Shown here: positions 1-64,000 of the stretch, one piece after another
How the letters are laid out: each line of letters opens with the position of its first letter
Position numbering within the stretch: position 1 is the first letter of the stretch
NCBI GenBank assembly: GCA_025463135.1
Contig: JAOAPY010000010.1
Coordinates: forward strand, 1-64,000
From: Acidobacteriota bacterium
Lineage (GTDB): Bacteria; Acidobacteriota; Blastocatellia; Pyrinomonadales; Pyrinomonadaceae
Direction: 5' to 3'
Length of the DNA: 64,000 nt
Program-made: the position numbers and the translations under genes
The notes under the pieces: model-generated
The model's database searches: none
Told to the model about the DNA's origin: nothing
What the model saw: the letters and a program-made list of their open reading frames with translations, nothing else

Positions 1-1398
1 CCCAGCACAATTCCCGTTACTGTCGGCCCTACCACTGGTCAGGGCATTGGCGCTTATGCGTTCGACATCAGCTTCAACCAGGCGGTGCTGACGCCGCAGG
101 CCACGCCCTTCGACACGACCGGCACACTCAGCAGCGGCTGGTTGGTCACTCCCAATACGTCGACTCCCGGTCACCTGATACTCAATGCGTTCAATACCAG
201 CGACCTTTCGGGTCAGGGCACATTGATTAATTTGAAATTCAACGTGGTAGGTGGCGCCGGATCGACCTCGCCCTTGACCTGGGTAAGCTTTACCTTTAAC
301 GAAGGTACTCCCGGGGACACTGACATCAATGGCTCGTTCACGGCAATAGGGCCGAGTGCAGCCGCGGCGAGCATCAGTGGTCAGATAGTTGACGCCGTAG
401 GCCAGCCGGTAGCCGGTACGACCGTTGCGGTTCAGGATGGCAGCAATACTATCCGAGCCATTACGAACAGCAGCGGGTTTTACAGAGTGGATAATCTGGA
501 AGTGGGCAGGTTTCTCACTGTAACACCATCGCGAGCGAACTACGTGTTCGCGCCCGCGAACCGTTCGTTCTCGCTGGTTGGTGATAAGACCGATGCGGTG
601 TTTACGGGCATGCCGATCAGTCCGAACGCGAATCCTTTGGAGAGTCCGGAGTTTTTTGTTCGACAACAATATCTGGATTTCCTGGGTCGTGAACCGGAGC
701 AAGGCGGTCTGGGTTACTGGAGCGGACAACTGCGCGCGTGCGGTAACGATGGAGACTGCGTCAAGACTCTACGCACCAGCATCGCGAGTGCGTTCTACAT
801 CGCGCAGGAGTTTCAGGATTCTGGATTGTACATCTATGACGTATACGAAGGCGCATTGGGGCGGCGGCCTGATCATGCGGAGTACGCCGTCGATAGAAGG
901 GCGGTGGTAGGCGGACCGCATCTGGAAACAGACAAGGCAGCCTTTGCGGCGAGCTTCGTTGCTCGAACCGAGTTCACTACTCGATATCCGCTGACCCTGA
1001 ATGCGGAGACATTTGTGGATACGCTGCTGCGGACTGCGCAACAATCTTCGGGCATTGATTTCAGTACCCGGCGCGCCGAGCTCATCGCGCTCTATAACAG
1101 CGCTGCGAACGCAAGCGGAAGCGCAACCGAGAGCCGCAGTCTGGTGTTACGAAGTCTCGTAGAAGGCAGCGAGTTCAAGCAGACGCAATACAACTCGGCG
1201 TTTGTGTTGATGGAATACTACGGCTATCTGGGACGCAATCCTGATGCTGCGGGCTATGACTTCTGGCTAAACGTCTTGAATGACGGCGCTGGAAATAACT
1301 ATCGCGGGATGGTGTGCTCGTTCATCACCTCGGCGGAATACCAGCGCCGCTTCAGTGCGGTTGTGACGCGCAATAACAGCGAGTGCGGAAGCCAGTAG
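1..1398 (+). CDS. Secreted cohesin/CpdD/DUF4214 surface protein, 5' end outside window
   Basis: The reading frame is open from base 1, so only the C-terminal 465 residues are seen. They comprise a cohesin-like beta-sandwich (about residues 1-115, with IGAYAFDISF and the NTSDLSGQGTL region), a carboxypeptidase-regulatory-like domain (about 124-200, beginning ISGQIVDAVGQPVAG), and a DUF4214 module (about 210-460, with QQYLDFLGREPEQ and MEYYGYLGRNPDAAGYDFW). The same three domains in the same order close the 2107-residue protein downstream, so this is the tail of a tandem paralogue. DUF4214 is common at the C-terminus of secreted proteins and its exact job is unsettled; an extracellular location is inferred. 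Confidence 0.85.
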   Translation, partial: PSTIPVTVGPTTGQGIGAYAFDISFNQAVLTPQATPFDTTGTLSSGWLVTPNTSTPGHLILNAFNTSDLSGQGTLINLKFNVVGGAGSTSPLTWVSFTFNEGTPGDTDINGSFTAIGPSAAAASISGQIVDAVGQPVAGTTVAVQDGSNTIRAITNSSGFYRVDNLEVGRFLTVTPSRANYVFAPANRSFSLVGDKTDAVFTGMPISPNANPLESPEFFVRQQYLDFLGREPEQGGLGYWSGQLRACGNDGDCVKTLRTSIASAFYIAQEFQDSGLYIYDVYEGALGRRPDHAEYAVDRRAVVGGPHLETDKAAFAASFVARTEFTTRYPLTLNAETFVDTLLRTAQQSSGIDFSTRRAELIALYNSAANASGSATESRSLVLRSLVEGSEFKQTQYNSAFVLMEYYGYLGRNPDAAGYDFWLNVLNDGAGNNYRGMVCSFITSAEYQRRFSAVVTRNNSECGSQ

Positions 1399-1433
1399 GC
1401 AGACGGCAGCAGTCGGCAGTCAAGACAAGAACT

Positions 1434-1511
1434 AGCCGCGGATTGACGTGGATGAGCGCGGATCAGAATGGGACAGTTCAGATCCGTGTCATCCGCGTTT
1501 ATCCGCGGCTA
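1434..1511. repeat. Palindromic intergenic repeat, family A copy 1
   Basis: An imperfect inverted repeat whose arms read AGCCGCGGATT at the left and ATCCGCGGCT at the right, with a second complementary block further in. The same element occurs at 8190-8282 and 14614-14693. It directly follows the DUF4214 gene stop, and the 35 bases before it (GGCAGTCGGCAG-rich) are also shared with the copy at 8190. A transcript could fold into a long hairpin and might act as a terminator, but there is no T-tract. Confidence 0.8.
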
Positions 1512-1551
1512 ATGTCTTTTCGTTCCAAGTTGAACCCGGGGATAGGTTCAA

Positions 1552-1574
1552 GCACGCAAGATGAGTGCGGTCCC
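1552..1574 (+). repeat. Short palindromic repeat, family E, diverged copy
   Basis: A 23-base stretch starting GCACGCAAGATGAGTGC that ends CGGTCCC and differs at two positions from the copy at 13636-13658 and the inverted copy at 63861-63883. It lies in the 429-base gap between the two large surface-protein genes. I recognise nothing else in 1575-1827. Confidence 0.6.
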
Positions 1575-1827
1575 AGGAAGCCCAATCCGGGGCTTATGTT
1601 GACAGCAACAGAATCCCGGGTGTAGGTTCTCTCACACAAACGCGCGGAAGGTCGCTCTGGAACTGCCAATCCTTTTAGTTTGCCCGGGCAGTGGGGCCAC
1701 TTAGCAGCTTTCCTCTTCTTCTTTAACCCGGTTCTCCCAGCAGTCATTGCTCTGACTGCCCGTAACGCACCAGCAACATATGCGTATTCGCGCCGATCTG
1801 AACTCCCACACTTTGAGGTCAATCTAA

Positions 1828-4800
1828 ATGATTCGAGTATTTCCCCCTGCAGTGATCTCGCGGCTCACAGGCTTGCGCAATTTTGTCCGCCGATCCCCCG
1901 GCGAAACGTTTGCATCGCAGACTTCAAGGACGGCTGTTAAGCCTACGCTCATTAGGTCATTGCGTCGCCGAGTGGCTTTACTGTTTTGCCTGGTATTGGC
2001 TGCCGCGGTCCTGGTGGAGATTGCACAGAGCCAAATGGTCCATGCTCGTTTGGCCAAGAGCGGTGGTAAGCAGGCTGCCACTCATAACTTTAGTTTTGAG
2101 CCGCAGACAGACAAAACGGCCTCGCACACAGCAGCGCAACAGGCGAGTCAGGAAACGTCCGGACCTCTTGGGGCAATTAACTTTTCAAATACTTATACCG
2201 GTCCGGTGTTTCCGCAAAATATGCCCTTTGGCGCGACCTTTGTGACTGGCGATCCCACCAACATAGGAAAGATTGGACGAGCGGGAGGAAACACCTGGTA
2301 CTTTTCCAACGTTACCCTGCCTTCTCATTGCTCGAATCCAAATACTTTTTGGGGACCGGCAAACAATCTTGTGAGGCTGTCTTTTGTTAGCAACACGTTC
2401 ACGAATACACCCGGCGAAGTTCTGACCTTCCAACCGGGACAATCAAATCTCCCCGGCGGGATCGCGGTATGGACAGGATTCACTTTCAATCCCAGCTCAG
2501 GTCAACAGGTTTTCACGAAATTCACGATGACCGCGAATCTCCACTCGGGGGCGGCTCCTGGTGGAGCGGTCGGCTCTCCCCTCCTCCTGCTGCCTCCCAC
2601 CAATTTCGGACTGCAGTTCAGCCAGGGCGGTATGGTTCAGATAACCCCCAGCATCGATTATCAGATCAACATGCGCTTCGACGCCTCGTTCACCAATGGC
2701 AGCGGCTATTCGCCGGCGCTGGATTTTTACGATGCGAATTCGACAGCTGGCGGCACCTGCTTTGAATCTTTTACGGCGGGATTTTATTACCGCAATTTTC
2801 TTCCCGTAATCAGTGACAACGGCGACAAGTCGACTTTGATTAATACACCCAGCGGTCCGCACGACGTCTATGTTTTTGACTGCGAAACAGCCGCCGCGTC
2901 TTTAGCGCTTTCGGGAAGCTCGAGTAACACTACTCTGTTACCCAATGCAAACATTACCTTCGGAGGTTCAGGTAACAATCGGACTGTGTTGCTCACTCCG
3001 GCCTCGAATCAGTTCGGTACAACTACAGTAACGCTCTCGGTGTTCGATGGGATCGACACAATCAGCGACACCTTCAATTTCGTTGTCGATGCACCGCCAT
3101 CGTGGGTCACCAGCGGCGGCACTGTGGGTGAGCCAACCGGGAACGAATCCGATCCTGTCCAGCGCTCGCTGAATCAAAGTCTTGGCGATCAGGACAGCGG
3201 CCAAACGTTGACGTTCTCGTTGGCCGGCGGAACAGGCAACTGCGGAGCTTCGAGCACACACCCGTTCACCGGTCTCTCTTTCAGTCCTCCCACTACACCA
3301 ACAACCGGCGGCAACACTTCGACGAATCTGCTTTTCAATGTCGGTGCGAATGATGGCGCCAGTTCTCCTTACTGCGTCAGGGTTAACGCTAACGACGGTT
3401 ATACAGACGTTACCCGGGACATGGTGATAAACGTGACGCAGCAGAACTCTGATCCGTTGTGGATTACTTCTGCAGGTACAGTCGACGAACCAACCGGAAG
3501 TGAGGCCAATCCGATTGCCCGCACGATTTCCCTGAGTCTCAACGATGCAGATCCAGGTCAGACGCTGAGTTTTGCATTAGCCGGCGGCACCGGAAACTGT
3601 GGGGCCTCGAGCACACATCCTTTTACCGCGCTGAGTTTTGATCCTGCTGCGGAGCCCACGGTTAGCGGCAATGAAAGTACGCTGCTGCATTTGAGCGTCG
3701 GCGCCAATGATGCCGCCGGCTCACCCTACTGCGTGCGAGTCACGGCGAGTGACGGCACTGCTACAGCTACGAAGGATCTGTCGGTAACGGTGACTCCGCA
3801 CAATTCGAATCCAACCATCAGCGACGTCACTAATCAGTTGACGCAAAGGAACCAGGCGACGGCAGCTATTCCTTTCACGATTGGCGATATCGATGGTGAT
3901 GATCCTGCCACCGCATTGATCATGAGCGGAGGGTCGGGAAACACAACCCTGATTCCCAATGGCAACATCGTTTTTGGCGGCAGTGGGGCAAGTCGATATG
4001 TCACCATTACGCCCGCGAATAACCAGACGGGAACTTCGACGATTACCCTGACCGTAACCGACACACACGGCGCTACGGCGAGCGACACATTCGATTTGAG
4101 AGTTAACGCCCCACCGGTCTTTGACACCAACGCCGGGTTGGCCTTGAACCAGGGCGCGACGGCTACGATTACCAACTCCATGCTGAACGTGACCGATGCC
4201 GATAACACCGCGGCGCAATTGAAGTACACGGTCGCCCCGGGGGGTAACGGTGGGCCGTCGCATGAGGGCACTCTTAAACTCAACAACGTTGCTTTGACTT
4301 CCGGCAGTTTCTTTACGCAGGACGACGTGAACAACAATCGGGTGACCTATACGAACAATGGCAGCAACCAGACTTCGGACACCTTTCAGTTCAACATCAC
4401 TGACGGAGATGGAGCGACGCTGCCGAATGATGGAGTGCATCTAACTTTCACCTTCGGCATCACCATTACGCTGATTAATCACGCGCCCGTTGCAGTTGAC
4501 GGCAACGGCTCGACCGGCATTGGGGCGCCGTTCAACGGAACCTTTGCCGCGACCGATCCTGACACGTTCGCGCAAACCTTAATGCGACGAATCGTGACGA
4601 ACGGCAGCAAAGGCACGGCAGTGCTAAACGACGCGACCACGGGAGCGTTCACCTACACACCGAATCCACAGCAGACCGGTCAGGACACAATCGTCTTCCA
4701 GGTCAACGACGGTTCGTTGGATTCAGTCAACCCGGGCACCTTCACCATTGACATCCAAAATGCGGCGCCCACGGCACAGAATGCGTCGGGCAATGCAACC

Positions 4801-7800
4801 GAGGGAGTTGCGCTCAACGGCATACTCACAGGGTCAGATCCGGATCAGCCCCCACAACCCTTTACGTTTGCGATTGCCGGCAATCCGAGCAAGGGCAATG
4901 TAAACATCACCAATCCTTCGACGGGCGCTTTCACTTACACACCGAACGCGAATGCTTTCGGAGCGGACTCGTTTACTTTCACGGTAAGCGATGGGCTGCT
5001 GACTTCCGCGCCGGGAACATTCTCGATAACCATCAAGCCTAATCTTGATGCGGGTGACGTCTTTGTCACCAACACCAGTACAACTGGTCCGCAGGCGGGC
5101 GTGGTTGTTCAGATTGATCCAAACAACGGCTCGCAGTTCGTTGTCAGTAGTGGAGGAAGTCTGACAAATCCGAGCGCGATCATTATTGAGCACGATGGGA
5201 AACTGGTGGTTCTCGACCGCAATAACAATGTCTTCAAACTGGTTCGCGTAGATCCGTCGAGCGGAGCGCAAAGCGTTATCCCCAACGGGCCGGTCTTTCA
5301 AAACCCGGTTGGTCTGGGTATTGGGCCGGGCGCCGATCTCTTTGTCGCCGATCCTTTTGCCGGCAGTGTTTTTGAAGTCAATCCAACCACCGGGGCGCTG
5401 GTCCATACCTTCTCCGGCGGCAATCTCGGTGGGCCCGTAGGCATTGCGTTTGACGCGGACGGCAACCTGCTGGTTTCCGATGCCGCGGGCCTCTTTGGAG
5501 GATCAAGCAAGATCGTTCGTATCAACACGGCAACTGATGCCCAGACAGTAGTCACTTCGGGTGGCGGTCTGTTATTGCCGGCGGACATCGCTCTCGACAG
5601 CAATGGCGACATTATCGTCTCCGACGCGCCGAACCTGTTTGGGCCAGGGACTGGTAGTTTGCTTCGAGTGAATGCAATTTCCGGAGTTCAAACAGTAATT
5701 ACCGGCGCTGGACTTGGGAAGCCTTCGGGCGTTGCGGTTGAGTACAGCAATAACAATTCCTTTACTCCAGACAACGGCGCCGCCAGCGTTTTGATGACCA
5801 CTCCAGCGGGCACGACCACTACGGCGGCCAGTGGAGAGTTTCTGTCGCAGCCTTATGGAATCGCGATGATTCAAAATGCCGCGCCAATAGCCAGCGATTC
5901 CTCTGTCAATACCGGGATCGCGCCAATCGTGATCACTCCTGTTGCGCGTGACGTCGAGACTCCTTCGGCTAATCTCAAGTTTACCGCAGCGGCGGCGCTT
6001 CACGGCCAGGTCTCTCCGACGTCGCCGTGTGCGGTGTTCCCCTGCGCGACAATAACTTACACACCTGATCCGAATTACTCTGGGAGTGACAGCTTTACTT
6101 TTACGGCAGTTGACGAAGGCTACGGGTTTGCGCCGCCGCGGACCAGTAACACAGCCACGGTTTCGATCAATGTCCAAGCGGCCAGTATCAGCGGCCACTT
6201 GAATTACCTCGATAGTACGACTGGGGCCAGGAATGTGACCCTGACACTGACCGGTTTGGGCGGCTTTACCACTCGAATTACCACCACCGATACAAACGGC
6301 GACTATACATTTGCTGACGTGCCGACAGGCAATAACTATACGGTCACGCCTTCGCGGGTGGCTGCGGCGCACGATCCCAGCATCACGGCTTTTGACGCTT
6401 CGAAGGCAGCGCGTTTTGAAGTGAACCCGGGCGCTTTCCCTCTCACTGCAAATCAACAAACAGCCGGCGACTCAAGTAATAACGGTTCAGTCACAGCGTT
6501 TGATGCTTCGCAGATCGCTCGGTATGAATTGACGATACCTTCGGCGGGCATTGCCGGCAGCTGGAAGTTCAAGCCCGCGAATTTGAGCATTAACAATCTC
6601 AGCGCTACTCAGACTGGCCAGAACCTGACCGCGATTTTGGTGGGTGACATCACCGGTAACTGGATACCATCGGGGCCGAGCGAGCTTGCCACTTCGGCGC
6701 CGACGGCGACCATCATCGTCTCGCTGCCCATCAAGCAGGATCCACCCGGTGGGCCGAGCACCATTCCCATCACGGTGGGTGATACGACGGGACAGGGCAT
6801 TGGCGCTTATGCCTTCGACATCAGTTTTGACCCGACTGTGCTGCAGCCACAAGCTACGCCGTATGACTCGACCGGCACGCTCAGCAGCGGCTGGTTGATT
6901 ACGCCGAATACATCAACGTCCGGTCATTTGATATTGAATGCTTTCAACACCAGCGATATGACCGGACAGGGAGTGTTGCTGAACCTGAAGTTCAACGTAA
7001 TCGGCGCCCCAGCATCGACATCACCATTGACCTGGGTAAACTTCACCTTCAACGAAGGCACACCTGCCGACAGTGACATCAATGGCTCGTTCACGGCGAC
7101 GGGGCCGAGTGCAGCAGTCGCGGGCATCAGCGGCCAGATAGTTGATGCCGCTGGTCAACCGGTAGCCGGCACTACGGTGACGGTAGTCGGCGGCTCGAGC
7201 ACTATCCGAGCGATCACGGACAGCAATGGTTTCTATCGGGTTGAAGGTCTGGAAGCCGGTGGTTTCTACACGGTGACACCATCGAGAGCGAACTATGTGT
7301 TTGCACCGGCGAATCGTTCGTTCTCGCTGGTTGGGAGCAGGACTGATGCCATGTTCACGGGCACAGTGACAGCGCCTGATGGTAATCCTTTGGAGAGTCC
7401 GGAGTTCTTTGTGCGACAGCAGTATCTGGACTTTTTGGGAAGAGAGCCGGAGCAGAGTGGATTGGCTTACTGGGGCGGACAACTGCGCGCCTGCGGTAAC
7501 GATGGAGACTGCATAAAGACGCTGCGCACCAGCATCGCGAGTGCGTTCTACATCGCGCAGGAGTTTCAGGATTCTGGATTGTACATCTATGACGTATACG
7601 AAGGCGCATTGGGCCGGCGGCCGGTTCATGCGGAGTACGCAGTCGATAGAAGGACGGTGGTAGGCGGACCGCATCTGGAAACGAACAAGACGGCGTTTGC
7701 GCGGAGCTTTGTGGAGAGAGCAGAGTTCACTACGCAGTATCCGCTGACGATGAGCGATGAAGTGTTCGTGGATGCTTTGCTGCGGACTGCGCAACAGAGT

Positions 7801-8151
7801 TCCGGGCTGGATCTCAGCCGCTCACGAGCCGCACTGATCGCGCTCTACAACAGCGGCGCGAATCCCAGCGGAAGTACCACCGAAAGCCGCAGTCTGGTGT
7901 TGCGCAGTGTCGCGGAAGACAGCCGGTTCAAGCAGACGCAATACAACGCGGCGTTTGTGTTGATGGAATACTACGGCTACCTGGGACGCAATCCTGATGC
8001 TGCGGGCTATGACTTCTGGCTAAACGTCTTGAATGACGGCGCTGGAAATAACTATCGCGGCATGGTGTGCTCGTTCATCACCTCGGCGGAATACCAGCGG
8101 CGGTTCAGTGTGGTTGTGACGCGCAATAACAGCGAGTGCGGAAGCCAGTAG
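1828..8151 (+). CDS. Giant secreted multidomain surface protein (cadherin-like, NHL-like, dockerin, cohesin, DUF4214)
   Basis: The protein has 2107 residues. A long basic N-terminus leads to a hydrophobic export segment (about 49-66, after RSLRRR). Next come a unique domain (115-325), a tandem run of cadherin/Ig-like beta domains (about 340-1070, recurring DEPTG, GGTGNCGASSTHPFT and NAAPTAQN-type junctions), an NHL/SMP-30-like beta-propeller (about 1075-1348), another cadherin-like domain, a carboxypeptidase-regulatory domain (about 1452-1511), a two-loop dockerin-like segment (about 1515-1572, AFDASKAARFE and AFDASQIARYE), a cohesin-like domain (about 1625-1755), a second CpdD domain (1765-1846) and DUF4214 (about 1853-2100). 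It is probably a cell-surface or secreted adhesin or scaffold. No Shine-Dalgarno is obvious at 1828, so the exact start is uncertain. Confidence 0.85.
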   Translation: MIRVFPPAVISRLTGLRNFVRRSPGETFASQTSRTAVKPTLIRSLRRRVALLFCLVLAAAVLVEIAQSQMVHARLAKSGGKQAATHNFSFEPQTDKTASHTAAQQASQETSGPLGAINFSNTYTGPVFPQNMPFGATFVTGDPTNIGKIGRAGGNTWYFSNVTLPSHCSNPNTFWGPANNLVRLSFVSNTFTNTPGEVLTFQPGQSNLPGGIAVWTGFTFNPSSGQQVFTKFTMTANLHSGAAPGGAVGSPLLLLPPTNFGLQFSQGGMVQITPSIDYQINMRFDASFTNGSGYSPALDFYDANSTAGGTCFESFTAGFYYRNFLPVISDNGDKSTLINTPSGPHDVYVFDCETAAASLALSGSSSNTTLLPNANITFGGSGNNRTVLLTPASNQFGTTTVTLSVFDGIDTISDTFNFVVDAPPSWVTSGGTVGEPTGNESDPVQRSLNQSLGDQDSGQTLTFSLAGGTGNCGASSTHPFTGLSFSPPTTPTTGGNTSTNLLFNVGANDGASSPYCVRVNANDGYTDVTRDMVINVTQQNSDPLWITSAGTVDEPTGSEANPIARTISLSLNDADPGQTLSFALAGGTGNCGASSTHPFTALSFDPAAEPTVSGNESTLLHLSVGANDAAGSPYCVRVTASDGTATATKDLSVTVTPHNSNPTISDVTNQLTQRNQATAAIPFTIGDIDGDDPATALIMSGGSGNTTLIPNGNIVFGGSGASRYVTITPANNQTGTSTITLTVTDTHGATASDTFDLRVNAPPVFDTNAGLALNQGATATITNSMLNVTDADNTAAQLKYTVAPGGNGGPSHEGTLKLNNVALTSGSFFTQDDVNNNRVTYTNNGSNQTSDTFQFNITDGDGATLPNDGVHLTFTFGITITLINHAPVAVDGNGSTGIGAPFNGTFAATDPDTFAQTLMRRIVTNGSKGTAVLNDATTGAFTYTPNPQQTGQDTIVFQVNDGSLDSVNPGTFTIDIQNAAPTAQNASGNATEGVALNGILTGSDPDQPPQPFTFAIAGNPSKGNVNITNPSTGAFTYTPNANAFGADSFTFTVSDGLLTSAPGTFSITIKPNLDAGDVFVTNTSTTGPQAGVVVQIDPNNGSQFVVSSGGSLTNPSAIIIEHDGKLVVLDRNNNVFKLVRVDPSSGAQSVIPNGPVFQNPVGLGIGPGADLFVADPFAGSVFEVNPTTGALVHTFSGGNLGGPVGIAFDADGNLLVSDAAGLFGGSSKIVRINTATDAQTVVTSGGGLLLPADIALDSNGDIIVSDAPNLFGPGTGSLLRVNAISGVQTVITGAGLGKPSGVAVEYSNNNSFTPDNGAASVLMTTPAGTTTTAASGEFLSQPYGIAMIQNAAPIASDSSVNTGIAPIVITPVARDVETPSANLKFTAAAALHGQVSPTSPCAVFPCATITYTPDPNYSGSDSFTFTAVDEGYGFAPPRTSNTATVSINVQAASISGHLNYLDSTTGARNVTLTLTGLGGFTTRITTTDTNGDYTFADVPTGNNYTVTPSRVAAAHDPSITAFDASKAARFEVNPGAFPLTANQQTAGDSSNNGSVTAFDASQIARYELTIPSAGIAGSWKFKPANLSINNLSATQTGQNLTAILVGDITGNWIPSGPSELATSAPTATIIVSLPIKQDPPGGPSTIPITVGDTTGQGIGAYAFDISFDPTVLQPQATPYDSTGTLSSGWLITPNTSTSGHLILNAFNTSDMTGQGVLLNLKFNVIGAPASTSPLTWVNFTFNEGTPADSDINGSFTATGPSAAVAGISGQIVDAAGQPVAGTTVTVVGGSSTIRAITDSNGFYRVEGLEAGGFYTVTPSRANYVFAPANRSFSLVGSRTDAMFTGTVTAPDGNPLESPEFFVRQQYLDFLGREPEQSGLAYWGGQLRACGNDGDCIKTLRTSIASAFYIAQEFQDSGLYIYDVYEGALGRRPVHAEYAVDRRTVVGGPHLETNKTAFARSFVERAEFTTQYPLTMSDEVFVDALLRTAQQSSGLDLSRSRAALIALYNSGANPSGSTTESRSLVLRSVAEDSRFKQTQYNAAFVLMEYYGYLGRNPDAAGYDFWLNVLNDGAGNNYRGMVCSFITSAEYQRRFSVVVTRNNSECGSQ

Positions 8152-8189
8152 GCAGTCGGCAGCAGCAGTCGGCAGTCAAGACAAGAACC

Positions 8190-8282
8190 AGCCGCGGATT
8201 AACGCAGATAAGCGGATCAGAAGTGAGATGGGGAAGAGAATCCCTTATTCAACTCCGTATTATCCGCGTTAATCCGCGGCTA
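8190..8282. repeat. Palindromic intergenic repeat, family A copy 2
   Basis: Arms AGCCGCGGATTAACGC and GCGTTAATCCGCGGCT are perfect reverse complements over 16 bases. The copy sits 38 bases after the stop of the giant surface protein, exactly as copy 1 follows its paralogue, so the repeat was probably duplicated together with the gene. The 275 bases from here to the next gene hold no other recognised feature. Confidence 0.85.
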
Positions 8283-8557
8283 ATATTTCGTTCGTTTCTT
8301 GTCGCGACTCCCAATTTTCGTTGACCAACATCCGAAGCTTTAATATTCTTCGCCTTGTAAAACTCAGAACCCATACTCTTTGCATCAATACTGTTTCGCC
8401 CAGTTGCAATCAGAGCCCTCCGAGGGGGGAAATTCCGATCCCAATGTACTTTCCGCTCATCTGAATTGGAATTCTAAATATTAGTTGGCTAACACGCGGC
8501 GACGCGCCGACTGGTCGTTTACATCGAATCAGCTGTCTCGAAGAAAGTGAATAAGCC

Positions 8558-9064
8558 ATGACACACACTCCCACCACACGTCGAGATGGACTAATCGTCC
8601 GCGAGTTGGAAGACGAGACGCTCGTCTACGATCTTCAGCGCGATGAGGTGCACTGCCTGAATCGAACCGCCGCGCTAGTTTGGAAGCACTGCGACGGACG
8701 GTTGACTGTTGCAGAGATTACGAAGCGCGTCGAGGACGAGCTGCAGGTAACACTTGATGAGCAAGTTGTCTGGTTGGCGTTAGCTCAACTGCGGGGGAAA
8801 CGGCTGCTGGCGGAACGGATTCCTCGCGCCCGATCAGCGCCACGCATATCCAGGCGCGAGATGGCGCACAGACTTGCTCAAGCCATGGTCATAGCATTGC
8901 CGCTCATCACGACTATCGTTGCACCTACACCCTCGTACGCGGGGTCGCTGAACTGCTCAACCTGCGGCATAGGACCAACGGCCGAATGTTGCATGACCGG
9001 ATGCCCCTGCCAAGTCCCGGCCCCCTGTTGTAGCGGCATTTGCTCTTCTGGTTCCTGTACATAG
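8558..9064 (+). CDS. PqqD-domain protein with internal signal-like segment and ten-cysteine tail
   Basis: The protein has 168 residues. Residues 10-85 look like a PqqD/RRE winged-helix domain (YDLQRDEVHCLNRTAALVW, then the DGRLTVAEI turn). Residues 96-128 resemble a Tat- or Sec-type signal in the wrong place: SRREMAHRLAQ, a hydrophobic run and then PSYAG, a plausible signal-peptidase site. Residues 129-168 hold ten cysteines (133, 136, 144, 145, 149, 151, 157, 158, 162, 167), ending CCSGICSSGSC, a spacing reminiscent of knottins. PqqD domains bind leader peptides for radical SAM or other RiPP enzymes; here the domain may be the leader-like part of a secreted cysteine-rich peptide. No maturase is adjacent. 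It stands alone and the Shine-Dalgarno is weak. Confidence 0.8.
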   Translation: MTHTPTTRRDGLIVRELEDETLVYDLQRDEVHCLNRTAALVWKHCDGRLTVAEITKRVEDELQVTLDEQVVWLALAQLRGKRLLAERIPRARSAPRISRREMAHRLAQAMVIALPLITTIVAPTPSYAGSLNCSTCGIGPTAECCMTGCPCQVPAPCCSGICSSGSCT

Positions 9065-9662
9065 GTCTGCAGGATCGTTCACGTTCGAACTCAACGCAAC
9101 TCGATGGTTTCGAGTACCTGGCTCCGGAATATTGATGACTTTATTTCCGCGATCAGTTTCCCCGTCATGGCCATGGCGATAGCGTTAATAACCACTTCGA
9201 CTGTGCCCTGATTTGTGCCCTCACCGTGGGGTAGCCATGGGTTTATTGGTAGAACTAATTCCTTATCACCCACACGAGCTACGACCTCAATCAAGAAGTG
9301 CTCCAATCTATGTTGGATCACAACCCTTCCACACGAAACCTGGAAAATTCTCTGGAGAATCGTGGTTTCTAGTGAATCGTTGACTCTCCAGGCCCGCTTG
9401 TTGTATTTTCCCCGCGACCTTACAAGTTCTTTTTCTCATTAAAGTCTATTGGCTGACTCTCACGTGTTGTCCTCTGAACCACCAGCCGACTCAGCCAGGT
9501 TTCTTTAATCAATCGTCAATGTACTGGGATGCCGTTTTGTCAGTACCACCTGTGGTCCCTGACGCGGCAGCAGCGTTGGGGTGGTGGAGCGGGTGGATTC
9601 ACCGGGAGTGGTGGGTCATGAAGCGCGACGCGCCCTTCGCCATTGAAAAAGGAGAAGCGAAA
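9065..9662. other. 598-base interval, mostly unassigned
   Basis: No RNA gene or recognisable repeat is visible. The only candidate gene is a weak minus-strand frame at 9091-9321. The plus-strand frame running from 9519 into the next gene is better explained by the start at 9663, which has a proper ribosome-binding site. Confidence 0.5.
9091..9321 (-). CDS. Possible small hypothetical protein (76 aa)
   Basis: An open frame with a GTG start preceded closely by GGAAGGG. The product is mixed alpha/beta in character, with no signal peptide or known motif (WLPHGEG and EVVINAIAMAMTGKLIAEI are visible). I do not recognise it. It is convergent with the PqqD-domain gene. It could be a chance frame; its only support is length, the possible ribosome-binding site and an otherwise empty interval. 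Confidence 0.3.
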   Translation of the reverse strand: MIQHRLEHFLIEVVARVGDKELVLPINPWLPHGEGTNQGTVEVVINAIAMAMTGKLIAEIKSSIFRSQVLETIELR

Positions 9663-10214
9663 ATGATGAGTAACAATCAACCAGATAGTTCAGAGTCCGT
9701 AACGGAACAACGACAGACCGCCGGTAACTATATAAAGGTTACCGCCGGCAAGCTGGTTCTTGGCGTCGCGATTACGGCCACAACGTTCGGCGCAGCGGTT
9801 GGCAATTTATTCGACCGGATTATGCCACCTCGTCCCCAGCAAACAATCGAGCGTGTATACCAGCCGTCCGGCCCCAAACTGTCGGACGAGATCGTGGACA
9901 TGGAAAAAGATATCAGGGCAGCTGTTAAGCGGGCCGTGAAGAATAAGACGTCACCAACAGAGCTCACCGAAGAGATAGTTGAGATTCTGCAGAGAAAGGT
10001 TTTCCTCAATGAGGAACGTCTGGAAGGGGTACGAGAACTTGTAAAAGAGTTCTTCACCAAAGTCTCTGAAGTTGCGCTCGAGGAATTGCTAACCGCGCTT
10101 AAGAAGATTGTCCGAGAGTCTGTTTTTGGAGAATCGAACCAGGGAACCAGAAGCTCACCCTCTCCATCTCCGACGGTTTCGCTTCCCATTCAGACGGCGA
10201 CGCCGCAACGCTGA
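9663..10214 (+). CDS. Small membrane-anchored helical protein, unknown function
   Basis: The start at 9663 is chosen over the upstream frame because AAGGAG (9649-9654) sits 8 bases before it, giving 183 residues. A polar N-terminus is followed by one membrane segment (about residues 33-52, VLGVAITATTFGAAVGNLF), a proline-rich linker, and a long charged helical domain (about 85-160: EIVDMEKDIRAAVKRAV, EEIVEILQRKVF, LVKEFFTKVSEVALEELL). The tail is Ser/Pro-rich. I recognise no family. It lies 196 bases upstream of the duplicated 909-residue membrane protein in the same orientation and may act with it. Confidence 0.75.
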   Translation: MMSNNQPDSSESVTEQRQTAGNYIKVTAGKLVLGVAITATTFGAAVGNLFDRIMPPRPQQTIERVYQPSGPKLSDEIVDMEKDIRAAVKRAVKNKTSPTELTEEIVEILQRKVFLNEERLEGVRELVKEFFTKVSEVALEELLTALKKIVRESVFGESNQGTRSSPSPSPTVSLPIQTATPQR

Positions 10215-10410
10215 GGGAAGCAAGCGAGCCGGTCTGCGTCAACTGCGATCTGGTCCTCGATTGAGTGGCTGGAGGGTTTGAATGATTAGCGGGGAAAAAT
10301 ATCGCGCGACGCGCGAGCCAGGTCGCGCGACGCCATCGCTCCGTAGCACGACGGAAGTCCGATGCCGCACGATCGCGTCCCGCTGAATCGATCATCACCG
10401 GAACAATGAA

Positions 10411-13140
10411 ATGACAGATCACTTACCTACACTTGCCATTAGGCATGAGCAGATGTCTCTGCCCAATCAACCTTTCTCCCTTTGGCTGCGAGGTCAAAGC
10501 ACGCTGTTTGTTGGTCAGATAGCTGCAATCCTAGCCTTTGTTTACTCGCTTGCGTCCTTAATTTATTACGTCTCCAATGCGACGGAAGAAAGCCGATCCT
10601 TCTTCGATCCCTTCCACATAAGGCTGTTTGTAGACTATGCGCACATAGGGTTCATCGCGATCATTATTCTCGCTTTGATTCAGGTTCTCGATGACAACGA
10701 TCGTGGCTCTTACCACGTAAAACTCGTCTATGAGCGAGTCTTCAACGACACTTTAGATAACGAAAAACACAAGCAGCTTCTGAAAGGAAGCAAAGAGCAA
10801 TTGCAACGTTTTAAGCGTCGTTTTCTGTGGTTCTGGATTGTCATGCTCCTTTTGTACGTCACTTTTGCATGCCATCACAGCTATCAACTTGCAAGTTCTC
10901 ACCTGCTGCACAGATCAGCTACCGTCGTTGATGGCTCCGCCACGACTGGACATAGGGACCTGTCACCGGAGCATTCCCGTTCGGGCGAGAACAACGAACC
11001 ACCACCTCCATCCCCAAGCGATACGGAAAAGCTGAAGGTGTTTGAGGTGTTCGAGACGATGGGTGTTCCGTTTCTTCTCTTCGCTCTAAACAATATTAGC
11101 CTGCTATGTGTCTTCTGGTGTTTCCTCATCATGTACTTGCCGCCGGAAGATCGGGAAGCAAAGGACCCAAAGTTCCGCCGTTATTCCGGTTTGGTAATGG
11201 TCGGCTTTACGCTGTTGTTCCCGCTGTTTGTTTATATTAACCGGCAGAACTTCACCCCTGTCAGTCGCGACGCTTATATTGCGGTTTTTGATGCATTGAG
11301 TGGGACGCTAAATGCAATCGTGTTGGCTTTGTTGATTGCCAGACTAGACAGCAAGCTCATCGGGCTACGATCCTGGCTCATATGCGTGCTGTATTCTTAT
11401 GCCGCGGTCCAGCCTTTGTTTGTCATGTTCGATCAGCGCCGGCCCGTTGCGGACGCGATAACAACGGCGGTCCTAGTTTTCGTTTTCGCCTCTAAGATTT
11501 ACTTCTTCCTAATCATCATCTATGCCCTACAAACAGGAAGAATGCTTAATTATCTGAGTTGTTTTCCGGTGCTTCGGAAACAAGTCAATGAAAGCAAATT
11601 CCTGGGTTCCCCAGCTGCGCCTGAACACCAGAGCAAGAAATCTGACAATAAGATCATGGATTATCTTGACTCGCGGAGCGACCGCCTATACGCGTGGGCC
11701 GCGGGCGATACCAAGCTGCGCCTTGAGGAATTCCGGGAGTCTTTGTCGGCATGGATGAGGAGTCCACGCCCACGAGAAGTAAGTTGGCTACTAGGGATAG
11801 TTGCCACCAGCACCTTCTTTATTTTTTTGATCGGGTATGCGCTGACTTTGGGGACCGCAACCGAGCTCACCAGTTACCTGACGGACAGCATCGCGCAAGG
11901 AATTAGTATAGGCGTTGACATCGCTCATCTGATCGCAGTTGGCGGAATCATTGCCGCACTGTTTCTGCTTCGGAAAGACAATGGTTGTCATGTCGATCGC
12001 GTCATGGGAATAGCGGAGAAAGTCTTTTGCGTGCGCCGCGACTCATGCCCCGGAATGATTGAGACGCTCGACAAGTCCAGGTACTCCCCGGATAAAGCGG
12101 AGGAACAATTACAAAAGTTCAAAGAGTATTTTCTATGGTTCTGGCTCGTGCTCTTTGTTCTCTACGTCGTCTCGCTCAGCAAGCACCTGAGCATGAATGC
12201 CGACTCCCAAGACCTGCACTATATTGCAGCTAGTCGGACGAGTTTCGAAATATTGATTTATCCCTTTCTTCAGTTCGCGTTGAGTACCATAAATTCGCTG
12301 TTCGTGTTTTGGTGTTTTGTAGTTTTACAATCGCCGGCTTACGAGCCACGGTCGGGAGTGAGACAGAGATTACTCATCAACTATTCTGGTTTCGTGGTCG
12401 TCCTCCTCATCGCTGCTTTCCCACTGTTGCTATTCTTTGTTGCCGGTAGCACGTTTACCGAAGGGAAATTGCTCGCTTATGCCACCGTTTTTGAAGGTCT
12501 CACTGGTACGCTGAGCGGAGTCGTGTTAGCGCTATTAATCGCGAGGCTGGATAGTAAGTTCATCAGCCTCTCATCGTCGCTAATATGCATACTTTTTGCC
12601 TATGCTGGGATACAAGCTCTATCCGTGGTCTTCAATCTGCCCGAACCCGTGTTCAAGACAATGGCAACATTCGTCTTGATTGCGGCGCTCGGCCTCAAGA
12701 TCTGTTTCTTCTTAATAATTGCCCACACATTGCAAAGTGGAAGGATGCTCAACTACCTGGTCTGCTTTCCGTTTCTTCGAGAGCGGGTCGACTCGATTTT
12801 TGAGAACCAATTTGAGATCAGGACCTCCAGATTGGGGGCCAACGCATTCACTTTCTCGATCTTCAAGAAGAATCAATTGCATTATTCAACGGAAAGCACG
12901 TTCGAAAATAAGCGAGAGTGTGATGTAGCGGTTCACGACCTCCGCGAGGGAATGAAAAAGGGCGCGGCATACGTGCGGCCTCCGAACGAATCAGGAACAT
13001 ATTGGGTCGAGGTGAAAGTTAAAACTTCCAAAGAGGATCTCGTCTTCGAGAGCGCTCCCCTTAGATCGGAAGACGACGCGAGTCGACTAATCGAGGAATC
13101 TATCGACAAGATTCCTTATTGCAAGTACAACCGTGCATAA
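10411..13140 (+). CDS. Large polytopic membrane protein of two tandem homologous halves, unknown function
   Basis: The protein has 909 residues. Two halves of about 400 residues share the same pattern: amphipathic QLQRFKRRFLWFW / QLQKFKEYFLWFW before a membrane helix, FWCFLIM / FWCFVVL, then GTLNAIVLALLIARLDSK (near 299) / GTLSGVVLALLIARLDSK (near 699), and finally LQTGRMLNYL / LQSGRMLNYL. Each half appears to have six or so membrane helices. A cytosolic C-terminal domain (about 800-909) shows two short beta-beta-alpha-like units that might be DUF1508/YegP-related, which is weak. No transporter or enzyme signature is recognised. By eye the base composition is more AT-rich than in flanking genes, and an IS30 remnant follows, which hints at acquired DNA. 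Confidence 0.8.
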   Translation: MTDHLPTLAIRHEQMSLPNQPFSLWLRGQSTLFVGQIAAILAFVYSLASLIYYVSNATEESRSFFDPFHIRLFVDYAHIGFIAIIILALIQVLDDNDRGSYHVKLVYERVFNDTLDNEKHKQLLKGSKEQLQRFKRRFLWFWIVMLLLYVTFACHHSYQLASSHLLHRSATVVDGSATTGHRDLSPEHSRSGENNEPPPPSPSDTEKLKVFEVFETMGVPFLLFALNNISLLCVFWCFLIMYLPPEDREAKDPKFRRYSGLVMVGFTLLFPLFVYINRQNFTPVSRDAYIAVFDALSGTLNAIVLALLIARLDSKLIGLRSWLICVLYSYAAVQPLFVMFDQRRPVADAITTAVLVFVFASKIYFFLIIIYALQTGRMLNYLSCFPVLRKQVNESKFLGSPAAPEHQSKKSDNKIMDYLDSRSDRLYAWAAGDTKLRLEEFRESLSAWMRSPRPREVSWLLGIVATSTFFIFLIGYALTLGTATELTSYLTDSIAQGISIGVDIAHLIAVGGIIAALFLLRKDNGCHVDRVMGIAEKVFCVRRDSCPGMIETLDKSRYSPDKAEEQLQKFKEYFLWFWLVLFVLYVVSLSKHLSMNADSQDLHYIAASRTSFEILIYPFLQFALSTINSLFVFWCFVVLQSPAYEPRSGVRQRLLINYSGFVVVLLIAAFPLLLFFVAGSTFTEGKLLAYATVFEGLTGTLSGVVLALLIARLDSKFISLSSSLICILFAYAGIQALSVVFNLPEPVFKTMATFVLIAALGLKICFFLIIAHTLQSGRMLNYLVCFPFLRERVDSIFENQFEIRTSRLGANAFTFSIFKKNQLHYSTESTFENKRECDVAVHDLREGMKKGAAYVRPPNESGTYWVEVKVKTSKEDLVFESAPLRSEDDASRLIEESIDKIPYCKYNRA

Positions 13141-13369
13141 AGTCGGCGCTTACTTCGTTAAGTTAACTTAGGGTGACTAGAAGCATTTCTTAGAGACCTT
13201 CGTAAATCGGCGGATACCTACGAGCGTCCTGCCGAAGCTTGAGGAGTCAGGCCTCAAGCGCTAACCAGAACTCACTCAGGCGGAGCGCGTCAATGAAGGA
13301 CCGACGCAAGGAAAACATATGGACAACGAGAAAAACTCATTAACTTAAGGTTACTTACCAAGCGCGGAT

Positions 13370-13513
13370 TCAACTTGGAAGTGCAAGGGATCGTTGTTTG
13401 AAAAATACTTCATTCGGAGTTCGATAGCCCAGCGTTTTGCGGGGGCGATGGTTTAGTCGGTCTTCGACGCGTTGCAAGTCGGCGTCAGTGAACCTGGCGA
13501 AGTTTCCCGAGCC
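13370..13513 (-). pseudogene. IS30-family transposase, 3' remnant
   Basis: Reading the minus strand, the frame ending at the TGA complementary to 13370-13372 encodes a tail containing RLNHRPRKTLGYRTPNEVFF, which matches the conserved C-terminal end of IS30-type integrase-core transposases. Upstream of about 13513 the similarity fades, and no D-D-E core or terminal inverted repeat can be seen. It is a dead fragment marking a past insertion or rearrangement next to the duplicated membrane-protein gene. Confidence 0.75.
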
Positions 13514-13635
13514 TACACGAACTTCCAGAGGCGGCATCTTCGTCGGGAGAAAGAGCTATTTGATTTGATTCGCTTGCAATGCGAAACGCTGCGGCTGATT
13601 CCTCTTTCTTCCTACTTGAAACTACATCAGGCCAG

Positions 13636-13658
13636 GCACGCAGGATGCGTGCGGTCCC
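13636..13658 (+). repeat. Short palindromic repeat, family E
   Basis: A 23-base sequence with the palindromic core GCACGCAGGATGCGTGC followed by GGTCCC. An exact reverse-complement copy lies at 63861-63883 and a two-mismatch copy at 1552-1574. It lies 10 bases beyond the 3' end of the minus-strand gene that stops at 13668. Confidence 0.75.
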
Positions 13659-13667
13659 AGGGGTGAA

Positions 13668-14492
13668 TCACTTCAGGCCTTTGATGGTGGCTGGCTTGGT
13701 GAACAGAGAATCAGGAACGGGTTTGTTGTATTCGATGGTTTCATAGTTGATGCGACTGGTCTGCTTACCCGAGATGAAGTGATCGATCACCCAGGGAGCA
13801 GTAACGCCGTCAATCGTAATCGGTTTCTGCAATCGATCCTCTTCGAGAGTTTCTTCCACTTCGCCGCTGTCCATATTCTTGTGTTTGCGCATGTAAATGA
13901 TCTTCGCAGGCAAGCCTTCCTTCGCGGCAAATTCATACTCCAACCAAAAGCCATCCGGATAAGTTAGACGAACGGTCTCGTTGCGTTTTGCCAGACCGGC
14001 CTCGCGCCGCCCCACATAACTGAGTTTCACCCCTTCTTTGCGCCACTCGCCGCGCAAGATCGTCTCGATACTCGCTCGGAAGCTGAATTTGAAGTCCGCA
14101 ATCTGCTCCGGTTTCTGATCGTTCAAGGTTTTGACTGCGCCATCAAATATCCAACCCTGCTCACCAAAGTTCACTTGAATTGTGCGCACGCCGTTCTGTG
14201 TAAATTCAGTGCGCTCCTTGTCGGGGTACACGATGTAGTCAACGAATTTCAGAGGCACCTGGGAAACGCCGTCATGAAAAGGAGTGAAGAAACCGTGCCC
14301 GATGACGGTGCGAACATTCAAGTAACCGGCGCCGCCCAGCACCTCGATGGCCCGCTTGACGATCTCTTCAGACTTTTGATCAGAGTTAGGCGGCGCCGTA
14401 TCCTTGCTCGCAGTCTGAGCGCGCACTGTAAGGCACAAAAGGAAAAGCAAGGGAGCGATTGCTACTGTTGTTAGGAATCTGAATCTATTCAT
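13668..14492 (-). CDS. Exported LolA-fold-like protein, unknown role
   Basis: I take the ATG at 14492 (274 residues) because it places a clean signal peptide at the N-terminus (MNRFRFLTTVAIAP, hydrophobic core, then VRAQ); a GTG at 14531 would add 13 residues. The mature part alternates beta strands as in outer-membrane lipoprotein-sorting/LolA-like proteins: KAIEVLGG-like start (RAIEVLGGAGYLNV), DYIVYPDKERTEF, GWIFDGAVKTL, LTYPDGFWLEYEF and a C-terminal INYETIEYNKPVPDSLF. The last element is typical of acidobacterial DUF4292/LolA-like periplasmic proteins. It is probably periplasmic; the ligand is unknown. Confidence 0.65.
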   Translation of the reverse strand: MNRFRFLTTVAIAPLLFLLCLTVRAQTASKDTAPPNSDQKSEEIVKRAIEVLGGAGYLNVRTVIGHGFFTPFHDGVSQVPLKFVDYIVYPDKERTEFTQNGVRTIQVNFGEQGWIFDGAVKTLNDQKPEQIADFKFSFRASIETILRGEWRKEGVKLSYVGRREAGLAKRNETVRLTYPDGFWLEYEFAAKEGLPAKIIYMRKHKNMDSGEVEETLEEDRLQKPITIDGVTAPWVIDHFISGKQTSRINYETIEYNKPVPDSLFTKPATIKGLK

Positions 14493-14613
14493 TTCGCAAA
14501 AAAATTTATCACGCAGCGCCTGACAGTGCACGAGCCGGTATTATTGAGAGTGCTGTCGGCTTTTGCGCATCACCTGGCAAAGTTAAAGAGGGAGACGGCG
14601 GGAAAAGAAAAGT

Positions 14614-14693
14614 TAGCCGCGAATTAACGCAGATAAGCGCGGATCCGAACTTAAACCAATCTGATCCGCGCTCTCCGCGTTAATCCGCGGCTA
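14614..14693. repeat. Palindromic intergenic repeat, family A copy 3
   Basis: Arms TAGCCGCGAATTAACGC and GCGTTAATCCGCGGCTA pair with one mismatch, with inner blocks GCGGATC and GATCCGC. It lies in the gap between the Clp gene's 3' end and the 5' end of the next minus-strand gene, so it could fold at the end of the Clp transcript. Confidence 0.85.
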
Positions 14694-14727
14694 CTTCTCG
14701 TTCTTGTCTTTGTTCAAAGCCGGTAAT

Positions 14728-17013
<2,286 letters not shown>

Positions 17014-17107
17014 GATTTTTGATACCCTGAAAAAAGAAGCAACTAGTCGAGGCGACAGTTGCTTACAACGACCATTCAATCAACAAGTGGAGGGCTACGC
17101 TGGCTAG

Positions 17108-17182
17108 AAACTCCGGCGACCCCGGAGTTTGGATGAACTCAGCATAGGCACCGTTGCGTTTTAATGCAATAAATAAAACGCG
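17108..17182. other. Two small hairpins between groL and clp
   Basis: AAACTCCGG pairs with CCGGAGTTT (17108-17130), and GCGTTTT with AAAACGC (17156-17182). They lie downstream of groL on its coding strand, so they may end or process that transcript, but neither is followed by a run of T. No promoter for the Clp gene was recognised. Confidence 0.3.
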
Positions 17183-17239
17183 TCTCTTCAAGAAGCAAAT
17201 TTGCGGCCAGCGAGTACGCCTGTCAGCCTAATTGCAACG

Positions 17240-18892
<1,653 letters not shown>

Positions 18893-18901
18893 TTATCGAT
18901 A

Positions 18902-19008
18902 AACTGAAAATCTGAGATCTCAAATTTGAAATCTGAAATTATCTGAAATGTCAGATCTGAGATCTCAAGAATGTGTGACCGGCGATCTGAAATCCGAGAT
19001 CTGAAATC
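18902..19008. repeat. Low-complexity GATCTGAAATCT-type repeat
   Basis: The sequence consists of diverged units of the type CTGAGATCTCAAAT and GATCTGAAATC repeated about eight times on both strands. A similar patch is at 26560-26637. It separates grpE from groL and would occupy the groL upstream region, so the groL promoter may lie within or before it. Confidence 0.7.
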
Positions 19009-19671
19009 TCACTGCGCTCTGCCAACCTGGACGCGGGCCGGGCGCAGAAGCCGGTCGCCAATCTTAAAGCCGGTCGTATATTCACCGGTCACAATCCCGT
19101 CCTTGCCGGCGTCGACCGGCAGGGTATCAACCGCATCATGTAATTCAGGATTGAACTGTTCGCCGACCGAGGGAATGGGCTCGGCGCCGGTTGCCATCAA
19201 GGCTGCATTAAAGCTGGCCAGCGTGCCCTTAAGACCGTCAACCACCGCTTCGCGCGGGCTGCCTTCCGCCGCCGCCGCAATCGCCCTTTGCAGATTGTCC
19301 ATCACGGGCAAAAGGGCCGCGATGAACTCCACCTTCTGGCGTTCAGCCCGTTCATCGGCGGCGCGATTCAAACGCTGCCGCGTTTCATCGGTCTCGCGCT
19401 GCAGTTGTGATCGCAACTGTTCGAAACGCGACTGCACTTCGAGCATTTTCTGCTCGGCTCCCCTGGCGCGAGCTTCGAGTTCCTCGACATAAGCAGGTTG
19501 GAGATTGGGTTCCTCTGCCGGCGCCGCCGCGGTCCCGTCAGCGTCATCGTCCAGCCGAATGCGCCGGCGATCGGTAACCCGCAACTCTTCTTCCTTTCCC
19601 TCATGCTGGCGATAGCGATCTGTTCCTCGAGTCTTATTCATACTTACCTTGTCCCCTGATTTCGAAGGCAC
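19009..19671 (-). CDS. grpE: GrpE, nucleotide exchange factor of DnaK
   Basis: The 220-residue protein has a charged N-terminus, a long coiled coil (about 60-115, ELEARARGAEQKMLEV), and the GrpE head: EFIAALLPVMDNLQRAI, GLKGTLASFNAALMATGAEPI, FNPELHDAV and GYTTGF-like EYTTGFKIGDRLLRPARVQV. The GTG at 19671 lies one base after the hsp20 stop and implies translational coupling; ATG at 19641 with AAGGT upstream is an equally good start. It releases ADP from DnaK in the cytosol; dnaK and dnaJ are not in this window. Confidence 0.95.
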   Translation of the reverse strand: MPSKSGDKVSMNKTRGTDRYRQHEGKEEELRVTDRRRIRLDDDADGTAAAPAEEPNLQPAYVEELEARARGAEQKMLEVQSRFEQLRSQLQRETDETRQRLNRAADERAERQKVEFIAALLPVMDNLQRAIAAAAEGSPREAVVDGLKGTLASFNAALMATGAEPIPSVGEQFNPELHDAVDTLPVDAGKDGIVTGEYTTGFKIGDRLLRPARVQVGRAQ

Positions 19672-19672
19672 A

Positions 19673-20125
19673 TTATGACACCTTGATCTTCACGGCCTGC
19701 GTAGAGCGTTCTTTGCGCTTTGGCAGGCGCACATACAGCACTCCATCTTTATACTCTGCTTCAATCTGTTCAGGGTCAACCGCGACCGGCAGGCCGAAGG
19801 TGCGATTGAAACGCCCTCGCGGACGTTCGCTGCGATGGGTTTCCTGGTCGCCATTCTCTGAAGAGCGAGTGCCCTTAATTATCAGTTTTTCGTTTTCTAA
19901 ATCTATTTCCAGGGCGGCGCGATCAACTCCGGGAAGATCCATCGCCACCACAAACTCTGCTGCCCGTTCATAGACATCGGCAACCGGAATCCAATCCGCC
20001 TGGGCGATTTCACTGCCGGACTCCGAACGTTCACGAGCCCTGCGGTCCGTGGCATTCTCGAAGAGTTCATTCATGCGATCCTGCAGGAGCATCAAATCTC
20101 GTATCGGGTCCCAATTTCGCGGCAT
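19673..20125 (-). CDS. Hsp20/alpha-crystallin small heat-shock protein
   Basis: The 150 residues start after an excellent GGAGGAG. The alpha-crystallin domain spans about 43-140, with IPVADVYERAAEFVVAMDLP, EIDLENEKLIIKG and the GVLYVRLPK signature before the C-terminal extension. It holds unfolding proteins for later refolding by ClpB/DnaK. It is immediately upstream of grpE, one base apart, in an operon-like arrangement, and is paralogous to the Hsp20 at 22930-23463. Confidence 0.95.
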   Translation of the reverse strand: MPRNWDPIRDLMLLQDRMNELFENATDRRARERSESGSEIAQADWIPVADVYERAAEFVVAMDLPGVDRAALEIDLENEKLIIKGTRSSENGDQETHRSERPRGRFNRTFGLPVAVDPEQIEAEYKDGVLYVRLPKRKERSTQAVKIKVS

Positions 20126-20142
20126 TTATCTCCTCCAAAAAC

Positions 20143-20229
20143 TGTCCGACAAACTTCAGTTTGTCGTTGACTTAATAAATTTCATCATCGATATCCAATT
20201 ACAAAAACGACAAACTGAAGTTTGTCGTA
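20143..20229. repeat. Nested palindromic element, family B copy 1
   Basis: The ends TCCGACAAACTTCAGTTTGT and ACAAACTGAAGTTTGTCGTA are reverse complements, and each end is itself a near palindrome. The same pattern is at 62282-62366, and a related core is in the element at 49049-49143. It fills the gap between clpB and the hsp20/grpE unit. Confidence 0.85.
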
Positions 20230-20234
20230 CTTAT

Positions 20235-22829
20235 TCAGGCTATCGCGCTCGCGGCGTCCATTTTAAAGACCATCTCGTCACCCTGTGCCGTCACCCGGAT
20301 AGTTTGCCCGGCAGCGATCTCACCTCGCAACAGACGCACAGCCAGCGGATTCTGTAGCAGTGTTTGAATCGCCCGTTTCAAGGGACGCGCACCATAGTTA
20401 GGATCGTAACCTTCGCGCGCCAGCAGTTCTCTGGCTGTTTGATCGAGGACGAGCGTGACGTGGCGTTCGGCGAGCATTGCGCGCAGCCGTTCAAGTTGAA
20501 CGTCGATAATCTGCTCGATCTGCTCACGCGATAGTTGATGAAAGATGACAATGTCATCAATGCGATTCAGGAACTCAGGCTTGAAATTCGAGCGCAACTC
20601 CTCCAGGACGGCTTCCCGCACCTGCTTTTCATCACCCTGGGCCGCCTGTATCTCGCGCGAGCCAAGATTTGAAGTCATGATCAAGACTGTGTTCTTGAAA
20701 TCTACCGTGCGCCCCTTGGCATCAGTCAACCGCCCGTCATCAAGGATCTGCAATAACACATTGAACACATCGGGATGCGCTTTTTCTATCTCGTCAAACA
20801 GAACCACCGAGTAGGGTCGACGGCGCACGGCTTCAGTCAGCTGGCCGCCTTCCTCGTAACCAACATATCCCGGTGGCGCGCCAATCATGCGCGCGACCGC
20901 ATGCTTTTCCATGTACTCGGACATGTCAAGGCGGATCATGGCGCGCTCATCGTCGAAAAGAAACTCTGCGAGGGCCCGCGCGGTTTCGGTCTTCCCGACT
21001 CCGGTAGGACCAAGGAAAATAAAAGATCCGACGGGACGATTTGGATCCTGCAGACCGGCGCGCGCGCGGCGCACCGCATTAGACACCGCGGCCAGGGCTT
21101 CCTCCTGGCCGATTACGCGCTGGCCCAGACGCTCTTCCATCGTTACCAACTTCTGCATCTCGCCTTCGAGCATCTTGGAAACCGGTACGCCGGTCCACTT
21201 GGCCACTACCTCGGCAACGTCTTCTTCGTCGACCTCTTCTTTGAGCATGACGCCGTCTTTTTGAAATTCGGCCAGCTTTGCGCCTTCCTCCGCCAGCTTC
21301 GCTTCGAGTTCCGGAATGCGGCCGTATTGCAGCTCAGAGGCCCGGGCCAGGTCGCCGGCATTCCGTGCCTGGTCCAGCTGCAGCTTCAACTGTTCCACTT
21401 CGGCCTTGGCGGTGCGCATTTTTTCAATTGCTTCTTTTTCGGATTGCCACTTGGCTTTCATTCCTGAAGATTTCTCTTTGAGGTCACCGATACGCTTCTC
21501 GATCTCTCGCAAACGATCTTTGGATCGCTGGTCTTCTTCGCGTTGCAGCGCCTGACGTTCGATCTCGAGTTGGATGATCTCACGCTCCAGCTGATCGATT
21601 TCCTGCGGCAATGAATCGATCTCAATGCGCAGGCGGGAAGCCGCTTCGTCAATCAGATCGATGGCCTTGTCGGGAAGAAAGCGATCGGAGATGTAGCGAT
21701 TGGAAAGCGTCGCCGCGGCCACGATGGCAGAATCCTTGATCCGCACACCGTGATGCACTTCGTATTTCTCTTTGAGACCGCGCAGAATGGCGATGGTGTC
21801 TTCGACACTTGGTTCGCCCACGTAGATTTGTTGAAAACGTCGCTCAAGCGCCGCGTCCTTCTCTATATATTTCTTATATTCATTGAGCGTGGTGGCGCCC
21901 ACACAACGCAATTCGCCGCGGGCCAGCGCCGGTTTCAACATGTTCGAAGCATCGATCGCCCCTTCAGCCGCACCGGCGCCCACCAGGGTGTGCAGTTCGT
22001 CGATAAAGAGCACGATGTGCCCCTGCGCATTTTCAATTTCTTTCAAAACAGCTTTCAGTCGATCTTCGAATTCTCCGCGGTATTTTGCGCCCGCCAGCAT
22101 TGAACCGAGATCGAGTCCTACCAGGCGCTTGTTGCGCAACGTCTCAGGAACGTCGCCGGAAACGATCCGCTGGGCCAGGCCCTCGACTATCGCGGTCTTG
22201 CCCACGCCGGGCTCTCCAATTAATACCGGATTGTTTTTTGTGCGCCGGGAAAGGACTTGAATCGTGCGACGGATTTCGTCATCACGACCGATGACCGGAT
22301 CCAGTTTGCCTTTGCGGGCGAGATCAGTCAGGTCGCGCGCATATTTCGAAAGTGCCTGGTAGTTGGCTTCGGCGTTTTGATCGGTGATCCGCGAGCCTCC
22401 GCGCATCTGCTCAATGACTTTCAACAGGTCGTCACGCTTGAGGCCGTGTTGGCGAACAATCTTGCCCGATTCACCATCCTTCTCTTCACTGATAGCCATC
22501 AGCAGGTGTTCGGTCGAGACAAAATCATCCTGCATCGACTCAGCCTGCTTTTGCGCCACATTAAAGATTTGCGTCAGCCGTGGACTGAAATATTGCTGAC
22601 CACCCTGGACTCGTGGAAAGCGCGCGATCGCAGCCTGAATGTCATTGGCCACGACAGTAACGTTCACAGACAACTTTCCCAGTATGGGGCGCACTATTCC
22701 TTCAGGTTGCTCGAGCATAACGGCCAGCAGATGCTCCGGCTCAACCTGTTGGTTCTGATTCTTTTCGGCAGTCTCAATGGCAGTTTGAATTGCTTCCTGC
22801 GCCCTGAGAGTAAATCGATCTAATCGCAT
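20235..22829 (-). CDS. clpB: ClpB disaggregase
   Basis: At 864 residues this is the usual ClpB length. It has the N-terminal domain ([14 protein letters not shown], 1-145), D1 Walker A GEPGVGKT (about 204), the long charged middle coiled coil (about 400-530, [17 protein letters not shown]), and D2 Walker A GPTGVGKT (about 605). The D2 loop after [11 protein letters not shown] lacks the IGF/LGF tripeptide, unlike the Clp protein at 14728, so it should not bind ClpP. It threads aggregated proteins through its pore together with DnaK and small heat-shock proteins. Its start has only a weak ribosome-binding site. Confidence 0.97.
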
Positions 22830-22871
22830 TTTGTAATCTGACCTTTATAAAAAGATTGATTCAATGTGCTG

Positions 22872-22908
22872 AGAGCGGGACGCTCCAATTAAAGGAGCAG
22901 CCCGCTCT
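22872..22908. terminator. Hairpin between hsp20 and clpB
   Basis: AGAGCGGG pairs with CCCGCTCT, and inner GCTCC with GGAGC around an AT-rich loop. It lies just after the stop of the minus-strand hsp20 and before clpB, so it could terminate or attenuate readthrough. There is no T-tract on the minus strand, hence modest confidence. Confidence 0.4.
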
Positions 22909-22929
22909 GTTCATAAAGCGCCAAGTGGA

Positions 22930-23463
22930 TTAGAGTCCGCCGGCGGTCTCTTTAGATTTGGTGTTCTGTGTATTCGCGCCTTCAGTTTTTGCTTCAATGG
23001 TCCTGGCTTTGCCTTCGCGATCACCCGTGATCTCAATGCGGCGCGCCTTGGTCTCTTCGCGCTTGGGCAAGGTCACACGCAACACGCCGTTGCGATACTC
23101 GGCCGTCGCCCCATCTCCGGAAACGGTCTGCGGCAAAGTAAAGGAACGGGTAAAGGAACCATAGGCGCGCTCAACCCGGTGATAATTATCCGCGTCGTCT
23201 TTCTTTTCGAAACGCCGCTCACCGCGCAGAGTGATCACGCTGTTCTCGATTGTCAGGTCAAAGTCTTCGCGTTTCATGCCCGGCAGTTCCGCCTCGAGAA
23301 CAATCTGGTCCTTATTCTCATAAATGTCCACATTGGGGTTCCAAGCCCCGCGACCGATACCTTCATCACCAAAGGACGGGGTTAGATTATTGGAGAACAG
23401 GCGATTTACCTCTTCCTGCAGAGTGCGCAAGTCACGGAATGGGTCGTAGCGAACGATACTCAT
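22930..23463 (-). CDS. Hsp20/alpha-crystallin small heat-shock protein
   Basis: The start at 23463 (MSIVRYDPFRDL, 177 residues) follows AAGGAG at a good distance and matches the family N-terminus; the 14 residues upstream in frame are spurious. The alpha-crystallin domain covers about 40-145 (WNPNVDIYENKDQIVLEAEL, GERRFEKK, the YGSFTRSFTLP turn, NGVLRVTLPK). The hydrophilic tail is longer than usual. It is a holdase that likely works with ClpB, the next gene downstream. Confidence 0.95.
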   Translation of the reverse strand: MSIVRYDPFRDLRTLQEEVNRLFSNNLTPSFGDEGIGRGAWNPNVDIYENKDQIVLEAELPGMKREDFDLTIENSVITLRGERRFEKKDDADNYHRVERAYGSFTRSFTLPQTVSGDGATAEYRNGVLRVTLPKREETKARRIEITGDREGKARTIEAKTEGANTQNTKSKETAGGL

Positions 23464-23661
23464 CTTGAAAATCTCCTTACTCAAAAATCTGCTCAAGTGG
23501 GCCACAGATGATTGAAACTCCCGGCCCTATTTAACTGAGCGTGCGAAGATAATAAAGGTTGAGTCCCTCTCTGTCAAGTCATGGGAAAGCAGGGCAAATC
23601 CCAGCAATTCCGTCAGGTCTTTGCTCAGTCTGGAGAGTGAGATTCCCCTGATTCCGGTTAG

Positions 23662-25098
23662 TTAGAGGCGAAAAAATCGTTTTATGGAAGCGAGGATTCC
23701 ATCACTTTCGTCTGCCACGTCAGGGCCTTCAGCATGATCAGCCAGTCCCTTGCGCCGTTCTGAGATGATGTGACTAAGAGATTCGACCAGGTCGGGATTG
23801 GTATCGAACAGTTTTTTCATGGCCTCATGGCCGATTTCGAGGACCTCGGTTTCTTCAACCGCAACCACATTGGCAGTTCGTGGCTCACCGGTAAGCAACG
23901 CCATCTCACCAAAAAAGTCACCGTCGTTGAGCACGGCCACAGCCCTCGACTGGCCATTTTCGGTAAGCTGAACCTGGACGCGGCCGTGATGCACGACAAA
24001 CATTGACGAGCCGGCATCGCCAGCGCGAATGACCGTCTCGCTGGGAGCAAAAACATGGCGGACCGACGCCTGGGCGAGCGTGGCGGTCTCTTCGCCGGAG
24101 AGAGGGGCAAAGATATCGACCGCTGACAGACGTTCAATGAGGGCGCCCTGATCAGATTCCATAACGGAATGCCTGGACTTGCGTTCCAACTCCACCGTTC
24201 GAGTCGGGAAATTGAAAGTCAGCCTGGCACGACGGAACGCATACCAGATTCGTTGGCGGACCAGGGCGTCAGTGTCGTTATAGCGAGCGTAGTCGTCGAG
24301 CCAGTACTTGACTTCGTATTCGATGCCGCTTTCACCAAGATTTCTAATGCGCACGATGGGAGTGATTTTGTCAGAGACGTTTTCAGCCTCGCGAACCGAT
24401 TCGCGCACAATATGAATGGCCTTGGCCGGCGAGTCGGAATACAACGTGTTGAAATAGACGAGGCGTGCATTCAAATTATTACGCGGGCAGACCTCGATGG
24501 CCTCTTTGGCCGCACTGCTGTTGCTGATCAGAACGATGTGATTCTGGAAGGTCCTGATCTTGATCGCCCGCCAGGAAATACTTTCAACTACTCCCGTGTG
24601 CTTTTGCGCTCCCACCGCTATCACGTCTCCCACCTGAAACGGTCGGTCAGCGTGCAGCGAAATGCCGGCAAAAAAGTTTCCCAGCGTATCCTGCAGGGCC
24701 AATCCCAGAATGACGCCAAAAATGGCTGACGTGGTGAACAGTGCGCCCAGGTTAACGCCGGGGTAGAGTCTGTTAAAGATGACGACAAAAAGAATCGTAA
24801 AAGCGACGATCGAAAAAATATTCTTAACGAGCGTGGGTGCCTCATACCCCCGCCTCAGGCGAAATACCAATTCGAACAAAAGTACGCGCACAGCTCTAAC
24901 TGCCAGGTACGCAACCACGGCCCAAAGGATCAATTGGATCAGCAGGAAGGTGTTGTCCTGAGTGTTGCCGGCCATTCGACCTGCAAGCAGTGAACGCACA
25001 GTCTCCTTAAATGTGTGGAGACCATAGAGCGCCAAAAATACCGTCACAGTCGCGAAGGCAAATAGGACAAATCGGCTCTTGAAAGTGGATCGAGACAC
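23662..25098 (-). CDS. MscS-family channel fused to a cyclic-nucleotide-binding domain
   Basis: The protein has 478 residues. Three or four membrane helices (about 10-30, 50-72, 92-112, 118-138) lead into the MscS pore and beta domain: GVILGLALQDTLGNFFAGISL, then DRPFQVGDVIAVGAQKHTGVV. The C-terminal third (about 325-445) is a cNMP-binding fold with the phosphate-binding cassette FFGEMALLTGEPRTANVVA. It is probably an inner-membrane mechanosensitive channel whose gating is tuned by cAMP or a related ligand; the cassette ends RTAN, as in cyclic-nucleotide binders. It lies 199 bases after hsp20 and may respond to osmotic stress, but no operon is implied. Confidence 0.9.
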   Translation of the reverse strand: MSRSTFKSRFVLFAFATVTVFLALYGLHTFKETVRSLLAGRMAGNTQDNTFLLIQLILWAVVAYLAVRAVRVLLFELVFRLRRGYEAPTLVKNIFSIVAFTILFVVIFNRLYPGVNLGALFTTSAIFGVILGLALQDTLGNFFAGISLHADRPFQVGDVIAVGAQKHTGVVESISWRAIKIRTFQNHIVLISNSSAAKEAIEVCPRNNLNARLVYFNTLYSDSPAKAIHIVRESVREAENVSDKITPIVRIRNLGESGIEYEVKYWLDDYARYNDTDALVRQRIWYAFRRARLTFNFPTRTVELERKSRHSVMESDQGALIERLSAVDIFAPLSGEETATLAQASVRHVFAPSETVIRAGDAGSSMFVVHHGRVQVQLTENGQSRAVAVLNDGDFFGEMALLTGEPRTANVVAVEETEVLEIGHEAMKKLFDTNPDLVESLSHIISERRKGLADHAEGPDVADESDGILASIKRFFRL

Positions 25099-25205
25099 AG
25101 CGGTTACCGGATTACGTTTGGGCCGTATTAGTGATGGTTGGCAGAACGCCTATCCTTTTATCATTGTTCGCGCTTGTTGGCGAGAAAGAACCGCTCCGCC
25201 CAGTC

Positions 25206-26525
25206 TTAAAACCTAAGCAGACCGGGAAACAGCACCGACAATATGTAAAGGATCGATAGCAGGGTGACGATAATGGTCGTCAGCCACGCAGCCACGTTGT
25301 AGATTCGCCCGTTGACGTGATTGCCCATGAGTTCACGATTATTTACCAGGCGCAGTACCGCGATCAGGATCACCGGCAGCAACAGACCGTTAATCACTTG
25401 CGTGACCAAGAGCACCCGAATAAGAGGTAGATCAGGAATGACTGCGATGGCGGCCCCCACCGCGATTAGAAAAGTAAAGACGCCGATGAAGACGGGCGCT
25501 TCACGAAAGCTCATCGAAACACCCTTTTCAAAACCCAGCGCTTCGCTTATCGAGTAAGCGGTCGCCAGAGGTAATACGCCGGCTGCCAGCATCGAAGCCC
25601 CAAACAGTCCGATGGCAAATAACTTTTCAGCGTAGATGCCGGCCAGAGGCTCGAGAGCACGTGCGGCGCTGGATGCGCTGTCAACCCGCAGCCCATGTTT
25701 ATGCAGCGTCGCGGCCGTAGAAATCACGATGAAGAGGGCAATGGAGATCGCGAAAACCGTTCCCACCCACACATCGGCTCGGGTGGTGGAATAGTTCTCA
25801 GCGGTGATGCCTTTTTCAACAACGGAGGATTGCACGAACACCTGCATGTAAGGCGAAATGGTGGTGCCCACGATTGCCATGAATGTAAAAAGAAACGCAG
25901 GCTCAAAACTAAAACTCGGCCGCACCAGCGAGACGCCAACTGCTGACCAGTCGGGACGGGCCAGGAACGCGGAAACGATGTAACCGAGAAAGACGAGCGA
26001 CATCAGCAGAAAGACACGTTCTACTCTTTTATATGAGCCCTTGACTACCAACCACCAGATCGCAATTGCCCCGATGGGAACCGACACCAGGCGAGTCACG
26101 CCGAATAACTCGGTAGCGGCGGCAATGCCCACGAACTCCGACACAGTAACGCCGGCGTTGGCGATCAAAAGCGCGAGCATCACCAGGGCGGTCCAGCGCA
26201 CTCCAAAGCGCTCGCGGATGAGATCGGCCAGACCTTTCCCAGTGATTGCGCCCATGCGCGCGCACATCTCTTGCACAATTCCCAGACTGATGGTTATCGG
26301 AATGAGGACCCACAGCAGGCGATAGCCGTGTTCAGCGCCCACCGAGGAGTAGGTTGCAATGCCGCCCGCGTCATTGCCGGCGTTGGCAGTAATCATGCCT
26401 GGTCCAAGAATGGCGAGATAGGCAAGCAGGCGCTTGCGTCGCGCGACGGTGTGTCGCACACCACGCGAGCCGCGCTGCAACAGCCGGCGCCCTGCGGCCC
26501 TTACCGCTTCTCGTGACTCTGCCAC
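25206..26525 (-). CDS. NRAMP-related divalent cation transporter (Mg/Mn type suspected)
   Basis: The 439 residues hold about 11 membrane helices in the NRAMP/LeuT fold. Helix 1 reads GPGMITANAGNDAGGIATY: the metal-binding Asp of the DPGN motif is kept (D52), but the Asn is Gly. Helix 6 reads GTTISPYMQVFVQSSVVEKG, where classical NRAMPs have MPHN, so both the Met and the His are absent. Loss of the Met is known from NRAMP-related magnesium transporters (NRMT), so Mg2+ or Mn2+ rather than Fe2+ is likely; this is inference. It is encoded 108 bases downstream of the PRC/MgtE-N/CBS gene, which supports a Mg-linked role. Confidence 0.85.
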   Translation of the reverse strand: MAESREAVRAAGRRLLQRGSRGVRHTVARRKRLLAYLAILGPGMITANAGNDAGGIATYSSVGAEHGYRLLWVLIPITISLGIVQEMCARMGAITGKGLADLIRERFGVRWTALVMLALLIANAGVTVSEFVGIAAATELFGVTRLVSVPIGAIAIWWLVVKGSYKRVERVFLLMSLVFLGYIVSAFLARPDWSAVGVSLVRPSFSFEPAFLFTFMAIVGTTISPYMQVFVQSSVVEKGITAENYSTTRADVWVGTVFAISIALFIVISTAATLHKHGLRVDSASSAARALEPLAGIYAEKLFAIGLFGASMLAAGVLPLATAYSISEALGFEKGVSMSFREAPVFIGVFTFLIAVGAAIAVIPDLPLIRVLLVTQVINGLLLPVILIAVLRLVNNRELMGNHVNGRIYNVAAWLTTIIVTLLSILYILSVLFPGLLRF

Positions 26526-26559
26526 TTGGAGGTTCTCCGTCGGTCATTTTTTGTTTTGC

Positions 26560-26637
26560 AGATCTCAAATCGCAAATCTGAAATCTCAGATCTGAGATAG
26601 TTTTAGATCAAGAATCCGAAATCTAAAATCAAATCAG
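26560..26637. repeat. Low-complexity GATCTGAAATCT-type repeat
   Basis: Diverged CAAATCTGAAATCTCAGATC units like those at 18902-19008, lying between the NRAMP-like gene and the PRC/MgtE-N/CBS gene. It includes a near-perfect palindrome around CAGATCTGAG. It overlaps the last bases of the upstream gene. Confidence 0.65.
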
Positions 26638-27875
26638 CCAAACAATCTCGGCAACCTTTGCCGCCAGTCTTTCGGCAACAGCAGTTCCATTGCATCATCT
26701 ACCGTAATGATGCCGAGAATATCACCGGTTTCATCGACCACCGGCAACGCTAACAAATTATATTCCGCAATTTGATGGGCCACGTCATTAGCTGCGTCGT
26801 CGGGATGGGCTTTTTGATATTCCGAACGCATGACTTTGTTAAGCGGAGCAGTGGGGTTTGCGAGAATCAAGCTCCGCAATGCGATGACGCCGACCAGTTG
26901 CCACGAACCCTCGCCCTCTACGACGTACAGGTAATAGATCATGTTCGGCGTCTCAGCCATCTCTCGCAGACGAGCCAGCGCCTCACCGGCTGTCAGGTCG
27001 CGTGGCAAAGTGACGAACTCCGTCGTCATCAAGCCACCCGCCGTATCGTCTTCGTAGGGCAGCAATTCTGCGACGTCCGCCTGCTCATCACCCTCCATCA
27101 GGCCCAGAAGTTCTTCGGCCTTGGCCTCAGGTAGATCGCCGAGCACGTCGGCCGCCTCGTCGGGCGACATCCATTCGAGAATGTCCGCGGCGCGTTCTTC
27201 GTTCATGTCGCCGAGAATTCGCGCCTGCCGCTCAGCGGGCATTTCCTCGAGGGCTTCCGCAGCAGTCTCGTCGTTGAGTGCTTGCACGATCTCGGTGCCG
27301 TGATGATAAGAGAGCGCTTCGGCCAGCCTGGCGATCTCCACCGGATGCAGGCGCCCGAGCTTGTCGCTCGAAGATTTCAACTGCACCGTTGCGGCATCGG
27401 TCGCGAGATAGCCAACGTCCGCCCAGTCGATGACCTCAACCGGGCGTCTGGTGCCGGCGAATCCCGCTGGAGCCAGCCGCCTCCAGAATCCCTGCAGACT
27501 CACGTCCGCGCCGGTGACCCGCCACTCGTTCGCCGCCTCGATAATCTGCACATCATTTACGCGCACCACGCGCTTACCATCGACATCCACCAACTGTTTG
27601 TCGAGTACATCGCGCGCCAGCAATACCTCGCCTTCTCGTCTGACGAAAGGTCGCAAATCCAGAATGTCGGAATTCAGGCGCACCCCCTGCTCGCCAAAAT
27701 CGGCTGTGCGCCAGCGTCCGAGAAAAAAATCGCGGCGCCGATAGCGCGCTACGAATCCGGTCACCGGCGGATGGTCGTCCTCGCCGAGACGAATGACGAC
27801 GTCTTTGATCGTCGCCACGCGCTCGCCTTCGAGGTCGCGGATCGGCCGGCCCAATACCTGAGAGAGATACAGCAT
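26634..27875 (-). CDS. Soluble PRC-barrel / MgtE-N / tandem CBS protein
   Basis: The protein has 413 residues and no membrane segment. A PRC-barrel (MLYLSQVLGRPIRDLEGERV, about 1-75) is followed by a second PRC-like unit (about 85-150), an MgtE N-terminal helical superhelix (about 190-285: EMPAERQARILGDMNEERAA, DILEWMSPDEAADVLGDLP), and two CBS domains (about 290-405, opening with YEDDTAGGLMTTEFV and ending GIITVDDAMELLLP). This is the cytosolic Mg-sensing part of MgtE without its pore. With the NRAMP-like transporter next to it, it probably senses intracellular Mg2+ and regulates that transporter; no direct evidence is visible. Confidence 0.88.
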   Translation of the reverse strand: MLYLSQVLGRPIRDLEGERVATIKDVVIRLGEDDHPPVTGFVARYRRRDFFLGRWRTADFGEQGVRLNSDILDLRPFVRREGEVLLARDVLDKQLVDVDGKRVVRVNDVQIIEAANEWRVTGADVSLQGFWRRLAPAGFAGTRRPVEVIDWADVGYLATDAATVQLKSSSDKLGRLHPVEIARLAEALSYHHGTEIVQALNDETAAEALEEMPAERQARILGDMNEERAADILEWMSPDEAADVLGDLPEAKAEELLGLMEGDEQADVAELLPYEDDTAGGLMTTEFVTLPRDLTAGEALARLREMAETPNMIYYLYVVEGEGSWQLVGVIALRSLILANPTAPLNKVMRSEYQKAHPDDAANDVAHQIAEYNLLALPVVDETGDILGIITVDDAMELLLPKDWRQRLPRLFG

Positions 27876-27986
27876 TCGAGATTCACAGTCTTTTTAACTT
27901 AGTACTCGCGAGGGATCGCGGGCATCATAGCACGATGAATTCGGCGCGGTACCAAAGAGTTGGAAAGGGATAGATCAGAGCGAGAC

Positions 27987-29348
27987 TCAAGGGTGTGGGT
28001 GACTCTTGATTCTGGTGAACGCCGACTGCAAAGGCCGGTCGCGGCCCGCATAAATGTCGCGCCGCGTCGCACTAATGACTTCATCCGGCGTGATTCCGGC
28101 GCCTTCCAAACGAACTCCGAGTGCGGTGTGATAATCAAGCTCACTAACTTCCAACTCTCCCCCGTCCGGTAGCGCATGACGCGTACGCACGGCCAGGACA
28201 CAACCGCAGGTTTGGCCTCCGAGTATTGTGGCGTGTGCTGTCTGTTTCAGGGCGGCTAAAAATATCTCAGCGGCGCTTGAGGTGCGTTCATTTGCCAGGA
28301 CGACAATCGGGACCTGAACAGAAGGGTTCCGCGGGTGATCTAAAAGTGGGGTCACCCCCGTCTCGATTTTCAAAGCCACGTTGCCATGTCGATCTGTGAA
28401 TTGTCCCAAACGGGTTGCCAGGGGAAGAAAGGCAGTGGCAATCTCGGCCATTGCCTGGGCATCCCCACCGCCATTATTCCTGAGATCGATAACGATGCCA
28501 TGTACTCTGGCAATCTTACCAGTCGTCTGCCGCGCAAATTCAGCCGCCAGTGTGCGCGTGAAAGCATCAATCGCAATGACGGCAACGCCGTTATGCCGCG
28601 TGACATGCACGCCCAGCGTGCGCTGCTGCCAGTGACGTTGCAGGTTGGCCTGGCGCAACCTGTTATCGTGACCAAGCCACTGGATGGACACCGCTGTTTC
28701 CGGCGGTCCTGCCGCTAATGAAGACAACGCCAAGAGTCGTGCTGCCTGTGGTGTAGATGAGCCGGATTGCTCGCCAAGCTTTCTTTCCAGAGCCGCGAGC
28801 GCGTCTCCACCGTTGATGGTTTTCAACAAGTCTCCGGCGCGAATACCTTTTTGGGCAGCTTCCGATCCACGTTCAACTGCGGCTACTGTTATCTGACCTT
28901 CTATTTCGCGTAACGAAAGACCGACGGTAACAAAGCGAGGATGCTCCCAGTCGAATTTCTGTTCCGGTGCGTAGACGCGCGTGTGAGCGTCGCGCAGCGA
29001 GTTCACCAATCGGCGCAGTACTGCATAAAGTTCGTCGGGATCGCGGGCGTCGGCAGCCTGGGAGCGGAACTGCGCGCGCTGGGCCCACCAATTAACGCCA
29101 TGAAAGTTTTCGTCGTAGTAACGGTCGTTTACTGTCTGCCAAACGTCATCAAATACCGCGAGGCGACCCTCGGTGTTCGCAGTTGAAACCGCCGAGTCAA
29201 TACCGGCAGCGTAAGTTCGTGGGAAGGCGCGAAGATGGGGAAAGGGAACGGAGGAAACAAAGAACAAGGATATGATCGCAGCAATTGAAACCTGCCAGAT
29301 GCTGTCAGATTGGCGTCGTCGCTCTCTACGTTTCTCCACTCTACCCAT
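27987..29348 (-). CDS. S41-type PDZ protease homologue with altered catalytic dyad
   Basis: The 453 residues begin with a basic N-terminus and one export helix (about 17-40). An S41 N-terminal helical region (WQTVNDRYYDENFHGVNW), a PDZ domain (about 125-215) and an S41 core follow, with GIVIDLRNNGGG and NERTSSAAEIFLAAL. The serine of TSSAAE (near 356) matches the nucleophile, but 25 residues on, where CtpA-type proteases have the catalytic lysine (TFGK), this protein has Cys (GGQTCGCV). It may be inactive or use another base. It is 17 bases downstream of the TonB-C gene, probably in one transcript, acting in the periplasm. Confidence 0.85.
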   Translation of the reverse strand: MGRVEKRRERRRQSDSIWQVSIAAIISLFFVSSVPFPHLRAFPRTYAAGIDSAVSTANTEGRLAVFDDVWQTVNDRYYDENFHGVNWWAQRAQFRSQAADARDPDELYAVLRRLVNSLRDAHTRVYAPEQKFDWEHPRFVTVGLSLREIEGQITVAAVERGSEAAQKGIRAGDLLKTINGGDALAALERKLGEQSGSSTPQAARLLALSSLAAGPPETAVSIQWLGHDNRLRQANLQRHWQQRTLGVHVTRHNGVAVIAIDAFTRTLAAEFARQTTGKIARVHGIVIDLRNNGGGDAQAMAEIATAFLPLATRLGQFTDRHGNVALKIETGVTPLLDHPRNPSVQVPIVVLANERTSSAAEIFLAALKQTAHATILGGQTCGCVLAVRTRHALPDGGELEVSELDYHTALGVRLEGAGITPDEVISATRRDIYAGRDRPLQSAFTRIKSHPHP

Positions 29349-29365
29349 TACCTTGACTCCTCCAC

Positions 29366-30274
29366 TTATCTTACCGGCCGGCGGAAGTTGTATCTGAGCA
29401 GAACGCGGATCGGAATCGCAATCCCGTCACGAGTCGCCGGAAAGAAATGCAGTTGTCGCACTGTATCGAGAGCAGCATCGTCCAATCCGAAGCCGGCCCA
29501 GCGAGCCACATCCACCCGGCCAATCTCGCCGGTTTGATCAATATCCACCAGCACGTCGACCGTCCCTTCGGCATCGGCGCGCGCGGCGAGATCAGGGTAG
29601 GCAGGTTTTAAACGGCGGTATGGTCGCGGCGATCGGAAGGACTCGCTCGTTTTCCCTTCGTCGTCCCCTTCTTCAATTACGGGTGTGGAACGTTCGAATG
29701 CGATCTCGCGTTGGTGCCGTTCGCTTTCTCGTGCCTGTTGCAGTTCACTCAGGTAGTGGTGTTGCGTGTCTGCTTTCGTTAGCTGATCCAGCAGCAGGCG
29801 TTCGGCTGCTTCGGGCTTGGACCCTTGAAAACTCGGCCGTTCCCAGGAAATCAATCTTCCCGTCCGCGAGCTCACGAGAAAGATGGACGCATAGGATTCG
29901 AAATATGCCGGACCTGTCGATGGTGAGCGCCGCACTGTTTGCGCGTCGCCAATAAAGTAGAAATCACAACCAATCGCCGCCCCGAGATCGCGCGCCTCGG
30001 ACAAAGACATATTTAGTGACCATGCGTAACCGGCACCCCGCGCAGCTGCGTGTCCCAGATCTCGATCCACGATTGACAGCGAAGTTGTCGATGCCAGGTT
30101 GGCCGCGAATCGATCCGCTGCAAGCTTGCCCATGCCGGCCCGTGCAAAATCAAGAACCGCAATAGTGATTGGTCGAGGAACGATCTGAGATTGTGCCGGG
30201 GCTACCAAAAAAAATATTCCCAAACACATCCGGGAAAGCAGTCGCCATTGAAGATTAGTGTGATTGGAAAGCAA
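29366..30274 (-). CDS. Exported TonB C-terminal domain protein
   Basis: The 302 residues open with a signal peptide (MCLGIFFLVAPAQSQ region; a shorter start at 30229 would also retain it). Residues 35-175 resemble the curli/FlgO-like periplasmic fold that senses or assembles (ITIAVLDFARAGMGKLAADRF, GCDFYFIGDAQTV). A charged linker leads to a TonB C-terminal domain (about 215-300: AYPDLAARADAEGTVDVLVDID, ending VLLRYNF). No N-terminal membrane anchor typical of TonB remains once the signal is cleaved, so it is more likely a periplasmic TonB-like adaptor than the energy transducer itself. Confidence 0.8.
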   Translation of the reverse strand: MLSNHTNLQWRLLSRMCLGIFFLVAPAQSQIVPRPITIAVLDFARAGMGKLAADRFAANLASTTSLSIVDRDLGHAAARGAGYAWSLNMSLSEARDLGAAIGCDFYFIGDAQTVRRSPSTGPAYFESYASIFLVSSRTGRLISWERPSFQGSKPEAAERLLLDQLTKADTQHHYLSELQQARESERHQREIAFERSTPVIEEGDDEGKTSESFRSPRPYRRLKPAYPDLAARADAEGTVDVLVDIDQTGEIGRVDVARWAGFGLDDAALDTVRQLHFFPATRDGIAIPIRVLLRYNFRRPVR

Positions 30275-30320
30275 GGGAATTCTTTAGCTGAACAGTGTCC
30301 GTTGCCCGGCCTGGCATTTC

Positions 30321-31649
30321 TCAGTTCGAGGCGGGCACACCGGCAATCGAGTGCACGCGCGGTGCCACGCTATGATAGAGGGAGTACACTTCATCCTTGA
30401 CTTCCGGCGGAAAACAGACGCGGTGCAACTCGTATCCTTGTTGCAGTCCCCGGACTACCTTACTCACCTCGCTGATCTCGCGAATCTGCGTGCGAGAGTA
30501 TCCGTCTTCCACATAGATGCGGCTCTTTGGTTCGCTGCCGTCTGCAGTGTAGTAGTTGTAGTAGGGAACATCACTCGCGCGATCTTCGATGAAGTAATAG
30601 TCTGGATCAAAACCGGCGCGAGCCACGCACTCTCGGGCTGACCTGAGGAATTCGGCACGTTCAGCCTCAGGCATATCCATGTCGATGGCTTTGAACAGGC
30701 GGCGTCCGACGAAGCGGCGGCTTAGATCTCCGAGTATCGCATCGGCTGAGCGTTGCCATTGCTTCACGTGGAAGATCACATCCGAATCATCCATCTCCAG
30801 ATGATCAGCCAGAGAGAGGGTGTTTCGGCGCAGTACCTTTTCAAACGCCGTGTCGGGTGCGTACCAAACGGTCTCACCCGCTTCGAGCAATTTGAGAGCA
30901 CGCCGAAGAATGGAACGCAATACTGCTTCCGCCGAACGCAGGGTGCGATGAAAATAGACCTGACGAAACATGTAGTACCGCGCCTGCAAGTATTCTTCGA
31001 CCGCATAGAGACCGCGCGCGGCTACAAAGATGCGATCGGCCTCTTCATCGATCGCCAGCGCGTTGATGATCCACTCGAGATCGTAAATGCCATACTTCGC
31101 GCCTGTCATCAGCGAGTCGCGCAATAAATAATCCATTCGATCCACGTCGAGCTGCGAGGACACCAGTTGGCCCAACGCAGCCGGTTGGAATTTGCCTTCA
31201 ATGATCGCGGCCACATCTCGGGGCAAGTCCGGCGAGTAATGCGACAAGAGTTTTCCAATCTCATTGTCTTCGCTGAGCACGACCTTTACCGTCCATGACT
31301 CATGGTGAAAGCCAAGCACCTTCTCCATCACATGAGAGAAAGATCCGTGACCGACATCATGAAGTAAGGCTGCGGCCCGCGCTGCTGTATGGGCCTCTGG
31401 AGCGATTGTGTGGCGTTCCGAAAGACGATCCAGTACTCGAGTCATCAAATGAAAGGCGCCCAGGGAGTGGGTGAAGCGCGAGTGTTCAGCACCCTGATAG
31501 GTGTACAGGCCGAGACCGAGTTGTTTGATACGACGCAGACGTTGAAATTCAGGCGTATCGATCAAGCGCATCATCAACTGCCCTTCGTCAGTGTTGGTGC
31601 GGAGGCGAATTATGTTGTGGACCGGGTCCCTGTAAATGCGCTCACTCAA
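30321..31649 (-). CDS. HD-domain phosphohydrolase (dNTPase/SAMHD1-like)
   Basis: The 442 residues begin [12 protein letters not shown], typical of the YdhJ/YwfO-SAMHD1-like group. The metal-binding set is complete: H56 ([12 protein letters not shown]), H97-D98 ([12 protein letters not shown]) and D168 ([13 protein letters not shown]). Such proteins hydrolyse deoxynucleoside triphosphates or related nucleotides in the cytosol. Residues 300-442 form the family's C-terminal half. It is the 5'-most gene of the minus-strand run but is separated from the TonB-C gene by 46 bases with no visible terminator. Substrate choice cannot be read from sequence. Confidence 0.9.
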
Positions 31650-32135
31650 ATTGGTCGACCTTTTCGATCATGATTCCAAAGCCTGGGAAGTTTATCACGC
31701 TCAATCCCATACGCTGGCTCGGACGTTCGGATAAGTCTAGGGGCGGACCTTGTGCCCGCCCCAGGGCACACAGATGGGTGCGACCCGACAACAATTCGTC
31801 CGACCGGTCCTGGCCGCTCTCACCGCTTACGGGCTATTGCCTGAAAGCTCAATCGAACTCCGGGAGCCGCAAAACTTTTCTGATTTATGGATTGTTCCCA
31901 TTTTTTTGGATTTCTGACAAGGTTTTGGAATTGCGACAGTGGTGCTAAGTGTTGAGAGACTTGGAATTATTCGACTTTCCCGGTTGTGGGCATGGTAGTT
32001 GCGAAAAGGCGGCTACGAGCTTTTGTCTCCGCTACTTCAGTAATGGAATTTTTTTGATGCCGCTTTCAGAACAAGGCTTGGGTAAGAGACGAGACGAGGC
32101 GGCATTTGTTACGAGCTTCTAGAGAGGATATGAAA
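31650..32135. other. Divergent intergenic region, about 485 bases
   Basis: It lies between divergently transcribed HD and TonB-receptor genes, so it should hold both promoters. A small GC hairpin (GGGCGG/CCGCCC near 31741-31762) is visible. AGAGAGGA (32121-32128) is the receptor's ribosome-binding site. No convincing -35/-10 pair, riboswitch or RNA gene was recognised. Confidence 0.5.
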
Positions 32136-35100
32136 ATGAAAAATCTTTTGCGATTGCTTCTGGTTCTGAGCTTTGCATTTGCGACCACAGCAGTGTTTGC
32201 TCAGGATATCCAGACAAAGGGGTCTATCGGTGGCGTTGTTCATGACGCCAACGGAGCTGCCCTGCCCGGCGCCAAGATTACGGTGACCGGCGGTCAGGCG
32301 ACCCGCGAAACCACATCAGCTGATGATGGTACGTTTGCAGTGGAAAATTTGACCCCGGGCTTGTATGACATCGTTGTCGAACAAGCTGGATTCAAGAAAG
32401 CGTCTGCTACCAAGGTTGAGGTCAACGTCGGCAAACAGTCGACCTTGAACCTGAAACTTGAGGCGGGCGATGTCAGTGCTACCGTTGACGTATCGACCTC
32501 GGTCGCGTCAATTGACTCATCCAGCACTGCAGTTGGTAAGAACTTGAGCGATCAGCTGTTCCAGAATATTCCGGTTCAGCGCGGCGTCGCCGGCCTTTTC
32601 TATCTCGCCCCGGCGGTGAACGATAGTCTCGGTGGCGGTGTTGCCAATCCTTCGATTTCCGGCGGCTCTGCCCTGGACAATCTGTACATCGCGGACGGCG
32701 TGAACATTACCGACTCGGCCTTCGGCGGTCTCGGCACGTTCTCACGTTCATATGGTTCACTCGGAACCGGCATCAACACTTCGTTCATTAAAGAAGTGCA
32801 GGTGAAGACCGGTGGTTTCGAACCACAATACGGACAGTCGACTGGTGGTATCGTCAACATCATCACGCAGTCGGGAACCAATGAGTACCACGGTGCTCTT
32901 TACGGTTATGCCCGTCCCAAATCGTTTGAAGCTACGCGCAAGCAGCCGGACGATTTCCGCACTAACCTTGGTGGAAAACTGCTGCACCAGGAGAACTACG
33001 ACGCCGGTGTTGACTTCGGCGGCCCCATAGTTAAGAACAAGTTGTTCTTCTTCACTTCTTTTAATCCGACGGTTGGCCGCGCCATCGTTCGGGGCGCGAC
33101 TGGTTCCGGTCTCTTGACGCTTTTGGGACCAGAGTACGCTCGCCGGACTCGGACCTGGAACTACGCCGAGAAGCTCGACTGGAATATCACTTCGAACCAC
33201 ACTCTGGCGTTCTCGCTGTTTGGTGATCCTTCGAAGACAAACAAGTCGCCGTTCTCGTCACTGAACATTCAAAACGCAACAGCAATGAGCGTTCTGGATT
33301 TCGGTACGCGCAACGCGGCGCTTCGTTACAACGGCTCTTTGACTCCGAGTTGGACATTGAGCGCTTCGTTGAGCCAGAACAAGAATCACTTCAGTGAGCT
33401 TGGGTTTGATAATCTCAACAACATCAGTGACTCGACTCGTGCCCAGGCAGGGTCGGGTGGCACGTTCACTGCCGTCGGTCGTGGCTTTATCGAGCCGACC
33501 ACTGGCAAAACATGGCGTGCTGAAGTTTCAACACTGAAGACTGTTAACTTCTGGGGCCAGCACAATCTTGGTGTCGGGTATCAGTTCCAGAAGTCATTCT
33601 ACGCCGGCACGCGTGACCGTAGTGGTCCGCACTTTACCGTTCCGACAAACAATGCCACAGGAAACAACCCCCTGCCGGCTACTTTGCCCGGTGGTCAGGC
33701 CTTCGCAGGCCAGGACCTGAACGCGCAGTTCTCATTGCGCATTGCATCAAATACAGACCCCACGGTCTGCCCGCTTTGCCCGATTAAGAACGTCGCGGGT
33801 GCTTCAGACATCGGTCTCGGAGCCGGCAATCGCAGGGTCTACCTGCTTGCTACTCGCGGTGAGTTCGGCGCGGTTGGCAAAAACGGTGTGTTCGATACCT
33901 TCTCGAACTATCATGCAGCTTATGCCCAGGACACCTGGCGCTTTAACAAGCATGTCACTGCGATCGTTGGTATCCGTACCGAGCAGGAACGGATAGTTGG
34001 TAACCCCGGCGTTACCGGCAAGCGTGTGGCTTACAGCTTCACCGACCAGTGGTCGCCGCGTCTCGGCTTCACGGTTGATCCCAAGGGCAACGGCAAAATG
34101 AAGGTGTTTTACAACTTCGGCCGTTACTTTGAGTATCTTCCGCTTGACCTGGCCGAGCGTTCGTTGTCGACCGAACAGGACTTCTATAACGGTCGCTACG
34201 CTCCCGTATTCAATACCTGCGTGGGCGCGAACGCCGGTGATCGGTGCGCATCCATTAACCAGTACGGCACGGTTACACCGATTATTGATAACGCCCACTT
34301 CCTGAATCGCGCCACGGGCGGCACCGGCACCGGTACCACCATCTCGGCGCAGGATCCCTCGAGCCCCATTCTTCCGGGCACGAAACTCGGTTTCGCGCAG
34401 GAGCATGTTATCGGTTTCGAACAACAGCTTCCGCACGACTTCGTGATTTCGTTCCGTTACCTTGATCGTCGCTTGAAGAGAATCGTTGAAGACGCCGCCG
34501 TGGTTTCACCGGAAGGCGCTTTCACCGACCTCAATCAGGTTTACTTCATCGGCAATGTCAATGCGAAGGTCGATGCAGCTACCAACCCGATTCCGTTCAA
34601 GTACGCACCCGGTACCGCGGACGCTCTGAAGCCCGCTGGATGCAGGACCAATCCCGCGTTGCCGTTCAATGCGGTGAGCAATCCGATCCTGTATGACAAC
34701 TCGAACGTCACCGATAGCAATGGCGCGACTGTTGGCGCTATCTGCTTCGCCAAGTTAGGCAAGAACGGACAGGAAGCCGGTTCTTCCTTCCCAGACGGTG
34801 TGCCTGATGGCTTCCCTGATCCGATTCACATTTATAAGGCGTTCACCATCGAAGTGAACAAGCGCTTCTCAAACAATTGGCAGTTGCTCTCCAACTGGAA
34901 CATTGCAACCTTGCGCGGTAACTTCGAAGGTCACTTCCGCAATGACAATGGCCAGACGGACCCCGGCATCAGTTCATTGTTTGACTTTACTGGTGGCGAA
35001 TTCAACCTGCTCGGCGATCAGTTTGCAGCCGGCCCGTTGAACTCAGATCGTCGCCATGTAGTTAATGTCTATGGCAGCTATAACTTTGGCCACGACGGCT

Positions 35101-35471
35101 GGGGCAAGACCTTGCATGGTCTGACCCTCAGTCCAGCTGTTCACCTGGAAAGCGGTGTACCGATCAATAAGCTTTATGCTCATCCGGTCTACGCGAATGC
35201 AGGTGAGATTCCAGTTGGCGGCCGCGGTAGTTTGGGACGCACTCCCACCTACACTCGTTTCGATTTCCACGCCGATTATCCGTGGAAGATTTCGGAACGA
35301 ACTTCGCTGAAGTTCATTGCTGACTTCTTCAATATTTTCAACAGCACCAAGTTGCGTCTGCCGGATCAAAACTTCCAGACGACTGTTGGCGTGACAAACG
35401 TGGACTTCCTGAAGCCCGCGTCGTTCTACACACCGTTCAACATGCGACTCGGTCTGCGATTTGAATTCTAA
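32136..35471 (+). CDS. TonB-dependent receptor with N-terminal carboxypeptidase-regulatory domain
   Basis: The start at 32136 puts AGAGG 8 bases upstream; an ATG two codons earlier is possible. The 1111 residues include a signal peptide (MKNLLRLLLVLSFAFATTAVFAQ-like), a CpdD_reg domain (about 25-110, GSIGGVVHDANGAALPGAKI), a plug (about 115-250, NPSISGGSALDNLYIADGVN and GGFEPQYGQSTGGIVNIIT) and a large beta-barrel ending in FNMRLGLRFEF with a terminal Phe. This Oar-like type dominates acidobacterial outer membranes. The substrate is unknown. It is followed by a strong terminator and then two TPR proteins. Confidence 0.95.
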   Translation: MKNLLRLLLVLSFAFATTAVFAQDIQTKGSIGGVVHDANGAALPGAKITVTGGQATRETTSADDGTFAVENLTPGLYDIVVEQAGFKKASATKVEVNVGKQSTLNLKLEAGDVSATVDVSTSVASIDSSSTAVGKNLSDQLFQNIPVQRGVAGLFYLAPAVNDSLGGGVANPSISGGSALDNLYIADGVNITDSAFGGLGTFSRSYGSLGTGINTSFIKEVQVKTGGFEPQYGQSTGGIVNIITQSGTNEYHGALYGYARPKSFEATRKQPDDFRTNLGGKLLHQENYDAGVDFGGPIVKNKLFFFTSFNPTVGRAIVRGATGSGLLTLLGPEYARRTRTWNYAEKLDWNITSNHTLAFSLFGDPSKTNKSPFSSLNIQNATAMSVLDFGTRNAALRYNGSLTPSWTLSASLSQNKNHFSELGFDNLNNISDSTRAQAGSGGTFTAVGRGFIEPTTGKTWRAEVSTLKTVNFWGQHNLGVGYQFQKSFYAGTRDRSGPHFTVPTNNATGNNPLPATLPGGQAFAGQDLNAQFSLRIASNTDPTVCPLCPIKNVAGASDIGLGAGNRRVYLLATRGEFGAVGKNGVFDTFSNYHAAYAQDTWRFNKHVTAIVGIRTEQERIVGNPGVTGKRVAYSFTDQWSPRLGFTVDPKGNGKMKVFYNFGRYFEYLPLDLAERSLSTEQDFYNGRYAPVFNTCVGANAGDRCASINQYGTVTPIIDNAHFLNRATGGTGTGTTISAQDPSSPILPGTKLGFAQEHVIGFEQQLPHDFVISFRYLDRRLKRIVEDAAVVSPEGAFTDLNQVYFIGNVNAKVDAATNPIPFKYAPGTADALKPAGCRTNPALPFNAVSNPILYDNSNVTDSNGATVGAICFAKLGKNGQEAGSSFPDGVPDGFPDPIHIYKAFTIEVNKRFSNNWQLLSNWNIATLRGNFEGHFRNDNGQTDPGISSLFDFTGGEFNLLGDQFAAGPLNSDRRHVVNVYGSYNFGHDGWGKTLHGLTLSPAVHLESGVPINKLYAHPVYANAGEIPVGGRGSLGRTPTYTRFDFHADYPWKISERTSLKFIADFFNIFNSTKLRLPDQNFQTTVGVTNVDFLKPASFYTPFNMRLGLRFEF

Positions 35472-35501
35472 TCGACTGCGGACCCTCTGTGGTTCGTTTA
35501 C

Positions 35502-35537
35502 CAGGGAGGGAACGAAAGTTCCCTCCCTGTTTTTTTT
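35502..35537 (+). terminator. Rho-independent terminator of the TonB receptor
   Basis: A perfect 12-bp stem, CAGGGAGGGAAC and GTTCCCTCCCTG, closed by a GAAA tetraloop and followed by eight T residues (35530-35537). It lies 31 bases after the receptor stop codon. Confidence 0.95.
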
Positions 35538-35604
35538 CGTGATTGGGTAGAATCGCTACTTCCCTGTCTTGCAACACTTGTACTAATCTGGCCGAGGACC
35601 TGCC

Positions 35605-36606
35605 ATGCGACACTCAACTCTCAGGACAATCATCATTGGCTTCATCTTTCTGCTGGCTGCTGGTTCGGTCTTCGGTCAGTTGCGTTCATCAACTGAGCCC
35701 GTCGAGATTCGTGGGCAGGTGCGTTATGCCCGCGGCGGCGCCCCTGCTGCGAATGTTGTAGTACGCCTTGAGAGTCTTAGTGGTGGATACGTCGGTGAGG
35801 AGCAAACCGATAATCTGGGTAAGTTTCGCTTTCCCGGTTTGCTTCCAATTCAGTACTTCGTGAACATTCGCCACTTTGGTTTCATGGAAATCCAACAGGA
35901 AGTAAATCTGGTGATGATTCCGAGCGCTTACATACAATTGGCCTTGCTTCCCGACGACTCGAAGTCCGCCGATACCTCCCCCCATACTACAAAGCTGGTT
36001 AATGCGAGCGTGCCGCTGGAAGCACGTAAAGAGTTCGAGAAGGGTGAGCTGGCCCTGCTCAGGGATAAGAAGATAGACGAGGGCATCATCCACCTTGAGA
36101 AAGCTATTCGAATATATCCAAAGTTCATCGAAGCTCAACTTCGGTTGGGCACTGCTTACATGGACAAGCATGATTGGGACAAAGCTGAACAGGCTCTCAA
36201 GCGTGCCCTCGACATTGATCCAAAGGCAGTGAATGCACACTTTGCCCTTGGGGCCATGTATCTTCAGCAAAAAAGATTCGATGAGGCAGCGAGAATACTT
36301 CTGCAGGGATTGGAAATCGAGAACCGCTCCTGGCAGGGCCACTTTACGCTGGGACGGGTCTATTGGACTCGCAATGCAGCCGGAGACCTCTTTAGAGCGT
36401 CACGGCAGGTAGCAGTGACCATGCAACTTAATCCGGATTTGGCTGAGGCCCATCTGTTAGCCGGAAATATCTGGATGCGTGTCAATAAGCGTGACGAAGC
36501 TTTGATGGAATTCGAAGAGTATATGCGGCTTGCGCCCAAAGGTGAGTTTGCCGTGCAAACCCGCGAGACTATGCAGAAGATCAAGATGTCTCGCGGCCAA
36601 AAATAA
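35605..36606 (+). CDS. Exported CpdD/TPR protein (paralogue 1)
   Basis: The 333 residues open with a signal peptide (MRHSTLRTIIIGFIFLLA, ending VFGQ). A carboxypeptidase-regulatory-like beta domain (about 30-105, EIRGQVRYARGGAPAANVVV) and a TPR array (about 140-325: EKAIRIYPKFIEAQLRLGTA, KRALDIDPKAVNAHFALGAM) follow. It is colinear with the next gene, and both share ARKEFEKGE, the YPKF.EAQL-type repeat and the ending EFEEYMRLAPKG. It is probably periplasmic or outer-membrane linked. Proximity to the TonB receptor suggests a partner role, though the receptor's terminator separates the transcripts. Confidence 0.88.
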   Translation: MRHSTLRTIIIGFIFLLAAGSVFGQLRSSTEPVEIRGQVRYARGGAPAANVVVRLESLSGGYVGEEQTDNLGKFRFPGLLPIQYFVNIRHFGFMEIQQEVNLVMIPSAYIQLALLPDDSKSADTSPHTTKLVNASVPLEARKEFEKGELALLRDKKIDEGIIHLEKAIRIYPKFIEAQLRLGTAYMDKHDWDKAEQALKRALDIDPKAVNAHFALGAMYLQQKRFDEAARILLQGLEIENRSWQGHFTLGRVYWTRNAAGDLFRASRQVAVTMQLNPDLAEAHLLAGNIWMRVNKRDEALMEFEEYMRLAPKGEFAVQTRETMQKIKMSRGQK

Positions 36607-36817
36607 TTTTGTGATCTTCCAACCGGATGAGCTTCCGAATCATCAATATCAGGTCATTGGAAATGTTTTCACGTCGAGTCATGACGCTTCCCCTGACCCT
36701 CAACTTAATCCCAATTCGTCCGGCAGATTTGACGCAGGTTGCATTGCCTTCAAGGCGGAAGTTACTGTGTGCTAACCTGCAAAAAGGGAATGACTAACCA
36801 TTATTAAGGAGTTAACT

Positions 36818-37813
36818 ATGCCTCGTGTCTTAATTCGCCTATCTCTATTCGCAGCTGTTCTGATATGTGCCGCCAGCCCTGCGCTGGCGCAGCAGATTCA
36901 GGGCGATGTACGTTACGCTGCAAACAACCAGCCCGCTGCGCGCGTAACCGTTGCTTGCGATGGTACTGGTGGCAACAGCATCCAAATGACGGATGCCAGC
37001 GGCAAATTCTATTTTAGAGTCTCTCCGGGTCAATACACCTGTTATGTTCGCATTCCCGGATACAAACCCGCCGAGCTCTCGGCTACGCTCACGGACACCT
37101 ATTCAAACGAGTACTTTCCTTTTAAGCTCATTTCCGACGGAACCGCGGCACCGGGAACTGCCTCGACAATCGACGCCAGCGTACCGGAAGGAGCACGCAA
37201 GGAGTTTGAAAAAGGTGAAGCGGCACTGGCTGGAGGTAAGAAGGATCAACTTCTGGAAGCGTCCCTGCATTATGAAAAGGCCTTGACGATCTATCCCAAG
37301 TTTTTACAGGCGCAGCTGAAACTGGGCACTACTTACATGGATCTGCAGCAATGGGACAAAGCAGAAGCGGCGCTGCGTCATGCAATTGAGCTGGATCCCA
37401 AAGCCGCCAATGCTTACCTGGCGTTGGGCGAGTTGTACTGGCAGCAGAAAAAGGGACCAGAAGCTGAGAAGGCCTTGCTCGAAGGCGTAGCCATTGAAGA
37501 CCGCTCATGGCAGGGTCATTTGACTCTGGCGCGGATCTACGTCGATATGGCGGCAAAAATAAAGGACGATACGCAAAACAGGCCGCTTCGCGTCAAAGCA
37601 TTCGAACAGGTAAACGAGGCCTTGAAATACAATCCCGATCTCGCTCCGGCGCACTTCATAAAAGGCAACCTGCTGGTCAGCGTGGGACGTGATTTGGATG
37701 CGCAACATGAGTTTGAAGAGTATGTTCGTTTGGCTCCGAAAGGCCCGTTTGCGGACAAAGCCAAGACCCTTATTGAAAGAATAAAGAAGGCCGTGGCAGA
37801 GAAGAAGCCCTAA
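36818..37813 (+). CDS. Exported CpdD/TPR protein (paralogue 2)
   Basis: The 331 residues follow an excellent AAGGAG (36807-36812). The signal peptide ends ASPALAQ. A CpdD-like domain (about 28-100, IQGDVRYAANNQPAARVTVA) and a TPR array (about 135-320: EKALTIYPKFLQAQLKLGTT, RHAIELDPKAANAYLALGEL) are the same architecture as the preceding gene, so the pair arose by duplication. The protein probably acts in the periplasm or at the outer membrane; ligand unknown. The 211-base gap between the paralogues holds nothing I recognise. Confidence 0.88.
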   Translation: MPRVLIRLSLFAAVLICAASPALAQQIQGDVRYAANNQPAARVTVACDGTGGNSIQMTDASGKFYFRVSPGQYTCYVRIPGYKPAELSATLTDTYSNEYFPFKLISDGTAAPGTASTIDASVPEGARKEFEKGEAALAGGKKDQLLEASLHYEKALTIYPKFLQAQLKLGTTYMDLQQWDKAEAALRHAIELDPKAANAYLALGELYWQQKKGPEAEKALLEGVAIEDRSWQGHLTLARIYVDMAAKIKDDTQNRPLRVKAFEQVNEALKYNPDLAPAHFIKGNLLVSVGRDLDAQHEFEEYVRLAPKGPFADKAKTLIERIKKAVAEKKP

Positions 37814-37836
37814 ACTTAGTTCGAATGAACAAACCA

Positions 37837-37867
37837 AGAGGTCGCAGCCACCCGGCCCGCGACCTCT
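37837..37867. terminator. Bidirectional hairpin between convergent genes
   Basis: AGAGGTCGC pairs perfectly with GCGACCTCT across a 13-base loop, midway between the convergent TPR and ribA genes. T-tracts are poor on both strands, so it may act as a factor-assisted or bidirectional terminator. Confidence 0.6.
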
Positions 37868-37891
37868 CATGGTCTCTGGAGATAATCTCGA

Positions 37892-38536
37892 TCAACCAGT
37901 ACTGAAGTCCAGCAGGTGACCCATTTTTTCTTTCTTCGTCCGCAGGTACCTTGCGGCGGACTCTTGCGAATCGACCTGAATAGACACGCGTTCGACGATC
38001 TTCAATCCAGCCTCTTCCAGGGCCTTGATCTTCAAAGGATTATTTGAAATCACGCGCACGTGGCAAAGACCGAGGTCATAAAGTATCTCGGCGCACTGCC
38101 GGTATTCACGCGAGTCCACGGCCAATCCCAAAAGTTCGTTGGCTTCCACCGTGTCGGCTCCTTCGTCCTGCAAGGCGTAGGCGCGAATCTTGTTTAGAAT
38201 GCCGATGCCCCGACCTTCCTGCTGTTGGTAAACAATTGCCCCTCGGCCCTCTTCCTGAATCATTTCCATCGTGCGGTGGAGTTGCCGGCCACAATCGCAT
38301 TTCGTCGATCCGAAAACATCTCCCGTCAGACACTGTGAATGAATGCGCACGAGAGTTGGGACCTCGGGCGCCATCTCTCCTTTATACAAAGCCACGAATT
38401 CCTCGGGGCTATTCAATGATCGGTAGCCCGCGATCTTGAAATCACCGAATTCAGTCGGTAAATCCGCGACCGCCACTGGTTGAATTGATAAGCCCTCACG
38501 CGCCCATGTGCAAGTAGCTGCTGTATCTTCCATCAA
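37892..38536 (-). CDS. ribA: GTP cyclohydrolase II
   Basis: The 214 residues match the stand-alone RibA enzyme, which opens GTP to 2,5-diamino-6-ribosylamino-pyrimidinone phosphate for riboflavin synthesis. Zinc ligands are C69, C80 and C82 ([17 protein letters not shown]). The active-site stretch [20 protein letters not shown] and the C-terminal [21 protein letters not shown] are present. It is not fused to a RibB domain. The start may be the first or second Met. No FMN riboswitch fold was recognised in the 258 bases upstream, and no other riboflavin gene is nearby. Confidence 0.95.
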
Positions 38537-38794
38537 GACGACACTCCCCGGACCGTAACGCCAGATTCTGAAATTAAGAGGCTCAATAGAATTTGTTTAA
38601 TAGTCTCTTGGCCAAACATTATAGAAGTATGGTGCGGACGCGACAAGCAAGCATCAAGAGACCGCCCGCCACACAACTGCATAATTGATATTGCTCGCTC
38701 ATACCTTGCGCGTTAAGATACGCCAGCCGCAGAAGACGCAATCCTGCGAAAGAATTATCCCCGGTTTGGTTATTTGTAGGTACACCCCAAAATA

Positions 38795-39775
38795 ATGCCC
38801 CACGATTCCGACTCCGGCAGGACACAGATCAACGAGGCCTCGAGTGATGCCCGACAGGTGCAACGTGAACGCCGGCCGGCACTCGTTTTTCTGCGCGGCG
38901 AGCTAATGGCCGTGCCGATTCCACTTGAGCGGGATGAAGTCGTTCTGGGTCGGGCAGTGGAGGCGGATGTGCGCGTCAATGACTTTCGCGCCTCGCGCCA
39001 ACATGCGCGCATCAGTATCGACCGCGACCCGATTACCCAAATCACTCGCTATAAAATAAAGGACCTTGCTTCTACAAACGGTACGTTGCTCAACGGTCAG
39101 CCCATCACGGAAGCTTTTCTGGATGAAGGCGATAAGATAAGCATCGGTGATTATCTCTTTCGCTTCGAAATGTTCGACGAGATCGATCGAGAGTTTCAGC
39201 AGCAAATACATCGCCTGCTTGCACACGACGAGCTGACGGGATTACTGACCAGCAAGTCATTCTTTTCTGAACTAAGACGCGAAGCTGCGCATGCCGAAGA
39301 GGACGCGCGTCCCTTTTGCGTGCTGATGATGGACATTGATTATTTCAAACTCGTGAACGACTCTTACGGGCACCTGGTAGGCAGCCAGACGATCGAGGAG
39401 GTGGGCGGCGTACTGAAGGGAGCGTTGCGAGCTGGTGATGTGGCCGCCCGTTTTGGAGGCGAAGAGTTTGCGGCCTTTCTGCTTGATGCCGACTATGCGC
39501 AGGGACTGGTTGCCGCGGAACGTGTGCGCTCCGCGATTGAAAAGCATGAGTTCTCAGCTGTGAGAGAAGGATCCGGCAGTGAACCCCGGACTCATCGCAT
39601 CACTATCAGCCTCGGCATAGCCGCCTTCCCAGATGATGCACGCGATCCGATTGAACTGGTTGAGTTGGCCGATTCCGCGCTTTATCGGGCCAAGCGCAAC
39701 GGTCGCAACAGGCTTTGTGCCTATCGCCCCTCACTGGCCGCCACAGAAAAACCGCTGCCACCGCGGCGGTCATAG
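38795..39775 (+). CDS. FHA-domain diguanylate cyclase
   Basis: The 326 residues carry an FHA domain (about 28-125: VVLGRAVEADVRVNDFRASRQHARI and DLASTNGTLLNGQPI), then a short linker and a GGDEF domain (about 145-310) with the intact active-site motif GGEEF (near 220). RAGD, five residues before GGEEF, matches the RxxD inhibitory site, so product feedback is likely. It should make cyclic di-GMP in response to phosphothreonine-dependent binding. It is divergent from ribA and stands upstream of the pilus genes, a suggestive but unproven link. Confidence 0.92.
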   Translation: MPHDSDSGRTQINEASSDARQVQRERRPALVFLRGELMAVPIPLERDEVVLGRAVEADVRVNDFRASRQHARISIDRDPITQITRYKIKDLASTNGTLLNGQPITEAFLDEGDKISIGDYLFRFEMFDEIDREFQQQIHRLLAHDELTGLLTSKSFFSELRREAAHAEEDARPFCVLMMDIDYFKLVNDSYGHLVGSQTIEEVGGVLKGALRAGDVAARFGGEEFAAFLLDADYAQGLVAAERVRSAIEKHEFSAVREGSGSEPRTHRITISLGIAAFPDDARDPIELVELADSALYRAKRNGRNRLCAYRPSLAATEKPLPPRRS

Positions 39776-40011
39776 TTTCCTCGAATGATCGCAAATCACC
39801 ACCCGATTGAACGCCTTGAAGGAATCATTGCTTCAGTCTTTGTGAAACCGGCCTGGTTTCAGAGCGTTTAATTCTCAGCCAGAAGATTTCCTGGCGACGG
39901 TCAAGAGCACCTCGGTTGCGCCTCTTTGGCGGGCGCGTGTATGCTTGCTATGCATCAGGTCTGAGGTCGTTCCCTTTGGCATCGGCTCTCCGCGAAGGAC
40001 AGAATTTAGAC

Positions 40012-40656
40012 GTGCCCAAAAGACTTAACGTAGCAACAAAGCCCTTTACCAATCGCGCCTTACCGTGGGCCGTTACAGTGGTATTGGCTGTTTTTTCCTT
40101 TGCCACGATGGTCTTTGTCTTCCGCGCCACCAGTGAAGCAAGCGCGAAAGCCGAGCTCGTGCAGCGGGAAATCAGCGGCTTGAAGCAACAAGAGCAAGAG
40201 ATCCGAAAACAGGCTGAGCAGGTCAAACAGGCGATGACGCCGGAGCAGCTTCAGTCCCTGAAGTCCGCTCATGACCTCGTAAATCGCAAACGATTTTCCT
40301 GGTCGCGCTTGTTCGCCGATCTCGAGGCCGTCTTGCCAGGGGACGTTCGCGTGTCGCGTATTGCGGTGCGCCAGGTCCGAACTCAAGGCGGACGCACGGT
40401 TGCGGATTTGGAGCTGGCGGTGGTCGCGAAATCCTACAGCACGGTTACCGACATGATTGCGACTATGGACCAGCAGGGAATCTTCCAGGCCGAATTGCAA
40501 ACCCAGAACCTTCAGAAAGGCAAAGGGGAAGGCGGCTCTGAGTACGAACTGAGAGTTCAGTACACTCCCCGCATCGGTTACGCTTCGCAGCCCGTGCAGC
40601 CCGCCAGAGCCGCTATGGAGTCTCCGGCTCTGGATGCCAGAGGAGGTCTGCGATGA
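40012..40656 (+). CDS. pilN: PilN-like type IV pilus alignment protein
   Basis: I use the GTG at 40012 because VPKRLNVATKPFTNRALPW is how these PilN-type proteins begin; the longer frame from 39916 adds nothing recognisable. Of 214 residues, one membrane helix (about 20-41) is followed by a coiled coil (about 45-85, KAELVQREISGLKQQEQEI) and a ferredoxin-like domain (DLEAVLPGDVRVSRIAV). PilN pairs with PilO in the inner-membrane platform that links PilM to the outer-membrane secretin. Its stop overlaps the next start by four bases, indicating translational coupling. Confidence 0.8.
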   Translation: MPKRLNVATKPFTNRALPWAVTVVLAVFSFATMVFVFRATSEASAKAELVQREISGLKQQEQEIRKQAEQVKQAMTPEQLQSLKSAHDLVNRKRFSWSRLFADLEAVLPGDVRVSRIAVRQVRTQGGRTVADLELAVVAKSYSTVTDMIATMDQQGIFQAELQTQNLQKGKGEGGSEYELRVQYTPRIGYASQPVQPARAAMESPALDARGGLR

Positions 40657-41435
40657 GCCAGGCTTCAGAAAAGGTGTCACCCGGCCGGGAACGAATCCGC
40701 GCGCGCTTTACTCGAATTCATCGCTCGCGTCGCCGAGGTGTACTGGGTATCGCTGAGATGATCGGGCTGAGTGTTGCCGGCTTGATGCTACTGGTGGTGC
40801 TGGTTGCATACTTTTACTTTCTCGTCCCGGCCCAGTCCCGTCTCGCATCGCAAATGCTCGAACGCGATCGCCTCCAACAACAGTTGCGCGTCTCGCAGGA
40901 GGATTTCCATCGCGGCCAGGGTACAAAAGCCACGGTCGAAAAAATCACGGGCAGTTTGCAGGACTTCGAAACTGTTCGCCTTGTAGCGCGGGGCGGTGGT
41001 CGCATGTTGTTGTACGAGGAACTCAATCAGTTGATGCACAAGAATGGGTTACGTAATACCTCCGGTCCGACTTACACAGCGTTGGAGTCCCTCGGATCGC
41101 GAAGCGCCGAACAGGCTGCTGCCGTCGCTGCCAACTCCGCAGCTACCAAATGGCAGAGTGTTTATCCGGGCATCGCCGTTAATGTGACAGTCGAGGGGCA
41201 GTACCAAAACATACGGCACTTTGTTCGAGACATCGAAAGCAGTAAGGAGTTCGTCATTATCAATGCGGTTGAATTGGAGCGAGCGACGGAATCAAATAAT
41301 CAACCATCAGAGGCCGGCATAGCAAAGCCCGCTTCGGGAAATAATCTGGTGAGCTTGCGGTTGGATCTGGCGACTTATTTCCAGCGGGCGGGCTCCAATG
41401 AGCGGACGGCCGACAAATCCGCGCCGGCGAACTGA
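40653..41435 (+). CDS. pilO: PilO-like type IV pilus alignment protein
   Basis: The 260 residues start within the pilN stop (ATGA overlap). A basic N-terminus and one membrane helix (about 34-56, MIGLSVAGLMLLVVLVAYFY) are followed by a coiled coil (SQMLERDRLQQQLRVSQE) and a PilO-like ferredoxin domain (about 165-245: VEGQYQNIRHFVRDIESSKEFVIINAVEL, a typical PilO strand-helix-strand). It would form a heterodimer with PilN. PilM and the secretin PilQ are not in the window. Confidence 0.82.
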   Translation: MSQASEKVSPGRERIRARFTRIHRSRRRGVLGIAEMIGLSVAGLMLLVVLVAYFYFLVPAQSRLASQMLERDRLQQQLRVSQEDFHRGQGTKATVEKITGSLQDFETVRLVARGGGRMLLYEELNQLMHKNGLRNTSGPTYTALESLGSRSAEQAAAVAANSAATKWQSVYPGIAVNVTVEGQYQNIRHFVRDIESSKEFVIINAVELERATESNNQPSEAGIAKPASGNNLVSLRLDLATYFQRAGSNERTADKSAPAN

Positions 41436-41451
41436 GTGAGGTAATACCTTC

Positions 41452-42369
41452 ATGGCAACGGTTGCAGTTAAAGAGCCTGGTGATCAAAGAAAGATAATTA
41501 TTGCCGTGGCCCTGGGTGTGTTGGCAATCATCGCCCTTTGGTGGACCTTCTTTGGATTTGGCAGCAGCGCAAAGCCTCAGCAGAAGAACTCAAACCGTCC
41601 GTTGGCCGCGGGACCTCAAGCACCGGGAAAAGTTTCGGATCAGGCGCCGCCGCAGCAGGAAGAACCCGACACCACCGCCTATATCCGTGAGATTGTCTAC
41701 CCGTCAAATCCTCCAGCAGTGGCCGAGGCCCGGCGTAATATTTTTGCTTTCTATGAGCCGCCACCGCCACCCCCACCCAGGCCGTCGATTACCTTGCCGT
41801 CACCGACGCCAACACCGCCGTTACTGCTGGCCGCGCTCTCGCCTGCAAACGTTTACGCGCGAACAGATGATTTCACACTTGAGGCAACCGGTGACAAATT
41901 TACGCCGGCGGTGCGGATTGTTATTGATGGCCGCGAGTTGCCCACGCGTTATGTGAGTGCGCAACAATTGTCCGCTACCGTGCCGGCGACGGTCATTGCC
42001 AACGCCGGCCAACGACAGGTGAGCGTCAAGAGTAGTGATGGAACTCTCTATTCACTTGCGGTGTCTCTAAATGTGACTGCGCCTCCAGTTCCCAATTACA
42101 ACTATGTCGGCCTCCTGGGTAAGGCTCGCCACATCGGTGACACGGCAATGCTGCAGGACAAGTCTAATAAGGAAGTCGTAAGCGTGCAGCGTGGGGATAT
42201 TCTGGGCGGCAGATTTCGTGTCACCAGTATTGCCGATCGCGAAGTTGTCCTGGTTGATACGAATTTGAAAATCAAACACCTGCTCACACTGACCAGCGAT
42301 GGTGAGAAGGGATCATTTCCGCAGGGACGTCCTACACCAAAAGTGGCCACTGAAGATGATGAGCCATAG
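41452..42369 (+). CDS. PilP-like membrane protein with proline-rich linker and IPT/TIG-like domain
   Basis: The 305 residues carry a single N-terminal membrane helix (about 14-36), a polar Gln/Pro-rich linker with a run of prolines (YEPPPPPPPRP, near 100), an IPT/TIG-like Ig domain (about 125-205: LSPANVYARTDDFTLEATGDKF) and a C-terminal beta domain (about 220-290: GDTAMLQDKSNKEVVSVQRGDILGGRFRVTSI) that resembles PilP/GspC homology regions. It follows pilO by 16 bases and plausibly contacts the secretin. The Ig insertion is not part of canonical PilP. Confidence 0.7.
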   Translation: MATVAVKEPGDQRKIIIAVALGVLAIIALWWTFFGFGSSAKPQQKNSNRPLAAGPQAPGKVSDQAPPQQEEPDTTAYIREIVYPSNPPAVAEARRNIFAFYEPPPPPPPRPSITLPSPTPTPPLLLAALSPANVYARTDDFTLEATGDKFTPAVRIVIDGRELPTRYVSAQQLSATVPATVIANAGQRQVSVKSSDGTLYSLAVSLNVTAPPVPNYNYVGLLGKARHIGDTAMLQDKSNKEVVSVQRGDILGGRFRVTSIADREVVLVDTNLKIKHLLTLTSDGEKGSFPQGRPTPKVATEDDEP

Positions 42370-43078
42370 AAAAGAGCACCACAAGATATTAGGTATGGTT
42401 GAAACTCAACCTTCAGCATCCGTGCACTCGCGCGAAGCCTCACATCGCTCCGATGAGGGCGGCTATGTGCTCGTGGCGCTGATTGCGTTGATGACGCTGA
42501 TGGCGTTATTTGCGATGGCGGCGGCTCCCAGTATCGTGCAGCAATCGCAACGTGAGCGCGAGCAGGAAGCTATCTTTCGTGGTGAAGAAGTCGCCGAAGC
42601 TATTCGTCTCTACTACAAGGCGCAAGTGACCAATGGAAGACCTCAAGGCGACACAGCATTGCCTACTGACATGGATCAATTAGCCGAAGGCGTGACCATA
42701 GCTGGCCGCACAAAGAAGCTCCAGATATTGCGCGCTTCAGCGGCACACGATCCACTCTCGAGCAAGGGTGAGTGGCGTTTGGTGAAACCACACTCTCCGG
42801 AGATGATTGATTTTGTTCGTGACTTAATGGTCTATTCTGAAAATGTCAGACCAAACACGACTGACCCGCAACTCAATGCGGTAGCAATACTTATGGCCCC
42901 GCCAGTACTCGGCATCGGCGGTCTTTCGACGAGCAGTGGATCAAGCGGAAGCGGTCTCTCTGGTTCTTCGACTGGTCCATTCATCGGTGTCTCCAGTAGC
43001 AGCAGTCGTGATGCTGTACTTACTTACTATGGAATTGATCATCACGATCACTGGGTCTTCACTCCGCTCTTCAGATAG
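42359..43078 (+). CDS. Type II secretion/type IV pilus pseudopilin-like protein
   Basis: The start at 42359 overlaps the end of the preceding gene by 11 bases; ATG 42395 is an alternative. A prepilin-type N-terminus is clear: DEGGYVLVALIALMTLMALF, with cleavage expected after a Gly and no Glu at position 5, as in GspK-like minor pseudopilins. The helix continues into QQSQREREQEAIFRGEEVAEAIRLYY. A Ser/Gly-rich segment (about residues 190-220) precedes the end. It has about 239 residues and probably primes or caps the pilus or pseudopilus. It closes this pilus operon. Confidence 0.75.
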   Translation: MSHRKEHHKILGMVETQPSASVHSREASHRSDEGGYVLVALIALMTLMALFAMAAAPSIVQQSQREREQEAIFRGEEVAEAIRLYYKAQVTNGRPQGDTALPTDMDQLAEGVTIAGRTKKLQILRASAAHDPLSSKGEWRLVKPHSPEMIDFVRDLMVYSENVRPNTTDPQLNAVAILMAPPVLGIGGLSTSSGSSGSGLSGSSTGPFIGVSSSSSRDAVLTYYGIDHHDHWVFTPLFR

Positions 43079-43301
43079 GCGCGCACGCACATCTCACTTT
43101 CCGGAAAGCATCATCAAGCGATGAAGATCACGATCACTCATGTTGTCTTCATGATTGGTTCGAATATGTGATCGGGATTAACCGCCGTGTCTTCCTTCCA
43201 CTACTGATCTCTTACCTCCACCGCTCAGCAAAAGTCTGATGATGTCCTAGTGCGCATAAAGTTTTTGCTGCAAAAAGTTTTTGTAAATTAGTAATAAGTT
43301 A

Positions 43302-43330
43302 TTGACATCTGATGCAAATACCTTTATATA
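43302..43330 (+). promoter_or_regulatory. Near-consensus sigma-70-type promoter
   Basis: TTGACA (43302-43307) and TATATA (43325-43330) are separated by exactly 17 bases in an AT-rich context unlike the surrounding DNA. It points at the small lysine-rich gene, leaving a leader of about 100 bases. The rest of 43079-43301 shows no gene. Confidence 0.8.
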
Positions 43331-43438
43331 GCAAGATGTTGTGCGCCGTTTACTCTAGCCCACAAGAGACAAGTAACTACAGTATCTTGTGGTCGTACAC
43401 GGAAAACAAAAAACTGGAAGAAAGGAGCAACTAACAAT

Positions 43439-43543
43439 ATGGCAACTAAGAAAGGCGCAAAGAAAGCAGCAAAGAAAGCTGGTGGAGCCAAGAAGGGCGG
43501 AGCCAAAAAGGGCGGAGCCAAAAAGGCGTCCAAGAAGAGATAG
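43439..43543 (+). CDS. Tiny lysine/alanine/glycine-rich basic protein (histone H1-like)
   Basis: The protein has 34 residues, too short for usual gene callers. AAAGGAG (43421-43427) lies 11 bases before the ATG. The product has 15 lysines plus one arginine and no acidic residue, and is built from AKK repeats with three GGAKK units; the DNA repeats GGAGCCAAR in step. It resembles the C-terminal tails of histone H1-like or AlgP-type DNA-binding proteins. A strong promoter upstream and a strong terminator downstream argue that it is a real, abundantly expressed single gene. It probably binds DNA or RNA; an alternative is that the transcript itself is the functional unit. Confidence 0.75.
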   Translation: MATKKGAKKAAKKAGGAKKGGAKKGGAKKASKKR

Positions 43544-43612
43544 TTCGAACCAGAGGGTACAGCAACCTTTCACTGGCGCACATACCAGTCCCAAGGTCTA
43601 CGAGACCTTTCA

Positions 43613-43662
43613 AAAGGAACGACGAATACTTCAAGCGAAGTTCGTCGTTCCTTTAGTTTTTG
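43613..43662 (+). terminator. Rho-independent terminator of the small basic-protein gene
   Basis: A perfect 14-bp stem, AAAGGAACGACGAA with TTCGTCGTTCCTTT (43613-43626 and 43641-43654), followed by AGTTTTTGTTTT. It is 69 bases after the stop codon and before trmL. Confidence 0.9.
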
Positions 43663-43737
43663 TTTTCGACTTCTTGCGCTGGCATCGTTCGCGGAGTTTG
43701 TTTCTCTATCATCGCTAAGTCCGGGGCATTCATTCTT

Positions 43738-44199
43738 ATGCTTAGTGTTGCTCTCGTCGAACCAGAAATACCACCCAACACGGGGAACATCGCTCGCCTA
43801 TGCGCGGCGACCAATGTGCCGTTGCATATCGTCGGCGCCACAGGATTTCGTCTCGATGATCGCGCAGTGCGTCGCGCCGGTTTGGACTACTGGCCCGAAG
43901 TCTCACTCCAGCGGCATCAGGATCTGGCCTCGCTTTATTCTCAACTGCCCACGGCCAGGTTCGTGTATCTATCGACAAAGGCCGAGCGCGTGTACACGGA
44001 TTGGGGCTTTGAAAGTGATGATTGTCTCGTTTTTGGCCGGGAAACGCGCGGTTTGCCGGAGGATTTACTGCGGCTGAACTGGGACCGCTGCCTGACTATT
44101 CCCATGCTCAACCAAAAAATTCGCAGTCTGAACCTGGCCACCTCAGTAGGCATTGTGCTCTATGAAGCACTGCGCCAACTCGGATCGTTCAAGAGGTAA
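43738..44199 (+). CDS. trmL: tRNA (cytidine(34)-2'-O)-methyltransferase
   Basis: Starting at ATG 43738 gives 153 residues, the usual TrmL length; the frame upstream overlaps the terminator. SPOUT-fold motifs are present: VALVEPEIPPNTGNIARLC, LVFGRETRGLPEDLL, and IPMLNQKIRSLNLATSVGIVLYEAL, which forms the S-adenosylmethionine-binding knot. It methylates the 2'-O of the wobble base of tRNA-Leu isoacceptors. Confidence 0.93.
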   Translation: MLSVALVEPEIPPNTGNIARLCAATNVPLHIVGATGFRLDDRAVRRAGLDYWPEVSLQRHQDLASLYSQLPTARFVYLSTKAERVYTDWGFESDDCLVFGRETRGLPEDLLRLNWDRCLTIPMLNQKIRSLNLATSVGIVLYEALRQLGSFKR

Positions 44200-44352
44200 G
44201 TGCTGTCTATCAGTAAGCTCGCCTGCCTTTCTGCCTTCGCGCCCTGCGCTTCTTCGACTCGCTCGGCGGGCGTTATCTCCCCTCAAGTGTTACTATCAAA
44301 AGTTTATGAGGGAGGACGCGAATTTCAGCCGGCGCCCCTGTGTGGAGTAATC

Positions 44353-46170
44353 ATGAATAAAGTACGACAAGACATACGCAACATCGCCATCATTGCTCAC
44401 GTTGACCACGGAAAAACCACCCTGGTCGATGCCATGCTCCGACAATCAGGCACCTTTCGCGACAACGAACAGGTGCGTGAACGAGTTATGGATTCCATGG
44501 ATCTGGAACGCGAGCGCGGTATTACCATTATGGCGAAGAATACGGCGGTCCATTATGGCGGTGTGAAAATTAATATCCTCGATACGCCGGGCCACGCGGA
44601 TTTCGGCGGCGAGGTGGAACGCGTGCTGACCATGGTGGATGGAGTCATGCTGTTGGTTGATGCCGCCGAAGGTTGTCTGCCCCAGACGCGGTTTGTCTTG
44701 CGCAAAGCACTCGAGGCCCGCTTGCCGGCCATCGCGGTCGTCAACAAGATCGATCGACACGATGCGCGACCTGCGGAAGTGGTTGACGAGATCTACGAAT
44801 TGTTTCTCGATCTCGACGCGACCAATGAACAGATAGAGTTCCCGATCCTTTATGCCGTATCGCGCGAGGGCATTGCCAAAAAACATTTGACTGACGAGTC
44901 AGGAGATCTTCGACCGCTATTCGATCAAATCCTGGAAACGATTCCGGCGCCAAGGGCTTTAAGAGATGACAGCTTGCAGTTGCTGGTCGCCAATCTTGAT
45001 TACAGTGAGTACGTCGGGCGACTCGCCATCGGACGAATCTTCTCAGGCGAGATTGCAGTTAACGATCAAATCACCATTGCCAAGGCTGACGGGTCCGTTA
45101 AAAAAACCCGCGTGTCCAAGCTTTATGCTTTCGAAGGACTGAAGCGTGACGCAATTGATCGCGCGGCGTTTGGTGAGATCGTGGCCCTGGCCGGAATCGA
45201 CGAAATCGAAATCGGCGAGACGATAACCAGCGTGGAGAATCCCCAACCCTTGCCGGTAATTGCCATCGATGAGCCAACAATCTCCATGATCTTCCTCGTG
45301 AACAATTCTCCGTTTGCCGGAAAGGAAGGGCGCTTTGTGACTTCGCGGCAGTTAAAGGAGAGGCTGGATAAGGAAGTTCTCGGCAATGTGGCGATCAGGC
45401 TTGATCCTACCGAAACACCGGAACAATTCAAGGTCTCCGGCCGTGGGGAATTACAGCTCGCGATTCTAATTGAGATGATGCGCCGCGAAGGCTATGAACT
45501 TCAGGTTTCCAAACCGGAGGTAATAACGCGACAAATCAGCGGCACTCTGCATGAACCGATCGAAATGGTCGTGATTGATTGTCCGGAAGAATTCATTGGC
45601 GTCGTGACTGAGGCCATGGGTCGCCGCAAAGGCCAAATGCATAAGATGGTAAATCACGGCACCGGCCGCGTTCGCCTCGAATTTGAAATTCCTTCGCGTG
45701 GCTTGATCGGATTTCGCAGCGAGTTCCTGACAGAAACGAAGGGAACCGGCTTACTCAATACGTCATTCCTGCGCTGGGGCGAGTGGCAGGGAGCGATGCG
45801 CGGTCGCTCGACTGGTTCGCTGGTAGCTGATCGCACCGGCGAGACCACGACCTACGCGCTTTATAACCTGCAGGAGCGCGGCTCTCTATTTGTACGTCCG
45901 GGGATCAAAGTCTATGAAGGAATGATCATCGGTGAGAATGCGCGCGCGGTCGATCTGGATGTCAACGCTATCAAAGAAAAGAAGCTGACGAACATGCGCG
46001 CTGCCAGCGCCGACGAAGCCATGCGCCTTGTACCGGTTAAGGATTTGTCACTGGAGCAGGCATTGGAATTCATCGCCGACGATGAATTAGTGGAGGTCAC
46101 ACCTCAGAACATAAGGTTGCGCAAAAGAGTATTGCGCGCCAACGAACGTCCCAAACGCAAGGAGTCCTGA
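44353..46170 (+). CDS. typA: TypA/BipA ribosome-associated GTPase
   Basis: I start at ATG 44353 (605 residues), preceded by GGAG; the 51 in-frame upstream codons are not conserved-looking. G motifs: G1 AHVDHGKTT (16-24), switch region ERERGITI, G3 DTPGHADF, G4 NKID. An EF-Tu-like domain 2 and EF-G-like domains III and V follow, with the BipA-specific C-terminus ([45 protein letters not shown]). It assists ribosome assembly and stress adaptation. It lies 153 bases after trmL. Confidence 0.97.
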
Positions 46171-46191
46171 GGGCCGGGCGCCCTACGGGCT

Positions 46192-46851
46192 ATGTATTTG
46201 CCGAACACGCTTTCGCAAATGTTCTCATTTTCTTCCAGGCTCTACGCTATAACCGACACTCGAATTTCAGGCCTTTCTCAGGCGCAGCAGGTGGCGCACT
46301 TATGCGAGGGTGGCGCGCGATTAATTCAGTTGCGTGAAAAGCAACTCGCGCCTCGTTCGTTCTACAACGAGGCTGAAGCGGCTGTGGCCGAGGCGCATAA
46401 AAATGGGGCGCGCCTGATTATCAATGATCGCCCTGATATCGCGCTGGCAGTTGGCGCTGACGGCGTTCACCTGGGCCAGGACGACCTTCCTCCCGAGGCT
46501 GCCCGACGCCTGCTGGGCTCTGATGCGATTATTGGGCTTTCTACTCATACCTTATTGCAAGCACGAGCGGCTTCCGAACTCCCACTTAGTTACCTCGCCA
46601 TCGGCCCGATCTTCGCTACGACAACCAAAGCGAACCCTGAATCGGTCGTAGGGTTGGATGGACTGCGACGAGTTCGGCAGGCAACCGGCGCAATTCCGTT
46701 GGTGGCTATTGGCGGAATCACAGCAGACAATGCCATCCATGTCATCGGTGCCGGCGCCGACGCGGTCGCTGTAGTTAGCGCCCTTCTAGCAGAAGAAGCC
46801 CAGATTTCCGACAATACTCGCCGGTTTTTGCGACTCCTCCAAGTCAATTAG
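46192..46851 (+). CDS. thiE: Thiamine-phosphate synthase
   Basis: The 219 residues form a ThiE TIM barrel joining the pyrimidine and thiazole moieties of thiamine: LYAITDTRISG, GARLIQLREKQL, LIINDRPDIALAVGADGVHLGQDDL, AIGPIFATTTK and VAIGGITADN with the phosphate loop GADAVAVVSAL. It is 21 bases downstream of typA, probably co-transcribed. The start may be at 46219 instead. No other thiamine gene or TPP riboswitch is seen here. Confidence 0.93.
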   Translation: MYLPNTLSQMFSFSSRLYAITDTRISGLSQAQQVAHLCEGGARLIQLREKQLAPRSFYNEAEAAVAEAHKNGARLIINDRPDIALAVGADGVHLGQDDLPPEAARRLLGSDAIIGLSTHTLLQARAASELPLSYLAIGPIFATTTKANPESVVGLDGLRRVRQATGAIPLVAIGGITADNAIHVIGAGADAVAVVSALLAEEAQISDNTRRFLRLLQVN

Positions 46852-46991
46852 CGCGCGTACAACAAATTTTACTTGCGTTTATCCACACGATAAGCCAAAA
46901 TCAGTCGTCTTTTACGGACGCGCAAAGTCCGCAGACTGATTCGCTATCCCGCCCGCTTCTTGCCTAACCTTCCAGTGGAGTCGCACCCAGC

Positions 46992-48182
46992 ATGAGCTTC
47001 TTTGATCTTCCGCCCATTATCGAGCGCATGTTGCTCGTGTCTGACAAAATCAGCGACTTGAATTTTTCGGTTGGACAATTACCGCAAATCGAAATCAATG
47101 GCAAACTGACCTCGGTTCAGCCTTTCGGCCTGCAAAAACTGACTCCCTACCAAACTGAAATCATCGCGATGACTCTGTTGGAAGGGAACGCCGATGCGGC
47201 TGAGCGACTAGCCAGTAACGGCACCGCGGACCTCAGTTATTCGCTCCCTTCCAGAGCGCGCTTTCGCGTCAACATCTTTCAGCAGCGCGGCGTCTACTCA
47301 ATCGTGATGCGCGTTATCCCAACCGACATTCCTACCCTGCAATCATTGGGACTGCCGGGGCAACTCGCGGACATTGCCGAACTTCGCAATGGTCTGGTGT
47401 TGGTGACGGGACCTACCGGTTCAGGCAAGAGTTCTACCCAGGCCGCGATTATCAACATCATTAATGAAAAGAAGCATTACCACATCGTTACGATCGAGGA
47501 TCCGATCGAGTACTTGCACCAGCACAAGAATTCGACTATCAATCAACGCGAAGTCGGGCACGACACCAGGGATTTTCCTTCGGCACTGCGGGCTGCGTTG
47601 CGACAAGCTCCGAAAGTAATTCTGATTGGCGAGATGCGTGACTATGAGACAACTGAGATTGCGCTCGAGGCTGCCGAGACTGGACACCTCGTACTCTCAA
47701 CTCTGCACACGATCGATGCCTCCAAGACCGTGGACCGCATAATCGGTCTCTATCCCAAGAGTGAAGAGCCGGTCATTAGGACGCGATTGGCGCAGACCTT
47801 CCGCTACATCATTTCGCAGCGATTGATTCCTCGGGCCGAGGGCAGGGGCCGCATTGCCGCGGTTGAAATTCTCAGATCCAGTCCGCGCACGCGCGAATAT
47901 GTTGAAGCCGGCGAAGCCCAGGGCAAGTCTTTGCTGGATGCGATGCGGGACGGAAAGCTCGATGGTATGCAGGACTTTGACACGGTGATTCAGGACTTGA
48001 TTCGACGCCGCATAATCACACTCGAAGATGGGCTGCCCTTTTGTACCAATCAGAACAACATGCTGCTGTCGCTCAAGGGGCTCGCTTCCTCTGAAGACTT
48101 TATCCGTTCGGAGATCGATGGGATCAACTCCGCGTCGTTTTCGGAATCCGGATCGATGCTCAGCCTGATCGAACACGACTAG
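46992..48182 (+). CDS. pilT: PilT/PilU-type type IV pilus retraction ATPase
   Basis: The 396 residues show an N-terminal PAS-like domain (1-110), Walker A GPTGSGKS (140-147), Asp box (VTIEDPIEYLH), Walker B VILIGEMRD (about 210-218) and His box (HLVLSTLHT). These define the PilT/PilU hexameric retraction motor. The AIRNLIRE motif typical of PilT is not obvious; VIQDLIRRRII occupies that place, so PilU-like is possible. It is separated from the PilNOP genes by 4 kb of unrelated genes. It is followed after 26 bases by the zinc-ribbon protein, likely in one operon. Confidence 0.9.
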   Translation: MSFFDLPPIIERMLLVSDKISDLNFSVGQLPQIEINGKLTSVQPFGLQKLTPYQTEIIAMTLLEGNADAAERLASNGTADLSYSLPSRARFRVNIFQQRGVYSIVMRVIPTDIPTLQSLGLPGQLADIAELRNGLVLVTGPTGSGKSSTQAAIINIINEKKHYHIVTIEDPIEYLHQHKNSTINQREVGHDTRDFPSALRAALRQAPKVILIGEMRDYETTEIALEAAETGHLVLSTLHTIDASKTVDRIIGLYPKSEEPVIRTRLAQTFRYIISQRLIPRAEGRGRIAAVEILRSSPRTREYVEAGEAQGKSLLDAMRDGKLDGMQDFDTVIQDLIRRRIITLEDGLPFCTNQNNMLLSLKGLASSEDFIRSEIDGINSASFSESGSMLSLIEHD

Positions 48183-48208
48183 TTTAGTTAGGAGTTCCTG
48201 AGACCGAA

Positions 48209-48994
48209 ATGATTATCACCTGTCAAAACTGCACTTGCCGCTTTCGTATTGATGAAGCAAAGGTACCTGCGGGATCTTTTACGGTTGCGTGCCCCAAGTG
48301 CCAGACGACCGTGAGCTCGACGGCGACTTCGGACGCCAATGAAAGCAGCGCGTTGGGCATGGGGAGATCTCCATCAACCTCGCACCCAAGATTCCAACGG
48401 TCTCTCCCCGCTCCCCTATTCAGAATTGGTCCGGTGACTGGTGACGAAGAGCCTTCGACGGAACCGGCAAAACTTGCCTCTCCAGGAGCCAACGAACTGG
48501 CACTGAGTTTGATCAGTTTGCTCAAACCGGAGAAGAGCGATCGAGTCTCGCAGGTCAGACCTGTCTGGGATCGCAGACGGGTGCTGGTCTGCACGGTGCT
48601 TGAGCATCGCGAACCCATTGCCATCAGCCTCACCGAAGGCGGCTGTGAAGTGTTTGTGGCAGCGGATACTCAACAAGCGGTAGAACGAATGCGTGAGAGC
48701 CGGGTTGACGTTGTTATTCTGGATCAATCATTTGATCCGATTGATCAGGGAGCTGCCTTCGTAGCGCGCGAGGTAAGTGTTTTGCGGCCCGCGCAACGCC
48801 GGCGTATCTTTTTTGTTTTGTTATCATCTTCCAAACGAACCATGGATGCACACGCGGCTTTTCTGCAGAATGTAAATGCAGTCGTAAACTTTAACGAGTT
48901 GAGTGACCTGCCCGGCATTCTCGATCGCTCCATAAGGGAATACAACGAGCTATACAAGGATTTCAATGTCGCATGCGGCGTAGCTTCGCTGTAG
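48209..48994 (+). CDS. Zinc-ribbon protein with degenerate receiver-like domain
   Basis: The 261 residues begin with an MJ0042-type zinc finger: MIITCQNCTCRFRIDEAKV and VACPKCQTTVS (CxxC at 5-8 and CxxC near 28-31). A low-complexity linker leads to a C-terminal alpha/beta domain (about 125-235: RRVLVCTVLEHREPIAISL, DVVILDQSFDPIDQGAAF, FFVLLSSS) shaped like a response-regulator receiver, with D at the ILD position but no clear acidic pair. It follows pilT directly and may be a pilus or motility regulator; the function is not known to me. Confidence 0.75.
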   Translation: MIITCQNCTCRFRIDEAKVPAGSFTVACPKCQTTVSSTATSDANESSALGMGRSPSTSHPRFQRSLPAPLFRIGPVTGDEEPSTEPAKLASPGANELALSLISLLKPEKSDRVSQVRPVWDRRRVLVCTVLEHREPIAISLTEGGCEVFVAADTQQAVERMRESRVDVVILDQSFDPIDQGAAFVAREVSVLRPAQRRRIFFVLLSSSKRTMDAHAAFLQNVNAVVNFNELSDLPGILDRSIREYNELYKDFNVACGVASL

Positions 48995-49048
48995 TTCAGG
49001 CTGGGTCGTACATTCCTGATTGTAGAAAGTCGTGAGCCGGCCGCAGGG

Positions 49049-49143
49049 GTAGTGGGTCAGTTTGATGTCCGATGAGCTTTAGCTTGTCGTAACGCCGCGA
49101 CAAACTAAAGTTTGTCGGACATTTGCTGCGAAACTGACCCACT
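49049..49143. mobile_element. 95-bp MITE-like element flanked by 13-base direct repeats
   Basis: Perfect 13-base terminal inverted repeats AGTGGGTCAGTTT (49051-49063) and AAACTGACCCACT (49131-49143) enclose a second inverted pair, ATGTCCGA and TCGGACAT, and a family B CGACAAACTAAAGTTTGTCG core. GCCGGCCGCAGGG is directly repeated at 49036-49048 and 49144-49156, as if duplicated on insertion. It carries no gene and would need a transposase supplied elsewhere. Confidence 0.8.
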
Positions 49144-49146
49144 GCC

Positions 49147-49182
49147 GGCCGCAGGGCCCTGGCTCGCGGCCCTTTCTGTTTT
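49147..49182 (+). terminator. Probable terminator downstream of the zinc-ribbon gene, displaced by the element
   Basis: GGCCGC (49147-49152) pairs with GCGGCC (49166-49171), followed by CTTTCTGTTTT. The 95-bp element now sits between this hairpin and the gene, and a second copy of its left arm is left behind at 49039-49044. Confidence 0.55.
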
Positions 49183-49356
49183 GGAGCAAAGAGATTTATT
49201 GAGACGCGAATGGAGGCGGCCCTGATGGTGTGCTCTTCGGCGTAACTCAAGAATTTCTCAAGTGTTTGTTGCATAATCTCAAGGTAGGCAATTCTTTGCT
49301 CAAAGGCGTCGCGGCTTTGGGACTCTCAGTTGGCCAGCGGAATAAGAGGTGAACAA

Positions 49357-50079
49357 ATGCGTCTTGAAAAACTGTTGTTGGGCTGTCTCCTTCTAGTTGG
49401 TGCGGGTTGTTCCAAATCTGCGCCACCGACGGCCGGTACGGTTCCACCGTCGACTACACCGGGGGCCAGCGCCGCTCCCGCCGCTTCCGCTCCTTCGGCA
49501 AACACAACTTCAACAGGCGGAACCGCCCCTGGTGTCGGAGGGAGCAGGAACATAGTGGATGCTTGTGCTTTACTGACCAGTAAAGATCTTCAGGCAGTTC
49601 AAGGTGAAGCTCTAAAGGAGACTAAACCCAGTAGTCGTGCTGACGGCGGGTTTATGATTTCGCAGTGCTTCTACACACTGCCGACTTTCACCAATTCAAT
49701 TAGTCTCCTCGTCGCACAAAGAGGAGAGTCGGCGGGCGCGCGCGATCCGAAGGAGTTTTGGCAGGAAACATTTCATCGCAGCGATGAAGCGGACTCGGAG
49801 AAAGAGCGCGCCAAAGAAAAAGAAAAGGGCAAAGCGAAGGACCAGGACAACGATAAAGATAAAGCGGGCCGTGGCGAGGAAGAAGAACGAGCCGTTCCGC
49901 CACAAAAAATTGCCGATGTGGGTGACGAAGCTTTCTGGACGGGCAACCGAGTCGGGGGCGCGTTGTACGCTTTGAAAGGCAATACATATATTAGAGTCAG
50001 CATAGGAGGACCGGGCGATCAGGCCGCGAAGATTAAAAAAGCAAAAGCGCTGGCCCAAATCATTCTCAAGCGTCTCTGA
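49357..50079 (+). CDS. Putative lipoprotein with highly charged insert
   Basis: The start at 49357 (240 residues) follows AGAGGTGA and gives a signal with LLLVGAGCSKSAPP, a probable though imperfect lipobox. The Pro/Ser/Thr/Gly-rich linker leads to a domain with CALLTSKDLQAVQGEALKET, resembling DUF3558-type secreted domains. Residues about 145-190 are an extreme Lys/Glu/Asp stretch (EKERAKEKEKGKAKDQDNDK), apparently an expansion within the domain, then VGDEAFWTGNRVGGALYALKGN. It is probably outer-membrane or periplasmic; function unknown. Confidence 0.75.
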   Translation: MRLEKLLLGCLLLVGAGCSKSAPPTAGTVPPSTTPGASAAPAASAPSANTTSTGGTAPGVGGSRNIVDACALLTSKDLQAVQGEALKETKPSSRADGGFMISQCFYTLPTFTNSISLLVAQRGESAGARDPKEFWQETFHRSDEADSEKERAKEKEKGKAKDQDNDKDKAGRGEEEERAVPPQKIADVGDEAFWTGNRVGGALYALKGNTYIRVSIGGPGDQAAKIKKAKALAQIILKRL

Positions 50080-50104
50080 AAGTCAGGGCGCCGGCCAATC
50101 CAGG

Positions 50105-50207
50105 GTAGTGCCTAATTTGCTTTTGTGACGCCAACCGTTAGTTTGCGTGGATTGAACGGCTTTCACCGCGACCGCAAACTAACAGTTGCGTTACAACTTA
50201 GGCGCTG
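50105..50207. repeat. Palindromic element, family C copy 1
   Basis: A left arm beginning GTAGTGCCTAA and a right arm ending TTAGGCGCTGC pair imperfectly, with a tight inner match of GTTAGTTTGCG and CGCAAACTAAC. A second copy is at 53107-53244. It fills most of the 213-base gap between the lipoprotein and PLP-enzyme genes. Confidence 0.75.
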
Positions 50208-50292
50208 CCAAATCCAGCTATCATCCTGTCCCTCATATTTGTTAATCTGACGCCGGATTTTCTTACTTCAGTTCTGAAATGGGAATTTACCG

Positions 50293-51498
50293 ATGGCAGC
50301 TGAGAAGCCCGTTGAGAAAGGGCCCTGGTCGCCGGCGACCATCGCCGTCCATGGCGGCGAGCGACCAGAGGAACACCCTTTCGGCGCCGTAGTAGCTCCT
50401 GTCTTTCACTCCACTACCTTCAGCTTCAGGGATTTTGCGGAAATGCGGCGGTATGCTCGCGGTGAGTTACCCGATGAGTTCTTCTATTCGCGCTATGCCA
50501 ATCCCACCGTCGCCGAAGTAGAGCGCAAGATTGCGGAACTTGAAGGCGCGGAAAGTTGCGTCGTAACCGCGTCAGGATCCGCGGCGACATTCGCCACCCT
50601 GGTCTCCTTGTGCGAAGCCGGTGATGAAGTGATCGCTTGCGATTCGATTTATGGCGGGACTGTAAAAGTCCTGACGAAGATCCTCAGTCGCTTTGGCGTA
50701 GGTACGCGGTTTATCCCGCTCGACAAAATTCATGACTTGCCGGCGTTGGCCGGCGAACGAACGCGCGTTTTCTGGTTTGAGACGCCGGCAAATCCAATCA
50801 ATCGAATTGTAGATTTGAATCTGACCGCGCAAGCTGCCCGCGAGGCGAAAGTCTTCTCCGTCGTCGACAACACATTTGCTACGCCGATCCTGCAAAGGCC
50901 GTTGGCCTCAGGCATTGACGCGGTCATGCACAGTGCTACCAAATATTTGGGTGGGCATGCCGATCTCACCGCCGGAGCCATTGCCGGCTCGCGGGACTTT
51001 ATAGATCGAGTGCGCCAGGTTGCCGTGGCATTGGGAGCGACACTCGATCCGGCGGCCGCATATCTTCTGACACGGGGAATCAAAACGCTGGATCTGCGTG
51101 TCCGCACCGCTTGTGATAACGCCATGCGCCTGGCAGAGGCATTGCGTAGTCACAAAAAAATCGCTCGCGTTTACTATCCCGGACTTGAAGATGATCCGGG
51201 ACATGAACTCGCCAAGCGTCAGATGAAAGCATTCGGCGGTGTCGTCGCGGCGGATCTGGCAGGAGGCGAACGCGAAGTCGAAAAATTTTACGATGCTTTG
51301 CGATTGGCGCGTCCCGCCCCGTCTCTTGGCGGCGTGGAAACCCTGGTCAGTTATCCATTGTATTCGTCGCACGCTGGTTTCTCAGATAACGAACTGCGCG
51401 CGGCCGGTGTCTCCGCGGCAACCGTGCGCTTTGCCGTCGGTATTGAGGCCGCTGAAGATATTATTGCTGACGTCATGCAGGCTCTGGCCGTTATCTAA
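50293..51498 (+). CDS. Cys/Met-metabolism PLP-dependent lyase or synthase
   Basis: The 401 residues belong to the gamma-family of trans-sulfuration PLP enzymes. The lysine that binds PLP is K217 in SATKYLGGHADL; other marks are YSRYANPTVAEVERKIAELEGAE, ASGSAATFATL, ETPANPINRIVD, VVDNTFATPILQRPL, and the C-terminal PSLGGVETLVSYPLYSSHA. It could be cystathionine gamma-lyase, cystathionine gamma-synthase, O-acetylhomoserine sulfhydrylase or methionine gamma-lyase; the motifs seen do not decide. No other sulfur gene is adjacent. Confidence 0.9.
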   Translation: MAAEKPVEKGPWSPATIAVHGGERPEEHPFGAVVAPVFHSTTFSFRDFAEMRRYARGELPDEFFYSRYANPTVAEVERKIAELEGAESCVVTASGSAATFATLVSLCEAGDEVIACDSIYGGTVKVLTKILSRFGVGTRFIPLDKIHDLPALAGERTRVFWFETPANPINRIVDLNLTAQAAREAKVFSVVDNTFATPILQRPLASGIDAVMHSATKYLGGHADLTAGAIAGSRDFIDRVRQVAVALGATLDPAAAYLLTRGIKTLDLRVRTACDNAMRLAEALRSHKKIARVYYPGLEDDPGHELAKRQMKAFGGVVAADLAGGEREVEKFYDALRLARPAPSLGGVETLVSYPLYSSHAGFSDNELRAAGVSAATVRFAVGIEAAEDIIADVMQALAVI

Positions 51499-51551
51499 CT
51501 GTCTTTCTTTCAATCCGAGGGCAAGCGACTGCTCTCCAATTCGGAATCGCA

Positions 51552-51794
51552 TTGGAAATAAATCTCCTGCTAGCTCTTGATCGTCGTGAACAAGCGGCAC
51601 TGCAAGCCGCGCTGCTGACTCGTGGTGCGCCTGATAGTCTGGTAACCATGGCTTTGACCGGCGCTTGTAAAATCTCATCGCTGGACGAAGCGCGACAGCT
51701 CAGGCGTTGGCTGGCTGAGGCGCGTACCGGCGGTGACGCAGACTTTGCTTCGCTTAATACCATAGAGCGCGCTTTGGAGAAGTTTGGTATCTAG
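51552..51794 (+). CDS. Small helical hypothetical protein (80 aa)
   Basis: A TTG-start frame 53 bases after the PLP enzyme. The predicted product is alpha-helical (LLALDRREQAALQAALLTRG, LDEARQLRRWLAEAR), with no signal or known motif. It lies colinear between two enzyme genes with tight spacing, which supports it; the rare start and weak ribosome-binding site count against it. Not recognised. Confidence 0.5.
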   Translation: MEINLLLALDRREQAALQAALLTRGAPDSLVTMALTGACKISSLDEARQLRRWLAEARTGGDADFASLNTIERALEKFGI

Positions 51795-51853
51795 CGCCCC
51801 AACGAATCCGCGAATCCCGTCTCCCTGCAACAGACCAACGGTCTGCCCGGCTA

Positions 51854-53110
51854 ATGTCTGAGATCAAACTAGGCTACGGCCATCACTCGGTGCGCTTTCT
51901 CTTTGAAGAAGAGCGCTATCGTGTTCTCGATCCGAGTGCAGCCGGCGAGCACCCTCTTTCTGATTTTGAAATTGGCGCCACGTTTGAAACGCCGATCGGA
52001 TCTCCGTCCCTCGAAGAAATTGTTTCTCCCGGGGAGTCTGTTCTGATCGTTGTTTCTGACGCTACACGAGCCACCGCAAGTGCCCAGGTTGTGAACCTGT
52101 TGGTCCGCCGCCTGATTCAAAATGGGATTGCGCCTGGCGACATGGCGGTCATTTTCGCCACCGGCATTCACCGGCCCGTTACTCCCAAAGAAAAGCTCGA
52201 GCTCTTGACGCCATTTATCGTTCAGCGTATCAGAACAATCGATCACGACGCGCACGATCCGAACACACTTGGATTGGGAACGATGCCTGACGGGACGTCC
52301 ATCGAGGTTAATCCAGCGCTCAGAGACTTCTCGCACGTTATCATCACCGGCGGCATTGGATTTCATTATTTCGCCGGGTACACCGGCGGGCGCAAATCAA
52401 TTTGCCCGGGCCTGGCGTCCGCGAAAACGATCGAGGCCACGCACATGCTCGCTCTAGATTTTGAAAAAGGTGGCCGGCGTTCAGGAGTCGGGAGCGGATT
52501 ACTCGACGGTAACGCTGTACACGAGGCGTGCGAGCGTATTGCCGAGATGATCAACCCCTCCTTCAACATCAGTACTGTGGTGGACCAGCAGGGACGAGCC
52601 GTGCGCATCCACGCTGGTCAGTGGCGCGTCTCTCATCGACAAGCTTGTGACGAGTATTTCAACCACCATACCATCAAGCTCGAAGCAAAACGCGATGTGG
52701 TGCTGGCCAGTGCCGGCGGTTTCCCCTGGGACATCAACCTGATCCAGGCGCACAAGTCGCTGGAGATGGCTGCTCAGGCTTGTAACGAAGGCGGCACGAT
52801 CATACTGCTGGCTCAATGCAGAGAGGGGTTGGGCCGATCCGACTTTTTGAAATGGTTTGCGGCCGGGGACTCAGGCGCGCTCGCATCGTTACTCCGCGAA
52901 TCTTATGAAGTGAATGGCCAAACTGCCTGGTCCTTAAGAACTAAAGTTGAAAAATATCGCATCCACCTGGTATCAGAGTTGGCCGATGATGATGTCAGAA
53001 GGATGGGAATGATCCCGGCAAGTACATTAGACGATGCTCTCAAGGACGTTGATAGGGCATCCGCCGGTTACATTCTCCCGCGGGCGTCTACGGTACTACC
53101 CGTTATGTAG
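51854..53110 (+). CDS. larA: LarA-like nickel-pincer racemase/epimerase family protein
   Basis: The 418 residues match the LarA family: SDATRATAS near 72 (SDxTRxxP-like), FATGIHRPVT (about 101-110), HDAHDPNTL, and GGIGFHYFAGYTGGRKSICPG (about 163-183), where a lysine-containing GGRKS loop anchors the nickel-pincer cofactor. Lactate racemase and related LarA homologues epimerise 2-hydroxyacids. The cofactor-making larB, larC and larE genes are not nearby, so substrate and activity are open. The stop codon lies inside the repeat that starts at 53107. Confidence 0.85.
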   Translation: MSEIKLGYGHHSVRFLFEEERYRVLDPSAAGEHPLSDFEIGATFETPIGSPSLEEIVSPGESVLIVVSDATRATASAQVVNLLVRRLIQNGIAPGDMAVIFATGIHRPVTPKEKLELLTPFIVQRIRTIDHDAHDPNTLGLGTMPDGTSIEVNPALRDFSHVIITGGIGFHYFAGYTGGRKSICPGLASAKTIEATHMLALDFEKGGRRSGVGSGLLDGNAVHEACERIAEMINPSFNISTVVDQQGRAVRIHAGQWRVSHRQACDEYFNHHTIKLEAKRDVVLASAGGFPWDINLIQAHKSLEMAAQACNEGGTIILLAQCREGLGRSDFLKWFAAGDSGALASLLRESYEVNGQTAWSLRTKVEKYRIHLVSELADDDVRRMGMIPASTLDDALKDVDRASAGYILPRASTVLPVM

Positions 53111-53244
53111 TGGCCTAAGTTTTTTTGTACGCAAGCTGTAAGACCAGCACAGCGGTACTGCCCCGCTGGGGACCCGGGCTCGCGGGCGCGTTGAATGCCA
53201 TTCGATCATCGCAAACTAATAGTGCGTTACAAATTAGCCACTAC
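53107..53244. repeat. Palindromic element, family C copy 2
   Basis: Arms GTAGTGGCCTAAG and ATTAGCCACTAC match imperfectly, with an inner CGCAAACTAATAGTGCGTTAC block shared with copy 1. Its first bases contain the TAG stop of the LarA-like gene (53108-53110). The middle carries an unrelated GC-rich hairpin-prone stretch (near 53155-53190). Confidence 0.75.
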
Positions 53245-53361
53245 TTCCTGTTATGGAAGTTTGATTGTGAGAGGTTCTGGACATAGAATGCGGTTACCGA
53301 GCAAAACCAGGCAAGGATCTTGATACGTGTTAGCCACTGAAAAGAGTGCAAGGAGAGCAAC

Positions 53362-53955
53362 GTGAGAATCAGAAATATTCCATTGTGCGCGGCCCTTGTG
53401 GCGCTGAGCGTGGCCATTGTCTCAGCGCAGGAAGAAAGCAAGCGCGCAGCTGAGCAACGCGCGCCCTTAACACAAATGGCGGTTGCCTTTGATTCTTCGA
53501 GTAAGCCGGCGCTCGAAGCGACCTTACGAACTACCAGCCTTAACGGCGCACCCGACGCGCCTGTGATGAATATTCGCGTCGTCGTAAAGAATGTGAGCTC
53601 GTCATTCTTAACTTATGTTTCGGGCCTGGTCACTTTTTATGATTCCGCGGGCGTGCGCTGTGGTGAGGGGCTGTTCAAAGTGGATGCCCTGGCTCAGAAT
53701 GAATCTGCTGAAACGGACGCACCGGGCTTGCGCATTACTTGCGCACCGGCAAGCTGGCGCATTGTCGCGACGAATCTTCTCCCGCGAGCCGCGGAACAAA
53801 CTGTGCTTCCGCCGGCAGAGTCACCGTCAAGTTCCCCTGGCGCAAACTTTGTCATCAGTATCGACGGCGAGGAGCACCCTATTCAATTGGGGAAACCAAT
53901 GGTGCTCAATGTCGGAGAAAAGCAGAAAACCATTACCGTGCGCGCCGCACCGTGA
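53362..53955 (+). CDS. Exported protein of unknown function, Ig-like
   Basis: The 197 residues start with GTG, six bases after AGGAG. The signal peptide reads MRIRNIPLCAALVALSVA and ends VSAQ. The mature part is beta-rich (MNIRVVVKNVSSSFLTYVSGLVTFYDSAG, in the manner of FxLYD/DUF-type extracellular domains) and has two cysteines (CGEGLF and ITCAP) that could form a disulfide. A Ser/Pro linker separates a C-terminal beta unit. It stands alone and is not recognised. Confidence 0.8.
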   Translation: MRIRNIPLCAALVALSVAIVSAQEESKRAAEQRAPLTQMAVAFDSSSKPALEATLRTTSLNGAPDAPVMNIRVVVKNVSSSFLTYVSGLVTFYDSAGVRCGEGLFKVDALAQNESAETDAPGLRITCAPASWRIVATNLLPRAAEQTVLPPAESPSSSPGANFVISIDGEEHPIQLGKPMVLNVGEKQKTITVRAAP

Positions 53956-54047
53956 ATGAATTAGTTGTCCAGCGTATTGTTAGGTTCGAGCATCAAAAGA
54001 TTTGAGATTCAACCGAGCCATGGCGATAGAGAAAAGGGGGTAGTTTC

Positions 54048-54194
54048 ATGTCAGAAGACAAAACAACTTGTGCTCATCCGGCCTGCGATTGTGCGCCTGA
54101 GGAAGGCAGTAAGTATTGCGGGGAATACTGCGAAGAGGCCGAGAAAGCAAAGGTGCTTGAAATTGGTTGCGGGTGCCAGCACGACGGCTGTTGA
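54048..54194 (+). CDS. Small metallothionein-like protein
   Basis: The 48 residues were found by reading the gap; a strong GGGGG lies 7 bases before the ATG. Eight cysteines (8, 13, 15, 24, 28, 41, 43, 48) and histidines 10 and 45 sit in the pattern of bacterial metallothioneins of the SmtA/BmtA type: TCAHPACDCAP, SKYCGEYCEEAEKAK, then GCGCQHDGC. SmtA binds four zinc ions with nine Cys and two His; this one is slightly reduced. It probably stores or buffers Zn, Cd or Cu. It follows the exported Ig-like gene by 92 bases. Confidence 0.85.
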   Translation: MSEDKTTCAHPACDCAPEEGSKYCGEYCEEAEKAKVLEIGCGCQHDGC

Positions 54195-54539
54195 TGAGAG
54201 GATGTATCGTCCCCGACTTTAGTGACAGTTAGTTAGCGTCATTTGCGACTGTCGTTCAGGTAATACTCTGCGAACCAATCGCAAGCAAATCGCAATCTCT
54301 TGCTTTTTGCTTTGAATGCGTTGTCTTGTGTGTTCGAATGCGCCTGGGAGAGTCGCAGGAAATTTCGCTTCGGCCAAAGACAATCTAAGCGGCGACAAGT
54401 TCTTAAGACTGGTCGCCGCTTTTGTTTCAGTTCGCGCCGCCTACGTCAGTGAGCTCGTAATAAGAACGGCTCATATTAGGTCGTGGTGGCTGCTGCTGAT
54501 ATAAATTGATCTGACGAGGACGCGATACAGATACCGCCG
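54195..54539. other. 345-base interval without a recognised gene
   Basis: It holds only a weak GACAGT/ACTGTC inverted repeat (about 54223-54256). Short open frames have no ribosome-binding site or protein-like composition, and no RNA gene is recognised. Confidence 0.4.
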
Positions 54540-55127
54540 ATGCTATCGATACTAATTGAACTGCAACGCCTGAAGAACCTTGATCGCACCGGTTGGTCGT
54601 TGCGCGGCCTGGCGCCGCGTACTGAATCGGTGGCTGCGCATTCGTTTGGTGTCGCCGTCACGGCCATGGCCCTCGCCGATGAGTTAATTGGCCGTGGAGT
54701 CCAGCTCGATGTTGCGAAAGTGCTGCGAATGGCCTTGCTTCATGACTGGGCTGAGGCGCGCATCGGTGATATGCCTCGGACTGCGACACAATATTTCGGT
54801 TCAGAGACACGCCAGAGAGCCGAGCTTGCCGCCTTCAAGGATATCGTTAGCAGTTCTGTTCCCGCCGAAGAGACCTATCGAAGTCTTTATGAAGAATACG
54901 AACAGAGATCAAGTCCGGAAGCGCGCCTGGTAAAGGCTGCTGACGTTGTCGACCTGCTGGTGCAGGTCCTTGCTCTCGAAAGGGCGGGAGCCAGGGGCCT
55001 CGATGAATTTTGGGATGTGGCGCATTATGGCGACTTTCAACTCGAAGGCAGTGCGCGCGACATTGTCACGAAGTTGGTAAATGAACTAGTGAGCGCACGC
55101 GCAATGGTCAGCAGGCAATCCGAATAG
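54540..55127 (+). CDS. HD-domain 5'-deoxynucleotidase, YfbR/HDDC2-like
   Basis: The 195 residues show the YfbR/HDDC2 signature: RTESVAAHSFGVAV (H34), LLHDWAEARIGDMP (H68, D69, E72) and LVKAADVVDLLVQ (D134) as metal ligands. Family members hydrolyse deoxynucleoside 5'-monophosphates in the cytosol with Co, Mn or Cu. It is unrelated in sequence to the larger HD protein at 30321. The neighbouring gene after it is a small membrane protein 44 bases on. Confidence 0.9.
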   Translation: MLSILIELQRLKNLDRTGWSLRGLAPRTESVAAHSFGVAVTAMALADELIGRGVQLDVAKVLRMALLHDWAEARIGDMPRTATQYFGSETRQRAELAAFKDIVSSSVPAEETYRSLYEEYEQRSSPEARLVKAADVVDLLVQVLALERAGARGLDEFWDVAHYGDFQLEGSARDIVTKLVNELVSARAMVSRQSE

Positions 55128-55171
55128 GTGGGCTTCAAGCAAGTACGATCTTTGCATAGCTAATTCAAGAA

Positions 55172-55600
55172 ATGTATCACTTGCCGCCAGCGATATTGGG
55201 ACTAGTCAACGCCAGGGACGTGATACTGGCAGCGGTAATCTTTGTCGTGACATTTACTGCCAGCCTTGGTGTTATCTCGTTTATCCTCGTCAAACTTCCA
55301 GCAACTTATTTTCAGGAATCACATTCGCGAACGTTCTGGATTGATCGACACCCTTCAGTAAGGTGGGCGGGACTAATCGGTAAGAATGCTCTGGGAGTTG
55401 TGCTGGTGCTGCTGGGTATTCTGATGTCTTTGCCTGGCATACCTGGTCAGGGAATCCTGACGATCTTGCTGGGGATCATGCTGCTCGACTTGCCCGGTAA
55501 ACGACGGCTGGAATCGAGGATTCTTAAGCAACCTCGGGTCCTGGAAAAAATAAATAGCTTGCGGCATAAATTTAGCAAGCCGCCGTTGGTGCTGGATTGA
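55172..55600 (+). CDS. Small PGPGW-type membrane protein
   Basis: The 142 residues carry two hydrophobic helices near the N-terminus (about 15-42) and middle (about 73-105). LPGIPGQGILTILLGIMLLDLPGKRRLE matches the PGPGW family of unknown function, in which a P-G-x-P-G-x-G motif precedes a membrane helix. It probably sits in the inner membrane. No catalytic residues are evident. Confidence 0.8.
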   Translation: MYHLPPAILGLVNARDVILAAVIFVVTFTASLGVISFILVKLPATYFQESHSRTFWIDRHPSVRWAGLIGKNALGVVLVLLGILMSLPGIPGQGILTILLGIMLLDLPGKRRLESRILKQPRVLEKINSLRHKFSKPPLVLD

Positions 55601-55805
55601 CTCAGCCAATGACGAGCAAAACGAGTTCTTCGGAAACCTTACGAGGCAGCAAAATGATGACTTTTGGTGAAGCTAAATTGCTGTGGGTGGAACCCGGTCT
55701 ATCGAAAAGCCGTTCGTTGACAACAAAAATTCTCTTTGTTAGCTTGAATTCTGTTTTGGCAAATTCCTGTTTGATGGCGTTTCGTTGTGCGCGTAAAACT
55801 GTTTG

Positions 55806-56870
55806 ATGATGCTCAATTCCCTTTGGAACCTGAAGTCGCGGACGCGGCCGGTGCTTTTTGCGCTCTTCTTAATCGGCATACTATCCCTGAGCGCGTGCAG
55901 TGGCATTATCGGTAAACTCGCGCGCAAGCAGGTTGGCGTACCACAGCTTTTAACGCCGCTGGTCGATGCAAATACTTCTCAGCTCATTGCCGAAGTAAAT
56001 AGGCTGGCGGCCGTTAAGTCGATTCACGGCAAGCTGGACATTCAATTTCAGGACACATCTTTCGCGTCATCCGGCATAGCAGAGAAGTATCGTTCGGCGG
56101 ATGCGAATATTACTGTCCAACGTCCGGGTAAGGTCTATCTCGTAATTCAGTTCGCGCTGGTTGATATCGCGCAGATGACTTCCGACGGCGAACATTTTCG
56201 CGTCGCCCTATTAAAAGGAGATGAGAAGTACCGTCGCTTTGTGAAAGGGACCAATAACGCTACTTACGGCGAGATCAAAACCGGACAGCCAACGCGAAAA
56301 ATCGACAAGGGAAAAATGGTTCCCGGGGAAGCTGTAAGCACACTGTCGAATCTCCGTCCGCAACATTTGACTGACGCACTGTTGGTGTGGCCGATACCGC
56401 CACCTGCCGAATCGGGCCTCTTGTATGCTCAGTCCGAGTTTTATGAAGAGGAGCCAGACAGTCGACCTCAGGCAAAGAAGGGTGCGCGAGTTGTGCGCAG
56501 CTATTATTTGCTCGAAGAACTCGCCCCGACGCATGCGGGCGAAACCCGTTTGAAACGCCGTATCTGGTTCGATCGGGTGGGCACGATTCGATTGGCACGG
56601 CTACAGACTTTCGATGAACGTGGCTTGTTGGATACGGACGTTTCCTATAGCGCAGAGAAAGCAATTGGCGGCGACACTACAGCGAGCTTACCAACCAAAA
56701 TCGAATTGACCAGACCAAAGGATCAATACAAAGTAAGTCTGACTTATCAAGCGCCGGAATCGGTGAGTATAGATAAGGAGTACACCCCACAAGTGTTCGT
56801 GCTGGAAAACAAGTGGCAATTACCTGAAGTCGATCTGGATGCGAAGAAGGACACCAAACCGACGCCGTAG
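55806..56870 (+). CDS. LolB/DUF4292-like outer-membrane lipoprotein
   Basis: The start at 55806 (354 residues) gives a signal with lipobox LSLSAC (Cys about 32). The mature half shows a LolA/LolB-type incomplete barrel: KSIHGKLDIQFQDTSFASSG, NITVQRPGKVYLVIQF, MTSDGEHFRVAL. The C-terminal half is not recognised. Lipoproteins of this kind bind lipids or lipoproteins at the outer membrane. It is 43 bases upstream of a LolD-type ATPase and close to lolA, which makes a lipid- or lipoprotein-trafficking role attractive. Confidence 0.78.
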   Translation: MMLNSLWNLKSRTRPVLFALFLIGILSLSACSGIIGKLARKQVGVPQLLTPLVDANTSQLIAEVNRLAAVKSIHGKLDIQFQDTSFASSGIAEKYRSADANITVQRPGKVYLVIQFALVDIAQMTSDGEHFRVALLKGDEKYRRFVKGTNNATYGEIKTGQPTRKIDKGKMVPGEAVSTLSNLRPQHLTDALLVWPIPPPAESGLLYAQSEFYEEEPDSRPQAKKGARVVRSYYLLEELAPTHAGETRLKRRIWFDRVGTIRLARLQTFDERGLLDTDVSYSAEKAIGGDTTASLPTKIELTRPKDQYKVSLTYQAPESVSIDKEYTPQVFVLENKWQLPEVDLDAKKDTKPTP

Positions 56871-56913
56871 TCCGTAGCGCGCCGGCGAAAAGCTGCCGCT
56901 TGATTGGTAACTG

Positions 56914-57606
56914 ATGAGAACGATTCTAAACGCTGAGAAGTTAGTGAAGACCTTTCGAGTTGGCAAAGTCGACGTGCCGGCTTTGCGCGGTATTTCCCTC
57001 GAGGTTCAGGAAGGTGAGTTCCTTGCCATTATGGGGCCTTCCGGTTGTGGCAAATCGACCATGCTGCATCTTCTTGGGGGTCTGTTGACTCCCACCAGCG
57101 GAACCATCACCGTGGATGGAGAAGACCTGACCGCAGCCTCCGATGCGCGGCGGACCGACATTCGCCGGCGGAAGATTGGATTTGTTTTTCAGCGCTTTAA
57201 TCTTTTTCCTACTTTGACCGCGGAAGGAAATCTACGTCTGGCGGAAAAAATCCACGGCAACGGAGCTGATGATCCCACGCGTCGCCGTGAAGTCTTAAAA
57301 ATGCTGCGCTTGGAAGACAAGATGCATCACAAGCCGCTCGAGCTGTCAGGTGGCGAACAACAGCGCGTGGCCCTGGCCCGGGCGGTTGTGACCAGACCGG
57401 CCATCGTGTTGGCCGACGAACCAACCGGAAACCTTGATTCTGAAAACTCTGAGATTGTCCTGAACATGTTTCAGGAACTCAATTATCGTTTCAATCAAAC
57501 CATAGTCATGATTACCCACAATCCGGAAGCCGCAGCAATGTGCCGACGAATAGTGCAAATGCGCGACGGCCACATTGTCGAGCCTGCCTTGAGCGTCCAG
57601 ATGTAA
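56914..57606 (+). CDS. ABC transporter ATPase, LolD/MacB-like
   Basis: The 230 residues carry Walker [10 protein letters not shown] (about 40-48), Q-loop [13 protein letters not shown] signature [15 protein letters not shown], Walker [14 protein letters not shown] and the H-loop ITHNP. The DEPTGNLDS stretch and short N-terminus are typical of LolD/MacB/FtsE. No permease (LolC/E- or FtsX-like) adjoins it, so its partner is elsewhere. A 113-residue membrane protein and LolA follow, consistent with lipoprotein transport. Confidence 0.9.
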
Positions 57607-57704
57607 AGCGTCGGTTTACTTGCCGTTTCGTCCTGATTAGAATCCAAAGCTGGTAAAAAATCGTCTACGGTGTGAGAATTGCTCGCTTCTAGCTGGCGGG
57701 AACG

Positions 57705-58046
57705 ATGAAGTCCATTCTGAACATTATGAAAAAGGCCTTCTTGTGGTCTTACCCGAGGAACACATGGCAATGGGACGTGCTTTGTGTGCTCTTTCTGATT
57801 TTCATCTTCCTGACACCCAAAGGCTGGTTTGCCAACAGGAAACCGCATCAATCAACAGGGCATCAAAGTGAGGCCTTTTCAACTGTCCTGGTTGCGGCTG
57901 AACTTGTTGATAACGATAGAGATAAGGGTCAGTTAGAGCAACGTGTGCGCGTCCTGACGGGGCGGGCTAATGCGCAGGTCATGGCGGTCAGACCGAGGCT
58001 GGACAGTGAGGGTAAGACGGTTGCATATGAAGTTGACATACGCTAG
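57705..58046 (+). CDS. Small single-pass membrane protein, unknown
   Basis: The 113 residues carry one membrane helix (about 24-38, WDVLCVLFLIFIFLTPKG) after a basic, aromatic N-terminus, then a soluble domain about 60 residues long (STVLVAAELVDNDRDKGQLE, RVRVLTGRANAQVMAV). It is placed between the ABC ATPase and lolA in the same orientation, so it may belong to the same system. Not recognised. Confidence 0.65.
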   Translation: MKSILNIMKKAFLWSYPRNTWQWDVLCVLFLIFIFLTPKGWFANRKPHQSTGHQSEAFSTVLVAAELVDNDRDKGQLEQRVRVLTGRANAQVMAVRPRLDSEGKTVAYEVDIR

Positions 58047-58113
58047 CTTTCACCTATAATTGACCGGTTTTCCGCGCAAGCGGAGAACAGTTTTATTTTG
58101 CAGAGGAGTTTTT

Positions 58114-58812
58114 ATGAAGAGATTAATGGGCCTCGGGCTAAGCATGGTAGTTTTGACCGTGTTGGCAGTGGGTTCACCACAAGAGGCCAGCGGTCAGAGT
58201 GCTGGGTTGGTTAGCTCCGTTCTGAATAAGCTGGAGCAGAATCGTCAATCGTTGAAAAGTCTGCGGGCCGGCATCAGCATGGAGAAATACAATTCGCAAC
58301 TGCGCGACAAAGAGACTTCTCACGGAGTCATCTTGTACACCCCGGCAACTGGCCGCAATGCGAATGTGCGGATCGAATGGAATGCACCCCAGCACGAAAT
58401 CATTACCGTATCAAAAGGTCAATACTGGTTTTATAGGCCGCGTCTCGGCATTGTCTATACCGGCAGCTCGAGTTCGGCTAAAAATCCCAAGGCCAGCGGC
58501 ATAGTGGAATTGATGAACATGTCCCGCCAGCAACTGCAGGCGCGGTACGAACCGTTCCAGGACGTGCGTGAAGAAACTCTGTGGGGTGGGGTGAGCACCA
58601 TACATCTCAAATTAGTCCCCAAGGGTTCGGCCACTTTCAAGTATGCGGAAGTTTGGGTTGACTCCAGCGGTATGCCGGTCCAGACCAAGGTGGTAGAAAA
58701 GAACGACGACGCCACCACCGTGCGGCTCAATAATGTTGAGCGGAATGTGAAACTCTCGGACGAGGTATTCAGCGTCAAGCTCGATTCAAATGTAAAGGTT
58801 ATTAAGGGTTAA
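58114..58812 (+). CDS. lolA: LolA-like outer-membrane lipoprotein carrier
   Basis: The start at 58114 follows GAGGAG and gives 232 residues with a signal peptide (MKRLMGLGLSMVVLTVLAVG, then SGQ). The carrier fold is visible: VLNKLEQNRQSLKSLRAGIS, VRIEWNAPQHEIITVSKGQYWFYRPRLGIVYTG, ATFKYAEVWVDSSGMPVQTKVVEKND, RLNNVERNVKLSDEVFSVKL. LolA carries lipoproteins through the periplasm to LolB. The central PRLGIVYTG replaces the usual hydroxyl-rich stretch, so it could be a specialised paralogue. Confidence 0.82.
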   Translation: MKRLMGLGLSMVVLTVLAVGSPQEASGQSAGLVSSVLNKLEQNRQSLKSLRAGISMEKYNSQLRDKETSHGVILYTPATGRNANVRIEWNAPQHEIITVSKGQYWFYRPRLGIVYTGSSSSAKNPKASGIVELMNMSRQQLQARYEPFQDVREETLWGGVSTIHLKLVPKGSATFKYAEVWVDSSGMPVQTKVVEKNDDATTVRLNNVERNVKLSDEVFSVKLDSNVKVIKG

Positions 58813-58845
58813 GTCGGGCGATCAATTCAAGAATAAGGTGCTCGT

Positions 58846-58872
58846 AGGGCCCTGGCGCAAAACCAGGGCTCT
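58846..58872 (+). terminator. Hairpin after lolA
   Basis: AGGGCCCTGG pairs with CCAGGGCTCT (one G-T type mismatch) around a 7-base loop, 33 bases after the lolA stop. Only a weak T-rich tail (AATTGTTT) follows. Confidence 0.6.
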
Positions 58873-58970
58873 AATTGTTTAGGATGCATGTCTTGCGTTT
58901 CGTCGCTTGTCTGGCTATTCTTCGCAGGCATCTTTAGAGATTCTTTTCGCCCAGTCTTTCAAACGCAAAC

Positions 58971-59984
58971 ATGAGACGAAGCAAGTTTCTAAAACTGAAG
59001 GTTCGCGAGGCCAGCTTTATCACCCGGGCCCTGCTTTCCCCGAACCACCCGGTGCTGGCGCATATCATCCCCATGCGTCGCTGCAATCTCGCCTGTGGCT
59101 ACTGCAACGAATACGATCACAACTCGACACCCGTGCCGCTGGACGTGATGAAACGGCGTCTGGATAAACTGGCGGACCTGGGTACTTCGATCGTTACGAT
59201 CTCGGGCGGCGAGCCCATGATGCATCCGCAGTTGGACGACATTATTCACCACATACGTTCGCGGGGAATGATCGCCGGGCTAATCTCGAACGGTTATTAC
59301 TTTACTCCCGAACGAATCAAACGCCTGAACAAGGCCGGGCTCGAGTATCTGCAGATCAGTATCGACAATGTAGATCCGGATGAGGTATCGCGGAAAAGCC
59401 TGCGGGTGCTTGATAAGAAGCTGCGCTACCTTGCTGAACACTCGGACTTTCATGTGAACATCAACTCGGTGCTGGGCGGCGGTATCAAAAATCCTGAGGA
59501 CGCGCTGACCGTGGCGCGCCGCGCGGTTGAGTTGGGCTTCTCGAGCACCGTCGGTGTGATTCATGACAACGACGGCACGCTGAAACCGATTTCCGAGCGC
59601 GAACGGAATATCTTTCAGCAGGTGAAGAAACTCGGGAACAAAGACCTGGCGCGTCTGAACTGGTTTCAGGACAGTATTGCCGAGGGCAAGGCCTACAATT
59701 GGCGCTGCCGGGCCGGCGCGCGCTATCTGTACATTTGTGAGGAAGGGCTGGTGCACTGGTGCTCGCAGCAGCGAGGCTATCCGGGCACGCCACTCGAAGA
59801 GTACACGATGAAAGACTTCGAGCGTGAATACAACACCGAAAAATGGTGCGCACCGACCTGTACGCTGCAATGCGTGCATCAGGTCGCTATCCTCGACAAC
59901 TGGCGCGACCCGCAACACGCGCCTGTTACCACCGCGCCGAGTTCGTTGCAGGATACCATCGGCGAAGTATTGCGCGCCGAGTGA
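58971..59984 (+). CDS. Radical SAM enzyme, single domain with C-terminal cysteine cluster
   Basis: The 337 residues carry the 4Fe-4S cluster motif C38-C42-C45 ([16 protein letters not shown]), the SAM-binding [10 protein letters not shown] and the barrel strand SIDN. Near the C-terminus C293, C297 and C301 ([13 protein letters not shown]), with cysteines around 245-265, suggest an auxiliary SPASM/twitch-like cluster. The substrate is unknown. It is the last gene of the lolA run but has its own upstream region. The motif [14 protein letters not shown] resembles the HpnH/MoaA-like class. Confidence 0.88.
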
Positions 59985-60111
59985 TCTACGCTTATTAAGC
60001 TTCACAAATCCTGTTCAGCGCTGGTCGGTGAGATTAGGGAATTCAGGTCTACGGGCGATCTCTCGTCTCTCCAGTCGGAAGTACGAGCCTGCCAGTGAGC
60101 CTCACGCAAAA

Positions 60112-60837
60112 TCATCTCTGTTTTATGGATGGTGCTCGATCGCGAGCAGTATCGCAGCGCGCATCGGGTGGTGTTGCAGAGCAGGCGCTGCTATTGAGAT
60201 ATTTCCTGAACGCGGCTTGGGCTGAGTCACTTTGTCCGGTGACTTCCAACGCAAGCGCAATTCGAAACGGCAATGATTCGTCGGGCTCGCCTCCGCTTTC
60301 GGCCGCGCGAAACTCACGCAGAGCCTCATCCCAATTCCTGGCGTCAGCCAACTCAATCCCTAATAATTTGTGCGTGTGTGGATTGTCTTCCAGTTTGAGG
60401 GCTGCGCGATATTCCTGAATTGCCTTTGCACTATTGTTCGTCACCTTCGCCTGTGCGGCGCGGGCCAGATGAGCGTCGATCGTGTGGTAATCGCGATAGA
60501 AGTAAAACCCAATGATCAGCAACAGAAGCAATGCATAACTTAAGGGCAGGATCAATCTGAAGCGCAGGCGCGATGACGCGTCAACCGCCATGCTATCCGC
60601 AGGGGGTTCCGTCCTAACGCTGTGCTTAGTCCAGCTACGTGCGATCAGATAAATTGGAAGAACGATGAAAGGAAAGAAGAACGTTCCGAGAGCCCAGGCG
60701 AATGCGGTTGTAAACCGGTAGCCCCACCGGCGCGCGCCGGCAAGCACCCAAGTTGAAAGCAGGGCAGCGATGACCAGCGCCAGGGGACGCAAAAGCTCAA
60801 AAAACTCGCCGGCCGAGATTTGCCAATGAGACTTCAC
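60112..60837 (-). CDS. Membrane protein with TPR-like cytosolic or periplasmic tail
   Basis: The 241 residues carry three membrane helices (about 13-33, 43-65, 95-113) followed by TPR-like helices (about 120-215: LARAAQAKVTNNSAKAIQEYRAALKLEDNPHTHKLLGIEL in pieces, WDEALREFRAAESGG). Its ATG overlaps the pyk stop by four bases, so translation is coupled to pyk. A scaffolding role is inferred only from the TPR-like part. Confidence 0.75.
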   Translation of the reverse strand: MKSHWQISAGEFFELLRPLALVIAALLSTWVLAGARRWGYRFTTAFAWALGTFFFPFIVLPIYLIARSWTKHSVRTEPPADSMAVDASSRLRFRLILPLSYALLLLLIIGFYFYRDYHTIDAHLARAAQAKVTNNSAKAIQEYRAALKLEDNPHTHKLLGIELADARNWDEALREFRAAESGGEPDESLPFRIALALEVTGQSDSAQAAFRKYLNSSACSATPPDARCDTARDRAPSIKQR

Positions 60838-62270
60838 GTTTGTGTGGGTCGAGAGTCGCCGCCAATCGTGTAAATGCTCACAGTGGTCGAGAGCCCCAAG
60901 CCTGACAGTCGCCCGGCCATTACCACGATTATTTCCCCTTTGACAACCACGCCTGCTTCTAAGAGAGTTTTTTCTCCAGCTTTGAGCATTTCTTCAGTGG
61001 TGGTGGCCGGTCCCGTGATCAGCGGGCTCACGCCCCAAATTAATGCGAGCTGGCTGAGGACGATGGGAGAATTGGTAAGCGCAATGATGCGTTGCGAGGG
61101 ACGCAGCGCGGAAAGTCTGCGGGCCATCAGTCCGGACTGCGTGAAAACAGCAGTTGTTTGCGTGCTCATCTCGTCGGCGGCGAAAACGGCGGCTTCCGAA
61201 AGTGCGCGGCTAACACGTCCCGTTTGACGACCCACCCATTTTTCAGTGCCGCCGGTCTTCCGGCCCGCTTCGGCCGATTCAATAATGCGAGCCATCGTAG
61301 CAACCGCCGCCACCGGATAACTGCCGGTCGCGGTTTCGCCCGACAGCATCAGGGCATCTGTGCCGTCCCAAACGGCGTTCGCCACGTCCGAAGCTTCTGC
61401 GCGCGTCGGGCGCGGGCTCGAGATCATTGACTGCAGCATCTGCGTCGCGGTGATTACCATCTTCCCGGCCAGGACTGCTTTTTCGATGATTTGCTTTTGA
61501 TAAACCGGCACCAGTTCTACACTGGTTTCCACGCCCAAATCGCCACGGGCTACCATCACCGCATCGGCGGCGGCAATAATCTCGTCAAGATGATCTATCG
61601 CTTCGGACTTTTCGATCTTTGCGACCAATGGCGCCTGGCCACCCGCTTCCAGAATTAGATTCTTGGCGTCGACACAATCTTCGGCACGCCGCACAAACGA
61701 GAGAGCGATGTAGTCTGCATTTTGGCCTACTGCCCAGCGCAAATCATTGCGGTCCTTCTCGGTCATCGAAGCGATGGGCAAGGGAACGCCCGGCAGATTG
61801 ATTCCCTTGCGTTCGCCCAGGATCCCGCCGTTGATAACGCGGCAAATTACATCTGTTTTATTGGTCTCCTCAACTCTGAGTTCGATGGCGCCATCATCCA
61901 GCAGCAGACGGGCGCCGGGTTGAACCACGCGCGCCAGGTCAGGATAGTTTGTTGAGACTTCCGAGCCATCTCCTCGGACGTCCCTGGTAGTGATAGTGAA
62001 GAGACCGCCATCGTCGAGCCTTACGGGCTCAGCATCTTTCAACACTCCCGTACGGATCTTTGGTCCGGACAAATCAACAAGGACGGCAAGTGGGCAATTC
62101 AGCTGGGCGGCAGCAGCGCGGACTGCCTGAATATCGGCTTCCTTTTCGGCCAGAGAGCCATGCGACATGTTAATGCGTACGCCATTAATGCCTGCTGCCA
62201 TTAGAGCTTCAATAACACCTGGGCCGCGTGTCGCAGGGCCGAGCGTGGCTAGAATTTTCGCTTTTCTCAA
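60834..62270 (-). CDS. pyk: Pyruvate kinase
   Basis: The 478 residues convert phosphoenolpyruvate and ADP to pyruvate and ATP. Family motifs: KILATLGPATRGPGVI (N-terminus), GVRINMSHGS, VDLSGPKIRTG, the beta-barrel B domain (about 70-170), the catalytic VAKIEKSEAIDHLDEII, MVARGDLGVET and MLSGETATGSYPVAAV. The C domain is present. It is translationally coupled to the downstream TPR membrane protein. Confidence 0.97.
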   Translation of the reverse strand: MRKAKILATLGPATRGPGVIEALMAAGINGVRINMSHGSLAEKEADIQAVRAAAAQLNCPLAVLVDLSGPKIRTGVLKDAEPVRLDDGGLFTITTRDVRGDGSEVSTNYPDLARVVQPGARLLLDDGAIELRVEETNKTDVICRVINGGILGERKGINLPGVPLPIASMTEKDRNDLRWAVGQNADYIALSFVRRAEDCVDAKNLILEAGGQAPLVAKIEKSEAIDHLDEIIAAADAVMVARGDLGVETSVELVPVYQKQIIEKAVLAGKMVITATQMLQSMISSPRPTRAEASDVANAVWDGTDALMLSGETATGSYPVAAVATMARIIESAEAGRKTGGTEKWVGRQTGRVSRALSEAAVFAADEMSTQTTAVFTQSGLMARRLSALRPSQRIIALTNSPIVLSQLALIWGVSPLITGPATTTEEMLKAGEKTLLEAGVVVKGEIIVVMAGRLSGLGLSTTVSIYTIGGDSRPTQT

Positions 62271-62281
62271 CTATATATCCT

Positions 62282-62366
62282 TGTCCGACAAACTTCAGTT
62301 TGTCGTCTCTTTGTTCATATTCAATGTTGCTTCCTAATGTTCAATCGACAAAGTGAAGTTTGTCGT
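62282..62366. repeat. Nested palindromic element, family B copy 2
   Basis: Ends TCCGACAAACTTCAGTTTGT and ACAAAGTGAAGTTTGTCG match the copy at 20143-20229 with one difference in the right arm. It fills the gap between pyk and the TMEM175-type gene. Confidence 0.85.
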
Positions 62367-62375
62367 GCAGATGGC

Positions 62376-63146
62376 TTAATCACTAATCTGCGGTTCGGCT
62401 GCAGTCACCACTTCCTCGAGCCGTCGGCGACTCTTGCCCATGATCATTCCGTGGATAGTCAGCACGACCCCGACCAACATATATGACGGTCCCGACAGGG
62501 GCGCATATCGACCACCAAACAGCACCAGGGAAATCGAAACCAGGCCGATGCTGACATTGAGGGCGCTTTCCTGAATACTGTTGCGGGTATCGAAAAGCTC
62601 CAGCTCGTTCAAGGCCAGCACAAAGCGTTTGCGATAAGCATGCAAGTGAAGCAGGATGAAAACTCCAAAGACGGCAACATAACCGAGACCGAAAATCAAC
62701 ATCAGCGTTGCCATCTGATTCCCCTCGACCATTGCTTCCACGTTGCCGTTGGCAAGCCTGACTTCACCGTGACCGCCACTCAAGACGTTTACCAGATAGG
62801 AGAAGAGGAATTTAAGCGGATAGACATAGAACAACACCACAAATAAGAGGATTCCATTAAGGCAAACCGTAATAGTGTCCTGAAGTCCATAGCGGCGAAA
62901 GAACTTGAACTGGATGAACCAGATCATAAACAGCAGCGCGAAACTAATTGCAAAGGCGCCAAACCCGCGCATCGTTGCCGCCAGTTCTGAGAAGGTCTTT
63001 GGCACTTCCAATGACACCACCAGCAGGGTGACGGCGAAAGCAAAGACTCCGTCGCTCAGACCTTCGATACGGGAAATCTCATGACTGCGCCAACGGAAAT
63101 CTTTCTGCGAACCAAATTCCTTTTCAATCAGCTTCTTACGAATCAT
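62376..63146 (-). CDS. TMEM175-like potassium channel (DUF1211)
   Basis: I start at ATG 63146 (256 residues), with AAGGGACC upstream; the longer frame would begin inside the neighbouring palindromic repeat. The signature RIEGLSDGVFAFAVTLLV (near 26-43) fits the RxxxFSDGVFA motif of the first helix of TMEM175 proteins, with Leu for Phe. About six membrane helices follow. Bacterial members are K+-permeable tetramers or dimers in the inner membrane. Here the predicted second repeat is less clear, since only one FSDGVFA-type motif is seen, as usual in bacterial forms. Confidence 0.88.
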   Translation of the reverse strand: MIRKKLIEKEFGSQKDFRWRSHEISRIEGLSDGVFAFAVTLLVVSLEVPKTFSELAATMRGFGAFAISFALLFMIWFIQFKFFRRYGLQDTITVCLNGILLFVVLFYVYPLKFLFSYLVNVLSGGHGEVRLANGNVEAMVEGNQMATLMLIFGLGYVAVFGVFILLHLHAYRKRFVLALNELELFDTRNSIQESALNVSIGLVSISLVLFGGRYAPLSGPSYMLVGVVLTIHGMIMGKSRRRLEEVVTAAEPQISD

Positions 63147-63173
63147 TCTCGGGTCCCTTCGAAGTAGCTCAGA

Positions 63174-63247
63174 CCTCAGTCTGAGGCACCAATCGATCAT
63201 CCAATGTTGATTGTACTGCTCCTAACGCAGACTGAAGGCTGCGCTAC
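63174..63247. repeat. Palindromic element, family F
   Basis: Ends GTAGCTCAGACCTCAGTCTG and CAGACTGAAGGCTGCGCTAC pair with three mismatches. The right end contains the TAG stop of the TlpA-like gene (63244-63246), the same arrangement as the family C copy and the LarA-like gene. Confidence 0.75.
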
Positions 63248-63834
63248 CTCGCTCCGAGTGCTGATTGGATTGCACTCTCCAGTTCCTCTCCCGCTGAGTC
63301 GTCGTAACCGATGAATCGTTTAATAAACACACCGTTCCGATCAAGAATGAGCGTCTGAGGAATCGCGGAATCGTCGCCCATGTAAAGATTTTCCAGCTCA
63401 CGATCGGGAATGCCCAACTGATAAGAGATCTTGAATTCTCTGGCAAAACTCGGGACCTTCTCATAGTCTTCGGGTCCACCCACGTTGAGCCCGACTATCT
63501 GCAATCCCTTCTCACCATAAAGCTTTTGTAACTCAACCAGGTGGGGAATGCTTTCGCGGCAAGGCTCGCACCAGGTGGCATAAAAGTCCAGGACCACAAC
63601 TTTCTGCCTGAGATCCGACAACTTCACGTGTTGGGTATTGGCGATCATCCAACCCATCTCAGAATTGGCGGTCTTAGCCGGAGGTATGGGATAAGTAGTC
63701 TGCGGCGGTTGCGAGAGAACAGGAGTTGGGGACGTGTCTGATGGTTTCCGACGACAACTCGACGCAGTGACGGCAACGGCACTCAGCGCGATAAGGATCG
63801 CCAGCCCTCTGTTTTTGACGAATATTGAGCGCAC
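63244..63834 (-). CDS. TlpA/ResA-like thioredoxin-fold lipoprotein
   Basis: The 196 residues begin with a lipobox TASSC (Cys 27). After a Pro/Ser linker a thioredoxin domain spans about 60-196: KVVVLDFYATWCEPC with the catalytic CEPC (C89, C92), GLNVGGPEDYEKV and the cis-Pro IPQTLILDRNG. It reduces disulfides outside the cytoplasm, often for cytochrome c maturation, though no cytochrome genes are nearby. The stop codon sits within the family F element. Confidence 0.92.
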   Translation of the reverse strand: MRSIFVKNRGLAILIALSAVAVTASSCRRKPSDTSPTPVLSQPPQTTYPIPPAKTANSEMGWMIANTQHVKLSDLRQKVVVLDFYATWCEPCRESIPHLVELQKLYGEKGLQIVGLNVGGPEDYEKVPSFAREFKISYQLGIPDRELENLYMGDDSAIPQTLILDRNGVFIKRFIGYDDSAGEELESAIQSALGAR

Positions 63835-63860
63835 CAGTCGACCATTCTACACGACTCCCC

Positions 63861-63883
63861 GGGACCGCACGCATCCTGCGTGC
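63861..63883 (-). repeat. Short palindromic repeat, family E, inverted copy
   Basis: Exact reverse complement of the 23 bases at 13636-13658. It lies between the YacG-like and TlpA-like genes. Confidence 0.8.
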
Positions 63884-63897
63884 AGAACGGTAGCGCC

Positions 63898-64000
63898 TTA
63901 GCACTTTCCGGCTTGCCGTTCCGGCTGATCTTCAGGCTCGTCCGGAATAGTCACCTTTTCGCCGGGCACGGCGTACTCTTCATTCACCCAGGCGCCGAGA
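63898..64000 (-). CDS. yacG: YacG-like zinc-binding protein, 5' end outside window
   Basis: The last 33 codons of a minus-strand frame ending at TAA (complement of 63898-63900) read LGAWVNEEYAVPGEKVT and then acidic residues. The LGxWxxEEYxxPG pattern followed by an acidic tail is how YacG-type DNA gyrase inhibitors end, after their CxxC zinc motif, which would lie beyond the window. It may also be another short zinc-ribbon protein. Confidence 0.65.
   Translation of the reverse strand, partial: LGAWVNEEYAVPGEKVTIPDEPEDQPERQAGKC

What the first reader, a model, noticed from the sequence alone, without database searches (positions are those of the whole stretch)
8558..9064. PqqD-type domain fused to an internal signal segment and a knottin-like ten-cysteine tail
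Visible: a PqqD/RRE-like domain (10-85), SRRE and a hydrophobic run ending PSYAG (98-129), then ten cysteines in 40 residues. Known: PqqD/RRE domains recognise leader peptides for RiPP maturases, and knottins have CC..GxC-type spacing. Inference: the protein may be a self-contained substrate with its own recognition domain, matured by a radical SAM or oxidative system elsewhere and cleaved at the internal signal to release a 40-residue disulfide peptide. Similar fusions probably exist in acidobacteria, but I know of no described function.
Basis: partly seen in the sequence, partly recalled or inferred. Interest (0 to 1): 0.78.

Follow-up and report, generated by a model that had tools for sequence, protein, structure and literature searches.

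The report
Self-adaptored, kinase-linked bacterial cysteine peptides
The gene encodes a protein that carries its own enzyme-docking domain, an internal export signal and a short disulfide-rich tail; relatives across Acidobacteriota (up to 44 in one genome) occur only where one particular kinase is also present, which suggests a large, undescribed family of secreted, probably phosphate-tagged bacterial peptides.

Summary
In detail: window 8558-9064 encodes a PqqD/RRE domain, an SRR-hydrophobic-AxA signal and a 40-residue tail with ten cysteines. It is one member of a large, real family. I collected about 100 members: PqqD domain (82/82 scanned), RR and the signal are conserved, while the tails vary freely. 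All 96 usable tails have an even cysteine count (2-22; other proteins of the loci 62% even), so cysteines are almost certainly paired. A paralogue's tail is modelled as a venom-type cystine knot; for the window's own tail this is unresolved. In 297 Acidobacteriota genomes the family occurs in 25, an HprK-like kinase in 27, overlap 25. The usual operon is kinase - PqqD-tail - NTP_transf_5; one kinase/transferase pair appears to serve 44 members in one genome. A Ser/Thr sits two residues after the predicted cleavage site in 88%. This matches the Ser phosphorylated by LppK in the linear polyphosphorylated peptides (LPPs, PMC13381572), made by RRE + HprK-like kinase + NTP transferase. Proteobacterial HPr-rel-A loci look like the unfused version. 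Best reading: a new variant of RRE/HprK phosphopeptide RiPPs, with the RRE fused to an exported disulfide-rich core. Modification and function are inferred, not shown.

The parts
8558..9064 (+). Gene for the 168-aa PqqD-signal-cysteine-tail protein (P0001)
8579..8809 (+). PqqD/RRE domain (residues about 8-84): three strands, then three helices
   Evidence: PF05402 E=1.4e-7; AF2 pLDDT 93 or more; Foldseek TbiB1/PqqD
8849..8941 (+). Internal Tat-like signal, residues 98-128: SRREMAH + hydrophobic run + P123...A128 (predicted signal-peptidase site after A128)
   Evidence: R99, R100, P123 invariant in 82 sequences; S/T-RR-x-phi-phi-K/R and A at P+5 across 98 sequences
8942..9061 (+). Predicted released peptide, residues 129-168 (40 aa, 10 Cys)
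   Evidence: even Cys in 96/96 family tails
8945..8947 (+). Ser130, two residues after the predicted cleavage site: candidate phosphorylation site
   Evidence: S/T at this position in 86 of 98 (88%), at +2 or +3 in 95/98; LppA S3 precedent (PMC13381572)

Best explanation
P0001 is a self-adaptored precursor. Its N-terminal PqqD/RRE domain, instead of being a separate adaptor that binds a leader peptide, is covalently part of the substrate. It recruits a cytoplasmic HprK-like kinase and its NTP_transf_5 partner (encoded elsewhere in the genome for this copy). These tag a Ser/Thr (Ser130 here) just beyond the signal segment with phosphate and perhaps a further group. The chain is then exported through the internal SRR signal (probably Tat), cut after A-x-A, and the released cysteine-rich peptide folds with all cysteines in disulfides. 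One kinase/transferase pair serves many paralogous cores. Shown: domain fold (by homology and model), architecture, even cysteines, conserved Ser/Thr, kinase co-occurrence, operon. Inferred: recruitment in cis, phosphorylation, Tat route, cleavage, disulfides. Biological role unknown; a cell-surface/exopolysaccharide-linked or competition peptide is most likely.
For: RRE fold. In the same 297 genomes the family is in 25 and the kinase in 27, overlap 25, Fisher 2e-34 ignoring phylogeny, spread over 10 families, also when unlinked (13/13 versus 0/7 in a chosen set). Operon kinase - PqqD-tail - NTP_transf_5 in many loci. G027: 44 matches, one kinase next to one NTase. Kinase keeps invariant H113, K134, D151. 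S/T at A+2 in 88% against 10-22% at nearby tail positions. Even Cys 96/96. 19 tails fit the ICK spacing against 1.5 in shuffles. A paralogue's tail model superposes on spider knottins at 0.4-0.7 A. Sphingomonas and Vibrio HPr-rel-A loci carry separate SRR-signal proteins plus discrete PqqD, kinase and NTase. Experimental precedents: LppK phosphorylates core Ser3 in AQSNWK (PMC13381572); PsmK/PsmN phosphorylate and hexosylate a lasso peptide (PMC9266682).
Against: The window copy has no kinase or NTase beside it. A conserved Ser/Thr after a signal-peptidase site could have another cause; it is Thr in 28 of 98, and LppK does not accept Thr at S3. L008 keeps the Ser although no kinase was found in that genome. 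The Pfam Tat profile hits only one of 82. Two genomes (G131, G252) have a divergent kinase without the family. Cysteine-free tails exist (L008, L141, L142). No expression or mass data.
Confidence: 0.62

Rival explanations
1. The protein is an exported disulfide peptide precursor, but the tail is not modified: the PqqD domain is a docking/targeting handle, and the kinase acts on the PqqD part or on a sugar/lipid in the adjacent exopolysaccharide pathway.
For: Operons often lie in polysaccharide gene clusters. The tail has no other conserved residue than paired Cys and the +2 Ser/Thr. Some members sit without a linked kinase.
Against: In LPPs and phospho-lassos the same enzyme pair acts on the peptide itself. 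The conserved Ser/Thr lies at the matching position.
Confidence: 0.2
2. A membrane-anchored adaptor or regulator, not a precursor: the PqqD part works on other substrates in the cytoplasm while the uncleaved cysteine tail is an extracellular sensor or anchor.
For: The signal segment could stay as a transmembrane helix; PqqD proteins are normally adaptors (established knowledge).
Against: Conserved A-x-A site; up to 44 copies with unrelated tails in one genome; no other precursor recurs among the neighbours, and in compact operons such as L059 the gaps are about 100 bases.
Confidence: 0.1
3. A RiPP matured by radical SAM or oxidative enzymes.
For: PqqD/RRE domains serve rSAM systems (established knowledge); weak hits to SCM and GeoRSP PqqD models.
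Against: No rSAM family recurs among about 860 neighbouring genes; the kinase co-occurrence explains the partner.
Confidence: 0.04

Closest known systems
Linear polyphosphorylated peptides (LPPs), Bacillota, PMC13381572
   Same: RRE + HprK-like kinase + NTP transferase; precursor with conserved N-terminus and highly variable C-terminus; signal-peptidase-type leader cleavage; modified Ser at core position 3 (AQS...); loci in polysaccharide clusters
   Different: Here the RRE is fused to the substrate, there is no YxxP leader motif and no recurring SpI/MsbA-like pair in the operon, an SRR Tat-like signal is used, and cores are cysteine-rich
HPr-rel-A system (NCBIfam TIGR04352/TIGR04353), e.g. 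Sphingomonas and Vibrio plasmids
   Same: HprK-related kinase A, PqqD, nucleotidyltransferase, and a substrate-like protein with an SRR signal and AxA site
   Different: There PqqD is a separate protein and the SRR protein has a short N-terminal leader; kinase scores here are far below the equivalog cut-off (60 vs 200 bits)
Phosphorylated lasso peptides (paeninodin PadeK/ThcoK; pseudomycoidin PsmK/PsmN), PMC9266682
   Same: HprK-like kinase and nucleotidyltransferase acting on a peptide delivered by a PqqD-like B1 protein; closest RRE fold is lasso B1
   Different: No macrolactam cyclase or B2 protease; the modified Ser is at the core C-terminus in lassos
Inhibitor cystine knot peptides (omega-atracotoxin, U3-scytotoxin, O-conotoxins)
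   Same: Cys spacing C-x6-C-x5/6-CC-x3-C-x4-C and modelled fold of paralogue tails
   Different: Bacterial; many family tails, the window's included, have other cysteine patterns; similarity of fold only
Borosins (substrate fused to its methyltransferase; from my own knowledge)
   Same: Substrate covalently joined to part of its maturation apparatus
   Different: Here the fused part is a recognition domain, not a catalyst

Membership tests
PqqD/RRE domain | Sequence match to PF05402 over its cut-off | tested here: met
   32.2 vs 23.4 bits; 82/82 members at E<=0.01
PqqD/RRE domain | Three strands plus three helices like structural RREs | tested here: met
   AF2, Foldseek TbiB1 TM 0.75-0.77, PqqD 0.60
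PqqD/RRE domain | Binds a leader peptide in the beta3/alpha3 groove | not testable with these tools
   Needs a binding assay or complex structure
LPP RiPPs (PMC13381572) | HprK-like kinase and NTP transferase partners | tested here: met
LPP RiPPs (PMC13381572) | Discrete RRE and YxxPxVLxHQxIxFETxxS leader motif | tested here: not met
   RRE is fused and no such motif is seen
LPP RiPPs (PMC13381572) | Dedicated archaeal-type signal peptidase and MsbA-like transporter in the cluster | tested here: inconclusive
   Neither recurs among the neighbour clusters; no targeted search was run
LPP RiPPs (PMC13381572) | Phosphorylated Ser at the start of the core | tested here: inconclusive
   Conserved Ser/Thr at the site in 88%; phosphorylation not measured
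HPr-rel-A system | TIGR04352 kinase and TIGR04353 PqqD over equivalog cut-offs | tested here: not met
   60.3 of 200 and 21.6 of 35 bits: homologous, not members
Tat substrate | (S/T)RRx-phi-phi-(K/R), hydrophobic stretch, AxA | tested here: met
   TatC present in all 14 genomes tested
Tat substrate | Match to a Tat signal HMM | tested here: not met
   Pfam TAT_signal in only 1 of 82 at E<=0.01
Knottin/ICK (window tail) | C-C-CC-C-C knot spacing and fold | tested here: inconclusive
   10 Cys, tail pLDDT about 52-81, no knottin in the top Foldseek hits, phmmer E=0.17
Knottin/ICK (paralogue L059 tail) | C-C-CC-C-C knot spacing and fold | tested here: met
   19 family tails fit vs 1.5 shuffled; 0.4-0.7 A to 5fzv/1hvw, prob 0.94-0.96, though E about 1-2 as the match is short

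The most novel reading that the evidence does not exclude
A distinct RiPP class in which every precursor carries its own RRE in cis, so that a single HprK-like kinase/NTP-transferase pair can serve dozens of unrelated cystine-rich cores that are phosphate- or phosphosugar-tagged in the cytoplasm and exported by Tat: a modular bacterial repertoire of tagged disulfide peptides.
Probability: 0.45. Interest if true: 0.87.

Novelty: new variant of a known kind. Interest (0 to 1): 0.76.

Why it matters
Known RREs are separate adaptors or parts of enzymes; a covalent RRE-substrate fusion removes the need for a leader motif and explains how one enzyme pair can serve many unrelated cores. The family would add a large set of genetically encoded, disulfide-rich bacterial peptides (some apparently true cystine knots) in poorly cultured soil phyla. 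It also links the unexplained HPr-rel-A gene sets to the newly described LPP chemistry, which makes both testable by mass spectrometry.

Tried and rejected
Radical SAM maturation: rejected on context. A common upstream DNA motif for the 44-copy genome: none seen. Link to Ser/Thr kinases and ECF sigma factors: not clearly enriched (5/30 vs 24/208). Tat HMM support: only one member. A separate short precursor in the operon: none recurs. A first anchoring script mis-placed some tails and was replaced. Literature: no paper for 'HPr-rel-A' or 'HprK-related kinase', and nothing pertinent on RRE-precursor fusions in the open-access library; subscription journals were not searchable.

Full report
What is there. 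Window 8558-9064 (+) encodes 168 aa, MTHTP...SSGSCT. Residues 8-84 are a PqqD domain (PF05402, E=1.4e-7, above the gathering score). AlphaFold with 82 natural relatives gives pLDDT of 93 or more over the first 80 residues. Foldseek's best solved matches are the lasso-peptide RRE TbiB1 in complex with its leader (TM 0.75-0.77 by target length) and PqqD itself. An SRREMAH motif, a hydrophobic run and P123-TPSYA128 follow. The last 40 residues hold ten cysteines.

It is a family. The same genome has two more copies (L002/L059 and L003/L060). Profile searching found members in 33 of 60 relatives, and one genome (G027) gives 44 matches. In an evenly drawn sample of 297 genomes of the phylum 25 have it. 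Relatives occur in MAGs labelled Armatimonadetes, Actinomycetota, Rokuibacteriota and Anaerolineae and on the megaplasmid of the named species Gemmatirosa kalamazoonensis. The window's own phylum is inferred to be Acidobacteriota, because G025, in the same family, encodes the same protein as an 'Acidobacteria bacterium' record.

What is conserved and what varies. In 82 aligned members L34, G47, L83, R99, R100 and P123 are invariant. The signal reads S/T/N-R-R-x-phi-phi-K/R, with K/R in 92 of 98. Among single-copy operon relatives of one lineage, mean identity is 61% in the PqqD part and 71% in the signal, but 28% in the tail once shared cysteines are set aside. Tails run from about 25 to 143 residues and are almost free of Lys, Trp and His. 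All 96 usable, distinct tails have an even number of cysteines (2 to 22); other proteins of the same loci with four or more cysteines are even in 160 of 258, and the N-terminal part of the family itself in 72 of 96. Even numbers that change only in steps of two imply that every cysteine has a partner, most simply as disulfides after export. Nineteen tails match a knottin-type spacing against 1.5 expected after shuffling (maximum 6 in 500). The paralogue L059 (CLPSGSACTASAQCCSGICNAGTC) is modelled as a small fold that superposes on omega-atracotoxin and U3-scytotoxin structures at 0.4-0.7 A, although the match is too short for a low E-value. For the window's ten-cysteine tail the knot is not established.

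The partner enzymes. Neighbour clustering over about 860 genes showed two recurring families beside the gene outside G027. One is a kinase related to NCBIfam HprK_rel_A (60 bits, below the equivalog cut-off); the other is NTP_transf_5, PF14907. A typical order is kinase, PqqD-tail, transferase, in some loci followed by a C25/PorU-type peptidase. Fifteen kinases keep His113, the Walker lysine 134 and Asp151 invariant. Searching the same 297 genomes with a kinase profile gave 27 positives, including all 25 family-positive genomes (Fisher 2e-34, which ignores relatedness). The positives span ten taxonomic families and include genomes where the genes are unlinked. In G027 the single kinase lies next to a transferase between housekeeping genes, with no PqqD-tail gene beside it. 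In the window's own genome the single kinase is on contig C24, and the window copy is on C2.

Where the modification would be. Anchoring all sequences on the conserved P...A shows Ser or Thr two residues after the predicted signal-peptidase site in 86 of 98 (88%) and at +2 or +3 in 95 of 98; other early tail positions have 10-22%. In the window this is Ser130. I noted this before reading PMC13381572, which reports linear polyphosphorylated peptides. [quoted passage not shown] Kinase LppK places up to four phosphates on Ser3 of the core AQSNWK..., right after the cleavage site; core termini are hypervariable and loci lie in capsular polysaccharide clusters. Many tails here begin A-Q-S, and several operons lie in polysaccharide clusters. 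Pseudomycoidin shows what the transferase partner may do: PsmN adds hexoses to the phosphoserine (PMC9266682).

The unfused relative. In Sphingomonas parapaucimobilis and Vibrio alfacsensis plasmids, genes annotated HprK-related kinase A and nucleotidyltransferase are preceded by a PqqD (annotated in Sphingomonas, an unannotated 84-aa ORF that looks like one in Vibrio) and by a hypothetical protein with a short N-terminal leader and an SRR signal ending in ALA-QT or AWA-GG. The acidobacterial protein looks like these two fused, the RRE replacing the leader.

Mechanism and status. Shown by sequence: architecture, conservation, cysteine parity, co-occurrence, operon. Inferred: the PqqD domain recruits the kinase and transferase in cis or to neighbouring chains; Ser/Thr+2 is modified; export by Tat (TatC is present in all 14 genomes tested, but the Tat HMM hardly scores); cleavage; disulfide folding (Gemmatirosa has a MauE/thioredoxin-like gene next door). 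Function is unknown; surface or exopolysaccharide-linked roles and inter-organism peptides are both open. The neutral, Lys-poor tails are unlike classical cationic antimicrobials.

Membership. It is an RRE-bearing protein and works like an LPP/HPr-rel-A substrate, but fails features that define those families (discrete RRE, YxxP leader motif, equivalog scores). I therefore file it as a new variant of the RRE/HprK/NTP-transferase phosphopeptide kind.

Noticed in passing
G027, loci L039-L058 and L111: One genome with 44 matches to the family, dispersed and without linked enzymes, but a single HprK-like kinase + NTase pair beside a TsaB-like gene (C31:64306-65720).
   Followed up: partly
L059:3540-6602, L060:3-6521, L061, L064, L071, L072, L080, L120: C25/PorU-type peptidases (related to the type IX sortase) adjacent to the operon in several genomes; a possible processing or surface-attachment enzyme.
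   Followed up: partly
L147:5026-5511; L148:4878-5690; L148:5715-5969: Proteobacterial HPr-rel-A loci contain an unrecognised SRR-signal substrate-like protein, and in Vibrio an unannotated 84-aa PqqD-like ORF.
   Followed up: partly
L008:5757-6428; L141:2593-3420; L142:7109-7801: Family members with Cys-free, Thr/Pro-rich repetitive tails instead of cysteine tails; L141 and L142 still have a kinase nearby.
   Followed up: no
window 1-1395 and 1828-8148; L069:1785-6704 and 8468-13714: Large secreted proteins with DUF4214 and carboxypeptidase-regulatory-like domains (the window pair also cohesin-like) lie just upstream of the window copy; a G009 copy is likewise flanked by two related large proteins.
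   Followed up: partly
L146:6590-7513 (Gemmatirosa kalamazoonensis): MauE plus thioredoxin-like fusion next to the kinase and PqqD-tail pair, a candidate disulfide-forming factor.
   Followed up: partly
window 10411-13137: 909-aa membrane protein that reads like an internal duplication, without any Pfam or NCBIfam match.
   Followed up: no
L005:7956-8285 / L037 (G025): A copy truncated just after the PqqD domain beside an intact-looking NTase, probably a decaying member.
   Followed up: no
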